Shown here piece after piece: positions 1 to 52,653 of a stretch of 52,653 nucleotides of DNA; the first letter of the stretch is position 1; each line of letters starts with the position of its first letter. The notes beneath the pieces were generated by a model that was not told where the DNA came from, did not search any database, and saw nothing but the letters and a program-made list of their open reading frames with translations. The translations under genes and the position numbers were made by a program. This DNA is from an uncultured Turicimonas sp. (GTDB lineage: Bacteria > Pseudomonadota > Gammaproteobacteria > Burkholderiales > Burkholderiaceae_F): NCBI GenBank assembly GCA_947854175.1, contig CANTYJ010000041.1, positions 1-52,653 of the forward strand. The letters are read 5' to 3'.

Positions 1-224
1 ATTAACGGTCAGGCCGACTTTCCGTTCATGTACAACTTTGATCTACTTTACAAAAACGGAATGCAATACTCCCTACTCTCACCTGTTGAAGTTATTCTCA
101 AATTTGCAGAAAGAAGTAGAAAGAAATCTAAATTCAACCCTGGATCAATTACTTTTCAAAGCTCAAAAAGCCTAGTCCACTTTGGTGTGATACCGATACT
201 AAACATAATTTTTATAGATTGAAA

Positions 225-1463
225 ATGGTTCTAATACATAATCGCTGGGTACTTTTAGGCATTGCCTGTCTGATAAATTTGTGCACCGGTTCAATTTATG
301 CCTGGAGTGTTTTTTCGGGCCCCAAAGCTGTCCAGTTAAGTGAATTAACAGGCACTCAAATAACTTCTTCTGACTTAGCACTCGTTTTTAGTATTGCCAG
401 CTGCACCGGGCTCATTCCGATGATTTTCGGAGGCTCCTTCAGCGATAAATTCGGCCCCAAGCCATTTATCGTCATTGGCGGTCTTTTAATTGGCAGCGGT
501 CTGTTCTTTTCCGGTTTGGCCGATTCCGTCTGGCAACTTATTATTTCTTATGGGATTATTTTTGGTCTCGGGCTGGGCTTTACTTATGGGGCGACAATTA
601 GCAACTCTATAAAATGGTTTCCGGACCATCATGGAATGGCCGGAGGTCTTAATTCAGCCTCTTATGGTATTTGCTCCGTATTAGTACCTCCGCTTGCATT
701 CTATTTAATACAAACTAAAGGTATCTCAACTGCCTTTATGACAATCGGCATCCTCTTCGGTTGCATTATCGTCACCTGTGGTCTCTTAACCCGTAAACCA
801 CCTTCCGGTTATGAGCCGGAGGGCTGGTCTCCCGTTAAACGTGCAAAAGCGATTTCGTTTATGGACGTCAGCTGGTCAACAATGATCAGAACTCCTGTTT
901 TCTGGTGCATGTTTGCGTTTTTGCTTTGCGGCGCAATTTCCGGAATGATGATAATTTCACAAGCGTCCTGGATAGCCCAAAAACAAGTTAATCTGACCGC
1001 GGAAACCGCAACTGCAGCCGTTTCCATCCTTGCGCTAGTCAATACAGCAGGCCGGATTATCGGGGGAATTGTTTACGATAAAACCGGAGCACTTAATACA
1101 TTAACTTGCGCTCTTGTTATTTGCGGCTTGGGCGTTGCAAGTCTTCTATTTAGCACTCGAGATGCGTTAATTCTTTTTTATTTTGGGTTGTGTTGTATTG
1201 GGTTATCTTTCGGAACAATCATGGGCGTTTATCCGGGATTTACTGCGGACATATTCGGGAGGTCTCATAACAGCGTAAATTATGGGTTTATGGTCAGCGG
1301 ATTTTGTTTATCAGGAATTATCGGACCTTGGTTAGCTCTTACTCTTCAAAATCCTCCCGGTGACTATTCTTTAGCTTACATCTCGGCTTTAATAGCTGTC
1401 GCTATTGGGCTCATTTTTTCCTATGCCATTAGGAAACAACTAAAAAACGCAACTAACCGATGA
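225..1463 (+). CDS. MFS transporter, OFA (oxalate:formate antiporter-like) family
   Basis: A 412-residue, highly hydrophobic protein with the twelve-helix MFS pattern. The N-terminus (NRWVLLGIACLINLCTGSIY) is typical of the OFA branch. The loop 2-3 motif SDKFGPKP lies near residues 72-79, WFPDHHGMAGGL near 130-141 matches the OFA signature, and the half-repeat motif GGIVYDKTG appears in the second half. The family exchanges small mono- and dicarboxylates; the substrate cannot be read from sequence. An in-frame TTG lies two codons upstream at 219; I prefer the ATG at 225. No clear Shine-Dalgarno is visible. It converges on the PEBP gene across a shared hairpin terminator. Confidence 0.85.
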   Translation: MVLIHNRWVLLGIACLINLCTGSIYAWSVFSGPKAVQLSELTGTQITSSDLALVFSIASCTGLIPMIFGGSFSDKFGPKPFIVIGGLLIGSGLFFSGLADSVWQLIISYGIIFGLGLGFTYGATISNSIKWFPDHHGMAGGLNSASYGICSVLVPPLAFYLIQTKGISTAFMTIGILFGCIIVTCGLLTRKPPSGYEPEGWSPVKRAKAISFMDVSWSTMIRTPVFWCMFAFLLCGAISGMMIISQASWIAQKQVNLTAETATAAVSILALVNTAGRIIGGIVYDKTGALNTLTCALVICGLGVASLLFSTRDALILFYFGLCCIGLSFGTIMGVYPGFTADIFGRSHNSVNYGFMVSGFCLSGIIGPWLALTLQNPPGDYSLAYISALIAVAIGLIFSYAIRKQLKNATNR

Positions 1464-1475
1464 TTCCCGTACTAC

Positions 1476-1516
1476 AAATAAATCCGCCAATAATTTTTAG
1501 CGGATTTATTTGATCT
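1476..1516. terminator. bidirectional hairpin terminator
   Basis: A 12-bp perfect inverted repeat (1476-1487 with 1500-1511, arms ending in AATCCGC/GCGGATT) has a 12-base loop and is flanked by A/T-rich arms. It lies between two convergent genes, so it can serve both strands. Confidence 0.75.
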
Positions 1517-1531
1517 GTGTTGTCCAGGTAA

Positions 1532-2011
1532 TCAGTCTTTTATCTGTCCCTGCAGTTTATATCTACCCATTATTTCAGCAATTTCCACCACATGGCCATC
1601 CATTAATTGAAGAATCTGTGCTCTGTGAGGCGGTTTATCAAAACTAAGTTCAAGATTGAGAGCATAAACTTTGAAGAAATATCTATGGGTTCCGATTGGT
1701 GGTCTGGGACCGATATACCCTATCGTCCCTCTGTCGTTAAATCCCTCTTCTGCTTCTTTTATGGTTTGAATTTTGATGCCTTCGGACAGCTCTATTGATT
1801 TTGCCGGCAAGTTATAAACAATCCAATGGGTAAATGTTAGTTTAGGATGCTCAGGGTCCGGAGCATCCGGGTCAACAGCCAAAAGTGCCAGCGACTTAGC
1901 CGCCTTTGGAATCTCAGAAATCACAAGAGGAGGAGAAATATTTTCTCCTTCCTGGGTATATTTCTCCGGTATGAATCCATTATTCTCAAAAGCAGGTGAT
2001 GTAACTTTCAT
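1532..2011 (-). CDS. YbhB/YbcL-family PEBP (Raf-kinase-inhibitor-like) protein
   Basis: A 159-residue protein with the bacterial phosphatidylethanolamine-binding-protein signatures: DPDAPDP followed by THWIVYNLP in the first half, then GYIGPRPPIGTHRYFFKVYAL. These residues form the anion-binding pocket of the fold. Length matches YbhB. The physiological role of bacterial homologues is poorly defined. The ATG at 2011 is preferred over an in-frame TTG three codons upstream at 2020. It lies 21 bases after the CBS gene on the same strand and probably shares its transcript. Confidence 0.85.
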   Translation of the reverse strand: MKVTSPAFENNGFIPEKYTQEGENISPPLVISEIPKAAKSLALLAVDPDAPDPEHPKLTFTHWIVYNLPAKSIELSEGIKIQTIKEAEEGFNDRGTIGYIGPRPPIGTHRYFFKVYALNLELSFDKPPHRAQILQLMDGHVVEIAEIMGRYKLQGQIKD

Positions 2012-2032
2012 TTTCGGCAAACCCGGTAAGTT

Positions 2033-2488
2033 CTAAGGACGTTCTGCAATTTCTCTGGTCTTAGAAGATTTTACAGAGCAGACGATGCTGTCTAAGAGCG
2101 CAGAAATTTCTTCAACAATATTTGATGCAGTCACGATACCGCACAATTTACCTTCCTCGTCCACGACCGGCAAACGGCGGATTCCTTGTCCACGCATTCT
2201 TGCCAATGCGTCAACTACTCCCTCGCCTGTATGTGCAACACATACCGGTTGGGCCATAACATCATTGACCACAAGCGCTGCAATATCTTTTTCAAGTGCG
2301 ACTACTTCAATCGTAATGTCTCGGTCAGTCAACATTCCTATCGGTTTGTTGTCATTATCAACAACAACGAGGCTTCCAACATGCATTGAACGCATTTCTT
2401 TAGCACAATCAAGAAGGGGTGTGCCTGAAGGAATCGTTGCAACTTTTTGAACTGCTAAATCGCCGATTCTCATTGAGCGGGCTCTCAT
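2033..2488 (-). CDS. CBS-domain pair protein
   Basis: A 151-residue protein made almost entirely of two CBS motifs. The first (about residues 10-65) ends in GMLTDRDITIEVVA; the second (about 75-135) contains RRLPVVDEEGKLCGIVTASNIVEEI. Paired CBS motifs form a Bateman module that usually binds adenine nucleotides. There is no catalytic domain, so it is a stand-alone sensor or regulatory protein with unknown target. The ATG at 2488 has a good Shine-Dalgarno (AGAGGA about 5 bases upstream). Confidence 0.85.
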   Translation of the reverse strand: MRARSMRIGDLAVQKVATIPSGTPLLDCAKEMRSMHVGSLVVVDNDNKPIGMLTDRDITIEVVALEKDIAALVVNDVMAQPVCVAHTGEGVVDALARMRGQGIRRLPVVDEEGKLCGIVTASNIVEEISALLDSIVCSVKSSKTREIAERP

Positions 2489-2622
2489 ACATTCCTCTTT
2501 TTAAAAACGTTTTAATCCATAGCTGATAAGTCTACAAAAATTAAGCTAATCTGTGAGAAACTAAAATATTACCAGCCATCTTGGCATTCCCTCCCATATT
2601 AAACAGATGAGAGCAACTAAAA

Positions 2623-3516
2623 TTAATCTTCAGGTATTTTCGGGTTTTTCGGACTACCAAGCCGTTCTTCTTCCAAATTACAGAAATCAAAACACTCTTT
2701 ATCGACCAAATGTGATGTCGATACCCGGGTTAAGCTCTTGAAGATATTCTCTACTCGTCCCGGTGTTTTCTTATCCATTTCAGCGATCAATTCTTTCATT
2801 TCCCGGCGGCATTTATCATCCGCACCGCACAATTTCGGAATGATCTCGTAGTTTTGTACTCGACACCATCTGCTTAGATCTTTTTCTCTAATATAAATCA
2901 ACGGTCTGATAACGATGTGTTCTTTTGCGTCGCTGAGTAGCTTCGGCGGCATTGATTTCAGTCTTCCACCGTAATACATATTTAACAACAATGTTGAGAC
3001 AACATCGTCCATATGATGACCTAATGCAATCTTGGTACATCCCTGTTCTTTAGCTACTCTATAGATAATTCCTCTTCTTAGACGGGAACAGATGGAACAG
3101 TAATTTCTAGGATCCTGATATTTAGAAGTCACGATACTAAAAGTATCCTGATCTTCAATGTGATATGGCACTCCGATTTTTTTTAAATGATTTACGAGTT
3201 TTTCAAGAGGGAAATCCGGCAGGTGCTGATTTACGCAGAACGCCAACAGTTCAAACTTAACATTGCTTCGCCCCTGTAAACGGACCAGTGCATCTAATAA
3301 AGCATAACTATCTTTTCCTCCGGATATACAAACCATTATCTTGTCACCGTCTTCAATCAGATTGAAATCAATAATGGCTTTTGCACAAAGGCGGACAATT
3401 CTCTTTTCTAGTTTTCTATTCTCAAAAGAGAGGCGTTGTCTTGTCACCGGTACTTTTTCCCTTTCCTCAACAACGACTTCTTTCTCGGAATCCACAACAG
3501 GTTTAATCTTAATCAT
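2623..3516 (-). CDS. ttcA: tRNA 2-thiocytidine(32) synthetase TtcA
   Basis: About 297 residues. The PP-loop ATP-pyrophosphatase motif SGGKDSYALLDAL sits near residue 65, and the CSICSRLRRG motif with its paired cysteines supplies TtcA's Fe-S cluster ligands. GHHMDDVVSTLLLNMYYGG is also diagnostic. The enzyme thiolates C32 of certain tRNAs. ATG at 3516 overlaps the folB stop (ATGATTAA), indicating translational coupling; upstream TTG (3528) and GTG (3519) are less likely. The folB-ttcA pair is common in Burkholderiales. Confidence 0.93.
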   Translation of the reverse strand: MIKIKPVVDSEKEVVVEEREKVPVTRQRLSFENRKLEKRIVRLCAKAIIDFNLIEDGDKIMVCISGGKDSYALLDALVRLQGRSNVKFELLAFCVNQHLPDFPLEKLVNHLKKIGVPYHIEDQDTFSIVTSKYQDPRNYCSICSRLRRGIIYRVAKEQGCTKIALGHHMDDVVSTLLLNMYYGGRLKSMPPKLLSDAKEHIVIRPLIYIREKDLSRWCRVQNYEIIPKLCGADDKCRREMKELIAEMDKKTPGRVENIFKSLTRVSTSHLVDKECFDFCNLEEERLGSPKNPKIPED

Positions 3517-3895
3517 CACTCTCAACAAAAATTTCTACACCATAACTTGCTCCGCCGGACAGAACTTCTAATTTTTCTGTTTTAACTCTTGCGGCAAGTA
3601 CAAATTCTTCTTCAACCAAAGCATGTCCCACAGCCTCGGCCAATGTCTCCTGAAGTTCAAAATGACCTCTGGAAGTTACTTCCTCGACAATCTGACTGAT
3701 ACGCTCATAGTTGAATGCAAAAGCCAATGAATCTTTCACATCCACATTAGGAAGCCAAACTTCAATATTAAATCTAACGTCCTGAGGAGTCGCTTTTTCA
3801 CTGTCATAGGCTCCAATCAATACTTTCTTTACATAATCACGAAGAAATACCTTTCTGGCTTTGCCGTCCAATAACAAATATTTTTCTAATTGCAT
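3509..3895 (-). CDS. folB: dihydroneopterin aldolase FolB
   Basis: 128 residues from the ATG at 3895. This start is chosen because AGAGGA lies about 9 bases upstream and the N-terminus (VFLRDYVKKVLIGAYDSEK) then matches FolB; a longer frame to 3943 adds 16 residues without family similarity. The FolB/FolX fold is evident (NYERISQIVEEVTSRGHFELQETLAEAV). It converts 7,8-dihydroneopterin to 6-hydroxymethyl-dihydropterin in folate synthesis. It is the first gene of a two-gene operon with ttcA. Confidence 0.88.
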   Translation of the reverse strand: MQLEKYLLLDGKARKVFLRDYVKKVLIGAYDSEKATPQDVRFNIEVWLPNVDVKDSLAFAFNYERISQIVEEVTSRGHFELQETLAEAVGHALVEEEFVLAARVKTEKLEVLSGGASYGVEIFVESDD

Positions 3896-3952
3896 TTCGT
3901 AATTTCCTCTAGTGGTAAACAAGCGCAACCCGTTTTGTGCCATACTTGAAAG

Positions 3953-4144
3953 ATGCGATGGATACTTACTATTTTTATTGCTCTTTGCGTACTGACTTCT
4001 GCCATTCCCTGGTTACAAAAATTTGGAATCGGCAGACTACCGGGAGATATTAACTTCAAAATGTTCGGCAAAGAGATCAACATCCCGATTGCGAGCACAA
4101 TTCTAATCGGGACGGTTCTTTTATTGATTGGTAAACTTATCTGA
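3953..4144 (+). CDS. DUF2905 small membrane protein
   Basis: A 63-residue protein with two hydrophobic segments (about 2-17 and 45-62) around the conserved loop LQKFGIGRLPGDI, which defines the DUF2905 family. Its function is unknown. The gene is divergent from folB. Its 3' end overlaps the 3' end of the convergent cca gene by 24 bases. Confidence 0.85.
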   Translation: MRWILTIFIALCVLTSAIPWLQKFGIGRLPGDINFKMFGKEINIPIASTILIGTVLLLIGKLI

Positions 4145-5224
4145 TACTTCCTTGACCATGTTCAAATTAGCTTTTTCTATCAAAGAAGGTATATCGGTTT
4201 TATCATGAGCTTCAGCGATAATTTTAGAAGTATCAAGTTGCTCCAGTTTTTCAATCAAAGCGTTCCAAAACTCTAAATCTTTTTGTGTCAGTTTGTCACC
4301 TACTGCTGACAATAGGTGACGGAAACGTTCAGGTCTACGACGAATATCAGCTCTTTTAACAAATAAGTAGATATCTTCGACTTTAGACGATGCCGTTGGA
4401 ATACTTTCTTTGTACTCAACATAGAGTTTTGCCAGTTCAGCAAAGTCTCTCGGGAGCCGTAATTTGTTCAATAATGCGTTCAAACTTTTTCTATCTATAT
4501 CGGATAGAGAACGAACAAATCTTGTTAAGACCTGCTCTTCACTATTTGTATTATCTATCTTCTGCAACGTTTCGGATGAAATCTTCCACTCTTCAAACGA
4601 GCGCCTCAGATAACCGCTTTCCATGGCAACGTCAAAAAATCTTGACGGTTTCGGCTCTTCGAGTGCTTTTAACAACTCCTGAGTGATTCGCTCCTTTACC
4701 AAATGATCCGTTTCTCCTGTATCGACCATTTTTTTCAAAAGTTCAGAAGTCTCTTTTGCTACTGTAAAAGAAGGAAACCTGGCGGCAAATCTTGCCAGTC
4801 TGAGCAACCTAACCGGGTCTTCACTAAATGCAAAGCTTACATGACGGAGAACGCCTTCTTCTAAATCTTTTTGTCCGCCGTGATAGTCAATTAATGAGCC
4901 TTTTTCATCAAAAGCCATCGCATTGATCGTTAGATCTCTTCTGAGAAGATCCTCTTCCAAAGTCACCGACGGATCGGCAAAAAAAACAAAACCATGATAT
5001 CCGGAACCGTGCTTTCTTTCGGTTCTGGCCAGTGCGTACTCTTCTTGTGTTCTGGGATTAATGAAGACGGGAAAATCTGCACCGACCGGGATGAAACCAT
5101 TTTTGATCATTTCTTCAGGAGAAGAACCAACTACTACCCAGTCCTTATCTCTCGGTTCAATCTCTACGCCGGCCTTTTTTAATAGACTATCCCGGACGTA
5201 TCCTCCTACAATATATTTCTGCAT
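4121..5224 (-). CDS. cca: CCA-adding tRNA nucleotidyltransferase
   Basis: 367 residues of a class II nucleotidyltransferase: GGYVRDSLL at the N-terminus, the DKDWVVVG strand, RRDLTINAMAF, and EDPVRLLRLARFAARF at the neck. It builds or repairs the 3' CCA of tRNA. It is shorter than the 412-residue E. coli enzyme and I see no HD phosphohydrolase motif, so it is probably the shorter form. The ATG at 5224 is preferred over a TTG four codons upstream. It is divergent from the 5-FCL gene, and its 3' end overlaps DUF2905. Confidence 0.92.
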   Translation of the reverse strand: MQKYIVGGYVRDSLLKKAGVEIEPRDKDWVVVGSSPEEMIKNGFIPVGADFPVFINPRTQEEYALARTERKHGSGYHGFVFFADPSVTLEEDLLRRDLTINAMAFDEKGSLIDYHGGQKDLEEGVLRHVSFAFSEDPVRLLRLARFAARFPSFTVAKETSELLKKMVDTGETDHLVKERITQELLKALEEPKPSRFFDVAMESGYLRRSFEEWKISSETLQKIDNTNSEEQVLTRFVRSLSDIDRKSLNALLNKLRLPRDFAELAKLYVEYKESIPTASSKVEDIYLFVKRADIRRRPERFRHLLSAVGDKLTQKDLEFWNALIEKLEQLDTSKIIAEAHDKTDIPSLIEKANLNMVKEVSDKFTNQ

Positions 5225-5285
5225 TTTTCTCGCCAAGCCTTTTGAGAAATAATAGTGAATTAATTACAAGTGAAAATACCACGCC

Positions 5286-5828
5286 ATGGATATTACTTTA
5301 GAAGACAAGAATAGTTTAAGAGAAGTACTCAAGCAATGCAGACTTAGCGTTGCCGGCGATTCATCCGTTGTCAATCGTGTCAAGTCCAAACTTTGGGAAG
5401 TAATTTCCGAAACACCCTATTTCTCTTTAGGTTTTTACCTTCCTCTGCCGGGTGAAATTGACTTGACTGATTTAATTAGCCGATGGCTAAAGGACAATCC
5501 GATAAGAACTGCCTCAGTTCCTGAGATTACCGGTGGCATTATGAATTTTAATAAATGGACTCCGGCAAGCAAACTAACAAATGGAATATTTAATACCAAG
5601 GTCCCGGTAGAAAAAAACTTTGTTTTTCCTGATTTACTGATCATTCCTTGCGTGGGATTTGATAAAAAGAATTTCCGTCTGGGTTATGGAGGTGGTTGGT
5701 ATGACCGTTACCTAGCTGCCAGGAACTTTAAGCCCTATACTATTGGTGTTTCGTTTAAAACCTGCAAAGTGCCTACGATATATCCGGTGCAAACGGACAT
5801 TCCCCTAAATCTGATCATTACCGACTGA
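5286..5828 (+). CDS. 5-formyltetrahydrofolate cyclo-ligase
   Basis: A 180-residue protein with the diagnostic C-terminal motif GYGGGWYDRYLA (about residues 137-148) preceded by LLIIPCVGFDKKNFRLGYG. The N-terminal FYLPLPGEIDL also fits. It converts 5-formyl-THF to 5,10-methenyl-THF using ATP and belongs to the same one-carbon metabolism as the nearby folB. It is monocistronic, with a hairpin terminator immediately downstream. Confidence 0.92.
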   Translation: MDITLEDKNSLREVLKQCRLSVAGDSSVVNRVKSKLWEVISETPYFSLGFYLPLPGEIDLTDLISRWLKDNPIRTASVPEITGGIMNFNKWTPASKLTNGIFNTKVPVEKNFVFPDLLIIPCVGFDKKNFRLGYGGGWYDRYLAARNFKPYTIGVSFKTCKVPTIYPVQTDIPLNLIITD

Positions 5829-5832
5829 ACAA

Positions 5833-5876
5833 AAAATTGCCTCCTGTCCTGACAATGAATAGGAGGCAATTTTGTT
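5833..5876. terminator. bidirectional hairpin terminator
   Basis: A 13-bp perfect stem (5833-5845 with 5861-5873; core GCCTCCT/AGGAGGC) is flanked by A and T runs. It sits between the convergent 5-FCL and trpS genes and can terminate both. Confidence 0.85.
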
Positions 5877-5885
5877 AATGAGCAG

Positions 5886-7178
5886 TTATTCTTCTACCAA
5901 TTCCAAGCGGCATTGTTCTATTGCATCAGGACTAATCCCTTCTGAAATTTCACAGTAACAACTCTCAAAGGCTTTTAATCCATCCTTTTTGAATTTACCA
6001 ATCAAGATACCTAAATCCTTCCCGTTTTCTAACTTACCTCCGGTCAACAAGATATTGCCAGCGGCATCCTGAAGATTGAAATAAAAGAGGCCGTCTTTTT
6101 CTCTGTATTGTTTAAATTTAGGCTTTGTTTTTTTCTTTTCTTTCTTTTTCGTCTGATTAGCTGCAACCGGTTTGAATCTTCTGAGACCGACAGCGTCTCT
6201 GACTTCATCCAATAAAGCTTTTGCCATCGGTTGAAGTCTTCTTGCACCTTCCATAAGAATATCTTCAACAATCTGAGGTTCTTTCATATAAACCTCATAT
6301 TTTTCACGCTTAGGCGCAATTTCCTGATTGATTTGTTTGAAAACGATTTCCTTGGCTTCTCCCCAGCCCAACCCATTCCGAAGCTTATCTTCAAAATCTT
6401 TACGTTGTTCCGGTGTCGCAAAAGCATCGAAAAGCTGCGTCAAAGATGTTGAAGCAGGATCTTTAGGTTCCCCCGGTTCCTTCGAATCGGTTACTACTTT
6501 AAGAATTGCAGCTTTGAGAGCTTTTTCCCCGCCCTCAAACAATGGAATGACATTGTCATAACTCTTGCTCATCTTGCGGCCGTCAAGTCCCGGTAAGACA
6601 GCAACCTCTTCATCAATATAAGCTTCCGGCAGCACAAAAATTTCTTTACCGTAAAGCTGGTTAAACCTGATAGCAATATCGCGGCACATTTCAACGTGTT
6701 GAATCTGGTCACGGCCGACAGGGATATAGTTTGCATTAAACATGAGAATATCTGCAGCCATGAGTATTGGGTAACAATATAGTCCCATTGTCACGTTGCT
6801 GTCAGGATCTTCACCGACTGCTGTATTGGCCTCAACTTTAGCTTTGTAAGCGTGAGCTCTGTTCATCATTCCTTTTGAGGTGATGCAATTGAGGATCCAG
6901 TTGAGTTCTGTTACTTCAGGAATATCACTTTGACGGTAAAAATGAACATGTTCCGGGTCCAGACCACAAGCCAGCCAAGTTGCTGCAATCTGCATTCGGC
7001 TTTTTTCAATTCTTTCAGGATCCCTGGCTTTGATTAACGCATGGTAATCAGACAGAAAGTAAAAACTTTCTGTATCCGGCAATTTTGATTTTTCAATGGC
7101 CGGACGGATGCATCCGACATAATTTCCTAAATGCAGGGTGCCACTTGGAGTAACACCGGTTAAAAATCTTGTGGTCAT
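5886..7178 (-). CDS. trpS: tryptophan--tRNA ligase, long form
   Basis: 430 residues of class I tryptophanyl-tRNA synthetase. GVTPSGTLHLGNYVG gives the HIGH-type motif (HLGN), GRKMSKSYDN is the KMSKS loop near residue 200, and the catalytic core ends near residue 340. A Lys-rich linker (about 340-355) then leads to an extra C-terminal domain of about 75 residues containing KQYREKDGLFYFNLQDA. Typical TrpS is about 335 residues; longer forms near 400 occur in Betaproteobacteria. It charges tRNA-Trp in the cytoplasm and appears to be a single-gene unit. Confidence 0.95.
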   Translation of the reverse strand: MTTRFLTGVTPSGTLHLGNYVGCIRPAIEKSKLPDTESFYFLSDYHALIKARDPERIEKSRMQIAATWLACGLDPEHVHFYRQSDIPEVTELNWILNCITSKGMMNRAHAYKAKVEANTAVGEDPDSNVTMGLYCYPILMAADILMFNANYIPVGRDQIQHVEMCRDIAIRFNQLYGKEIFVLPEAYIDEEVAVLPGLDGRKMSKSYDNVIPLFEGGEKALKAAILKVVTDSKEPGEPKDPASTSLTQLFDAFATPEQRKDFEDKLRNGLGWGEAKEIVFKQINQEIAPKREKYEVYMKEPQIVEDILMEGARRLQPMAKALLDEVRDAVGLRRFKPVAANQTKKKEKKKTKPKFKQYREKDGLFYFNLQDAAGNILLTGGKLENGKDLGILIGKFKKDGLKAFESCYCEISEGISPDAIEQCRLELVEE

Positions 7179-7220
7179 AACGTCTTTAATAAAAAGTTTT
7201 ATTAGCGGCTTGATTTTAAA

Positions 7221-7264
7221 TCTAAAAAGAAAAGACCTCGGCTTCTTTTGAAAAAACCGAGGCC
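7221..7264 (-). terminator. metK rho-independent terminator
   Basis: Reading the minus strand after the metK stop, a CCTCGG/CCGAGG stem (7257-7262 with 7236-7241) is followed by a T-rich tract (TCTTTTCTTTTT). Confidence 0.8.
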
Positions 7265-7280
7265 GTTATTCAAGAAAAAG

Positions 7281-8465
7281 TTAGTTCAGACCGGCTGCTT
7301 TTCTTAAAGTTGCTGCCTTATCTGTCCGTTCCCATGTAAATTCCGGTTCTTCTCTTCCAAAATGACCGTATGCGGCTGTCTTGCTGTAAATTGGTCTCTG
7401 CAAATCAAGCATTTTGATGATGCCTGCAGGACGCAAATCAAAATGTTCTTTGACAAGCTCTGCAATTTTTTCATCCGGAATTACGCCGGTACCTTCTGTA
7501 TACACGGTAATGTTTACAGGCTTGGCCACGCCGATAGCATAAGCAACCTGAATTTGGCACTGACGAGCTAAACCTGCGGCTACGATGTTCTTAGCGACAT
7601 AACGGCATGCATAAGCAGCTGATCTGTCAACCTTTGTCGGATCTTTACCGGAGAATGCACCGCCACCATGGGGGCAAGCACCGCCATAGGTGTCAACAAT
7701 AATCTTACGGCCGGTCAAGCCGCAGTCGCCCTGCGGACCACCAATAACAAAGCGCCCTGTCGGATTAATCAAGAATTTTGTATCTTTGAGCATTTCAGGC
7801 GGAAATACCGGCTTAATGATTTTCTCAATAACTGCCTGTTCGAATTCCGGCTTCATCTTATCGCCGTCACTCATTTCCGGGGAGTGCTGAGTAGAAAGCA
7901 CAACAGTTTCAACTGATTCAGGTCTCCCGTTAACGTAACGCATTGTCACCTGGCTTTTAGCATCCGGACGCAAATACGGCATTTCACCGCTACGTCTCAT
8001 CAAAGACTGCTGTTCAACCAGGCGGTGAGCGTAATAAATCGGAGCAGGCATCAGAGCGTCTGTTTCGTCACAGGCATAACCGAACATCAGGCCTTGATCG
8101 CCGGCACCCTTTTCGAGAGGATCGTCTTGGGCATTATTAACACCCTGAGCGATATCAGGGGACTGTTTGTCATAAGCTACCAACACAGCACAACCTTTGT
8201 GGTCGATACCGTAGCTACTGTCGTCATATCCGATTCTCTTTAAGGTATCGCGGACGATGTCAGTGTAGTTGACATTAGCAGTTGTGGAAATTTCTCCGGC
8301 CAGCATAACTGTCCCGGTTGTACAGAGAGTTTCTGCAGCGACACGGGCTGTCGGATCCTGTTCAAGAATTGCATCAAGAATTGCGTCGGAAATCTGGTCG
8401 GCGACTTTATCCGGGTGTCCTTCGGAAACCGACTCAGAAGTAAATAAATATTCGTCTTTAGACAT
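7281..8465 (-). CDS. metK: S-adenosylmethionine synthetase MetK
   Basis: About 394 residues with the family hallmarks [16 protein letters not shown] at the N-terminus, [16 protein letters not shown] near 115-130, and [20 protein letters not shown] near 255-275. It makes SAM from methionine and ATP. I place the start at the ATG at 8465, where the protein aligns with betaproteobacterial MetK and GGA lies about 10 bases upstream. The ATG at 8480 adds five residues and has no visible Shine-Dalgarno. A structured leader precedes it (see 8483-8610), and it is divergent from lpxL. Confidence 0.96.
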
Positions 8466-8482
8466 TTTGCTGTCATCCATAA

Positions 8483-8610
8483 ATAAAACTTAAAAAAGGA
8501 GACAGCGTCATTGAAGAAATACTTCAAGACGCTTTAGCGGTGTTTAGCCTCCAGGCAGCGCTCCGCAAGTTGTCCCTTAACTCAGCGCACTGACAAGAAT
8601 GTTCACTATA
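8483..8610 (-). promoter_or_regulatory. structured metK leader RNA, candidate SAM/SAH-responsive riboswitch
   Basis: On the minus strand a TATAGT -10-like element (8610-8605) is followed by a region rich in pairings. A GCGG/CCGC outer stem (8566-8563 with 8540-8537) encloses GGAGCGCTGC and a small GCC/GGC hairpin. AGCGC of this element can also pair with AGCGT at 8533-8529, the 5' arm of the next hairpin. That hairpin (8533-8504) has a 12-bp stem with one bulge and is followed six bases later by TTTTTT. GGAGCGCTGC, AGGCT and AAC..CGCT occur in the same order as conserved blocks of the SAH riboswitch, but the outer stem is arranged differently. Function is inferred. Confidence 0.45.
8504..8533 (-). 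terminator. strong hairpin in metK leader (attenuator candidate)
   Basis: AGCGTC+TTGAAG pairs with CTTCAA+GACGCT with a one-base bulge and a five-base loop. It lies about 40 bases before the metK start, and six Ts (8497-8492) follow after GTCTCC. The gap between stem and T-run makes it a weaker intrinsic terminator than the gene-end ones, but its position suggests attenuation of metK. Confidence 0.5.
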
Positions 8611-8682
8611 AAGCGGTACATTATTGTCCTTATTATTTCGTAGAATGGCACTCTACCAGAAAAACATTTCTTTTAACTTAAA

Positions 8683-9591
8683 ATGGCACAAAATAAATCA
8701 GCTTTGAACCGTCTAATTTCGAGAATATCAATTGCTTTGATGAAATCGACATCAAGCTGGAAGCAATCAACACGTACGTCCGTCGCCAATATCCTGGCCA
8801 ACATTGCCTGGGTAGCTCTACCGAAAAGAAGAAAAATTACGTTACGAAATCTTGAACTTTGCTTTCCGGACTGGCCGGAAGAAAAAAGAAGAGAAGTTGC
8901 AAAGTCACATTTCAAGTACCTTCTTAGAGCAGCTCTGGACCACAGCGTGTTAATTAACGGTACAAAAGAAGAAGTTCAGAATTACGTTAAGTTTGAAGGA
9001 AAAGAACAGTTTCTGGAGCTTGTAAAAGAAGCGCCTGTGATTATCATCACACCGCACTTTGTCGGGTTGGATGCAGGAGGCATTGCGATCAACACTTTTT
9101 ACCGCGGTTGCTCAATTTATCAACCTCAGTCAAATCCATTGTGGGACAAGGTTTTTTACGACGCCCGTAAACGCTTCTCTGATCCGGTTCTCATTCCGAA
9201 ATCCAGGACTGCAATCAAGGAAGTTATCAGAGCGATTAAGTCCGGTTTGTCCTGCTACTATCTTCCCGACATGGATCACGGAAGAAGAAACTCAATCTTC
9301 GTCCCATTTTTCGGTGTTCCTGCAGCCACCTTACCGATGGTTTCCAAGTTAGCCCGCTTAACGAAAGTTAAGGTCATTTGGGGTATTGCTGAAACCACCG
9401 AGACAGGCTATACCATGCACTTATCTGCTCCTTTGGAAAACTTTCCCACAGCAGATTCCGACGCCGATACTCTAAGAGTTACACAAGAGTTGGAAAAATA
9501 TATCCTCAAACACCCGGAGCAATATTTGTGGTCTCACCGCCGCTTTAAAACAAGACCCGAAGGAGAGCCGTCCGTCTATGAAAATCTCTAA
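8683..9591 (+). CDS. LpxL/HtrB-family lipid A acyltransferase
   Basis: A 302-residue inner-membrane-associated acyltransferase. The HX4D catalytic motif is visible in TPHFVGLDAGG (about residues 124-134), followed by YQPQSNPLWD, and YYLPDMDHG supplies the second conserved block (about 192-200). The family adds the secondary acyl chain of lipid A in late LPS synthesis. The metK|lpxL-dapF arrangement is common in Burkholderiales, which often carry two tandem lpxL-like genes; only one is present here. No clear Shine-Dalgarno is seen. Confidence 0.9.
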   Translation: MAQNKSALNRLISRISIALMKSTSSWKQSTRTSVANILANIAWVALPKRRKITLRNLELCFPDWPEEKRREVAKSHFKYLLRAALDHSVLINGTKEEVQNYVKFEGKEQFLELVKEAPVIIITPHFVGLDAGGIAINTFYRGCSIYQPQSNPLWDKVFYDARKRFSDPVLIPKSRTAIKEVIRAIKSGLSCYYLPDMDHGRRNSIFVPFFGVPAATLPMVSKLARLTKVKVIWGIAETTETGYTMHLSAPLENFPTADSDADTLRVTQELEKYILKHPEQYLWSHRRFKTRPEGEPSVYENL

Positions 9592-9738
9592 TTCTTGGCA
9601 AGAGTAAGTTTTCCTTAGCTGTTATGGAATTCCTGATCGAGGAATTTTCTAATCTAATTTAGGTCTCAATCCATTTAAACATGGGTACTGCCCATTACAA
9701 TTCAATTTAGTTTTCAATTTGATTCCAGCGAGGCGGCA

Positions 9739-10590
9739 GTGAAGATTAAGTTTTCAAAAATGCATGGAGCCGGCAACGACTTCGTTGTTATTGACTCGTT
9801 AAAGGAAGAATTCAATCTTCCGGCCCAAACAATCCGATTTTTAGCTGACCGACATTTTGGAGTAGGAGCCGATCAAGTTCTCGTTATCGAAAAATCCAAA
9901 TTACCCGGCGTCGATTTCAAATATCGCATATTCAATGCTGATGGTGGGGAAGTAGAGCAATGCGGGAACGGTGCTCGCTGCTTTGCTAAATATATTTGGG
10001 AAAAAGGATTGTCAACAAAAAAGAAAATCCGTGTCGAGACCCTGAAGGGAATTATTGAGCCGGAGATTCTGTCTGACGGTACAGTTAAAGTCATGATGAA
10101 TATTCCGTCTTTTGAGCCTCAGGATCTTCCTTTTAATCCGAAAGGACTGCCGGAAAGAGAAATAAACGGTGAAAAACAATGGGCTATCTCTTATGGGAAT
10201 GAACTTTACTGGTTTTCGATCTCTTCAATTGGCAATCCTCATGCAACTATTATTGTCGATGATTTATCCAAAGTTCCCGTCAAAGAATTGGGAGCCTTCA
10301 TAGAAAATCATCCTGCTTTTCCCTCACGGGTTAATGTCGGGTTCCTGGAAATCCGAGATCCTCACCACGGTGCCATTGAGGTATGGGAAAGGGGAACAGG
10401 ACAAACACTAGCATGCGGTACAGCCAACTGTGCAGCCGCTACAATTGCAATCAAACTAGGTAAAATGGAGTCACCTGTTACCTTTGACAATCTCGGCGGA
10501 GCTTTAACTCTGGACTGGGAAGGAGAAGGCATGAATATTTTCCTTCAAGGTCCGGCAGTCCGAGTTTTTGATAGCGAAATTAAAGTTTAA
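9739..10590 (+). CDS. dapF: diaminopimelate epimerase DapF
   Basis: 283 residues. MHGAGNDFVVID at the N-terminus is diagnostic. The two catalytic cysteines are in EQCGNGARC (about residue 75) and LACGTANC (about 226), each in its conserved context. It interconverts LL- and meso-diaminopimelate for lysine and peptidoglycan. GTG start at 9739 with a purine-rich GAGG upstream. It is followed after 11 bases by the DUF484 gene, a linkage conserved widely in Proteobacteria. Confidence 0.95.
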   Translation: MKIKFSKMHGAGNDFVVIDSLKEEFNLPAQTIRFLADRHFGVGADQVLVIEKSKLPGVDFKYRIFNADGGEVEQCGNGARCFAKYIWEKGLSTKKKIRVETLKGIIEPEILSDGTVKVMMNIPSFEPQDLPFNPKGLPEREINGEKQWAISYGNELYWFSISSIGNPHATIIVDDLSKVPVKELGAFIENHPAFPSRVNVGFLEIRDPHHGAIEVWERGTGQTLACGTANCAAATIAIKLGKMESPVTFDNLGGALTLDWEGEGMNIFLQGPAVRVFDSEIKV

Positions 10591-10601
10591 GAGCCAAATA
10601 T

Positions 10602-11303
10602 ATGCCAGAAAACAGTGCCCTACCCGTTGACTTTAATCCGGATGACTTTGTCGCTGAATATTTAAAGTGTCATCCTCATTATTTCAGTCACCGTCCAGAC
10701 ATTTTCTGCAAAGTTATTCCTCCAAGACAAAACAGAGAAGGCACCCGTAGTCTTTTGGAATGCCAAAATGAAGTGTTACGCTCGTCTCTGACAACCTATG
10801 AGCTCAGAGAGGAAGAGCTGAGGCAACGAGAAAAAGAACTTAAAACCCAGCGTCTTGAATTTTCAAGTGCCATTTTGGATCTCGCAATAGCACTTGTATC
10901 GATTTCGAAGGATTACATGATTCCCGAAACAATACTTGAACATTTCAAAAAATTCTTCGGCGTTGATAAAGGTGTAATACGACTTTGGATTTACCGCTCC
11001 GAATTTGCCGGCCAACCATTTACCGAACCTTTTTCAGATGAAGTAGAAAGTGAGATTTCTGACATGACTGATCCGTTTATCGGTGAAAATTCAGGGTCTG
11101 AGATTGCATCCTGGTTCGGAGTTCCTGAAGATGAAACTAAAGGCGTTTTATTGATTCCAATCCAGGCTCCGAACGGATTTACTTTTGGAGCAATCTGTCT
11201 TACTTCAAAAGAAATCAAGCCTTTTAAGACGCAGAAAGCGAAGGATTTTCTTTCTCAGGCGATTCCTCTTGCACAAGCTGCGTTACTACGTCTAACTAGA
11301 TAA
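10602..11303 (+). CDS. DUF484 family protein
   Basis: 233 residues. The N-terminus (DFVAEYLKCHPHYFSHRPDI) is the DUF484 hallmark. A charged helix follows (about residues 60-90, ELREEELRQREKELKTQ), then a GAF-like domain. Function is unknown, although homologues sit between dapF and xerC in many Proteobacteria. Here xerC is absent downstream and an RlmI-type methyltransferase starts 3 bases after the stop, so the three genes from dapF form one tight unit. Confidence 0.85.
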   Translation: MPENSALPVDFNPDDFVAEYLKCHPHYFSHRPDIFCKVIPPRQNREGTRSLLECQNEVLRSSLTTYELREEELRQREKELKTQRLEFSSAILDLAIALVSISKDYMIPETILEHFKKFFGVDKGVIRLWIYRSEFAGQPFTEPFSDEVESEISDMTDPFIGENSGSEIASWFGVPEDETKGVLLIPIQAPNGFTFGAICLTSKEIKPFKTQKAKDFLSQAIPLAQAALLRLTR

Positions 11304-11306
11304 AAA

Positions 11307-12542
11307 ATGAACACAAATTTTCCTGTCTTAACTCTTAAACCACATAAAGAGCGCGCACTTTTAAGAAGACATCCATGGGTTTACGCCACAGGAGTGGCCT
11401 CTGTCAAAGGTAAACCGAAAAGCGGGGACACAATCCGTATCCAGGACAACAAAGGGAACTTTTTAGCCTGGGGAGCCTACTCTCCTGAGGCAACCTTGCG
11501 TGCAAGATGCTGGTCATTCAATGAAAACGATGTCATCGACGAAAACTGGTTTAAGAAGAAAGTTTTTGAAGCTGTCCGTGCCCGGGATAATCTTAGAAAC
11601 CGCACGGATGCAATCCGATTGATATTTGGAGAGGCTGACTATCTTCCCGGGCTTATTGTCGATCAATATGCCAACCAGCTCGTTACTCAATTTCAGTCTG
11701 CCGGTGTTGAAAAATGGCGCAAAGAAATTGCAAAAGCTTTAATAGAAGCAACAGGCTCAAACCAAATTTACGATCGTTCGGATGCCGCAACCAGAGTCAG
11801 AGAAGGGCTTCCCGAACGCAAAGAAGTTCTCGAAGGAGTTGAGCCTCCGGAAGAAATTGAAATCGTTGAAGATGGTATCAAATACGGAGTCGATGTCCGT
11901 TCAGGACACAAGACAGGTTTTTATGTTGACCAACGGGATAACCGTGCACTAGCCAGAGAACTGGCTGCCAATTTTAAGAAAGTTCATGGCAGAGGAATGA
12001 GAGCATTAAACTGTTTTTGCTATACAGGTGGTTTCTCTTTAGCCCTAGCCAAGGGCGGTGCTGAAGAAGTTATTTCTATTGACTCCTCTGCAGATGCCCT
12101 TTTTCTTGCTCAGGAAAATGCCAAGAGAAATAATCTCGATGGTCACAACATGAAATGGATTGAGGCCAACGTTTTTGAGAAGCTCAGGGAATTTAGAGAC
12201 GCAGGAGAAAAGTTTGATTTAGTTATTTTGGATCCTCCTAAATTTGCCTCAAGCCACCATCATGTTGATAAAGCAGCCCGAGCCTACAAGGATATTAATC
12301 TCAACGGTCTGCGTCTGCTTAATGAGGGAGGAAGACTACTAACTTTCTCCTGTTCAGGTGCCATTGACGTAGATTTATTTCAAAAAATCGTCGCCGGAGC
12401 TGTTTTTGATGCGAAAACGGATGCCTGGATGGTTTCCCGTTTAGGCGCAGGCACAGACCATCCTTTCCTGATGACTCATCCGGAAGGCGAGTATCTGAAA
12501 GGTCTGCATCTAATTAGCAGAGGATCCGGTAGCGCAGGTTAA
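11307..12542 (+). CDS. class I rRNA methyltransferase, RlmI (YccW)-like
   Basis: 411 residues. The N-terminal PUA-like domain (about 1-80; RHPWVYATGVASVKG) is followed by a central region with KTGFYVDQRDNR, then a Rossmann SAM-binding fold with NCFCYTGGFSLALA (about 233-246) and the catalytic-loop motif LDPPKFA (about 309-315). RlmI methylates C1962 of 23S rRNA at position 5; the exact target here is inferred from family. It starts 3 bases after the DUF484 stop and ends at a hairpin terminator. Confidence 0.88.
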   Translation: MNTNFPVLTLKPHKERALLRRHPWVYATGVASVKGKPKSGDTIRIQDNKGNFLAWGAYSPEATLRARCWSFNENDVIDENWFKKKVFEAVRARDNLRNRTDAIRLIFGEADYLPGLIVDQYANQLVTQFQSAGVEKWRKEIAKALIEATGSNQIYDRSDAATRVREGLPERKEVLEGVEPPEEIEIVEDGIKYGVDVRSGHKTGFYVDQRDNRALARELAANFKKVHGRGMRALNCFCYTGGFSLALAKGGAEEVISIDSSADALFLAQENAKRNNLDGHNMKWIEANVFEKLREFRDAGEKFDLVILDPPKFASSHHHVDKAARAYKDINLNGLRLLNEGGRLLTFSCSGAIDVDLFQKIVAGAVFDAKTDAWMVSRLGAGTDHPFLMTHPEGEYLKGLHLISRGSGSAG

Positions 12543-12571
12543 AGATTCTGCAAAATTATTTTTTGTGGCGG

Positions 12572-12610
12572 ACAGAGTACCTTGACTAATTCAGGTACTC
12601 TGTTTTGTTC
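12572..12610 (+). terminator. dapF-operon terminator
   Basis: An 11-bp perfect stem (12572-12582 with 12593-12603, core AGAGTACC/GGTACTCT) and 10-base loop are followed by TTTGTTCT, just after the rlmI-like stop codon. Confidence 0.85.
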
Positions 12611-12975
12611 TAGCGTTGATAACCAATCAACAGGCATCTATACACCATCAATTAAGTTCTTTATTAGAAAAGTAAAAACCTATTGATTCAACATAAAAAA
12701 TTAAGTTCCTTTGGATGGCTGAATTTTAAATTTTCGTATTCCTCAACCATACTTCCCAAACTGAGCCTGCAAAAGAATCTTGATTTTGTATTTCTTTGTA
12801 ATTCTTATAAACCCTTTATCCTTCGTCTTTCATAGACCTTTGTGATCCACAAAAAGAGAAAGTTTGAAAGAAATCATACTTGACAAGAGTAATACAATCA
12901 CTTGCTTAGAAAATATTCTCAATTGTTCCGAGAATGGATTTTCGGAGCTGTTGAAGTTATAAATCGGAGGCTCAA
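12611..12975 (+). promoter_or_regulatory. cobW upstream region with possible promoter
   Basis: There is no gene-like frame in this AT-rich gap. A consensus -35 (TTGACA, 12880-12885) is present but the hexamer 17 bases downstream (TGCTTA) is a poor -10. GGAGG six bases before the cobW ATG is a strong ribosome-binding site. I did not find a convincing Zur operator. Confidence 0.35.
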
Positions 12976-14133
12976 ATGGACAAATTAATCCCGGTTACTA
13001 TCATTACCGGTTTCCTTGGGGCTGGCAAAACCACCCTTCTTAACCGTATCCTCAAAGAAGAACACGGCCAAAAGATTGCTGTTATCGAAAATGAATTTGG
13101 TGAAGAAGCCATTGATAATGACCTCCTCGTCACAAATGAAGATGAAGAAATCATCACCATGAGCAATGGCTGTATCTGCTGTACCATCCGTGGCGATTTA
13201 GCAGAAAATCTTATAAAGCTCGCAGAGAAAAGAGAAAACGGCGAAGCCAATTTTGACAGAGTCATTATTGAAACAACCGGTGTTGCAGATCCCGGCCCTG
13301 TTGCTCAAACCTTCTTTATGGATGATGAAGTCGCACAAAGATACATGGTTGACGGTATCGTTACGGTGGTTGATGCTGTAAACGGTACACGAACATTAAA
13401 CGAATCAGAAGAGGCTCAGTCCCAAGTCGGTTTTGCCGACAGACTTCTTCTTTCTAAGACAGACATTGCTGATAAAGAAGTTGTCCAGGATCTTACAGAA
13501 AGAATTCATCGCATTAATCCAAGAGCCCCTGTGATTGAATGTGATATGGGCAACGTTGATATTAAGGAAGTTCTTGATATCAACAGCTTTAATTTAGATG
13601 CAGCTTTAGAGCTTGATCCTGACTTTCTGAAGGAAGAAGCCCCTGAATGCTGCGAACACGATCATGAGCATGGAGAATGCGGTTGCGGCCATCACCATGA
13701 TCACGATCACTGTGAATGCGGAAAAGATCATGACCACGATCATGATTGCCATTGCCATGATCATCACGAACACGATGAACATTGCGAATGTGGTTGTCAC
13801 GGTCACCATTCTCATAACACTAAACCTCGTTATGACGATGAAATTTCCGCTTTCATGTTCCATTCGGACAAACCTTTTGATCCTGCCAGATTAGACAGCT
13901 ACATGAGATCTCTTACAGGGGTTTACGGACCCGACATGTTAAGGTATAAAGGCGTATTGTTTATGAAAGGCACGGACAGGAAAATGATTTTTCAAGGCGT
14001 CCACATGCTAATGGCCGCCGATCTCGGCAAACCGTGGGGAAACGAAAAACCGTCTTCTAAGATTGTGTTTATCGGACGTCGTTTACCGAAGAAGTCTATT
14101 ATCCAAGGTCTGGAGACCTGTTTAGCAGAATAA
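12976..14133 (+). CDS. CobW/COG0523 G3E GTPase with His/Cys-rich metal-binding segment
   Basis: 385 residues. Walker A GFLGAGKTT is at 12-20, the CICC metal motif (GCICC) at 65-69, and the base-recognition SKTD at 160-163; the CobW C-terminal domain runs from about 285. Between them residues 225-280 carry 21 His and 11 Cys in 56 residues, in HDH, CEC and CHC runs. COG0523 proteins are GTP-dependent metallochaperones, mostly for zinc. The insert suggests high-capacity metal binding. Good Shine-Dalgarno (GGAGG). The dksA-like gene follows after 33 bases, as in other Burkholderiales. Confidence 0.9.
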   Translation: MDKLIPVTIITGFLGAGKTTLLNRILKEEHGQKIAVIENEFGEEAIDNDLLVTNEDEEIITMSNGCICCTIRGDLAENLIKLAEKRENGEANFDRVIIETTGVADPGPVAQTFFMDDEVAQRYMVDGIVTVVDAVNGTRTLNESEEAQSQVGFADRLLLSKTDIADKEVVQDLTERIHRINPRAPVIECDMGNVDIKEVLDINSFNLDAALELDPDFLKEEAPECCEHDHEHGECGCGHHHDHDHCECGKDHDHDHDCHCHDHHEHDEHCECGCHGHHSHNTKPRYDDEISAFMFHSDKPFDPARLDSYMRSLTGVYGPDMLRYKGVLFMKGTDRKMIFQGVHMLMAADLGKPWGNEKPSSKIVFIGRRLPKKSIIQGLETCLAE

Positions 14134-14166
14134 AAAAATTAATCTCATCTTTTATAGGAAAACAAC

Positions 14167-14808
14167 ATGGCAACTAAGCGTAGCGCCACAACAAAATCAG
14201 CCTCTGCAAAGAAATCCGGAGTAAAGAAGACATCTACTCAGCAGGCTTTTAATGACGCTGCTGAAATCGCACCTTTGGTTCAAACACACAAATCAAACGG
14301 CGGAAACGTCGTTGATACCGAAGAAGCTCAAAAAGCCGCTGAATTTTTGAAAGCTTCCATGGCTAACAAAACACAAGGTGCGATCATTGTTGACGGCATC
14401 ACAATTCCTACTGAGGCAGAACTTTTGAGCATGCCGGAAGATGATTACATGAACGAAAGACAAGTTGCTTTCTTCAAACATCTTCTCAAGGAAAGAGAAG
14501 CTCAGTTAAAAGAAAATGCAGGGCAGACAACTGAAAATCTGAGAGAAACAACCATTATCCCGGATCCTTCAGACAGAGCCACTGTCGAAGAAGAACATGC
14601 TCTGGAATTGAGAACCAGAGACAGAGAAAGAAAGCTTCTGAAAAAAGTCCAGGAAGCAATCAAGCGCCTTGAAAAAGGCGAATACGGCTGGTGCGAAGAA
14701 ACCGGTGATCCAATCGGAATTCCAAGACTCTTAGCCCGTCCGACTGCAACTCTTTCTCTTGAAGCACAGCAAAGAAGAGAAATGAGACAAAAACTCTACG
14801 GAGACTAA
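14167..14808 (+). CDS. dksA: DksA-type RNA polymerase-binding factor, cysteine-poor
   Basis: 213 residues. A Ser/Thr/Lys/Ala-rich N-terminal tail of about 80 residues precedes the DksA coiled coil (about 95-165) and the zinc-finger region YGWCEETGDPIGIPRLLARP. Only the first of four canonical zinc cysteines remains (Cys176); the others are Thr, Ser and Ala. Such one-Cys forms occur in Betaproteobacteria and should fold without zinc. DksA acts with ppGpp at the RNA polymerase secondary channel in the stringent response. Linkage to the CobW GTPase fits metal homeostasis. A terminator follows. Confidence 0.9.
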   Translation: MATKRSATTKSASAKKSGVKKTSTQQAFNDAAEIAPLVQTHKSNGGNVVDTEEAQKAAEFLKASMANKTQGAIIVDGITIPTEAELLSMPEDDYMNERQVAFFKHLLKEREAQLKENAGQTTENLRETTIIPDPSDRATVEEEHALELRTRDRERKLLKKVQEAIKRLEKGEYGWCEETGDPIGIPRLLARPTATLSLEAQQRREMRQKLYGD

Positions 14809-14819
14809 TAGTTTCTATC

Positions 14820-14852
14820 GCAAAAGTTCTCGCAAGAGAACTTTTGCTTTTT
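14820..14852. terminator. hairpin terminator between dksA and secreted-protein gene
   Basis: A 12-bp perfect stem with a four-base loop (GCAA), arms 14820-14831 and 14836-14847, is followed by TTTTTA on the plus strand. The convergent gene's stop codon overlaps its tail. Confidence 0.85.
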
Positions 14853-15315
14853 AGTCATCATCGTGGTGTTTCTTAAACTTTTTCCATTTCTTCTTCATTT
14901 CTTTGTGAAGGTCCCCATCATCGAAGTCGTGATGTTTGTGCTTCCGATGAAAAGATTTGGGAGGTTTTCTGTGCCCATATTCTTTTTCATACCAGTCATT
15001 TTTCACAAAATAGACAGGGCGCTGACAGGCACCATATTTCCGACAATACTTCTTCCAAGACTTTCTTTGAAAATTTGGCACACGTAGGTAAATAGGTTCT
15101 GTACTTATAGCGACCGGGCCTATAGCAATGACAGGCTGAACATTCCAAACGCTTGGATGAACCCCTTGAAGAATATTCAATGGTCCGTAGTAACCGGGAG
15201 CACCCACGTTTAAATTGAAATGAACGTTAAGTTGGGCCCGAGCATTTTCAGACGAAAATAGAACTCCCGACAAGCAAATTAATACACTCAAAAAACATTT
15301 TAGAAGGTTCTTCAT
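14851..15315 (-). CDS. secreted basic protein, unknown function
   Basis: 154 residues. A signal peptide (about 1-27, cleavage after ARA) is followed by a mature region containing GPVAISTEPIYLRVP and KYCRKYGACQRPVYFV, blocks I associate with a family of short exported betaproteobacterial proteins of unknown role. The last 40 residues are extremely rich in Lys, His and Asp and could bind metal or polyanions. Two cysteines (about 91 and 97) may form a disulfide. Strong Shine-Dalgarno (AGGAGG, 15324-15319). Monocistronic. Confidence 0.7.
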   Translation of the reverse strand: MKNLLKCFLSVLICLSGVLFSSENARAQLNVHFNLNVGAPGYYGPLNILQGVHPSVWNVQPVIAIGPVAISTEPIYLRVPNFQRKSWKKYCRKYGACQRPVYFVKNDWYEKEYGHRKPPKSFHRKHKHHDFDDGDLHKEMKKKWKKFKKHHDDD

Positions 15316-15517
15316 AAACGCCTCCTGAAAAGCCTTTCATTTGGATATGCTACCAAAAGATTGTTATACCTATAAGTGTTACTACTTAAATTGCTTTCTC
15401 TCCTGATGATCGGTATTTTCCTTTAATCCTACAAAAAATGCTCAAAACCCGCGTATTTATGGGATGTTGAGTAATAATTCAAATACTGAGATTAATGACC
15501 ATTTTGAGATTCAGAAA

Positions 15518-16456
15518 ATGTTTGTACAAAACTTTTTAGTTGCATTCCCTCTATTTGCACTAATTGGAATAGGCTTTTTTTGTACAAAAATCCGTTTGGT
15601 CAATGATGCTATCGGCAACGGTTTATCAAGGTACGCTTTTGTGATTGCCATTCCGATGTTGCTGTTTAATGTCATGAGTAACATCACACATCTGCCTCCT
15701 CCGAACTGGTGGATCGCAATTTCTTTTTTTGGATCCTGCTTTATTGTTTTTTTAATCGGACGTATCGTCGGCAGTAAATACCTAAAGTTAAACGGCGAAG
15801 GACAAACTATCTTTGGGATGGCAGGTGTTTTCTCCAATAACGTTCAGCTGGGTATTCCAATAGCCATCGCACTCTTAGGAGAAAAAGTACTCCCGTCCAT
15901 TGCCGTTATTTTTTCTTTAAACGGTTTCTTAATGTGGACAATTGCCACTGTTGCCATAGAGATGAGCCGCAATAAAAGCCCATCCTTTAAGAAAACTTTG
16001 ATCAAAGGAACAATCTCGACCTTGAAGAACCCCATTGTTGTCGGCATTTTAGCGGGGACAGCATGGGGGCTCACCGGTTGGAATCTTCCGCCTCCCGTTC
16101 AAAAAACAGCTACTCTTCTTGGAGATTCTGCTTCGACCGTTGCATTATTTTCTGTTGGTGTTGGACTGGCCAAATACAAATTCTCTTCCAGCATTAATTT
16201 CACGGTGTATATAACTGCTCTGAAATTATTTGTTCAGCCGCTCGTTGTTCTTCTATTGTGTCATCTCATCGGACTTGGTCAAACAGAAACAGCCGCAACG
16301 TTCCTTATGGCCTGCCTTCCTGTCGGTGTCAATGTATACATCATGGCTCAGGAGTTTGATGTTTTACAAGGAGCAACGGCCAATGCGCTTTTAGTAACAA
16401 CAGCGCTTGCCGCTTTTACTGTCCCGATGATGATGAGCCTCTTTGGTCTCGTTTAA
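15518..16456 (+). CDS. AEC (auxin efflux carrier-like) family transporter
   Basis: About 312 residues with around ten hydrophobic segments and the AEC features GNGLSRYAFVIAIPMLLFNVM in the first repeat and FSNNVQLGIPIA in the middle. Bacterial relatives carry malate, malonate or other small acids; the substrate here is unknown. An in-frame ATG at 15464 would add 18 hydrophilic residues; I prefer 15518 because family members begin close to the first helix. It precedes a DSD1-like enzyme, a LysR regulator and the dcuC-iadA pair on the same strand. Confidence 0.8.
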   Translation: MFVQNFLVAFPLFALIGIGFFCTKIRLVNDAIGNGLSRYAFVIAIPMLLFNVMSNITHLPPPNWWIAISFFGSCFIVFLIGRIVGSKYLKLNGEGQTIFGMAGVFSNNVQLGIPIAIALLGEKVLPSIAVIFSLNGFLMWTIATVAIEMSRNKSPSFKKTLIKGTISTLKNPIVVGILAGTAWGLTGWNLPPPVQKTATLLGDSASTVALFSVGVGLAKYKFSSSINFTVYITALKLFVQPLVVLLLCHLIGLGQTETAATFLMACLPVGVNVYIMAQEFDVLQGATANALLVTTALAAFTVPMMMSLFGLV

Positions 16457-16575
16457 GATTTTCTCCTATCTTTTATTAAACTCAACTTACTTCTGAGCTT
16501 AATTCAATTTAATAATAAAGTTTATCCGACAGTTAGGATGGTAAGCCATATTAAAAATAATCATAAGGAAATTCG

Positions 16576-17679
16576 ATGGATATATCAGAACTAAGCACTC
16601 CATGCCTGATTCTTGATGAATCGAAATTCAAAAAACACTGCGATGAGATGAAAAAGAAATGCAGGGATTTAGGAGTAACCTTACGTCCGCACCTCAAAAC
16701 TGGAAAATCTCACGAGTTTTCTCTTTATCAGATGGAAACTCCGGAAGGACCGGCGACTGTGTCAACTTTACTTGAAGCAGAAAATTTCTTTGAGTGGGGC
16801 GTAAAAGATATTATTTATGCCGTCGGACTATCACCAAACAAATTCCAAAAGGTTTTAGAGCTAATTAAGCGAGGCTGCAATTTAAAAGTAATTTTGGACA
16901 ATACAGAGACTGCGAAGAAACTAAGCGAGTTCTGTAAAGCTAATAACACTGAGATTAAGGTGCTCATTGAAGTTGATTGCGACGGTCACCGCTCCGGTGT
17001 CAAAGTTGATTCTAACGAATTAATCGATATAGCAAATTATTTAAAAGACGGTGCACAACTAACCGGGGTCTTAACCCATGCAGGAGACTCTTACAGATGT
17101 GTCGGTGAAGCACAATGCAGAAAAGCCCAAGAAAACGAAAGAGACTCCATTGTTAAGGCCGCCAACAGACTAAAAAAAGCCGGATTCAATATAAACATTA
17201 TCAGCGCCGGTTCCACACCGACAGCAAAATTTGCCAAAAATTGGGACGGTGTTACTGAAGTCCGCTGTGGTGTTTATTGTGTCGGAGATCTTGTAATGGC
17301 CGGAGTAGGTGTTTACGAACCAGAAGACATAGCCTTATCTCTTTTAGTTGAAGTAATCGGTCATCAGAAAGAAAAAGGTTGGATTATTACTGACGGTGGC
17401 TGGATGGCCTTGTCACGCGACAGAGGAACAGCAAATCAAAAAGTTGATTGGGGATATGGAGCGGTATGCGATGTTGATGGAAATATTCTTCCCGGCCTTT
17501 TGGTCAAAGGTGCCAATCAGGAACATGGAATTATTTGCAGTCGGAATGACAACCGATTAAAGCCTGAGGATTTTCCAATTGGAACTAAACTCAGGATCTT
17601 ACCTAATCATGCCTGTGCCATGGCGGCCCAGCATGATCATTACAATTTAGTTAAAGGTAGAAACGTTATTTCGAATTAG
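16576..17679 (+). CDS. DSD1/D-threonine-aldolase-fold PLP enzyme
   Basis: 367 residues. An N-terminal alanine-racemase-like TIM barrel has the PLP lysine in RPHLKTGKS (Lys41). The C-terminal DSD domain has the metal-ligand pair NHAC (His345, Cys347). The family includes D-threonine aldolase, eukaryotic D-serine dehydratase and D-threo-3-hydroxyaspartate dehydratase; I cannot choose among them. The usual KTHK after the lysine reads KTGK here. Shine-Dalgarno AAGGAA precedes the ATG. The LysR gene starts about 40 bases downstream, suggesting a catabolic unit. Confidence 0.85.
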   Translation: MDISELSTPCLILDESKFKKHCDEMKKKCRDLGVTLRPHLKTGKSHEFSLYQMETPEGPATVSTLLEAENFFEWGVKDIIYAVGLSPNKFQKVLELIKRGCNLKVILDNTETAKKLSEFCKANNTEIKVLIEVDCDGHRSGVKVDSNELIDIANYLKDGAQLTGVLTHAGDSYRCVGEAQCRKAQENERDSIVKAANRLKKAGFNINIISAGSTPTAKFAKNWDGVTEVRCGVYCVGDLVMAGVGVYEPEDIALSLLVEVIGHQKEKGWIITDGGWMALSRDRGTANQKVDWGYGAVCDVDGNILPGLLVKGANQEHGIICSRNDNRLKPEDFPIGTKLRILPNHACAMAAQHDHYNLVKGRNVISN

Positions 17680-17719
17680 CCCAGATTCTCAGGATGGTAC
17701 AAACAATAGGAGAAATACT

Positions 17720-18604
17720 GTGGACAGGATATCCGATGTTGAGTTTTTTCAGACCCTATGCAGATTCAGCTCTTTCAAAGCCGCCGCTCAGCATCTGGGA
17801 GTCACTCCACCGGCAATTAGCCAACGGTTGGCTGCTTTAGAAACCAGACTTGGCGTATCTCTTATCAGACGTTCAACCAGAACTCTGAGAATCACAGAAG
17901 AAGGCCAATATTATCTGAACAATGGATCTAAGGTAATTTCCGAACTTAGCCGAATCGAGCAGCATCTTTTATCTATTAGCGATACGCTGGAAGGTACTAT
18001 CAGGATTAACGGCCCTTTTGGATATGGAAGACGAGTTCTTGCTTCTCAATTAGCTAAGTTTAAAAAGTTATATCCCAACGTCAAGATAGATCTCATTCTT
18101 TCCGATGGGTTGCCTGACATCATTAAAGAAGGTTTTGATGTAGCTATTCGAGTTGAAGCATTAAAAGACAGCCGTTTAATCGCCAGGTTAATTAAAAGGA
18201 ACCGACAATATCTTTGTTGTACTCCGGCTTATCTGCAAAAGCACCCTGTGACAAAGATAACAGAGCTATCCAAAGTAGACGGAATCATGATCGTCGAAGA
18301 TGAATTAACCAACGGAGCCTGGAGACTCCAAAACGGCTCTAGGCAAGAATTGATAAAACCTAAGACATCACTCCAGACAAATAACGGTGAAATTGCTTTG
18401 AATTGGGCCTTGCAGGACCTTGGCGTTGTTCTCCGGTCTGAGTGGGATATCGCACCATGGGTTGCCAATGGTCAACTTGTAAAAGTTTTGCCTCAATGGT
18501 CAGTTACAGCAGATATTTATGCGGTTTGCACGGCGGATCAACTCTCTTCCTACAAAACTCAGGTTGTGGTGGATTTTTTAAAGCAGCAGGCCTTGGAAGG
18601 TTGA
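17720..18604 (+). CDS. LysR-family transcriptional regulator
   Basis: 294 residues. The N-terminal winged HTH (about 1-60) reads FFQTLCRFSSFKAAAQHLGVTPPAISQRLAALE-like; a periplasmic-binding-protein-like effector domain fills the rest. GTG start at 17720 with AGGAGA upstream. It lies between the DSD1-like gene and dcuC, all on the same strand, so it probably controls one or both. No inducer can be inferred from the sequence. Confidence 0.9.
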   Translation: MDRISDVEFFQTLCRFSSFKAAAQHLGVTPPAISQRLAALETRLGVSLIRRSTRTLRITEEGQYYLNNGSKVISELSRIEQHLLSISDTLEGTIRINGPFGYGRRVLASQLAKFKKLYPNVKIDLILSDGLPDIIKEGFDVAIRVEALKDSRLIARLIKRNRQYLCCTPAYLQKHPVTKITELSKVDGIMIVEDELTNGAWRLQNGSRQELIKPKTSLQTNNGEIALNWALQDLGVVLRSEWDIAPWVANGQLVKVLPQWSVTADIYAVCTADQLSSYKTQVVVDFLKQQALEG

Positions 18605-18728
18605 TTTATAAGTATTTCTTCTTACCTGTCTTCAACTATTTCTTAATACAGAATTAAAGATAACTTATTAATAAAGCTAAAAAAGAGTAAATACTTAGGC
18701 TAACCTCAAATCTAAGAAGGAGAACGCC

Positions 18729-20105
18729 ATGTTTGGTGTCATTGTTACACTTTTGGCAATCGCTTTAATTGCCTATTTCGTCCTCAAAAATTACTATCCG
18801 CCTATCATTCTTTTAATTGTCGGGTTAGTCTTACTTTTGATTGCCGGTTTTCTTGGAAACGATCCGGTTCCGGCAAAAAGTTCTACCCATTTCTTTGGCT
18901 TTGATATCGCCCAAGCCTTTACCAATTTGATTAAGGGCCGCCTCCCGGGTCTAGGTCTAAACATCATGGCCATCGCCGGTTTTGCTGTGTATATGGACAA
19001 AATCGGTGCCAGCAAGGCTTTAGTCAAACTTTGTGTCAAGCCTCTTCAAGCTATTAAATCCCCCTATGTTCTTTTGGCTTTGACCTATGTCGTCGGCCAA
19101 TTCATTGCATTGTTTGTTAACTCTGCCGTCGGACTCGGACTTTTATTAATGGCTTCGGTTTACCCCTTGCTAGTAGCCTTAGGTGTTTCAAGAACTTCAG
19201 CGGCTGCTGTCATTGCAACAACCTGCTGTTTAGACCTTGGACCATCTTCTTCAAATGCTATGCGTGCTGCCGACCTCTGTGGCATGGATGTCGTTTCCTA
19301 CTTCATTCACGGTCAGGGACCGGTAGCTCTTTGCACCATTGCCTCCGTAGCTATCGGACACTTCTTTATTCAAAAGTGGTTTGATAAACGCGATGCCGCA
19401 AAAGACAATCAGGTTGACCAAAAATATGACGAGGTTGACGTAGATAAGGCGTTAGAAGGAGCCGGTCCTGTTTACTACGCAATTTTGCCGATGCTCCCAT
19501 TGTTCCTGCTTATTGTTTTTTCACCACTTGTTTACGGAGCAATCAAACTTTCATTGGTCACTGCAATTATTGTTTCATTAATCATCTCACTAGTTATCGA
19601 TATCCTCACAAGACGAGACTTCAAACTTTGCTGTAAAGACTCACAGGCAATTTTTGAGGGTATGGGTAAAGTATTTACTTCAACTGTCAGCTTGATCGTC
19701 TGTGCTGAATTGTTTGCATTAGGTTTAAACAAAGTCGGTGGCATCTCTACCATGATTCAAGCCGCTGCTTCCATGCAAGGTGCAGGTGTTTTTGTCATGT
19801 TATTTGTCATGCTGTGCATCATGATCATTGCTACAATAGTTACAGGTTCAGGTAATGCTGCGTTCTTTGCCTTCTCACCACTTCTTCCTGAAGCTGCCGC
19901 TTCTGTTGGAATTCCAACACTAGCCTTAGCTGTTCCTGTTCAATTATCAGCCGGTATTGCCCGTACAATGAGCCCGATTGCCGGTGTAATTATTGCAGTT
20001 GCAGGTATTACAGGACTTACTCCGATTGACCTCATTCGAAGAACCATCCCGGTGATGATTATTGCTATGATCGTCTCCGTTTCTTCAAGCCTCATTTTCA
20101 TTTAA
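18729..20105 (+). CDS. dcuC: DcuC-family C4-dicarboxylate transporter
   Basis: 458 residues with many transmembrane segments. The N-terminal and central blocks match DcuC: NIMAIAGFAVYMDKIGASKALV, VGQFIALFVNSAVGLGLLLMA and LDLGPSSSNAMRAADLCG. DcuC proteins handle fumarate, succinate, malate or aspartate exchange under anaerobiosis. Strong Shine-Dalgarno AAGGAG. iadA starts 18 bases after the stop, so the two are co-transcribed. This fits an organism living on amino and dicarboxylic acids. Confidence 0.88.
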   Translation: MFGVIVTLLAIALIAYFVLKNYYPPIILLIVGLVLLLIAGFLGNDPVPAKSSTHFFGFDIAQAFTNLIKGRLPGLGLNIMAIAGFAVYMDKIGASKALVKLCVKPLQAIKSPYVLLALTYVVGQFIALFVNSAVGLGLLLMASVYPLLVALGVSRTSAAAVIATTCCLDLGPSSSNAMRAADLCGMDVVSYFIHGQGPVALCTIASVAIGHFFIQKWFDKRDAAKDNQVDQKYDEVDVDKALEGAGPVYYAILPMLPLFLLIVFSPLVYGAIKLSLVTAIIVSLIISLVIDILTRRDFKLCCKDSQAIFEGMGKVFTSTVSLIVCAELFALGLNKVGGISTMIQAAASMQGAGVFVMLFVMLCIMIIATIVTGSGNAAFFAFSPLLPEAAASVGIPTLALAVPVQLSAGIARTMSPIAGVIIAVAGITGLTPIDLIRRTIPVMIIAMIVSVSSSLIFI

Positions 20106-20123
20106 TCCTAACGGAGAACCACA

Positions 20124-21266
20124 ATGGCTTTACTTATTAAAAACGCACATGTTTACAGTCCGGATGATTTAGGAATAAAAGATATTCTCGTAGTAAACGA
20201 TAAGATTGCAGCAATCGGAGAAAATCTTAAAGTTGAATTACCTGAAATTGAAACTTTAGATGCTAGCGGTATGATTCTTACCCCCGGATTCATCGATCAA
20301 CATATCCACGTTACAGGAGGTGGCGGTGAAGGGGGTCCAAAGACCCGTACTCCGGAAATAATGTTAAGCGAACTAATCGAATGCGGTACCACAAGTTTGG
20401 TTGGTGTCTCCGGAACAGACAGCGTCACACGTTCTATCGAGAATTTATTAGCCAAGGTCAGAGCCTTAACCGCAGAAGGTGTCACAGCCTGGATGTACAC
20501 CAGCAACTATGCATTTCCTCCTACCACTTTAACTGGCTCAGTCAAAGGTGATCTGTTCATGGTACCGGAAGTTTTAGGTGTCAAAATCGCCTTAGGTGAT
20601 CACCGTTCCTCTTTCCCGACCGTTGAACAAGTCTTACATCTTTTGACTGACATTCGTGTCGGAGGCATGATAGCCGGAAAGATTGGAGTCATGCACGTCC
20701 ATACAGGAAATGTTCCCGGTGCATTTGAAATTTATGAAGAAATCATCAAGAGAGGTTTCCCAATCCGCCATATTCGTCCAACCCACTGTGCAAGAGATAA
20801 ATACGTATTTGCAAAAGCATTGGAATTTGCTCACGCAGGCGGTCGCATTGACATCACGACGGGAGGTTCCTGCTGTTTTGACAGCCCGGCAGATGCTGTT
20901 GAAGCTGCCTGGGCAGATAAAGTTGAGCCAAGTCTAATTACTATGAGCTCTGACGGCCATGGCTCCGTACCTCGCTTTAACGACAAAGGTGAAATGATTG
21001 GACTCGGTGTTGGTGGTGTTGCCTGCAACCTCCGCGATCTGAAAAAACTTATCGCACGTGGTCATGCTCCAGAAAAAGTTCTTCCTCTTCTGACTAAGAA
21101 CGTTGCTAAAGGTCTGGAATTAACAGGCAAAGGCGAACTCTATGGTGGGTCCAGCGCTGATCTTTGTTTATTTGACAAGGATTGGGAACTCAAGCATGTT
21201 CTCAGCAAAGGTGTGCTGATGATGCGTGACAAGGAACTACTGGTAAAAGGAACTTTTGAAATTTAA
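20124..21266 (+). CDS. iadA: isoaspartyl (beta-aspartyl) dipeptidase IadA
   Basis: 380 residues of the amidohydrolase superfamily. Metal ligands are in place: HxH (His60, His62), the likely carbamylated Lys154 in LGVKIALGDHRS, His191, His221 and Asp277 (SSDGHG). The GGGGEGG loop after HxH and the DHRSS block are typical of IadA. It hydrolyses beta-aspartyl dipeptides, releasing aspartate. Coupling to dcuC suggests the freed aspartate feeds C4-dicarboxylate exchange or fumarate respiration; that link is inference. A terminator follows. Confidence 0.92.
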   Translation: MALLIKNAHVYSPDDLGIKDILVVNDKIAAIGENLKVELPEIETLDASGMILTPGFIDQHIHVTGGGGEGGPKTRTPEIMLSELIECGTTSLVGVSGTDSVTRSIENLLAKVRALTAEGVTAWMYTSNYAFPPTTLTGSVKGDLFMVPEVLGVKIALGDHRSSFPTVEQVLHLLTDIRVGGMIAGKIGVMHVHTGNVPGAFEIYEEIIKRGFPIRHIRPTHCARDKYVFAKALEFAHAGGRIDITTGGSCCFDSPADAVEAAWADKVEPSLITMSSDGHGSVPRFNDKGEMIGLGVGGVACNLRDLKKLIARGHAPEKVLPLLTKNVAKGLELTGKGELYGGSSADLCLFDKDWELKHVLSKGVLMMRDKELLVKGTFEI

Positions 21267-21292
21267 CGGAAAAATCATTACTCTGAAGTTTT

Positions 21293-21330
21293 AAATCCTC
21301 GGGTGGACGCATCCGCCCGAGGATTTTTTA
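21293..21330. terminator. bidirectional hairpin terminator
   Basis: A long stem (AAATCCTCGGG with CCCGAGGATTT, extended inward with one G-T pair) is followed by TTTTT on the plus strand. It separates iadA from the convergent HMA gene. Confidence 0.88.
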
Positions 21331-21342
21331 CCTCAATCAAGC

Positions 21343-21549
21343 TTAGTCAAGAGCGACCGCACTGTAGTCGCCAGCAGCTGCAAGAGCTTTATTAACAGCT
21401 TCAAGAGTTACGGGTTCTTTAACAGTGAGGACGGCAATTGCCGGAGATAGAGTAACCTCAACTTTTTCAGCCAACGGTTCAAGAGCTTTCTTTACTCTTT
21501 CTACGCAATGCATGCACTCAACACCTGACAATTCAAAACTTTGTTGCAT
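21343..21549 (-). CDS. stand-alone heavy-metal-associated (HMA) domain protein
   Basis: A 68-residue single HMA domain. The metal motif ECMHC (Cys12, Cys15) is flanked by the expected beta-alpha-beta pattern. Single-domain proteins of this kind are usually copper chaperones (CopZ/Atx1-like). No copper ATPase or regulator is adjacent, so the delivery partner must be encoded elsewhere. It is a single-gene unit, convergent with iadA. Confidence 0.85.
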   Translation of the reverse strand: MQQSFELSGVECMHCVERVKKALEPLAEKVEVTLSPAIAVLTVKEPVTLEAVNKALAAAGDYSAVALD

Positions 21550-21652
21550 TAGTAATGTCCTCTAATGAATAATTTTTACATCTCCATTCTAATGTTCTCA
21601 ATGGTAGTATTTCTGCTAATTAAAATTCTTGTTCCCATTTTGCCGAATTAAC

Positions 21653-22555
21653 ATGAGTAACCTGAACTTGAACAATGCACATGTGCCTGCACAACTGAAG
21701 GCAGAAATTTTGTCGGATGCCTTACCATACATCCAGAAGTTCCATGGAAAGACCATTGTCGTTAAATACGGTGGCAACGCCATGACTGATGAAAGGCTTC
21801 AGAGAGCTTTTGCCAGAGATGTCGTGTTGTTGAAACTCGTCGGAATGAACCCGGTGATTGTTCACGGAGGAGGTCCGCAAATTGCCCAAGCTCTCAAGAG
21901 AGTCGGCAAAGAAAGCAAATTTATTCAAGGCATGCGCGTTACCGACGAGGAAACAATGGAAGTCGTTGAATGGGTTCTTTGCGGCCAGGTTCAAGGCGAT
22001 CTTGTTACTTTGATTAATAGCTTCGGAGGACAAGCTGTCGGCCTAAACGGTAAAGACGGATGCCTTATTAAAGCAAAGAAACTTGAGCTGCATGATTTCC
22101 AGAATCATGAAATAACTTATGATGTCGGCCAAGTAGGAGAAATTGAATCGATCAATCCTGCCGTGGTTAAAGCGTTACAGGCAGATGCATTTATCCCTGT
22201 TATATCTCCGGTTGGTATGGGAGAAGACGAGTTGGCTTATAACATCAATGCTGATGTTGTCGCCGGAAAAATGGCAGAAGTACTTCACGCCGAAAAGCTC
22301 GTTATGTTGACCAATACTCCCGGCGTTCTGGACAAAGAGGGAAATTTGATTACAGGCCTAACTTCTGCTGAAATAGACAAACTATTTGAAGACGGTACAA
22401 TCTCCGGAGGAATGTACCCAAAAATATCAGCGGCTCTCGAAGCCTCTAAGAACGGAGTAAAAGCTGTTCATATTATTGATGGCCGGGTCGATCACTGCCT
22501 TTTATTAGAAATTTTGACTCCGGAAGGGGTCGGAACGATGATTAAATCCAAATAA
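21653..22555 (+). CDS. argB: acetylglutamate kinase ArgB
   Basis: 300 residues. The amino-acid kinase signatures are KYGGNAM (about 37-43) and HGGGPQIA, with [10 protein letters not shown] and [10 protein letters not shown] near the C-terminus. It phosphorylates N-acetylglutamate in arginine synthesis. Start placed at the ATG at 21653; a TTG eight codons upstream is less likely. The slmA gene starts 2 bases after the stop, a linkage known from Burkholderiales. Confidence 0.94.
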
Positions 22556-22557
22556 CA

Positions 22558-23169
22558 ATGACCGAAGAAGTCCAAAATAAACGAACTCGGCCAAAGGCCG
22601 GAGAGAGAAAGCTTGAGATTCTAAAAGCTCTGGTAGACCTCTTACAAAGCTCAAAACAAAAGCACATAACCACCAAGACCCTGGCGGCTCATCTTGGTCT
22701 GTCAGAAGCTGCTTTATATCGTCATTTTGCCAGTAAGGCACAAATGTACGATTCTCTTATCGCTTATGTGGAAAGTGCGATTTTTACGGCCGTCAATAAC
22801 ATTAAGCAGACCACTCCGTCCGGTATTGCCCAGTCGCAGTTGATTGCGGTTACGTTGTTAGATCTTATGCGCAACAATCCCGGCATGGTAATTTTGCTCT
22901 GCGGTGACTTTTTAACCGCTGAAGATGCACGCCTGCAACAAAGGATCAATCTTCTCTTTGACAAAATTCACACACAACTTAAACAATCTTTGAGTTTGGC
23001 ACTCGCCGATAGAGAAGTCCCAGAAACATACGATGTCGCAAATCGTGCCACACTTTTAGGTTCGTTCATTCTAGGCCAGTGGTTCAATTTTTCCAAAGGG
23101 ATTTCAAAAAATAGAAAACAGCCTGATTCCTGGGAGGCCTTAATCAACTACTGTCTCGGTATCAATTGA
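22558..23169 (+). CDS. slmA: nucleoid occlusion factor SlmA (TetR family)
   Basis: 203 residues. The N-terminal TetR-type HTH (about 20-65) includes ITTKTLAAHLGLSEAALYRHF and SKAQMYDSLI, close to SlmA. The C-terminal part follows the SlmA layout (NPGMVILLCGD, RLQQRINLLFDKI). SlmA blocks FtsZ ring assembly over the nucleoid. It is translationally coupled to argB and followed by a hairpin terminator. Confidence 0.88.
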   Translation: MTEEVQNKRTRPKAGERKLEILKALVDLLQSSKQKHITTKTLAAHLGLSEAALYRHFASKAQMYDSLIAYVESAIFTAVNNIKQTTPSGIAQSQLIAVTLLDLMRNNPGMVILLCGDFLTAEDARLQQRINLLFDKIHTQLKQSLSLALADREVPETYDVANRATLLGSFILGQWFNFSKGISKNRKQPDSWEALINYCLGIN

Positions 23170-23222
23170 GCTGAATAGATTTAGAAATTACTTTTTTCAC
23201 ACATTCATTTCATGTTACATGT

Positions 23223-23250
23223 TGGAGGCTATAAGCCTCCATTTTCATTT
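23223..23250 (+). terminator. argB-slmA terminator
   Basis: An 8-bp perfect stem (TGGAGGCT/AGCCTCCA) with a three-base loop is followed by TTTTCATTT. Confidence 0.75.
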
Positions 23251-23280
23251 GGATTCAAGCTATGTCTCGGCTCTTGAATC

Positions 23281-23323
23281 ACATAAAAACATTGAGCCAC
23301 CCGGTTATTGACCGAAGTGGCTC
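23281..23323 (-). terminator. ctpA terminator
   Basis: On the minus strand a GAGCCAC/GTGGCTC stem with an inner CGGT/ACCG pairing is followed by TGTTTTTAT, just after the ctpA stop codon. Confidence 0.75.
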
Positions 23324-23347
23324 GATTTGATTCCCAGAAAATGGTGA

Positions 23348-24907
23348 TTATTTCTTTGAGGCCGGAGAGATAGGCTCTACCGTTTCTTTAATTCTCTTTG
23401 AGACAGACGACGCTGAAGAGTTTTGCTTGGCTGCATTTTCTTTCAGATATTTAACTGCCTGCTGTAACTGATAATCATCAGCTTCACCATACTTATAGAA
23501 TTTAGGTTTAGCTTTTTTCTCATTGCCATTTTCATCGAGAATCTTTTCTTTTATCGTATCGGGCTGATTAATTTTCGGCTTATCTGCTTCTTTAACAGGC
23601 ACCGGCAGCTGAGCATCAGAGGCTTTTTCCTTGTCTGAAGAACCCGGAGTAACGGTAGCGTCTTTCTTTGACGATGTTTTTTCTTCCGGCACTTCCAAGT
23701 GATTAGCAAGGTCTGCTTCTCTGATATCAAAATCAATGAAATTTCCTTCTGCGGTATCTTTTACTTCGACATCCGGTGAAATTCCCTTAGCCTGGATACT
23801 TCTTCCACTCGGCGTGAAATAACGAGCGGTGGTAAGTTTTATCGCTGTATCCTTGGCATCACCTCTCAAAGGAATGACCGTCTGAACCGAGCCCTTTCCA
23901 AAGGTCTTTGTACCCATGATTGTGGCGCGTTTATGGTCCTGCAAAGCGCCGGCCACGATTTCACTGGCACTTGCCGAGGCACCGTTGACCAGAACTACAA
24001 TTTTGGCTTGTTTAACTATCTTAGGTAGTTTCTCGATGAGCTCATCTTCTTTTGTTGTTCTGTAATCAGCAGGAACGGTGAAGTATTCTTTCTGGGCTTC
24101 TTCAACCTGCCCTTTTGTTGAAACAACTAAAGTATCTTTTGGCAGGAATACTGCAGAGACGCCAACCGCCGCATTGAGTAGGCCGCCCGGGTCGTTCCGC
24201 AGGTCCAAAATAATACCGTTACGCAAGTTGTCAGTTTTTGCCAGAGCGTTTATCGCCTTAGCTAACTCAGAATTTGTACGTTCCTGGAATTGTGAAACGC
24301 GGATATACCCCATATGATCTGGCAACGGTTTAAATTTAACTGATTTAACCTTAATGACGGCACGGGTCAATTTGATATTAATAGGAGCACTTTCTCCTTT
24401 TCTCAAAATTGACAGTTCAATCTTGGTATCCGGTTTACCGCGCATCATCTTGACGGCATCGTTAAGCGGAGTATCCCGAAGGAGCTTGCCGTCAATTTTA
24501 TAAATCACGTCACCCGCCCTGATATGTGCGTTGGCAGCCGGAGTATCGTCAATTGGTGAAACAACCTTTACACCGGCAGGATCCGAAGTAACTTCGATTC
24601 CGAGGCCCCCGAACTCTCCCATCGTTCCTTCCTGCAGCTCTTTAAAAGCTTCTTTGTCAAGGAAGGCAGAGTGAGGATCAAGACCTTGAAGCATGCCGGA
24701 AATAGCTTCCTTCATCAGTTTTTTATCCGAAACCGGCTCAACATAGAATTGTTTCACAGCACCGTATATGTCTGTGAATTGTCGAATTTCACTCAGAGGT
24801 AAAGTTGTTTTCTTAGTTGCTACGGGTTCAGCTGTAACGGCGCCGATAACAGCACCAGCGACCATCCCGATTGTTACCAGGATGATTCCACGAATTCCAT
24901 TTCTCAT
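23348..24907 (-). CDS. S41-family C-terminal processing protease CtpA
   Basis: 519 residues. An N-terminal membrane anchor or signal (about 5-25) precedes a PDZ domain (about 95-175, GGLGIEV and AGDVIYKIDG) and the S41 protease core. The catalytic dyad is Ser313 (NGASASASE) and Lys338 (TFGKGSVQ), 25 residues apart as in E. coli Prc. The C-terminal 120 residues are a Lys/Glu-rich low-complexity extension ending in a helical tail. It acts in the periplasm on envelope proteins. It follows the envC-like gene by about 50 bases, in the conserved gpmA-envC-ctpA order. Confidence 0.93.
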   Translation of the reverse strand: MRNGIRGIILVTIGMVAGAVIGAVTAEPVATKKTTLPLSEIRQFTDIYGAVKQFYVEPVSDKKLMKEAISGMLQGLDPHSAFLDKEAFKELQEGTMGEFGGLGIEVTSDPAGVKVVSPIDDTPAANAHIRAGDVIYKIDGKLLRDTPLNDAVKMMRGKPDTKIELSILRKGESAPINIKLTRAVIKVKSVKFKPLPDHMGYIRVSQFQERTNSELAKAINALAKTDNLRNGIILDLRNDPGGLLNAAVGVSAVFLPKDTLVVSTKGQVEEAQKEYFTVPADYRTTKEDELIEKLPKIVKQAKIVVLVNGASASASEIVAGALQDHKRATIMGTKTFGKGSVQTVIPLRGDAKDTAIKLTTARYFTPSGRSIQAKGISPDVEVKDTAEGNFIDFDIREADLANHLEVPEEKTSSKKDATVTPGSSDKEKASDAQLPVPVKEADKPKINQPDTIKEKILDENGNEKKAKPKFYKYGEADDYQLQQAVKYLKENAAKQNSSASSVSKRIKETVEPISPASKK

Positions 24908-24959
24908 AATTCAAAAATTACTTTTTTTATTATTTACTTTAAAAATTCTGTTAAGAATA

Positions 24960-26330
24960 TCAAAGTTTTAACCAACGATTAGGGTTAATTGGTTTTCCAT
25001 TGTGACGCAATTCAAAGTATAAGACGGATAAGTCACTTTCTTTGGAACCAACATGAGAAATCACTTCTCCTTGTTTGACTAAATCACCGATATCTTTTTC
25101 CATCGAGGAATTATTTCCATAGACAGAAAAATAACCTTTTCCGTGGTCAATAATTAACAAGTTTCCATAACCTCTCAAGTAGTCTGAAAACACAACTTTA
25201 CCTCCTCTTATAGCCTTCACCGGTTCTTCTTCATTGACGCTAAAAACGACCCCTTTCCAATTGCCCATGTTTTTACCGTCCTGACGTTTTTGCCCGAATC
25301 TTGCCACCACTTTCCCTACCACCGGAATACCGGAAGTTGAAACAGTAACAGGAGCAGTAGAACTCTTCTCGGCAACCCGTTTCTCCTTACTCTTTGAAGC
25401 AACCTTAGTTTGCTTGACTGTACGAGCCTTTGCCTGTTTTTCAAGACGGGCCATCAAACTGGACAATCGCTGTTCATCCTGGCGAAGTTTTTTCAGGCTG
25501 GTCGCTTTAACAGCCAGATCTTTTTCCAACCTGACAACCATCCGCTGACGATTCCTTCTTTCATTGTTCAGACGTTGTTGTTGACTTCTTTCCTCTTTAA
25601 CATTGTTTCTTAGCTTTTCTCCGGAAACTCTGGATTCATGAACGATTTTTGCAAGTTCGATCTGCTGTTCATGGAGTTTTTTGTAAGACTCTTCCGATCG
25701 TTTTCTCAATAATTCCAGCAATGCCTCGGTGCGGGCTTTTTGATGCGGATCGGTACCGGATAACCAGTCAGGTGTTTCCTTTAACTGCAGTTGCTCAATT
25801 TTTTGTTGATCTATTTTTGCTATCAGAGCTCTTTCCCGAGCCATCGCCGCTTCAATTTTCTTTTTTTCACGAATCTGCTTGTTCAAGTCCCGTTCTACAA
25901 CACGTCGTTCTTTTTGAAGATTAGAAAGCGTTTTTCTGACTTCATTAATTTCTTTTTCAGAGCTTTTTAGTTCTGTCTGAAGTTTTTCTTTATTTAATTT
26001 TGCTTCAGCCATGGATGCATTCAGTTTCTCAATTTGCTCCTGAGTCTGATTGTATTTTCTTGAAGTATTCTGCAGAGAGTTAACCGGTGCTTTTCTCACC
26101 GGTTTGTGTTTAACTTGTCTTACCGGGCGTTTGACCTGAGTTGTTTTTCTTTTAACTGTCTTCTTTTTTACAGTTTTAGCTTTTTGTGATTTAGCCGTCG
26201 TCTGCTTTTTCTTAGCTGTGGATACAGCTTGCGTACCAGTAGCCGCATAGGTTACCGGTACATTATTTACTACGATAGCAGCCGAACATAAAAGTGCGGC
26301 TAAAAATTTAAAAACTACTCGATTATTCAG
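24960..26330 (-). CDS. EnvC-like murein hydrolase activator (degenerate LytM/M23), CTG start inferred
   Basis: 456 residues if started at CTG 26330. A signal peptide (NNRVVFKFLAALLCSAAIVV..VTYA) is followed by a Lys-rich segment, a long coiled coil (about 95-300) and a C-terminal LytM domain. In the LytM domain the zinc ligands of active M23 peptidases are replaced (YGNNS where active enzymes have a His), as in EnvC, so it should activate amidases rather than cut. The first ATG/GTG/TTG in frame (GTG 26099) would remove the export signal. CTG 26330 has AGG nine bases upstream and lies just after the gpmA stop. Confidence 0.8.
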   Translation of the reverse strand: MNNRVVFKFLAALLCSAAIVVNNVPVTYAATGTQAVSTAKKKQTTAKSQKAKTVKKKTVKRKTTQVKRPVRQVKHKPVRKAPVNSLQNTSRKYNQTQEQIEKLNASMAEAKLNKEKLQTELKSSEKEINEVRKTLSNLQKERRVVERDLNKQIREKKKIEAAMARERALIAKIDQQKIEQLQLKETPDWLSGTDPHQKARTEALLELLRKRSEESYKKLHEQQIELAKIVHESRVSGEKLRNNVKEERSQQQRLNNERRNRQRMVVRLEKDLAVKATSLKKLRQDEQRLSSLMARLEKQAKARTVKQTKVASKSKEKRVAEKSSTAPVTVSTSGIPVVGKVVARFGQKRQDGKNMGNWKGVVFSVNEEEPVKAIRGGKVVFSDYLRGYGNLLIIDHGKGYFSVYGNNSSMEKDIGDLVKQGEVISHVGSKESDLSVLYFELRHNGKPINPNRWLKL

Positions 26331-26331
26331 T

Positions 26332-27081
26332 TTATTTACCTGCTTTACCTTGGGCGGCTACAGCTGCCTGAGCGGCCTTAATAGCTTCCTGATCTCCGAG
26401 ATAGTAACTTCTGATGGGTTTCATATTCTCATCAAGTTCATAGACCAACGGAGTGCCTGTCGGAATATTTAATCCAACGATGTCCTGATCACTAATGTTA
26501 TCCAAATGTTTAATCAGAGCTCTGAGGGAATTTCCATGAGCTGTAATTAAAATTTGCTTGCCTTCTCTGATTTTTGGAACAATTTCATTTTCCCAGTAAG
26601 GAACTACTCTCTTAACGGTATCTTTTAAACACTCTGTCAAGGGCATCAATTCCGGGTCTTCGAGATGATATCGAGGCTGATTAGCCGGCCACATAGCGCT
26701 GTCTTTAGTTAAAGCCGGTGGCGGAACATCGTAGGAACGTCTCCAAATCATTACCTGCTCATTGCCAAATTTCTCGGCCGTTTCTTTTTTATTCAGGCCT
26801 TGAAGAGCACCGTAATGTCTTTCGTTCAATCTCCAGTCTTTAATAACCGGAAGATATAGTTGATCTAAACCATCCAATGCGATCCACAATGTGCGAATGG
26901 CACGTTTGAGAACGGAGGTATAGCACAAATCAAAAACAAAACCTTCTTCTTTTAAGAGCTCTCCGGCTTTAGCAGCTTCTGCTCTGCCCTTTTCAGTCAA
27001 ATCCACATCTACCCAACCGGTAAAACGGTTTTCTAAATTCCATTGACTTTCGCCGTGTCTCATCAAAACGATTTTGTACAT
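26332..27081 (-). CDS. gpmA: 2,3-bisphosphoglycerate-dependent phosphoglycerate mutase
   Basis: 249 residues. [20 protein letters not shown] carries the phospho-accepting His (residue 9), [19 protein letters not shown] is the GpmA insert, and the second catalytic His is in [10 protein letters not shown]. It interconverts 3- and 2-phosphoglycerate in glycolysis and gluconeogenesis. Its stop codon lies next to the inferred start of the envC-like gene, so the two are probably translationally coupled. Confidence 0.96.
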
Positions 27082-27386
27082 GTCTTTACCCGAAGAATAT
27101 TGAATAGGAAACTGTCATTTTAACTTATGCGCAGACTTTGCTAAAGATATCACTCATATCCTGTCCTGTTTTCTTTAAAAGCTCTAATTAAAAAACCCGG
27201 TTTTAAAAACTAAACCGAAGATAATGATTGACCGGTTGCTTGATATTCAGTTACTACTTTTGACTTATTCACTGCAAAATGACTTTATTTTCTTTCATAA
27301 TTAAGGTTTGAAGGTTTTCTTCTTGATTTGTCCCTCGGATTGAATCACAATTAAGAGTTATTCATTTAAGACAAGATTATTTCCAA
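27082..27386. other. intergenic region between divergent gpmA and rhodanese genes
   Basis: About 305 AT-rich bases with no gene-like frame; it must hold promoters for both directions. A TTGACT -35-like hexamer at about 27258 has only a weak -10 (CTTTAT) at 17-base spacing. A CGGTTT/AAACCG inverted repeat lies near 27200-27223. No known regulator site is recognised. Confidence 0.4.
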
Positions 27387-27821
27387 ATGGAATTCATTAC
27401 AGACAACATTCTTCTGATTTTTTGCTTGATTGGTTCCGGCATTCTGCTGGCTTTTCCACAGCTGGCCAAAGGAAAAAATGCGGGTCTTAGTCCGGCAGAA
27501 ACCGTCATCAAAGTCAATGATAAAAATGCACAATTAGTTGACGTGCGTACACCAAAAGAATTTGCAACCGGAAATCTAGCCGGTTCGGTCAACATCCCTA
27601 CCGAGGACCTGATTTCTAAGCTTTCCTCGCTGGATAAAAACAGACCGGTTATTTTGGTTTGCCAAAACGGACGACGTGCAGCTCAGGCTTTGAAGACCTT
27701 AAAAGGAAAGGGATTCAGTGAGATCTACACACTTGAAGGCGGTATTGTAGCCTGGCAAGCAGCCAAACTTCCGCTCTCGAATCTCTCCATCAATAACAAA
27801 AAGACAAAACGCAAGCACTAA
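27387..27821 (+). CDS. membrane-anchored rhodanese-like protein
   Basis: 144 residues. An N-terminal transmembrane helix (about 5-25) is followed by one rhodanese domain: LVDVRTPKEFATGNLAGSVNIP and the active-site loop CQNGRRA with the catalytic Cys near residue 93. It probably transfers sulfur or handles persulfide at the inner face of the membrane. It sits 31 bases before secB; in many Betaproteobacteria a glutaredoxin gene lies between the two, but not here. Confidence 0.88.
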   Translation: MEFITDNILLIFCLIGSGILLAFPQLAKGKNAGLSPAETVIKVNDKNAQLVDVRTPKEFATGNLAGSVNIPTEDLISKLSSLDKNRPVILVCQNGRRAAQALKTLKGKGFSEIYTLEGGIVAWQAAKLPLSNLSINNKKTKRKH

Positions 27822-27852
27822 TTTGTCTTTCATCTTTAGTAAAGGAAATTAA

Positions 27853-28389
27853 ATGGCAGAAAACGCAAATACAGCACCGGAAGCAACCGCTGAAGATCAG
27901 GCTCCTCAGTTTGCAATTCAACGCATCTATCTCAAAGATGCCTCTCTTGAAATGCCCCATGCTCCGGACATTTTCCTTCTTCAGGAAGCTCCCGAGATCA
28001 ACATTCAGGTCGATGTAGAACAGTCCAGACTTCACGGTGGTGAAGACCTCTTTGAAGTTGTTGTCAGAGGCACTGTTACTGCCAAGAGCAAAGTCAACGG
28101 TCAGGAACAGACCGTATTTCTTGTTGAATGCAAGCAAGCCGGTATTTTCTATATCCACAACATTCCGCAGGAACACCTTCCGATGGTTTTAGGAATCACC
28201 TGCCCGGCTGCTGTTTATCCCTATCTCCGTTCGAACATTTCCGACCTGTTAGTACGTGCCGGTATGCCTCCGGTTTACCTCGGTGAAATTGACTTCCAGG
28301 CAATGTTTGCACAGCGTATGCAGGAAGAAGCTGAAAAAGCTCAGCAGACTCATGGCAACAACGCAGCCGGAACAGATACAGCACAGTAA
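27853..28389 (+). CDS. secB: protein-export chaperone SecB
   Basis: 178 residues. The SecB core is clear: FAIQRIYLKDASLEMPHAP near residues 22-40, CKQAGIFYIHNIP near 93-105, and CPAAVYPYLRSNISDLLVRAG near 117-137. The C-terminal tail (about 160-178) is Gln/Ala/Asn-rich and acidic. SecB holds preproteins unfolded and delivers them to SecA. Its GGAAATTAA leader gives a reasonable ribosome-binding site. A terminator follows. Confidence 0.95.
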   Translation: MAENANTAPEATAEDQAPQFAIQRIYLKDASLEMPHAPDIFLLQEAPEINIQVDVEQSRLHGGEDLFEVVVRGTVTAKSKVNGQEQTVFLVECKQAGIFYIHNIPQEHLPMVLGITCPAAVYPYLRSNISDLLVRAGMPPVYLGEIDFQAMFAQRMQEEAEKAQQTHGNNAAGTDTAQ

Positions 28390-28406
28390 TTCACTTCTAT
28401 CCGTTT

Positions 28407-28443
28407 AAGCCTCACTTTAAGTCTTCTTGGTGAGGCTTTTTTG
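28407..28443 (+). terminator. secB terminator
   Basis: A 9-bp perfect stem (AAGCCTCAC/GTGAGGCTT) with a 14-base loop is followed by TTTT. Confidence 0.85.
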
Positions 28444-29001
28444 CCAAAGAGGTCATAAAGCATTAAGCGATTTAACAAGATATTGTTCAATTGCCTGCAG
28501 AGCCTAACAAGATAATAAATCAATGCACTGATAACGAAAGACGGTAGATACAACTAGAGAACGTACTTTACTTTGAAATTAATTTAACCTATGGTAATGC
28601 AGAGGTTAATCGTAAACAACCCAAATCTCTTGAGCTCGAAAAACGTTGTCTAAGGAACTACTCGTGGCTGAGACTTAGACAATCTTCAATGTGCTCAGGC
28701 TGAAAATTAATCCAAGTCAGCATAATAATATTATGCGAACTAAAAACCGGACACGACGAACACCGCAACCATAATTTTCTACTACATATAGACTAAAGAA
28801 TTAGATATTCGCCGTCGAGCCCTCAAAATACTCTCAATAGGAATTTGATCGCTGCCATATGGCTGAGATAACAAACGACATAGATTTTAAATGTTTGTAA
28901 AAAGGTGAAACCCACAACTCATAACAGGAAATTACCCAGCTAATAAATAGAAAAGCTTCGTATACTGAGTTCATCTTAATTAGATTGATGGGAGATTAAA
29001 A
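28444..29001. other. gene-free AT-rich region
   Basis: About 560 bases with no supported gene on either strand and stops scattered in every frame. The downstream end must contain the promoter of the BOF gene: TATACT at 28961-28966 is a good -10 but no matching -35 is visible. I see no protein remnant or tRNA. Confidence 0.4.
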
Positions 29002-29355
29002 ATGTTTTCTAAAACAGTATTAGCAACTCTGATTGCAGGTTCTTTCGCTTTTGGTTTACCCGTTGCACAGGCTCAATTTACAGGAGGTACAAACATTACT
29101 CCTGTTGAGAAAGTTCTTTCTCAAGGCAAAGATGACCAATACGTCGCAGTAGAAGGCTTTATTGTTCAGAAGATTGGTCATAAAGACTATATCTTTAAAG
29201 ACAAGACAGGCGAAATTCGTGTTGAAATCAAAGACAGAGTCTTTGCAAATCAACAAGTTTCACCGAAAACTAAAGTTATGTTGGAGGGTGAAGTCGATAA
29301 AGACTGGACCGGTCCAATGGAAATCGATGTCAAGAGACTCACTGTTGTTAAGTAA
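29002..29355 (+). CDS. YgiW/YdeI-family (BOF) periplasmic OB-fold protein
   Basis: 117 residues. A signal peptide (about 1-24, cleavage after AQA) precedes a single OB-fold domain with VEGFIVQKIGHKDYIFKDKT and IRVEIKDRVF, characteristic of the BOF family. Members are linked to stress tolerance in enterobacteria; the ligand is unknown. Shine-Dalgarno GGGAG eight bases before the ATG. Single-gene unit with a hairpin at 29389-29423. Confidence 0.87.
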   Translation: MFSKTVLATLIAGSFAFGLPVAQAQFTGGTNITPVEKVLSQGKDDQYVAVEGFIVQKIGHKDYIFKDKTGEIRVEIKDRVFANQQVSPKTKVMLEGEVDKDWTGPMEIDVKRLTVVK

Positions 29356-29388
29356 TTAGTTCTTAACATTCACAAAAACCACTCTTAT

Positions 29389-29427
29389 ATTGGTGAACCT
29401 CTCACTCTGAAAGGTTTACCAATTTCC
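29389..29427 (+). terminator. possible terminator of the BOF gene
   Basis: A 12-bp stem (29389-29400 with 29412-29423, one G-T pair) with an 11-base loop is followed by only a short T tract. Confidence 0.5.
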
Positions 29428-29937
29428 GATCAGCTGAACCATTCCACAAGGCTAGACATAAAAATTATTTAATTGTAGTCAGCAATTTTTTAAAACCTTA
29501 TCTAAAACGAAGGAGTTTTCCATATCACGTTTAACTGAAATGGACTCTTCTCCGGTTAATTCAATTTCCTGTGTTGAAGCACTCGTAATTGGTGAAAAGC
29601 TCGTCTTAGTAAGGACTTCTCTATTTTTAATGCAATCTGCATTTTCACACTGGATACGCTCTCGATTGAAATCGACACCAAGTGATTGTGCAAATCATTT
29701 CTTACAGCTCAATGCCGTCAAATGGTTCGAACAATACAGTTTTCATCTAAACCGAGCCATTTCTTGAAAGGTTTTGAAAAACATTTTCTAATAAATTTAA
29801 CAAGTTAGATGAGATTTCCATTTTTCAAGCCAATACAACGCCACCATGTCCTAAATTAGAAGTAAATATGAACGTCGATTTATTTTTCCATTTAAAATTT
29901 TTTCTTTAGAAAAAAAATAGAAAAAGTTAACTAGGAT
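29428..29937. other. gene-poor region upstream of the LOG gene
   Basis: About 510 bases. The only open frame of note (29540-29767, 75 codons) has no ribosome-binding site and no recognisable motif, so I do not call it. The last 60 bases are very AT-rich and may hold the promoter of the next gene. Confidence 0.4.
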
Positions 29938-30486
29938 ATGAATAAAACCGTTTGTGTATTTTGCGGCTCGCGTCTTGGAGCCGACCCAAAATTTGAACAG
30001 CTAGCCGAAGAGATGGGAACGGCCATAGGAAAAAATGGCTTAAATATGGTCTTCGGCGGAGGCGGAACCGGACTTATGGGAACCGTCTCTCAAGCAGCAA
30101 TTAAAGCAGGGGCCAGAGTCACAGGAATTATTCCTGAACTTTTGATGCACACCGAAAGACCGGAGCTCAATCTCACCAAGCTCATTATTGTGCCGGATAT
30201 GCCGACTAGAAAAGCTCTCATGGAAGAAAAAGCTGACTACTTCGTAATTCTTCCTGGCGGGATTGGGACGTTGGAAGAAGCTTTTGAAGTTATGACTTGC
30301 AACTGGTTGAATATTTTTGATAAGCCGGTTGGCTTCCTCAATGTCAACCACTACTATGATCCGTTATTCAAATTTCTAGAAAATGCCCAAGCACAAGGCT
30401 TTGTGTCTGAAAAAGCCGGTTATTTGTGGACTCACTCAGAGGATCCCGAAGAGCTTCTTTCCAAACTGATGGAGCAGAAAAAGTAA
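29938..30486 (+). CDS. LOG-family (lysine decarboxylase-like, TIGR00730) protein
   Basis: 182 residues. The Rossmann-like fold shows CVFCGS at the N-terminus, GGGGTGLMG (about 39-47) and the catalytic PGGIGTLEE (about 105-113) with its upstream Arg (TRKALM). The family cleaves nucleoside 5'-monophosphates to base plus ribose 5-phosphate (cytokinin-activating activity in plants and some bacteria). The natural substrate here is unknown. It is a single-gene unit. Confidence 0.9.
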   Translation: MNKTVCVFCGSRLGADPKFEQLAEEMGTAIGKNGLNMVFGGGGTGLMGTVSQAAIKAGARVTGIIPELLMHTERPELNLTKLIIVPDMPTRKALMEEKADYFVILPGGIGTLEEAFEVMTCNWLNIFDKPVGFLNVNHYYDPLFKFLENAQAQGFVSEKAGYLWTHSEDPEELLSKLMEQKK

Positions 30487-30501
30487 GAAATACTGTCTTC
30501 T

Positions 30502-30553
30502 TTGACGCTTTGCTCTTATGTTAGAGCCAGATTCAGGCAAGGCAAAGCGTCAA
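30502..30553. terminator. long-loop inverted repeat between convergent genes
   Basis: A perfect 12-bp inverted repeat (TTGACGCTTTGC with GCAAAGCGTCAA) encloses a 28-base loop between the LOG gene and trmL. It is a plausible bidirectional terminator, although the T tracts are short. Confidence 0.5.
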
Positions 30554-30573
30554 TTTCATTGTTAGCAAAGACC

Positions 30574-31044
30574 TTAAACACCGCCTTCAAACCCGTTTTG
30601 GCGCCACGCCTCATAGACCGTAATTGCTGCAGAATTGGACAAATTAAGAGAACGGTTCTCCGGCATCATCGGTAGCCTGACACAGTGCTTGGGATCAAAA
30701 AAGTCTCTCACGGCCTGCGGCAATCCGTGTCCCTCCGATCCAAAGACAAACCAGTCTCCCGGCTGAAACTTAACGTCTTGGACAAGCTGTTTAGCCTTGG
30801 TTGTCATTGCAAACATTCTTTCTCTATCCGGTTTAATCTGTTCTAAAAAGTCGTTATAACTCGGATAGATCTTGACTTCCGCATACTCCCGATAGTCAAG
30901 CCCGGCTCTTCTCATATGTTTATCCTCTAGAGAAAAACCTAACGGCTCGATTAAATGTAATGTGCATCCGGTGTTAGAACATAAGCGAATAATGTTTCCG
31001 GTATTTGGAGGTATTTCCGGATGAACCAAGACGATATTAAACAT
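30574..31044 (-). CDS. trmL: tRNA (cytidine(34)-2'-O)-methyltransferase TrmL
   Basis: 156 residues of a SPOUT methyltransferase: LVHPEIPPNTGNIIRLCSNTG at the N-terminus, FGSEGHGLP (about 100-108) and MPENRSLNLSNSAAI (about 126-140), the knot motif. It methylates the wobble base of leucine tRNAs. It overlaps rpoH by 8 bases and is the last gene of the ftsY operon. Confidence 0.94.
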   Translation of the reverse strand: MFNIVLVHPEIPPNTGNIIRLCSNTGCTLHLIEPLGFSLEDKHMRRAGLDYREYAEVKIYPSYNDFLEQIKPDRERMFAMTTKAKQLVQDVKFQPGDWFVFGSEGHGLPQAVRDFFDPKHCVRLPMMPENRSLNLSNSAAITVYEAWRQNGFEGGV

Positions 31045-31960
31045 AGTCCTTATCTTTTTCTAATAACTTTTTCAGCTCTTGAAGAGCTTTCTTTTCTATT
31101 TGACGAACACGTTCTTTACTGATCCCCAATTCCTGAGACAAATCTTCCAGAGTGGCTCCCTTGTTCTCGGATGAGTCATCATATAACCATCGTGCTTCAA
31201 TAATTCTTCTGCTACGCGGATCGAGCTTTTCTATTGCCTTCGGTAAATCCTTATCTAAGGTCTTGTCATAGTTTGCCTGCTCAAAGTTTTCCTCCGGGGT
31301 GTTTCCTTCGGATGCAAGCCAATCTTCCGGTGCATATTGCTCGTCATCCTGACCTCCCGGCTCATCAAGCGCAACATCATGTCCAAGCAGTCGCATTTCC
31401 ATTTCTTTGACATCTTTCGGTCTTACCTCAAGTTCTTGAGCAATTTTTTCAGTTTGCTCCGGAGTCAAAGACTCTTCGCCTTCTTTCATACTGCGCAAGT
31501 TAAAAAATAGTTTTCTTTGAGCCTTGGTTGTCGCAACTTTTACCAGTTTCCAGTTCTTGATAACATATTCTTGAATTTCAGCTCTGATCCATGTCATGGC
31601 AAACGTGACCAGCCGAACTCCTCTATCCGGATCAAATCTTTTAACAGCTTTCATTAAGCCGATGTTTCCTTCCTGGATCATGTCAGGAAATGGCAATCCA
31701 TAACCCATGTATTGGCGGGCAATGGATATAACTAGCCGCAAATGGGACGTCACAAGCTGACTGGCAGCTTCCATATCACCTTCATCACGGAGCTTGATAG
31801 CTAGCTCACGCTCTTTTTCCGGAGTTAATACAGGTACTGCATTTGCTGCTCTTATATAGTCTTCGATACTCCCGGTCGTCGGCCCTCTCAGAGCCAGAGG
31901 AGTCGGTTTGTACGGAGCAAGCTGAGTACCCGGCACTTTTTTTTCTTTTGTTTCTCTCAT
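31037..31960 (-). CDS. rpoH: heat-shock sigma factor RpoH (sigma-32)
   Basis: 307 residues. Region 2 contains HLRLVISIARQYMGYGLPFPD and GLMKAVKRFDP; the RpoH-specific box QRKLFFNLR is present after region 2.4; region 4.2 ends with LGISKERVRQIEKKALQELK. It directs RNA polymerase to heat-shock promoters. It is encoded downstream of ftsX as in most Proteobacteria, although the conserved pair here is followed by trmL. Confidence 0.96.
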   Translation of the reverse strand: MRETKEKKVPGTQLAPYKPTPLALRGPTTGSIEDYIRAANAVPVLTPEKERELAIKLRDEGDMEAASQLVTSHLRLVISIARQYMGYGLPFPDMIQEGNIGLMKAVKRFDPDRGVRLVTFAMTWIRAEIQEYVIKNWKLVKVATTKAQRKLFFNLRSMKEGEESLTPEQTEKIAQELEVRPKDVKEMEMRLLGHDVALDEPGGQDDEQYAPEDWLASEGNTPEENFEQANYDKTLDKDLPKAIEKLDPRSRRIIEARWLYDDSSENKGATLEDLSQELGISKERVRQIEKKALQELKKLLEKDKDYV

Positions 31961-32017
31961 CAGGGCTATTTTAACCTACCGTTTTTCTTTGTTTCTTTTT
32001 GACTTTTTGCAAAGGTT

Positions 32018-32875
32018 TTAGAAGGTTAAAGGTTTTGTCCTTCCCGCGGTTATATAGGCGCAAATAGCGGCGTACATACTTAAGAAAACCGCAAGCAATA
32101 TACAAATGAGAACATTGGTTCCTGCCTCCGGTAAGAGCTTAATTTCAAAAGCTTCTTCTAGAAACGGAACACTTTCATAAGTAGTTAAAAAGAACAAAAT
32201 TGCACCAAACAGACTACTGATCAGTGTAACTAAAACTGATATTTCGATTAAAGGTCCCCGCACAACCCAAGAGCCTCCTCCCAACATCAACAGCAGTCCC
32301 TGTTCCTGTTTCAACGGATAATTTAGTCTTGTAATACAAATAACGAAAATCAAAGCCACCAAAATGAGTGGAGGAATACCAAAAACCGCTACACCGAGAG
32401 CCAAGGCCTCCCGTAAGGTATAACGTTTCTTTATCCACTCTAAGTTAGCGCTTACCAAAGAGACTTCTTTAATCTCTTCGACAGCGCTGACCATTTTTTC
32501 GATTGATGCAAAAGGCGTTGAAATAGGGAACTCGATAGCAAATATTTCCGGGACCTTTCCATTTTTTTCTACCAGTTTGAGAATGTCTTCTTTTAGCAAG
32601 TCTTTTGCCGAGACACTGGTAATTGTTGCGCCGGGGGCCAAAAGTTGAAGCCGGCTGTCGAGAATTTTCAACATTTGTTTTGTATTGCTTCCCGGTTCCA
32701 TAAACACCGAGATTTCATCACCGGACATTGAACGATGGCTTTGATAAAAAGATATAAATCCCAAAGTCATCTGACAAAGAAGACAGAACGCCAATGAGAA
32801 TAAACAAACTACAAACCAGCATGACTTTAAATTACTTGAAAGGGATCTTTTAGCTCTTATGTTGACTGTGATCAT
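32018..32875 (-). CDS. ftsX: cell-division protein FtsX
   Basis: 285 residues. One transmembrane helix (about 18-43) is followed by a periplasmic domain (about 45-160) and three further helices (about 165-190, 210-235, 258-280), the FtsX topology. FtsX signals from the divisome to periplasmic amidase activators such as EnvC; an EnvC-like protein is encoded at 24960-26330. Its start overlaps the last base of ftsE. The sequence is divergent, so identification relies on topology and gene order as much as motifs. Confidence 0.85.
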   Translation of the reverse strand: MITVNIRAKRSLSSNLKSCWFVVCLFSLAFCLLCQMTLGFISFYQSHRSMSGDEISVFMEPGSNTKQMLKILDSRLQLLAPGATITSVSAKDLLKEDILKLVEKNGKVPEIFAIEFPISTPFASIEKMVSAVEEIKEVSLVSANLEWIKKRYTLREALALGVAVFGIPPLILVALIFVICITRLNYPLKQEQGLLLMLGGGSWVVRGPLIEISVLVTLISSLFGAILFFLTTYESVPFLEEAFEIKLLPEAGTNVLICILLAVFLSMYAAICAYITAGRTKPLTF

Positions 32876-33531
32876 CAGAACACTCCCAGATCGACTTTTT
32901 TCAGAGATTTAATTTGAAACGGAAGAGGAATGCTGGAGGTCATTACCACCGAATATCCTATCTTAGCTAGCTTCGTACATAGATATAAAAACTGCTCTTG
33001 AGAAGTCTCATCTAAACTTTCAAGCGGATTATCTGCAAGGATCATTTGAGGTCTTCCTACCAATGCCCTTGCGATTAATACGCGTTTTCTCATTCCCTCT
33101 GATAGATCTTCAACTTTATCGTCGATGTAACGAGAAAGACCGCACAACTCTGCGCTTTCTTTTGAATTTTCAAAAGCTTCTTTCGCTTTAATTCCTAAAA
33201 TCTGCGCTGAAAGGCGTAGATTTTCCAGGACGGTGTAGCCGTCAAATAAAGTTGAACATGAAGGAATTAAACCAAGCGAGCGCCTCCAAATCAGCCGTTC
33301 AGAAGCTGTCATCACTGCGACATCACGCCCTCTTATCAACACCTCCCCTATCGTGGGACGGTGCAAACCCGCGATAAAATTTAACAGGGATGTTTTACCG
33401 GAACCGTTGGGACCTTCAAGCAGAACAAAATCAGATTCACTGACAGAAAAAGAGAGGAACTTATCGCTTCTTTGTCCATCGACGTGATAAGGAACGCCTG
33501 AAATTTCTACCAAAGGTCTGTTTAACGTCAT
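32875..33531 (-). CDS. ftsE: FtsE-position ABC ATPase with degenerate catalytic motifs
   Basis: 218 residues. Walker A is intact (GPNGSGKTS, 40-48). The signature reads LSEGM (143-147) instead of LSGGE/Q. The Q-loop Gln is Ser91, the Walker B catalytic Glu is Asn168 (ILADNP where FtsE has LLADEP) and the switch His is Ser200. ATP may bind but hydrolysis looks impaired. Position between ppx and ftsX, with overlaps on both sides, supports FtsE. The Walker A context also recalls heme-exporter ATPases, but no ccm genes are nearby. Confidence 0.75.
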   Translation of the reverse strand: MTLNRPLVEISGVPYHVDGQRSDKFLSFSVSESDFVLLEGPNGSGKTSLLNFIAGLHRPTIGEVLIRGRDVAVMTASERLIWRRSLGLIPSCSTLFDGYTVLENLRLSAQILGIKAKEAFENSKESAELCGLSRYIDDKVEDLSEGMRKRVLIARALVGRPQMILADNPLESLDETSQEQFLYLCTKLAKIGYSVVMTSSIPLPFQIKSLKKVDLGVF

Positions 33532-34991
33532 CTTGAATAAATATCAAACTTAAATCCAACTCTCCCCCAGATATCTTTTTCCTGCCCGAGCATGAATGCC
33601 GTCAAAGGATGTTCTTGAAGCCAACCTTTGGGGATACTCATTGTGAAACCACCGGGCATGCCAATTAACTGTATCGAAGGCAACTCGATATCATATTTAG
33701 CATGGCAAAGAATCGTAGCCAATCTCAATGAGAATATTTTCTCAGTTGCGGACCTATTATTCAGCAAGGGGGCAACCTTCTTGATATTACCACGGTGCGC
33801 CAGAACAATTTGAGCTAAGTGCTCCTGTTCAGACCGAGAAAAACCCGATATATCACTGTTTCTGATTAAGTATTCACTATGTTTATGGTAATCACTGCGA
33901 GACAACGATAATCCGATTTCATGCAATTTAGCGGCCCATTCAAGTTCTTTAATGTCTTCCGAGGAAGCGGTCGGATCCAATTTCTTGAAAAGTTCAACGG
34001 CAATCTTTGCTACGCGATTAGCCTGTTCCTTGTCTACGTGCATTCTTTCAGCTAATGACTCAATAGAACTATCCCGCGGATCTTCTTTTAATTTTCTACC
34101 AATCATGTCGTAGAGTATTCCGTACCTGAGCGCTCCGCCGGCCGGTTTCATACTCTTAATCTTAAACTTATTGAATACTGCAGAGAGCACCGCCACTCCA
34201 CCGGCCAACACCTCACGCCGGTCATCTTTCATTCCCATGAAGTTAAACTTCGAAGTATTGCCCAAATCAACAATTTTCTCTTTGAGCTTTTCAAGAGCTT
34301 GTGCAGTGATGGTTCCATCGGTCCACCCCTCATCGTGGAGGATTACCGAGACTGCAGAAGCTGTTCCGGAAGAACCGTAAGTCTCCTCCCAACCGCATCT
34401 AAGGAATTTGGCATAACTACTGTCAAATTCTGCTTCAGCTGCCAACTGAGCCTTTAACATGGTAAGCGGAGAGATATCACCGCCCTTAAAAAAACGTACA
34501 GAAGTATTGACACAACCGACATGAAAAGATTCTCCCTCCAGCACTTCTCTGTTGTGGCCGATAACGCATTCGGTTGACGCCCCTCCGATATCGATAATTA
34601 ATCGCTTTTTCGATGATGCCGGCAGAGCGAAGCTACAGCCTTCAAACACAAGGCGGGCTTCTTCTTTACCTCTTAAAATTTCGATCCGGCAACCCAATAC
34701 TTTTTCAGCTTTTTCTATAAATTCCTTCGAATTCTTAGCACTTCTCAAAGTCTGTGTCCCGACCGCCCGAACGTGGGAGCGGGGGAAATTAACTATTTTC
34801 TCAGCAATTCTTGCCAATGCTATTAGAGCCCGGGCCTGAGCAGCTTCGGTCAAATTTCCTTCGGCATCGATACCTCCGGCCAGTCTCACAGTTTCTTTCC
34901 AGCTACCTTCGCTGATGATCACTTCTTTTTCTACTCTGGCAATTTCCAGTCTGAAACTGTTCGAGCCTAAATCGATTGCGGCTAATCGCAT
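33528..34991 (-). CDS. Ppx/GppA-family exopolyphosphatase
   Basis: 487 residues. The ASKHA phosphatase fold is shown by AAIDLGSNSFRLEIARV at the N-terminus and LIIDIGGASTECVIG (about 133-147), with an HD-type C-terminal domain containing AAKLHEIGLSLS and YHKHSEYLI. It degrades polyphosphate or pppGpp. It lies between ftsY (13-base gap) and ftsE (4-base overlap), interrupting the usual ftsY-ftsE-ftsX order. Confidence 0.9.
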   Translation of the reverse strand: MRLAAIDLGSNSFRLEIARVEKEVIISEGSWKETVRLAGGIDAEGNLTEAAQARALIALARIAEKIVNFPRSHVRAVGTQTLRSAKNSKEFIEKAEKVLGCRIEILRGKEEARLVFEGCSFALPASSKKRLIIDIGGASTECVIGHNREVLEGESFHVGCVNTSVRFFKGGDISPLTMLKAQLAAEAEFDSSYAKFLRCGWEETYGSSGTASAVSVILHDEGWTDGTITAQALEKLKEKIVDLGNTSKFNFMGMKDDRREVLAGGVAVLSAVFNKFKIKSMKPAGGALRYGILYDMIGRKLKEDPRDSSIESLAERMHVDKEQANRVAKIAVELFKKLDPTASSEDIKELEWAAKLHEIGLSLSRSDYHKHSEYLIRNSDISGFSRSEQEHLAQIVLAHRGNIKKVAPLLNNRSATEKIFSLRLATILCHAKYDIELPSIQLIGMPGGFTMSIPKGWLQEHPLTAFMLGQEKDIWGRVGFKFDIYSR

Positions 34992-35004
34992 TTCTTTCCC
35001 TTTT

Positions 35005-35934
35005 TTAGTTTTCGATTCCCACTAAAGCATTGGCAAACTCTCTGGCATTGAATGTCTGAAGATCGTCAATTTTTTCACCGACTCCAATAAAGTAAATTGG
35101 GAGAGGATCTTCTCTCATTGCTGCTAAGGCGAGGAGCACGCCTCCCTTGGCTGTTCCATCGAGTTTGGTAATAATTAATCCGGTCAGCTGTGCAACTTCA
35201 TCAAAACTCTTAACTTGCATTAATGCATTTTGTCCATTTGTTCCATCAAGCACTAAGATGACCTCATGAGGGGCTCCTTCCAAGGCTTTACCCTGGACTT
35301 TCCTGATCCTTGCGAGTTCATTCATTAAATTGGACTGAGTTGGGAGGCGTCCTGCAGTATCGACCATCACAACATCTGTGCCTCTCCTTTTCCCGGAGCA
35401 AATTGCATCAAAAGCAACGGAGGCAGGATCACCCTTTTCCTGGGCTATCACTTCGATTTTATTGCGTTCTCCCCAGATTTCGAGCTGTTCTCTTGCAGCA
35501 GCTCTGAAAGTATCTCCCGCGGCCAGAAGGACCGATTTATTTTCATTGGCAAAATACTTGGCTAACTTTCCGATACTGGTCGTTTTTCCTGCGCCATTGA
35601 CTCCACACATCATCCAGACTGCCGGATGGTGAGACTCTAAGTCGGGCTTTTTCTCACAAGGCTTTAAGCGAGTTTCAATTACATCCCGTAGAGCCTCTTT
35701 AACTTGATCCTGATTTTTCAGACCTTTAAGCTTTATCTGATCTTTTAATTCTTCAATGATTTTGGCACTTGTTTCAACTCCAACATCTGACGATATAAGC
35801 TGAAACTCAAGCTCTTCCATAAAATCGTCATCAATAACGCCACCGGAGAAAATACCGATAATATTGACACGGCTCTTTGAAAGTCCGTTCTTAAGTCTTG
35901 CAAACCAACCCGTTTTTTCTTTTTTTGTATCCAT
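35005..35934 (-). CDS. ftsY: signal recognition particle receptor FtsY
   Basis: 309 residues with a short acidic-poor N-terminal A region, then the NG domain: GVNGAGKTTSIGKLAKYF (about 110-127), DTFRAAAREQLEIW, DTAGRLPTQSNLMNEL and TKLDGTAKGG. It receives SRP-ribosome complexes at the inner membrane for co-translational insertion. It is the first gene of the operon ftsY-ppx-ftsE-ftsX-rpoH-trmL and is divergent from rsmD with a 60-base gap. Confidence 0.95.
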   Translation of the reverse strand: MDTKKEKTGWFARLKNGLSKSRVNIIGIFSGGVIDDDFMEELEFQLISSDVGVETSAKIIEELKDQIKLKGLKNQDQVKEALRDVIETRLKPCEKKPDLESHHPAVWMMCGVNGAGKTTSIGKLAKYFANENKSVLLAAGDTFRAAAREQLEIWGERNKIEVIAQEKGDPASVAFDAICSGKRRGTDVVMVDTAGRLPTQSNLMNELARIRKVQGKALEGAPHEVILVLDGTNGQNALMQVKSFDEVAQLTGLIITKLDGTAKGGVLLALAAMREDPLPIYFIGVGEKIDDLQTFNAREFANALVGIEN

Positions 35935-35994
35935 AAACTGTCATTATCAATTAAAGTTCAATTTGAACTAATAACTTCAAAGTTTACACATCAG

Positions 35995-36567
35995 ATGAAA
36001 CAAGATGGAAAAATAAGAATTATCGGAGGTATGTGGAAACGTACTTCACTTCCCGTTTTAGACTTCGAAGGACTAAGACCGACAGGAGATCGACAAAGGG
36101 AAATGATATTCAATTGGCTCAATCATCTCTATGACGGAGATTTTTCAGGAAAGACTTCCTTGGATATGTTCGGAGGTACCGGAGCTCTCTCTTTTGAATT
36201 TATCAGTCGGGGCGGTCAACGGGCAGTCATCGTTGAAAAAAACAAAAAAGCAGCCTCTGTAATCAAGGATTCCATCAAGAAATTAAACACTGAGGCAATT
36301 GACGTCATTTGCGGAGACTCCCTGATGCAGGATTTTTCGGAGGAACCCAAAAAACCGGATCTCATCTTTATTGATCCTCCTTTTTCTCTGAACCTGCAAA
36401 AAAAGGCTTTGTTAAAAGCTTCACAACTAATCAACGACAACGGCTTTATTTATGTTGAAAGCCCCGATGAAATAGATGATGCGTACCTTGCTTCTATTAA
36501 TTTGGCCCCGATTAAACGAGCAAAGACAGGGCCGAACCATTTACTGCTAACTTCAAAGAAAGGATAA
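35995..36567 (+). CDS. rsmD: 16S rRNA (guanine(966)-N2)-methyltransferase RsmD
   Basis: 190 residues. RPTGDRQREMIFNWL (about 27-41) is the RsmD signature; LDMFGGTGALSFEFISRG is the SAM motif and DPPF (about 126-129) the catalytic motif. It methylates G966 of 16S rRNA. coaD follows after 6 bases, a linkage conserved across bacteria. The N-terminus is Lys-rich and short. Confidence 0.94.
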   Translation: MKQDGKIRIIGGMWKRTSLPVLDFEGLRPTGDRQREMIFNWLNHLYDGDFSGKTSLDMFGGTGALSFEFISRGGQRAVIVEKNKKAASVIKDSIKKLNTEAIDVICGDSLMQDFSEEPKKPDLIFIDPPFSLNLQKKALLKASQLINDNGFIYVESPDEIDDAYLASINLAPIKRAKTGPNHLLLTSKKG

Positions 36568-36573
36568 GATTAA

Positions 36574-37056
36574 ATGATTGCTACCTATCCCGGAACATTT
36601 GATCCTATTACCAAAGGACATGAGGACATTATCCTGCGTGCCTCAAGACTATTTCCACAACTTATTATTGCTGTAGCTGAAAGTAAAAAGAAACACACTC
36701 TGTTCAGTCTTGAAGAAAGAGTAAGTCTAATAAAAGAGGTGACTCACGATCTTGATAATGTTCTGGTATTCGGCTTCAGCTGTCTTCTGGTCGATTTCCT
36801 TAAGTCACATAATTCACACTGTATTATCCGGGGAGCCCGGGCTGTCAGTGATTTCGAATATGAATTCAAAATGGCCGGAATGAACCAGCTACTTCTCCCC
36901 GAAGCCGAAACTATTTTTCTTACTCCCTCTCCAAAATATCAGTTTGTCAGCGGAACTTTTGTGAGAGAAATAGCATTGATGGGAGGCGATATTGCACAAT
37001 TTGCCTCTGCGCCTGTCATTGAAGCCTTTAAAAGAAAAATGGTGCAAAACAGGTAG
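36574..37056 (+). CDS. coaD: pantetheine-phosphate adenylyltransferase CoaD
   Basis: 160 residues. [14 protein letters not shown] (about 7-20) holds the TxGH nucleotidyl-transfer motif, with [12 protein letters not shown] (about 89-100) and [10 protein letters not shown] (about 127-136). It makes dephospho-CoA from 4'-phosphopantetheine and ATP. Second gene of the rsmD-coaD pair. Confidence 0.96.
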
Positions 37057-37162
37057 CTTCAAAAGCCCTATGGGCGCCTCCTTCCGGAGACGACCTTGGT
37101 TTAGAGGATCAGAAAATAAGCGATAGTTCAGAGGCTCTTTAGTCAGAGCTGCGCAACAGTCA

Positions 37163-37600
37163 TTAAAAACGTTCTTCTGCCATTCGCGTAATCTTCAAGG
37201 CTGCTTCCTTTGCTTTCGCTTCTCTATCTTTAATATGTTCAAGCTCTGTTTTTTGGATGACCGAACTCCAAATAGAGCCGGGGAAAGTCGCATCGTCTTC
37301 ATACCGTGCTATCAGATGCCAATGTAAATGTGGCACCATATTGCCCAGTTGCGCCCAATTGACTTTTGTAGGCTGCATCGTTTCAATAATAATCTCTTCC
37401 ATCTTGCTCAGCGCCTCAATGATCAAAATCTGCTCATTGACGGGCAAGTCGGACATTTCCTTAACATGTTTCTGACTTATCACGCGAAAGTAACCTGGAA
37501 ATTGTGGTTCTTCTACCTGGATAATCCTGAAGACAGAATTACTGAAGAGAACCTTCTCTTGACCTTGCGGGGGATTACAAAGGGGACACTCTTTCGTCAT
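37163..37600 (-). CDS. HIT-family nucleotide-binding protein
   Basis: 145 residues. The histidine triad HLHWH (HxHxH, about residues 91-95) is preceded by LGNMVP. The N-terminal CPLC pair could bind zinc. HIT proteins hydrolyse or transfer nucleotidyl groups; this subtype is common beside DUF3683 oxidoreductases in Betaproteobacteria. Its start overlaps the DUF3683 stop by 4 bases (ATGA), so the two are co-translated. Confidence 0.88.
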   Translation of the reverse strand: MTKECPLCNPPQGQEKVLFSNSVFRIIQVEEPQFPGYFRVISQKHVKEMSDLPVNEQILIIEALSKMEEIIIETMQPTKVNWAQLGNMVPHLHWHLIARYEDDATFPGSIWSSVIQKTELEHIKDREAKAKEAALKITRMAEERF

Positions 37601-40600
37601 AGAAGTACCTTTTCAATCTTACCATCTTTGATTTCGGAAAGAACTTTATGCATCCAGTCCCGTCCATGCTTAGCTTTCATCATTTCAACAATTAAAAATT
37701 CAGCGGTTGTATTCGTTGCTGCAGAATACCGGTTCATACCCTGATAGCAACCAGGACAAGTTGAAAGTACCTTTATTTGTCCACTGAAGTCATCAGTCTT
37801 GAGCTTTGAGGAAGCCGTCTTGAGGCTTTCTTCCTTGCTCTTTCTCACCTGACTGGCAATATCGGGACGTCCGACAGCAAACGTTCCGCTCTCTCCACAG
37901 CATCTTTCTGAGAGTTCAATTTTTGAACCGTCAGCCGGTTTCAGAACATCGTTTACCGTCTTAATTGGGATACCTTCCTTAAGCGGGGTATGACAGGGAT
38001 CGTGATAGATATACCGAGTGTTAGGTGCACCCTGGAGGCAAACGCCTTTCTCTTTGAGATAATCGTGAATATCCATTACGCGGCAACCGGGGAAAATGCT
38101 TTCAAAGTTATATTCTCTAAGCTGATGAAGACACGTTCCGCAACTTACAAGAACCGTCTTAATATCCTTGTAGTTCAAAGTGTTTGCAATTCGGTGGAAG
38201 AGGACCCGGTTTCTCGTCACGATCTCTTCACTCTTTTCTTTTAACCCGTTACCGGCCTGAGGATATCCGCAACATAGATAGCCGGGAGGCAACACTGTTT
38301 GAATGTCCATATCATGCAACATCCCGATAACTGCTATAGAAACCTGGGAGTACAGTCTTTCATTCCCACAACCCGGGAAGTAAAAGACGGTTTCCTTCTC
38401 ATTTCTTTGAGCATTACGGATGATCGGTACATAGGTACTTTCTTCGATCTCTAAAAGTTTTCTTGAAGTCGTCGGAATTTCAATCTTCGGTAATTTGCGG
38501 TTAACCAAATGGATTACTTCCTCTTTGATGGTTGGTTTTCCGGTGGAGAAACCGGGTCTCCTGGCTGACCGAGCCGCAGGAATCTTAAGCATGTCGGCCC
38601 CGAAGCGTTGTCCTTTAAAACCGTATTCGACCATTGCTTTTCTGGCTCCGCGGATAAGAACCGGATTTTCTATTTCAAGAAACTTCAAACCAAAATATTT
38701 AGCCGGGGTTTTCTTGTCTTTGCCCAGTCTATGAAGCATGTCTCTCATCATCATCGTCACATGGCCGAAATCGATTTTTACCGGACATGGCTTCTGACAT
38801 TTCTGACAAATCGTGCAGTGATCGGCAACGTCTTCGAACTCTGCAAAGTGCTTCAATGACAAACCACGGCGGGTTTGTTCTTCATAGAGGAATGCTTCAA
38901 GCAACAAAGATACCGCAATAATCTTGTTCCTTGGAGAATAGAGAAGATTTGCATTCGGGACATGCGTTGTACAAACCGGTTTGCATTTACCGCACCGCAA
39001 GCAAGTCTTAATCTCGTCAGCAATTTGTTTAGCCTCACTATTTTGCATGATCAGAGATTCATGTCCGAGCAAATTAAAGCTCGGCGTGTAAGCCAAGGAC
39101 AAGTTTGCAGAGGGCCTGAGTTTGCCTTTGTTAAAGTGACCTTGCGGGTCCACTCTATCCAGATATTCATAAAATTTATCGAATTCTCCTGGCTCAACAA
39201 ACTCGATCTTGGTCATGCCGATACCGTGCTCCCCGGAAATTGCTCCGCCCAGCTTTTTGGCGACATCCATGACATAAGCAACTGCCTCATTGGCAATCCT
39301 CAACATTTCGATGTTGTCAGAGTTGACCGGAATATTGGTATGAACATTGCCATCACCAGCATGCATATGAAGAGCGATAAATACTCTGCCCTTTAAAACT
39401 TGTTTGTGAATCTTGTTTATTTGATCCCGAACAGCTTCAAGACTATCACCGGCAAAAATAGTAAACAGAGCCGGAATAACTTCTTTCTTCCAAGAGATCC
39501 GGATGAGATGGTTCTGAACCATCCCAAGAAGAGTTTCATACGGCGGATTATGTTTATGTCCGTCATCGATATATCTGCCCAAGTTTTTCAACTCGGTAAT
39601 TGCGGTTTCAGTCGGAGCATCAAGATGATGTAAAACGTAATCCCACTGCGTACGTACTTTGGTAATCAGTTCAAATGCGGCTTGCAGCCTGTCATTTAAC
39701 AATTCCTCTTTACTTAGACCTTTGGAGGAAACTGCCAATTTGCCAAGCTTAATCGGACCTTCCAGATAAGTCTTAACAGCATCGAGCATGTCGATTTTGT
39801 TTTTTATTGAGCAGCGAATATTAAAAAGTTCGCAGGCGTCCGTGTACTCACCGATCTTATCCAATGGAATCACAACGTCTTCATTGAGTTTAAAGGCGTT
39901 GGTATGTTTGGAAATTGCAGAGGTCTTAGATCTTTCCTGCCAGAACTGGTGACGAGCTTCCGGTGTTTTAGCAATAAAGGTTTCTCCGTTTCCTTCTTCG
40001 GCAATCTTCATTATTTTTTGAACCTGCCGGTCAATAGAATCTTCATCGCTGCCGATCACGTCTCCGACGATAACCATCTTCGGGAACTCTCCTCTAATGC
40101 TTTTCGGAGCGTAGTTAATAGCTCTCAAATAGCGGTCATCGAGGTGTTCGAGACCAGCGAGCATAACACCTTCCGGATGTGAATCAAGAAGTTGAGAGAT
40201 TGCATAAATAGCAGGACCTGCGTTGCTGGCGGCACCATAGAACTCGAGACATAATGTCTGCGTAAACGGAGGCATTTTATAGAGAACAAACCTAGCAGAA
40301 GTAACAATGCCATCGCAACCTTCCTTCTGAAGACCCGGAACACCACCGAGAAACTTGTTGGTCACATCTTTTCCGAGTCCCGGCTTACGGATTGTGGAGC
40401 CTTCCTGTTCAATGATTTCAGTTCTAAGGACTCTGGCCGTTGCCGGATCTTTGGTTCCTTCCTTATAAACAACTTCAAACGCAACTGTTTTTTGTTTATG
40501 GATTTTTCCAAGGTTATGGTTTAGACGGGTTACCTCAATCCATTCACCATTGGTTCCTACCATTCGGAACCAATAGACGTTATCCACTGTGGTTCCCCAC

Positions 40601-41523
40601 AATACTGCCTTTTTCCCACCGGCATTTTCTGCGATATTGCCGCCGATTGAGCAGGCATAATTAGAGTTCGGATCGACGGAAAAAATCCAGCCCTCTTTTG
40701 CAGCCTTATCTGCGACCTGTTTGTTGACAGCACCGGCCTGTGCAAAAATCGTTGCCGTCTCGTCATCTCTTCCTTTCAGAGGAAGCATTTCTACATCAGA
40801 AATACGGTTTAGCTTTTCAGTGTTAATCACTGCTGAGCGTTCATGAAGCGGAATTGCTCCCCCGGTATAACCTGTCCCGGCACCTCTAGGAATAATAGTC
40901 AGTCCTAATTCAATACAAGCCTGAACAATTCCGGGAACTTCAGATTCTTTGTCAGGAAAGACGACAACGAAAGGGTAATGAACACGCCAGTCTGTTGCGT
41001 CCGTCACGTGCATTGCTCTGGAAAAGCCATCGAAACGGATATTTTCAGCTTTTGTGTGTTTTTTTAATTTTTTGATGACTAATCGTCTGAAATCCCAGGA
41101 GCGTTCAAAAGAACCCTTGAATTTTTCGATTGTCACCAATGCTTTCTGAATAAGCTGTCCAATCAACTCATCACGTTCGGTTCCAACCTTGTTTGCTCTT
41201 CTTTTCTGGATAGCATTAATACGGTGATACAGGGCGTTGACCAGAAGATCTCTTCGCTTTTTATTAAAAAGCATATCTTCCTGCAGGTATGGATTTCTCT
41301 GGATGACCCAAATATCTCCCAACACTTCAAAAAGCATGCGGGCGGATCTACCGGTCCGGCCTTTTTGCTTTCTTAAATCTTCCAGAATGTCCCACGCCTC
41401 AGAACCTAGAAGTCTGATGACAATCTCCTTGTCAGAATATGATGTGTAGTTATAAGGAATCTCACGCTGACGTGTGGCTTCCTTTTCCATTGTTTCGTTG
41501 GTGTTTGTCTTTACTGTAGTCAA
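37597..41523 (-). CDS. giant FAD/Fe-S oxidoreductase (DUF3683; D-lactate dehydrogenase/GlpC-like fusion)
   Basis: 1308 residues. A DUF3683 N-terminal region (about 1-170) precedes an FAD_binding_4 domain (PRGAGTGYTGGA, about 211-222), an FAD-oxidase C-terminal domain (HMHAGDGNVHTN, then GEHGIGMTK), a two-cluster ferredoxin region (CLRCGKCKPVC, CTICQKCQKPCP) and two CCG domains (CCGYPQ and CCGESG). It resembles GlcD and GlcF fused and probably oxidises a 2-hydroxyacid such as D-lactate and passes electrons to the quinone pool. The substrate is not readable. Known as a very long gene in Burkholderiales; it is the first gene of a pair with the HIT gene. Confidence 0.92.
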   Translation of the reverse strand: MTTVKTNTNETMEKEATRQREIPYNYTSYSDKEIVIRLLGSEAWDILEDLRKQKGRTGRSARMLFEVLGDIWVIQRNPYLQEDMLFNKKRRDLLVNALYHRINAIQKRRANKVGTERDELIGQLIQKALVTIEKFKGSFERSWDFRRLVIKKLKKHTKAENIRFDGFSRAMHVTDATDWRVHYPFVVVFPDKESEVPGIVQACIELGLTIIPRGAGTGYTGGAIPLHERSAVINTEKLNRISDVEMLPLKGRDDETATIFAQAGAVNKQVADKAAKEGWIFSVDPNSNYACSIGGNIAENAGGKKAVLWGTTVDNVYWFRMVGTNGEWIEVTRLNHNLGKIHKQKTVAFEVVYKEGTKDPATARVLRTEIIEQEGSTIRKPGLGKDVTNKFLGGVPGLQKEGCDGIVTSARFVLYKMPPFTQTLCLEFYGAASNAGPAIYAISQLLDSHPEGVMLAGLEHLDDRYLRAINYAPKSIRGEFPKMVIVGDVIGSDEDSIDRQVQKIMKIAEEGNGETFIAKTPEARHQFWQERSKTSAISKHTNAFKLNEDVVIPLDKIGEYTDACELFNIRCSIKNKIDMLDAVKTYLEGPIKLGKLAVSSKGLSKEELLNDRLQAAFELITKVRTQWDYVLHHLDAPTETAITELKNLGRYIDDGHKHNPPYETLLGMVQNHLIRISWKKEVIPALFTIFAGDSLEAVRDQINKIHKQVLKGRVFIALHMHAGDGNVHTNIPVNSDNIEMLRIANEAVAYVMDVAKKLGGAISGEHGIGMTKIEFVEPGEFDKFYEYLDRVDPQGHFNKGKLRPSANLSLAYTPSFNLLGHESLIMQNSEAKQIADEIKTCLRCGKCKPVCTTHVPNANLLYSPRNKIIAVSLLLEAFLYEEQTRRGLSLKHFAEFEDVADHCTICQKCQKPCPVKIDFGHVTMMMRDMLHRLGKDKKTPAKYFGLKFLEIENPVLIRGARKAMVEYGFKGQRFGADMLKIPAARSARRPGFSTGKPTIKEEVIHLVNRKLPKIEIPTTSRKLLEIEESTYVPIIRNAQRNEKETVFYFPGCGNERLYSQVSIAVIGMLHDMDIQTVLPPGYLCCGYPQAGNGLKEKSEEIVTRNRVLFHRIANTLNYKDIKTVLVSCGTCLHQLREYNFESIFPGCRVMDIHDYLKEKGVCLQGAPNTRYIYHDPCHTPLKEGIPIKTVNDVLKPADGSKIELSERCCGESGTFAVGRPDIASQVRKSKEESLKTASSKLKTDDFSGQIKVLSTCPGCYQGMNRYSAATNTTAEFLIVEMMKAKHGRDWMHKVLSEIKDGKIEKVLL

Positions 41524-41721
41524 GGCAATACTCCGGAGCTTTATTCAGAATTATTATTTTTTGAAAAAGATATCCTTTTTCTGATAAAGCCATTGTATCT
41601 TTCCACTTTAAAATTTCTCTGAAGTGAAAAGAATTTTTCAGTTGTTTTTAAATTTTTTTTCAATTCTGGTGGTATGTTTTAAGGATTGACAATTTTTCCT
41701 CATTCAAGGTAATTATTTCCG

Positions 41722-43239
41722 ATGTTAGAACAAGAATATCTGCGCCGGGTTTTAACGGCCAATGTCTATGAAGTCGCCAAAGAAAGTCCGTTACAGAAAG
41801 CCACGCTTCTTTCTGAAAGAAGCGGAAATACAATTCTTCTGAAGAGAGAAGATCTTCAGAGTGTCTTCAGTTTTAAACTCCGCGGTGCTTTCAACAAGAT
41901 GTCCAAACTTTCTGATGAAGAAAGAGCCAGAGGCGTCATTGCAGCTAGTGCCGGGAACCATGCCCAAGGGGTTGCCCTAGCCGCCAGCAAACTCGGTTGC
42001 CGTGCAGTCATTGTTATGCCGATTACTGCTCCTGACCTAAAAATTAATACCGTCCGTAGGCTTGGTGGCGAAGTTGTTCTCTTCGGAGATTCCTTCTCTG
42101 AAGCAGCTGCTTACGCTGAAGAACTGCAAGCCCGGGAAGGTCTGACACCGGTTCATCCTTTTGATGATCCTGATGTCATCGCCGGGCAGGGTACCATCGC
42201 AATGGAAATTATCCGTCAGGCAAATGGCAGAAAGATTGACGGAATTTTTGTTCCCGTAGGAGGCGGCGGTCTGGTTGCCGGTGTTGCTGTTTACATTAAA
42301 GCTTTATATCCTGAAATCAAAGTGTTCGGAGTCCAGACCGTGGATTCCTGTGGCATGAAACAGTCCATGGAAAAAGGAGACAGAGTACTTCTGGAAGATG
42401 TCGGGCTGTTCTCGGACGGTACCGCTGTAAAGCTGGTTGGTGAGGAAACATTCAAACTCAGCAAGCAATTCGTTGACGGCATTATCACAGTCGATACCGA
42501 TGAGGTCTGTGCTGCAATCAAAGACGTTTTCCAGGACACCAGAAGCATTCTGGAACCAGCCGGAGCTCTTTCTGTTGCAGGTATCAAAAAATATGTTAAA
42601 GAAAACAAACTGAAGGATCACACTTTCGTTGGCATTCTTTCGGGTGCCAATATGAACTTTGATCGTTTGAGATTTGTTGCAGAACGTGCCGAGGTCGGTG
42701 AACACCGTGAAGTTCTCTTCTCTGTGACGATCCCGGAGAAACCCGGCTCTTTCAAAAAGCTTATTCAGCTGTTAGGGAACAGGAACGTTACTGAGTTCAA
42801 CTATCGTATTTCTGATAACAATAAGGCTCAGATTTTCGTTGGTATTCAAACTCAACATAAGAGTGAAATCAAGGATTTAGAAAAACTCTTTACAGATAAC
42901 GGTTTCCCCTGTCTGGATATCACCGATAATGAAATGGCTAAGACCCATTTACGTTATATGGTTGGCGGCCATTCTGCTTTGGCCACAGATGAAAAGATTT
43001 TCCGTTTTGAATTCCCTGAAAGGCCGGGCGCATTGGGCAAGTTCCTGACCAATTCCAATCCTAACTGGAACATCTCGCTGTTCCACTACCGGAACCAGGG
43101 TGCCGATTACGGCAAAGTTTTAGTCGGTATTCAGGTACCGGATTCCGACAGAGAAGAACTTAATACGTTCCTCAAGAATCTGGGGTATTCCTATGTTGAA
43201 GAAACTGACAATCCGGCTTATAAGCTATTCTTAGGTTAA
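41722..43239 (+). CDS. ilvA: biosynthetic threonine ammonia-lyase IlvA
   Basis: 505 residues. The PLP lysine is in SFKLRGAFNKM (about 50-60), the phosphate-binding loop is GGGGL (about 185-190), and two ACT-like regulatory domains follow (about 330-410 and 425-500). It deaminates threonine to 2-oxobutanoate, the first step to isoleucine, and the regulatory domains predict isoleucine feedback. TTGACA (41686-41691) lies only 31 bases before the ATG. The small unknown gene follows after 20 bases. Confidence 0.95.
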   Translation: MLEQEYLRRVLTANVYEVAKESPLQKATLLSERSGNTILLKREDLQSVFSFKLRGAFNKMSKLSDEERARGVIAASAGNHAQGVALAASKLGCRAVIVMPITAPDLKINTVRRLGGEVVLFGDSFSEAAAYAEELQAREGLTPVHPFDDPDVIAGQGTIAMEIIRQANGRKIDGIFVPVGGGGLVAGVAVYIKALYPEIKVFGVQTVDSCGMKQSMEKGDRVLLEDVGLFSDGTAVKLVGEETFKLSKQFVDGIITVDTDEVCAAIKDVFQDTRSILEPAGALSVAGIKKYVKENKLKDHTFVGILSGANMNFDRLRFVAERAEVGEHREVLFSVTIPEKPGSFKKLIQLLGNRNVTEFNYRISDNNKAQIFVGIQTQHKSEIKDLEKLFTDNGFPCLDITDNEMAKTHLRYMVGGHSALATDEKIFRFEFPERPGALGKFLTNSNPNWNISLFHYRNQGADYGKVLVGIQVPDSDREELNTFLKNLGYSYVEETDNPAYKLFLG

Positions 43240-43259
43240 GTAAGTTAGGAATATCTGTT

Positions 43260-43523
43260 ATGGATTTAACTTCTGATAAGAACGTTCAACAAGTGATGGA
43301 TCGGCTTCCGCCGGAAGCCAGAACGGCTTTGCATGTCATGAGTGAAATGCAAAAAAGAGAACCGGAGGATGTTCTTCGTGACGAAATCAAAAAATACATT
43401 GAAGGAAAAGTTCCCTCCATTGATGTTGAAGGAATAATTCGGGGCATCAAAGATAAGGCCTACACTGCAGGCTACTTGGTGGGAAGCCTCAGGAAGTTTG
43501 CCAGAAACTGGACATCTGAATAG
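43260..43523 (+). CDS. small unknown protein downstream of ilvA
   Basis: 87 residues, mostly helical and rich in charged residues, with no cysteine, signal peptide or membrane segment. RLPPEARTALHVMSEMQKREPEDVL-like composition suggests a helical oligomer or adaptor. I do not recognise a family. The 20-base gap to ilvA, a purine-rich leader (TAGGAA) and the terminator directly after it indicate a genuine co-transcribed gene. Confidence 0.65.
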   Translation: MDLTSDKNVQQVMDRLPPEARTALHVMSEMQKREPEDVLRDEIKKYIEGKVPSIDVEGIIRGIKDKAYTAGYLVGSLRKFARNWTSE

Positions 43524-43539
43524 CCTTTGAATTTCAAAG

Positions 43540-43584
43540 AGACTGGTGAGAAACCGATATTCAAAACTCACCAGTCTTTTTTAC
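43540..43584 (+). terminator. ilvA-operon terminator
   Basis: An 11-bp perfect stem (AGACTGGTGAG/CTCACCAGTCT) with a 16-base loop is followed by TTTTTTA. Confidence 0.9.
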
Positions 43585-43678
43585 ACTCCGAAATAGTCCA
43601 TCGGTTCCGGTCTTATTAGTCCCGTATACTTTAGGAAAACGTGTCGGCGTTTTAAACAAGATTTGGACAAATGAAAAT

Positions 43679-44449
43679 TCATAGAGCATTATGAATTGCT
43701 GTCAGTAATCGATGCTGGAGTATCTTGGAAGTTTTTACAAACGAACTCAGTAGTTCACCTGTTAGCTCATTTTCGTATAGGTCTCTTCGCGTTTCAACCA
43801 TAACAGAGGCCACTCGTTTGTCTTTTTTGTAACGTTCCAATGGAACAAGTGCACCGGAAAACGGTGAATCGTATCCCGTATCAAAATTTTTAGAGAATTC
43901 GAAATGAAAAGCTTCTTTAAAATTTTCTGGCGTATGAAAAGAATCGGTTCCAATACAAATCTCAGGTCTTGGTCCTGAATTCATTTCATAAGGAAGAGCT
44001 TTGGAAGCAAAGCTATGCAAATCAACAACGCACGCTTTGCCGAATTTATTTATAGCTTCATTTACTTTAAGCGACAGCAAAAAATGGTGAGGCCGATACC
44101 ATCTTTCCAAAAGCATCTGTCGCTCGGCAGCGTCTGGCTTTAACCTTAGTGGTTTTTTCCGGTGTGTAGTAGTATAAATAACACCCATTCCTCTTTGCGC
44201 CATAACTTCTTCTTTATCTTCGCTAAATCTTTCCACATCAACAACCAAGCGGCTTACCGGAGAAGCAACTATTTGAGAAAAAGGAATTCCGTTTCCATAT
44301 AACGCTAATGTCCACAAATCACACATGCAGAGAAGCTCCCGATTGAGCTCCTCATCGCTTAGCAAAATTTTTTTTCGACATTGCGGAGGAATAAAAGAAG
44401 AGTCGTGAGGAATATGAAAAATCACCCAAGGAGGAACTGTTTCTTTCAT
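43679..44449 (-). CDS. N-formylglutamate amidohydrolase-family protein
   Basis: 256 residues. FHIPHDSSFIP (about 11-21) with the conserved His, SRLVVDVERFSED (about 65-77) and VVDLHSFASKALP (about 140-152) match the N-formylglutamate amidohydrolase fold (HutG/FGase), a zinc-dependent hydrolase related to carboxypeptidases. Family members cleave N-formylglutamate in histidine degradation, but no hut genes are in the window, so the substrate is uncertain. Single-gene unit. Confidence 0.85.
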   Translation of the reverse strand: MKETVPPWVIFHIPHDSSFIPPQCRKKILLSDEELNRELLCMCDLWTLALYGNGIPFSQIVASPVSRLVVDVERFSEDKEEVMAQRGMGVIYTTTHRKKPLRLKPDAAERQMLLERWYRPHHFLLSLKVNEAINKFGKACVVDLHSFASKALPYEMNSGPRPEICIGTDSFHTPENFKEAFHFEFSKNFDTGYDSPFSGALVPLERYKKDKRVASVMVETRRDLYENELTGELLSSFVKTSKILQHRLLTAIHNAL

Positions 44450-44580
44450 TTTAAATTTCCTATAAAAGGCTTCTCAGTATATTTTCCAGTGATTACTTTA
44501 GGATTAAAGTGTTATTCAAACGGAAGCCATTGGCTCTCATAACAAGGATGTGGAGTGAACAACTTTATGAAGGTTCTGGG

Positions 44581-44961
44581 ATGATTCAAGAGAAGAAAAT
44601 TCTTATGGGAACAATTTTTTTGTTGCTTGGTGTGGCAACAAACGCTGATGAAAATTCTTTAAATAAAGAATACTGCAAGCAAGCTTTTGAAAATGGCATC
44701 ACTGCAGACATGATCGAATGTACTCAGGTTGAATTACAAAGAGAGGATAATAGATTGAATGTAGAGTACAAAAAAGTCATGTCAAAACTTAATTCCACTC
44801 AGAAATTAGAACTCAGGACCGAACAAAGAGCCTGGATAAAAACACGAGACAGGACATGCAAACTAGAGGAAGACACTGGCTCAGCGGGTTGGCTCAATCA
44901 TATTTCTTGTTTGAAAGAATTGACCAAAAAACGTGCGGACGAACTGGCTAAGATGAAATAA
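44581..44961 (+). CDS. LprI-like (DUF1311) exported protein
   Basis: 126 residues from the ATG at 44581, preferred because AAGG lies 8 bases upstream and a signal peptide (about 6-22) then starts the protein; a longer frame to 44509 adds 24 residues. The domain has RLNVEYKKVM and EQRAWIKTRDRTC with paired cysteines and CLKELTKKRADEL, typical of the lysozyme-inhibitor LprI/DUF1311 family. It may inhibit lysozyme in the periplasm; this is family inference. Confidence 0.8.
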   Translation: MIQEKKILMGTIFLLLGVATNADENSLNKEYCKQAFENGITADMIECTQVELQREDNRLNVEYKKVMSKLNSTQKLELRTEQRAWIKTRDRTCKLEEDTGSAGWLNHISCLKELTKKRADELAKMK

Positions 44962-45008
44962 AATTTGCTCCTCCAAAAGAAATGAAGAATCAATATTCAT
45001 CAGGAATA

Positions 45009-45153
45009 ACGCAAAAATATCTATGGCTTTCTGGAAAAGAAAGAACTTGCTTGGAAGACTGGGAAAATTGGCGAATCGTGTCCAACAAACTGGACGGTCG
45101 AAACATAACAGAGCTAAAGACTTGCCTCACGGGTGAACGCAAATCAGCTTACT
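45009..45153 (+). pseudogene. partial second LprI-like C-terminal domain
   Basis: The frame starting at ATG 44982 encodes WLSGKERTCLEDWENW followed by ITELKTCLTGERKS. This parallels WIKTRDRTCKLEEDTG and HISCLKELTKKR of the gene just upstream: W, RTC and CL are in the same order and at similar spacing. It has no signal peptide and lacks the N-terminal half, and its frame runs into GC-rich sequence of a different character. It is best read as a truncated tandem copy. Confidence 0.5.
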
Positions 45154-45406
45154 TTAATTCGGCGCCTACACACGTAAGGCCGGCCATTAGGCGGGCAAAC
45201 GCGGGAGCCGAAGGCCGCTTATAAGGTTTTAACTCAACTCTTGACCTTTTGAAAGAAAATAAAAAGAGAAATTGCCAAAAGTTGTTTCGTCCAAAATATT
45301 TCCAATGTGGAAAGCTTGCAAGATTTTTAGAAGAGAGTGTTTTCTGAGCAAAACAGCTCTTTGAAAATCTCTCTTCTTTTTGTAGAGTTATCAGTTCCTG
45401 ATTGAA
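45154..45406. other. non-coding segment with GC-rich patch and a hairpin
   Basis: 45160-45225 is clearly more GC-rich than its surroundings and includes GGCCGGCC. Further on, AGAAGAGAG (45329-45337) pairs with CTCTCTTCT (45369-45377) and is followed by TTTT, a plausible plus-strand terminator. No gene is seen. Confidence 0.4.
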
Positions 45407-46549
45407 TTATTTCATCAACTTTTTAACGGTTTTAATATAAATTTCCAAACAGTTTTTGACCTGATAAGGATAACCATACTCATTATCTCCGTGCATATTG
45501 CCGCCGGAAGGACCAAAAGTCACCACAGGAATACCAAGAGAGACCGCTAAGATATTGGAGTCGCATATTGAAGGGTCGTAAGCACAGGGAAGGTTTTCTC
45601 CCGTAACTTCATGGAAACTTTCTCTTAATGCATTGACTAGCTCATGATCTTCTGGAACTGCAAAAGACTTCATGTACGGACTACTTCTAGGTTTTAATCT
45701 GACCTCGACTTTATCTGCCAAGCCCATTCTTTCAGCCAGTTCCTCGATCTGTTTAATACAGCTTTCCTCGTTTTCTCCCGGAACAACATAGCGGTCTAAG
45801 AAGATAAGGCAACTGTCGGGAACAATCAATGTGGCTGTGCTTCCGCCACACATGTACCGGACACACCAGGTTCCTTTGATTAGTTTAGGATGAGTCGCGG
45901 TTGGTAACGCCTCAATTGCTTCAGCCAACTTACCGGCAGTAATGATGGCATTTTCTCCGCTCTCAGGATAACGGCAAGTATGTCCGGCGCGGCCATGAAC
46001 AATAACTTCAAAACTTAATCTTCCACGGAATCCTACAGCCACATTGTCATACCGGCACTCTGCCATAATGGCATAGTCAGCTCCGATATTTCCTTCTTCC
46101 ACGAGCTGGTAAGTTCCTTTGCTCAGACCTTCTTCGTCAGCTACAAAACAGCCCAACAACCGCCCGGTAAACTCTTCTTTATGTTTGGAAAAATACTCAA
46201 ATACAGAAAGAATATCCGCAATGCCACCCTTCATGTCCATTGCACCACGACCATAAACCTTGCCGTCGATTTCAGTCGGTTTGAATGGATTCGTATTCCA
46301 ATTTTTTAGGTTAACCGCTACAGTGTCGATATGTCCGATTAACATCATTGTTTTACCGGGCTTTCCGCTATCTAAAACGCACCAAATGGATGGACGCTGT
46401 TTATCAGAATCGTCAGGGAAGTAACTGTAGTGAGGTTCTATTCCAAAACTTCTAAGTACCTCTGCTACATAGTCAGCGGCATTAACTTCGTGACCGTCAA
46501 CAGAATCAATACTGATTAGGTCGTACCATCTTTTAATTACTGTATCCAT
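45407..46549 (-). CDS. M20-family metallopeptidase (ArgE/DapE/YgeY-like)
   Basis: 380 residues. The metal site is visible: LIGHIDTV (about 70-77), GRGAMDMKGG (about 99-108), and ADEEGLSKGT (about 137-146, the catalytic DEE). The central dimerisation lid runs about 180-290. The family deacylates amino acids or cleaves dipeptides; YgeY-type relatives are the closest by overall layout. It starts 2 bases after the nhaC stop, which couples it to the antiporter. Confidence 0.88.
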   Translation of the reverse strand: MDTVIKRWYDLISIDSVDGHEVNAADYVAEVLRSFGIEPHYSYFPDDSDKQRPSIWCVLDSGKPGKTMMLIGHIDTVAVNLKNWNTNPFKPTEIDGKVYGRGAMDMKGGIADILSVFEYFSKHKEEFTGRLLGCFVADEEGLSKGTYQLVEEGNIGADYAIMAECRYDNVAVGFRGRLSFEVIVHGRAGHTCRYPESGENAIITAGKLAEAIEALPTATHPKLIKGTWCVRYMCGGSTATLIVPDSCLIFLDRYVVPGENEESCIKQIEELAERMGLADKVEVRLKPRSSPYMKSFAVPEDHELVNALRESFHEVTGENLPCAYDPSICDSNILAVSLGIPVVTFGPSGGNMHGDNEYGYPYQVKNCLEIYIKTVKKLMK

Positions 46550-46551
46550 GA

Positions 46552-47994
46552 TTATTTTCCTGTTGACAAAGCGGCGTTATTCATAATTTCCTGTTCTTTG
46601 AGCTTTTCATCTTCTTCCATCTTGGCCATGCCAATACCGGTTAAGGCATAAACCGCAGAAAGAATGATGGATAACCAAAGCATCGGCGCATAAGCTAAGA
46701 ATGCGATATTTGCTACACCTAGAGTTGAAGCAGTGTATGAACCTGTCGTTGACCAGGGAACCAACGGAGCCAAACCGGTACCGGTATCCAACATCATGCG
46801 CATCAAATTCTTTCTTTGGAGGTTATATTTCGGAAACATATCCTTTGTCATTGTTCCGACGACCGGATAGCTAACGTAGTAAGCACCGGTAATCATGAAG
46901 AATAGGGTATGCAGACACATAACACAGAAGGCCATGACTCTGCTGTTGCGCGCAAACTTAGTTACGTAATCGAGAAGTACTTCTGCAACGCCGGCTGTTC
47001 TTAACGGAGCTCCGAACATGGCAGCTGCCATCAACAATCCGATCGTACTCATCATGCTGGTGAATCCGCCTCTGTTAAGCATTTTGTCAACAAAGGTTGA
47101 ATCAGTATGGGTGGAGAAACCGCTATACATGTACTGCATTACGCTCTTTAAATCGGCGCCTTGCATAATCATGGCTAAAACGGCTCCAACTGCGATACCG
47201 GCGACAAATGTCGGGATGGTAGGCTTCTTCAGGACGATCAAAGCGATCACAACAAAAACCGGAAGAAGAGCTATAGGATTGAGATTAAAAGTTTTCTCGA
47301 TCGTTGAAAGAATTTCTGTATAAGTTGCACTTTCCATTGATCCGGAAGTAAAACTTAACCCGTAAACAAAGAAAAAAACCAAACTAATAATATAGGCCGG
47401 ACCGGTTGAAATCAGAGAATGTTTGATCCCTTCAAGCAACGGAGTGTCAGTCACAGTCGCAGTGATAACAGGTGAATCGCTTAAAGGAGAGATTTTATCG
47501 CCGAAGAATGCTCCGACACAGACAGCACCTGCTGCAGCTTCGACCGGAACGCCCAAACCTTCTGCAACACCCATACAGGCTACACCTACGGTGGCCAATG
47601 TACCCCAAGAGGTTCCGGCCAATGTACTCATCAATGTACAAAGAATACAAGCAACCGGTAAGAAAAGTTGCGGTGTAATGACCTTCATACCGTAGTAGAT
47701 CATGACCGGGATCGTACCTGAAGCCATCCAGGCAGCGATTAACACGCCGACGGATAACAAGATTAACATCGCAACCAACATGGAAGCGATCATATCTTTA
47801 ATACCTTTTTGAATTTCGTTGTAAGCAATGCCGAATACGCAAGCCATCAAACACATGATGGCACCATCAACAGCCAAGACTATTCTGGCATTTACCTTTA
47901 AGGCCATTAACCCAAAAAAGATTAATGCAATGCCTAGAAAAAGCATCGACATAGCTTGCCAGGGGGCCAATTTTTTAGTTTCCGATTGACTCAT
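46552..47994 (-). CDS. NhaC-family Na+/H+ (or amino-acid) antiporter
   Basis: 480 residues with about 11-12 transmembrane helices. TLAGTSWGTLATVGVACMGV and FFGDKISPLSDSPVI are the NhaC core blocks; GTGLAPLVPWSTTGSYTA lies near the C-terminal third. NhaC members exchange Na+ for H+ or carry small acids such as malate/lactate or amino acids. Pairing with the peptidase suggests uptake of its substrate, but this is inference. A good Shine-Dalgarno (GGAGG) lies just upstream of the start. Confidence 0.88.
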   Translation of the reverse strand: MSQSETKKLAPWQAMSMLFLGIALIFFGLMALKVNARIVLAVDGAIMCLMACVFGIAYNEIQKGIKDMIASMLVAMLILLSVGVLIAAWMASGTIPVMIYYGMKVITPQLFLPVACILCTLMSTLAGTSWGTLATVGVACMGVAEGLGVPVEAAAGAVCVGAFFGDKISPLSDSPVITATVTDTPLLEGIKHSLISTGPAYIISLVFFFVYGLSFTSGSMESATYTEILSTIEKTFNLNPIALLPVFVVIALIVLKKPTIPTFVAGIAVGAVLAMIMQGADLKSVMQYMYSGFSTHTDSTFVDKMLNRGGFTSMMSTIGLLMAAAMFGAPLRTAGVAEVLLDYVTKFARNSRVMAFCVMCLHTLFFMITGAYYVSYPVVGTMTKDMFPKYNLQRKNLMRMMLDTGTGLAPLVPWSTTGSYTASTLGVANIAFLAYAPMLWLSIILSAVYALTGIGMAKMEEDEKLKEQEIMNNAALSTGK

Positions 47995-48127
47995 TTGTTC
48001 CTCCAGAGAGTTCTGTTTATTTTTAACTGGAGAGAGCCGACGGTCTCAACGATGAGAAGTTTCCTTGGGATTGGGAATATTTAAATTGTTGAGTTCCGAT
48101 AGCGCTCCACTTATAAAAGTGACAGTC

Positions 48128-48146
48128 CATAAGATATTTTCTTATG
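48128..48146. promoter_or_regulatory. palindrome upstream of the NhaC operon
   Basis: CATAAG (48128-48133) and CTTATG (48141-48146) form a 6-bp inverted repeat around seven A/T bases, about 135 bases upstream of the antiporter start. A second inverted repeat, GTTTCCG/CGGAAAC, lies at 48152-48184. Either could be an operator; no regulator gene is adjacent. Confidence 0.35.
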
Positions 48147-48471
48147 TCCCAGTTTCCGGAATTACGGAGAAAATTTACGGAAACTTCGGCAATTTTTCCT
48201 TTCAGTCTTCTATTGTCTCCGTTTATTTTAAGAAGGCCTACTGATAAAAATTGCTCCTCTACCTTTCAAAGATAATGTTAGTCCTAAAATGTAAATAAAT
48301 TTAATTTGATTTTTTTACTTAACTAAATATTTTCCCTTAGTGACATCCGGGAATCAAAAGCTGAATCCACAAGCTAATTCAGAGGCAATGCTAATCTTCT
48401 ATTGTTTTTTCGCCTGAAACCATTTAATTTGTTCATAGGATTCTATTTTCTTCGCACCTCCCAGGATGGAT

Positions 48472-48822
48472 ATGTTCCAAATTTATTTTCCAACGGATTT
48501 GTATTTTGGTAACGGCGCTCTCAAAGAGCTACATACTCTGAAGCTACCAGGCAAAAAGGCTTAATCGCCACCACTTCAGGAAAAAGTATTCAACGATTTG
48601 GCTACTTAAATATCCTTACTGAACAGTTGGGTTCGATGCATATTGCCTACTGTGTGTATGACAAAATTCAACCGAATCCTACCAAGGACAGCATTATGAA
48701 AGCCGCTGAAATGACAAAGCTGGAAAGTTTTAACTTTGTTATAGGATTCGGAAGAGGATCACCTATGGAGGTCTCTAAGGCAATCGCCTTAATGGCAACA
48801 AATCTAGGTAACTTATGGGTTT
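48472..48822 (+). pseudogene. decayed iron-containing alcohol dehydrogenase (N-terminal part)
   Basis: An ATG at 48472 with AGGA upstream opens MFQIYFPTDLYFGNGALKEL, the usual start of Fe-ADHs. A one-base frameshift near 48560 ends the first frame at TAA. The next frame continues LIATTSGKSIQRFG, then VIGFGRGSPMEVSKAIALMA and NLGNLW, the conserved NAD-binding part, where GGGSxxDxxK reads GRGSPMEVSK. Homology stops at about 48820, where transposase-like sequence begins. About two thirds of the gene is missing. Confidence 0.8.
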
Positions 48823-48950
48823 AGTACCGGACGCCTGGAAGGCATGAACAATAAAATAAAGGTCATCAAGCGAATAGCTTATGGTTTCTACGACCTGGAT
48901 TACTTTTACTTAAAGATTAAGGGAGCATGTCCGGGAATAAAAAATAATAT
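48823..48950 (+). mobile_element. ISL3-type transposase C-terminal remnant
   Basis: The frame reads GRLEGMNNKIKVIKRIAYGF followed by YDLDYFYLKIKGACPGI, matching the C-terminal end of ISL3-family (DDE_Tnp_ISL3) transposases, which end with ...EGxNNKIKxxKRxxYGFRDxxYFxLKI. Nothing upstream of GRLEG is transposase-like; the preceding bases belong to the broken alcohol dehydrogenase. No terminal inverted repeats or target duplication could be confirmed. Confidence 0.7.
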
Positions 48951-49378
48951 TTGGTCTACGGTTACAGCTGGAACTGCAATCATTAAACACAAGCTCTGGA
49001 ATCCTCTGTCGGATTTAAAAACGGCAGTCTATAGTCCGACCCCTGACCTCCGCCTAGGCCCCTGAAAGGACCCGGGAGCGAGCTCCCCTCTGTCGTGAGG
49101 GGAGCAGTCAAGTTTGCTCTCCCTGACTAAAAGCGTATATCTTAAGTAGCTGTCAAACTCATTCACAGCCATAATACGGTAACCTCGCTGCGCTCAGTTA
49201 CCATTTATGTTGCTCAACACCTAACAGGATAACCTTCGCCGTTAATTTGAAGGTGTTTTGGAATATCTCTATTGATAAAGTGCCAACTGAAGCTCAGTTT
49301 TAGGCTGAGCCTTATCTGAAAAAGTTCTCTGATAGTTGCCCAGGTCAAACAAAAAACTTTGTCAAATTCTCCAAAACT
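48951..49378. other. IS-flank and repeat-like intergenic sequence
   Basis: A GC-richer patch carries a 9-bp hairpin GCTCCCCTC/GAGGGGAGC (49082-49105) with a further GGGAG...CTCCC pairing outside it, and a GGTAAC/GTTACC inverted repeat (49179-49202). These may be remnants of the element end. No intact gene is seen. Confidence 0.45.
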
Positions 49379-49400
49379 CTAAAAGAGCCACCATAGGCTC
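49379..49400 (-). terminator. terminator of the exported unknown gene
   Basis: On the minus strand GAGCC/GGCTC with a six-base loop is followed by TTTTAG, 25 bases after the stop codon of the gene at 49425-50015. Confidence 0.6.
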
Positions 49401-49424
49401 ATGAGCAAAGTATTAGATCGTCCA

Positions 49425-50015
49425 CTACTTTGTTTTTGCCGCTGACGGATTATTTACCGAGCTTGGTTTCTTGCAGAGAGATGTCTTCAAATAAGACATG
49501 ACTGTCTTAGGCTGAATGGGCTGATACGCCTTGTTAATTCTGCCTTTGGACAGTTCTTTTCCTTTACCCATTGGTTCTGAATAAACTGCTCCGGCTAAAG
49601 CTCTGGCTTGGTTTGTCTTGCATTGAATCTGCATTTGAACCTTACTGGATTTTCCTTCTCCCACCGGTTTATTGTTGAGCAACCAAAAACTCACTTCGTC
49701 ATTTTTACGACGAATTCCAAAGCGTATTAGGTACAGTTCCTCATTTAACTTTTGTAGTCCGTTACTGCCGACGATAGGTGGAATAAATAGAGGCATTACG
49801 GGTGCTGTTGTCGCTCCCTGAGTATTGGCCTGATTCTGATTAAAACGCCTGACAGCTCCATTTGGAATGACTCTTCTTTGAGGAGGGACATAGGTTCTGG
49901 GAGCCGTCGCTCTTGGACGAATAGTTGTTCCTCTGCCTAATCTGGCAGCATATGTTTCAGTGGCAAGCGACGCAAATATAACGGCGCATACCGTCAATAA
50001 TAAATAGCGCTTCAT
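49425..50015 (-). CDS. exported protein of unknown function
   Basis: 196 residues. A signal peptide (about 1-23, cleavage after TYA) is followed by an Arg/Pro/Thr-rich stretch (about 24-60), a QN-rich linker, and a folded region (about 85-185) with two cysteines (about 131 and 180). I recognise no family. Codon use and composition resemble the neighbours, and the presence of both a signal peptide and a terminator support a real single-gene unit. Confidence 0.65.
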   Translation of the reverse strand: MKRYLLLTVCAVIFASLATETYAARLGRGTTIRPRATAPRTYVPPQRRVIPNGAVRRFNQNQANTQGATTAPVMPLFIPPIVGSNGLQKLNEELYLIRFGIRRKNDEVSFWLLNNKPVGEGKSSKVQMQIQCKTNQARALAGAVYSEPMGKGKELSKGRINKAYQPIQPKTVMSYLKTSLCKKPSSVNNPSAAKTK

Positions 50016-50137
50016 TTTGATTTGAGGTTGGTTTATTTTTTTTACTCAGTCTAAGCTGATAACTCAAATTCTAGCCTTCTGAATTATCAGAAGTTGAACA
50101 GGCGACTGCTTGTTTTCACTAACAACCTCTTCCTGGA

Positions 50138-51433
50138 CTACGGAACAGCTCCACCTTCACTATCTTCTGTTTCAGCCGTCCGTAAAGAATTATTAGATTC
50201 AAATTCCACCTGCTCACCGGTAATTGGCTTCGGACCAAACTTTGTCACCAAATAGTAAAAAGGTATAGCAATGACAACGACCATGGCAGTCACACCGAAA
50301 ACGCCGGTATAGCCTAAGTAAGGAACAAGATAACCGGAAAGATATGGTGCAAGTCCTATACCCAGATCAAAGAATACAAAATAACTACTTGTTGCCTGTG
50401 CATAGCGGTTCTTTGGAACCATCGAAACTGCCATAGCGTTTCCGATAGAAGTTATATTTCCAAACCCAAAACCACAGAGTGCCCCGGCGATTAAAACTGC
50501 AAAACTTCCTAATTGTGCCCAAAGTAAAATTAAACCCGCAGCCAGAGAAAGCATGGCCGGATAAAAAACCAAGGCCGGACCATGAATATCATAAATTTTT
50601 CCTGTCCACGGTCTGGAAATCAGGATAGCTCCTGCATAAATCAAAAAGAAGAAAGAAGCTGCTGTTTCGACATGATTCTCATGCGAATACGGAGAGATGA
50701 AAGCCTGAATATTGCCCCAGGCCAAACAAAAAATTGCACACACAAGACAAAACGGAATCAGCTTGACATCAATAAAATCAGAGAGTTCAATTTTTTTCTT
50801 TATGGTCTTCTTCGGTTGTTCCTTAACATCGATGAGAAAGAACAACAAAAGACAAACAGCAGAAAGCGCAATCGTTATCCAGAATATTCCTTCGTATCCG
50901 ACAACTTTCAGCAAAGAAATCCCAAGCAACGGACCGGAACAAATTGCTAAAGCCGTACTCATTGAATAATAAGAGATACCTCGGCCTTGAAATGCCTTGG
51001 GTGTAATAACTGCCACCAATGTCCCGGCCACTGTTCCTACTATTCCGACAGCTAAGCCATAGACAAACCTAAGAATCAACAACATTGATGCTGAAGTGAC
51101 AAATAAAAAGGATAAATTTCCAATGAAATAAACGGAGATTCCAATAAATAACAACCTTCTGAATCCTGCTGAATTTACTATTCGGCCGGTAAAGAAGCGT
51201 CCGACAAGGCATCCGATAACGACGATCCCTGTGATAAGACCTGCGAATGCTAATGAACAATCAAATTTATCAACAGCATATTGAGTGTTTGTCACAAACA
51301 AGGCGTAATAGCCCGTCATTTCAAGAAAGTTAATGATCGCTATAGCAATAAAAGTTCTACTAAAAACAGCTTTCCAGACGGAAACAGAATTTTCCGGTTT
51401 ACATTCATTGTTTATTGGGTTTTTATTCTGCAT
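50138..51433 (-). CDS. MFS transporter (multidrug/sugar-efflux-like)
   Basis: About 431 residues with twelve hydrophobic segments. The loop 2-3 MFS motif is GCLVGRFFTGRIVNSAGFRRLL (abbreviated GRFFTGR...GFRR), and the second half has ISRPWTGKIYDIHGP. The overall pattern is of the arabinose-efflux-permease-like group; the substrate is unknown. An ATG two codons upstream of the chosen one at 51433 (51439) is equally possible. No partner gene is adjacent. Confidence 0.82.
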   Translation of the reverse strand: MQNKNPINNECKPENSVSVWKAVFSRTFIAIAIINFLEMTGYYALFVTNTQYAVDKFDCSLAFAGLITGIVVIGCLVGRFFTGRIVNSAGFRRLLFIGISVYFIGNLSFLFVTSASMLLILRFVYGLAVGIVGTVAGTLVAVITPKAFQGRGISYYSMSTALAICSGPLLGISLLKVVGYEGIFWITIALSAVCLLLFFLIDVKEQPKKTIKKKIELSDFIDVKLIPFCLVCAIFCLAWGNIQAFISPYSHENHVETAASFFFLIYAGAILISRPWTGKIYDIHGPALVFYPAMLSLAAGLILLWAQLGSFAVLIAGALCGFGFGNITSIGNAMAVSMVPKNRYAQATSSYFVFFDLGIGLAPYLSGYLVPYLGYTGVFGVTAMVVVIAIPFYYLVTKFGPKPITGEQVEFESNNSLRTAETEDSEGGAVP

Positions 51434-51439
51434 TTTCAT

Positions 51440-52552
51440 TACTTCTGACTTCTGAGCATTAAGCCAACAGTAATTTCAGATCCTAGACCGATTTTCCACG
51501 GAAATCTTTTTTGTAAAGTAGATCAAAATTATTCTTGAAGGTGAAAAACATCTATTGCTTTTCTAAGCTTCGCTCTAATAAAACCTTACTGCTCCTCGAG
51601 TCCTGCAAATAACTGTCATGCTTAGGCGCTTTCAACCTTCATTCATCACGTTCCTTCAATATCTCAAGTAGCCTTTTCGGTAAAACACCCAGTTCGTCTG
51701 CGTAATATCTCGTTTTCTCTGTAGTAACGACGATTAAGTTTTTTGAGGCTTAAGTTATGTTCTATTTTATTTTGGGCTTTCTTATGATTTTTTGCTTTAC
51801 TGAATTTTTGTAATTTCTTATCCTTAGCACAAAGTCTGAATACGCTTCTGGATTAGATTGTAAAGTCCAAGCTTAAACTCTGTGACTGAAAAAATTGGCA
51901 AACTTATATATCGTTACTCTTTGCATGTCAGCTCCTTAACGAGGTGTTCTTATCAAAATCTGCTTTACCTGGAGATCTAACATGTTTAGTTTTGGAAGTT
52001 TTTCTTGCGGAAATAGCTCAAAATCTATTTCGGATATTAGCGAATATAGGAAAATCAGCCGGCTCTCAAATAAAGGAAAGGTCTATTGGGAATGCTGGAG
52101 GTAACTTTGGCAGAAACTCTTTTTAGTTTCAAACTCCTTGATACTAAAAAGCCTATAAACACGAGGCTCAAACCTTCTACCAAAAGGACTGAGCTCCAGT
52201 AAATATGGAGAAAGTCGTGAAGTACCTTCACCAAACACGACTACTATTGCTCCTTATCGTGTTAGCGGAATTGTCCGACAAAAGCGACATTATTGTCAAT
52301 TTTGAAGGAACCATTTCTGTTACATTGATAGGTGTGGCAATCGTCCTATGGACATTTAAGTCGTAGGACTATCAGATCCAGGATAGTAGGTTCATCCCGA
52401 ATTTTTCTTTTACAAACAATATATCGAACTTCGCCAAGAAACTTAAAGCAACAGAAGGCAGGCTCCAAACAGATTTTTCATGGAAACTACCATTCGTTCC
52501 TCTTTGATAGTTTGTTCTAAGATCTTTAGAGGTTTTTTAGAACGAGGAAAAA
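51440..52552. other. 1.1-kb gene-poor region
   Basis: AT-rich sequence with stop codons in all frames. Two 60-odd-codon frames (51944-52126 and 52332-52520) show no motifs and no ribosome-binding site. A 53-codon frame at 52205-52366 encodes two hydrophobic stretches (LLLLLIVLAEL and ISVTLIGVAIVLWTF) and might be a small membrane protein. Otherwise I see nothing recognisable. Confidence 0.4.
52205..52366 (+). CDS. possible 53-residue small membrane protein
   Basis: An ATG-initiated frame with two short hydrophobic segments (about 13-22 and 37-51) and a charged middle. The ribosome-binding site is weak (GAG about 11 bases upstream). No family is recognised. It could equally be a remnant or chance frame. 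Confidence 0.2.
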   Translation: MEKVVKYLHQTRLLLLLIVLAELSDKSDIIVNFEGTISVTLIGVAIVLWTFKS

Positions 52553-52653
52553 ATGGCAGAGTTAAGTATCCGACAAGCAACTCCTGAAGATTGTCCGACA
52601 ATTGTCAATCTGATTGGTCAGTTAGCTGAATATGAACATTTAGAAAACGACTG
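52553..52653 (+). CDS. GNAT-family N-acetyltransferase (5' part, cut by window end)
   Basis: The first 33 codons read ELSIRQATPEDCPTIVNLI and GQLAEYEHLE, the typical N-terminal strand-helix of GNAT acetyltransferases of the diamine/spermidine acetyltransferase-like type. Shine-Dalgarno GAGG lies 6 bases upstream of the ATG. The acetyl-CoA-binding motif is outside the window, so substrate and length are unknown. Confidence 0.75.
   Translation, partial: MAELSIRQATPEDCPTIVNLIGQLAEYEHLEND

Follow-up and report, generated by a model that had tools for sequence, protein, structure and literature searches.

A putative metK-specific variant of the SAM-II riboswitch superfamily in the leader of a Turicimonas metK gene and in related Burkholderiales

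Locus organisation and architecture of the leader element

The window analysed here is a stretch of 52,653 nucleotides from the genome of an uncultured Turicimonas sp. The first-pass annotation, made from the letters of this stretch, had proposed metK as the gene downstream of a riboswitch-like leader, and the encoded protein indeed matches TIGR01034 at 577 bits. The longest open reading frame of metK begins at 8480, upstream of the likely start codon (Table 1). A structured and conserved RNA occupies positions 8528-8588 of the minus strand in the leader of this gene and, judged from its sequence, it folds into a SAM-II-like H-type pseudoknot. The pairing of GCGG with CCGC (8566-8563 with 8540-8537), drawn in the first-pass annotation as an outer stem, is real and covaries, but it is the helix of the pseudoknot, whose strands alternate with those of P1 (8588-8584 with 8562-8558), and it does not enclose the element. 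A hairpin GAGTT/AACTT within P1 was also considered and was rejected, as it is lost in the leaders carrying GATTTA or GGTTTA. The TATAGT hexamer, found by eye, also lies shortly upstream of P1 in the nearest relatives; a consensus promoter scan made no call at 8605..8610. Elsewhere in the window, a lysine riboswitch (RF00168, 106.9 bits; 48092-48269, minus strand) precedes a transporter-like open reading frame of 480 amino acids (46552-47994) and a peptidase-like open reading frame (45407-46549).

Table 1. Features of the metK leader and of the start of metK in the window.
Feature	Position	Strand	Remarks
metK, methionine adenosyltransferase	7281..8480	-	TIGR01034, 576.9 bits (cut-off 309.4)
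Probable metK start codon (MSKDEYLF...)	8463..8465	-	appears to agree with the start in a same-genus relative (L002)
Ribosome-binding region of metK, GGATGACAGC	8469..8478	-	
Putative anti-Shine-Dalgarno strand, GCTGTCTCC	8498..8506	-	overlaps hairpin arm
Competing hairpin, AGCGTC...GACGCT	8504..8533	-	takes up the aptamer 3' end
Possible P2a 3' strand, GTC	8528..8530	-	
P2b 3' strand CCGC and ligand-pocket UAAA	8533..8540	-	C40 C41 G42 C43 U44 A45 A46 A47
Variable linker L3	8541..8557	-	varies in length and sequence; hairpin in many relatives; contains the chance SAH-like AGGCT
P1 3' strand, AGCGC	8558..8562	-	
P2b 5' strand, TTGCGG	8563..8568	-	U20 U21 G22 C23 and two extra positions, R24 G25
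Possible P2a 5' strand, GAC	8572..8574	-	paired in 90% of cells; nearly invariant
L1 / triplex third strand, GAGTTA	8578..8583	-	SAM-II G8, A9, U10 (replaced by G), U11, U12, A13; pocket roles from PMC3764141 and PMC6061858
P1 5' strand, GCGCT	8584..8588	-	96-100% paired in 79 sequences
Possible -10 element, TATAGT	8605..8610	-	by eye; weak

Conservation and covariation

Conservation of the core among relatives, on which the earlier proposal had been made to depend, was followed in the window's family, where metK was detected in 62 of the 67 genomes; the leaders were chosen via the protein, and the core was found in all 62. It opens with a short P1 stem and GAGTTAA (or GATTTA/GGTTTA); after a short spacer that varies come ACAACTTGC with RG and the returning strand of P1, and a linker of no fixed length leads to YYGCTAAAGCG[TC]C. 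In brief, the core reads GAGTTAA..ACAACTTGC..GCTAAAGCG; three leaders show the variant form GATTTATGACCAATTGC. GCTAAA as well as U11 and U12 are retained in 62/62 leaders, while position 10 is a G in 52, including that of the window, and a U in the other 10.

Covariation was analysed in an alignment of 79 sequences; the pattern by which these were selected fixes the core, and R24/Y41 to purine/pyrimidine, so core conservation is quoted from the 62 protein-chosen leaders only. The covariation expected of the leader stems is present in both P1 and the pseudoknot helix P2b, in the 79 sequences and along the metK tree. Indeed, the outer pair of P1 is UA in 37 sequences, CG in 17, AU in 11 and GC in 10, that is, all four Watson-Crick types, and the pseudoknot pair R24-Y41 is GC in 54, AU in 23 and GU in 2, with 100% pairing. 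On the metK protein tree, R24 underwent five independent G to A changes, each accompanied by a C to T change at position 41 (4.9 of 5 over random pairings; with five pairs, a p of 0.05 is out of reach of a sign test). When the partners were slid by one to three columns, pairing fell from 96% to 26-51%. P2a (GAC:GUC) hardly varies, so that covariation speaks neither for nor against it and this helix is regarded as unproven.

Relation to SAM-II riboswitches

A covariance model of the family elements (R1) found matches in 231 of 399 genomes of the order, upstream of metK, metZ, metX, metH and metN. A second model (R2) was built from beta-proteobacterial metX/metZ/metH leaders only, all from families other than that of the window; such leaders match the Rfam SAM-II family (RF00521), several of the R2 training leaders above its gathering score. 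R2 picks the window element (E 9.5e-7 in the window; 4.4e-5 in the genome, where it is the best match and the next has an E of 0.69) and recovers 62/62 family metK leaders. Because this model is independent of metK leaders, its matches link the metK element to SAM-II. No further copy was detected in the window's own genome, where the next R1 and R2 matches are at or near chance; one of these (L191) sits in a coding-looking stretch.

Two observations count against this relation. RF00521 itself (gathering score 36 bits) detects neither the window element at E<=10 nor the metK leaders of 14 relatives, and the pocket nucleotide U10 is replaced by G. A scan with all families of Rfam 15 at E<=10 returned nothing on the minus strand of the leader and a chance CRISPR-repeat match outside it. 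In SAM-II riboswitches, U10-U12, U20, U21, G22, C23, G42, C43, U44 and A45-A47 have been reported to be completely conserved (PMC3764141), and the window keeps 12 of these 13 (U11, U12, U20, U21, G22, C23, G42, C43, U44, A45, A46 and A47). In SAM-V, the base pairing with the SAM adenine receives one hydrogen bond from U8, the equivalent of U10 (PMC6061858), and by analogy G10 could donate the same bond.

The substitution of a nucleotide reported as invariant in 52/62 family leaders, the contact made by its SAM-V equivalent and the association of the variant form with metK and of the canonical form with metX/Z/H could also be read as a SAM-II fold with a pocket (G10, longer P2b) adapted to a ligand other than SAM or to a clearly changed affinity for SAM. 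This is considered unlikely: the rest of the pocket is retained, U11 and U21 with their sulfonium-reading oxygens among it; metK leaders of one and the same family carry either U10 or G10; and the single hydrogen bond to U44 could be supplied in a similar way by G.

On the preferred reading, the element is, by sequence, a metK-specific variant of the SAM-II superfamily, unrelated to the SAH aptamer. It shares with SAM-II/SAM_alpha (RF00521) the H-type pseudoknot, the UUGC...GCUAAA core, the G-N-N-UU of L1, the U44 bulge and the association with methionine/SAM genes. The metK form differs by U10 to G and G13 to A, by CAACUUGC instead of CAGCUUGC, by a P2b that is two pairs longer, one of them clearly covarying, by its position upstream of metK and not of metX/Z/H, by few terminators, by an anti-Shine-Dalgarno strand and by remaining below Rfam detection. 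SAM-V (PMC6061858) has the SAM-II pocket and translational control in common with it and may follow a canonical SAM-II copy in tandem; however, SAM-V belongs to another lineage, its Rfam model matches neither the window leader (E<=10) nor those of the 14 relatives, and its ribosome site lies within P2a, whereas that of metK would be masked by a separate strand. The SAM/SAH riboswitch of Rhodobacterales metK genes (RF01727) is likewise a short pseudoknot upstream of metK but differs in pocket and sequence, and its model has no match in the window leader (E<=10) or in the 14 relatives.

SAH-like blocks

A relationship to the SAH aptamer had been proposed on the grounds of three short blocks in SAH order, and these letters are present on the minus strand (GGAGCGCTGC at 8564-8555, AGGCT at 8550-8546 and CCGCT at 8540-8536). 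The likeness is nevertheless to SAM-II: the SAH model (RF01057) has no match in the leader at E<=10 or in the metK loci of the 14 relatives. The arrangement GGAGCGCTGC...AGGCT was found only in the window and one same-genus relative (L001, L002) and is missing from the other family leaders, which points to a coincidence of the window's genus. Genuine SAH riboswitches occur elsewhere in the family, RF01057 scoring above its cut-off in 38 of the 67 genomes, in some of them just downstream of metK (G031, G032), but the window's genus has none, and in no genome is one of them the leader of metK; the metK leader also differs from them in fold, sequence and genes. Homology to the SAH riboswitch was rejected, the model being silent at the metK leader yet working elsewhere in the family, and a variant or relative of that riboswitch is the least probable of the explanations considered, with almost no weight left to it.

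Predicted control of metK

Two mutually exclusive folds at the 3' side of the element, as suggested in the first-pass annotation, do exist, but the alternative drawn there for the window, between AGCGC and the downstream hairpin, is not conserved in relatives. The conserved alternative pairs AGCGTC, at the 3' end of the aptamer, with GACGCT, in competition with an anti-Shine-Dalgarno pairing. A partner of the GACGCT type (G[AG]CGC[TCA]) lies 17-96 nt downstream in 49/62 family leaders; for 13/62, no assignment of the expected pairings was reached. The duplex of GCTGTCTCC with the GGATGACAGC region reaches -15.0 kcal/mol in the window, and the corresponding duplexes range from -13.4 to -15.3 kcal/mol in the seven nearest leaders. 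Anti-Shine-Dalgarno strands paired with their own partners score -8.76 against -7.91 (sd 0.29) with swapped partners (12 of 5000 permutations, an optimistic number since the sequences are related), and from clade to clade a change in one strand is matched in the other, GCUCGUUCC going with GGAAUGUAGC. Plain thermodynamic ensembles gave no general difference in Shine-Dalgarno accessibility (means of 0.17 free and 0.16 with the aptamer folded) and were discarded as proof of a switch, which therefore rests on the conservation of the pairings, strongest in the window's clade.

The hairpin at 8533-8504 and the TTTTTT that follows it, after a gap of 6 nt, are present as described earlier, and they could suggest that a conserved RNA controls metK without a ligand, either through a terminator hairpin or as a leader to which a protein binds. 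That explanation is quite improbable: the hairpin is not a conserved terminator, no intrinsic terminator was called at 8504-8533, terminator-like sites follow 14/62 family metK leaders against 34/39 metX/Z/H leaders, and the core of the aptamer is a SAM-II core. The first two of these counts, together with the 14/62, led to the rejection of termination as the mechanism at metK.

Instead, the platform appears to act on translation through the anti-Shine-Dalgarno strand. In the proposed mechanism, P1 (8588-8584/8562-8558) and P2b (8568-8563/8540-8534) would build a major-groove triplex with GAGUUA of L1, and this triplex is expected to hold SAM in the manner of SAM-II and SAM-V. With SAM bound, the aptamer 3' end UAAAGCGUC would be held in the pseudoknot and GACGCU (8509-8504) left without a partner; GCUGUCUCC (8506-8498) would then pair with the ribosome-binding region GGAUGACAGC (8478-8469), and translation of metK would go down. 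At low SAM, AGCGUC (8533-8528) would pair with GACGCU; the anti-Shine-Dalgarno strand would thereby lose the GCU that belongs to both, and the start would be freed. SAM-II and SAM-V are both repressing classes (PMC9373788, PMC6061858), and we infer SAM as the ligand, an OFF direction and control at the translational level.

Conservation, P1/P2b covariation, the relation to SAM-II, gene association and the competing pairings, all established by sequence comparison, bear out the earlier view of the metK leader as a conserved, covarying, riboswitch-like RNA that is a variant and not a textbook member of its class. We consider it probable, at roughly 0.8, that this leader senses SAM as a riboswitch of the SAM-II superfamily, in a form specific to metK, and lowers translation when SAM is bound.

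Relation to earlier reports

SAM-II has been known in beta-proteobacteria since 2007 (PMC2258182), and translational SAM-II and SAM-V are also known. A survey published in 2014 left metK without a known regulator in beta-proteobacteria, the search for one having failed (PMC4239095); the element described here would directly fill this gap in many Burkholderiales, among them Burkholderia, Bordetella, Achromobacter, Ralstonia and Sutterella. Since beta-proteobacterial metX/metZ/metH leaders match RF00521, the 'metXZ element' of the same survey (Leyn et al. 2014) is most likely SAM-II. No SAM-II type element upstream of metK in beta-proteobacteria was found reported in the open full-text literature and, as far as that literature shows, the novelty lies in the association with metK, in the altered pocket and pseudoknot and in how widely the element occurs.

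Gene association and subtypes

A search of named genomes with the exact metK-form core pattern gave at least 119 stretches. Among the 80 loci listed, from genera such as Burkholderia, Bordetella, Ralstonia, Cupriavidus and Sutterella, metK follows in 77, the contig ends in two and a different gene follows in one. The subtypes were compared in 52 context-checked matches, namely 13 metK and 39 metZ/metX/metH leaders: the canonical GAUUUGA/CAGCUUGC form was found in 0/13 of the former and 39/39 of the latter, one metZ leader of the canonical set having GAGUUGA, and terminator-like sites follow 3/13 metK copies against 34/39 canonical copies. The canonical form stands upstream of metX, metZ, metH and metN and the variant form upstream of metK, which amounts to two SAM-II subtypes within one genome that differ in the gene they precede and, it appears, in the level of control. 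One might speculate, at rather long odds, that the metK leaders make up an aptamer class of their own on a SAM-II scaffold, in which G10 and the longer P2b alter the set point or the ligand; if so, the SAM-making and methionine-making genes of one cell would respond differently.

Outside the order, matches within the phylum come mainly from a single family of its class, where the gene that follows is a different one. In five loci of another family of this class (L362-L366), SAM-II-like elements precede an uncharacterised open reading frame of about 100 amino acids; RF00521 matches none of them, and the Pseudomonas sRNA P11 is close by in two. Among relatives of the order, metK-type copies were also observed before an open reading frame of about 100 amino acids starting with MYDC or MFDC (L117, L119, L125, L126, L129, L131, L134, L136, L137, L141, L143). 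Several of these copies are the downstream member of a tandem pair, the upstream member being canonical SAM-II by score in L117, and the tandems resemble the SAM-II/SAM-V bi-mechanism tandems; the encoded protein has no Pfam match (one scanned), and a MatE-family transporter comes next in most loci. Another variant, with a longer P2b (e.g. CCAG/CTGG), precedes an open reading frame of about 60 amino acids with the motif YExRFGxxPxWL and no Pfam match (one scanned) in L153, L154 and L171. Furthermore, the Rfam 'sRNA' RF02424 (Bp2_287) matches the strand opposite to SAM-II leaders, as at metN in L169 (1330-1473, plus strand; 45 bits, sub-threshold) and in other loci, and because it matches the opposite strand it may be an antisense reading of a SAM-II leader.
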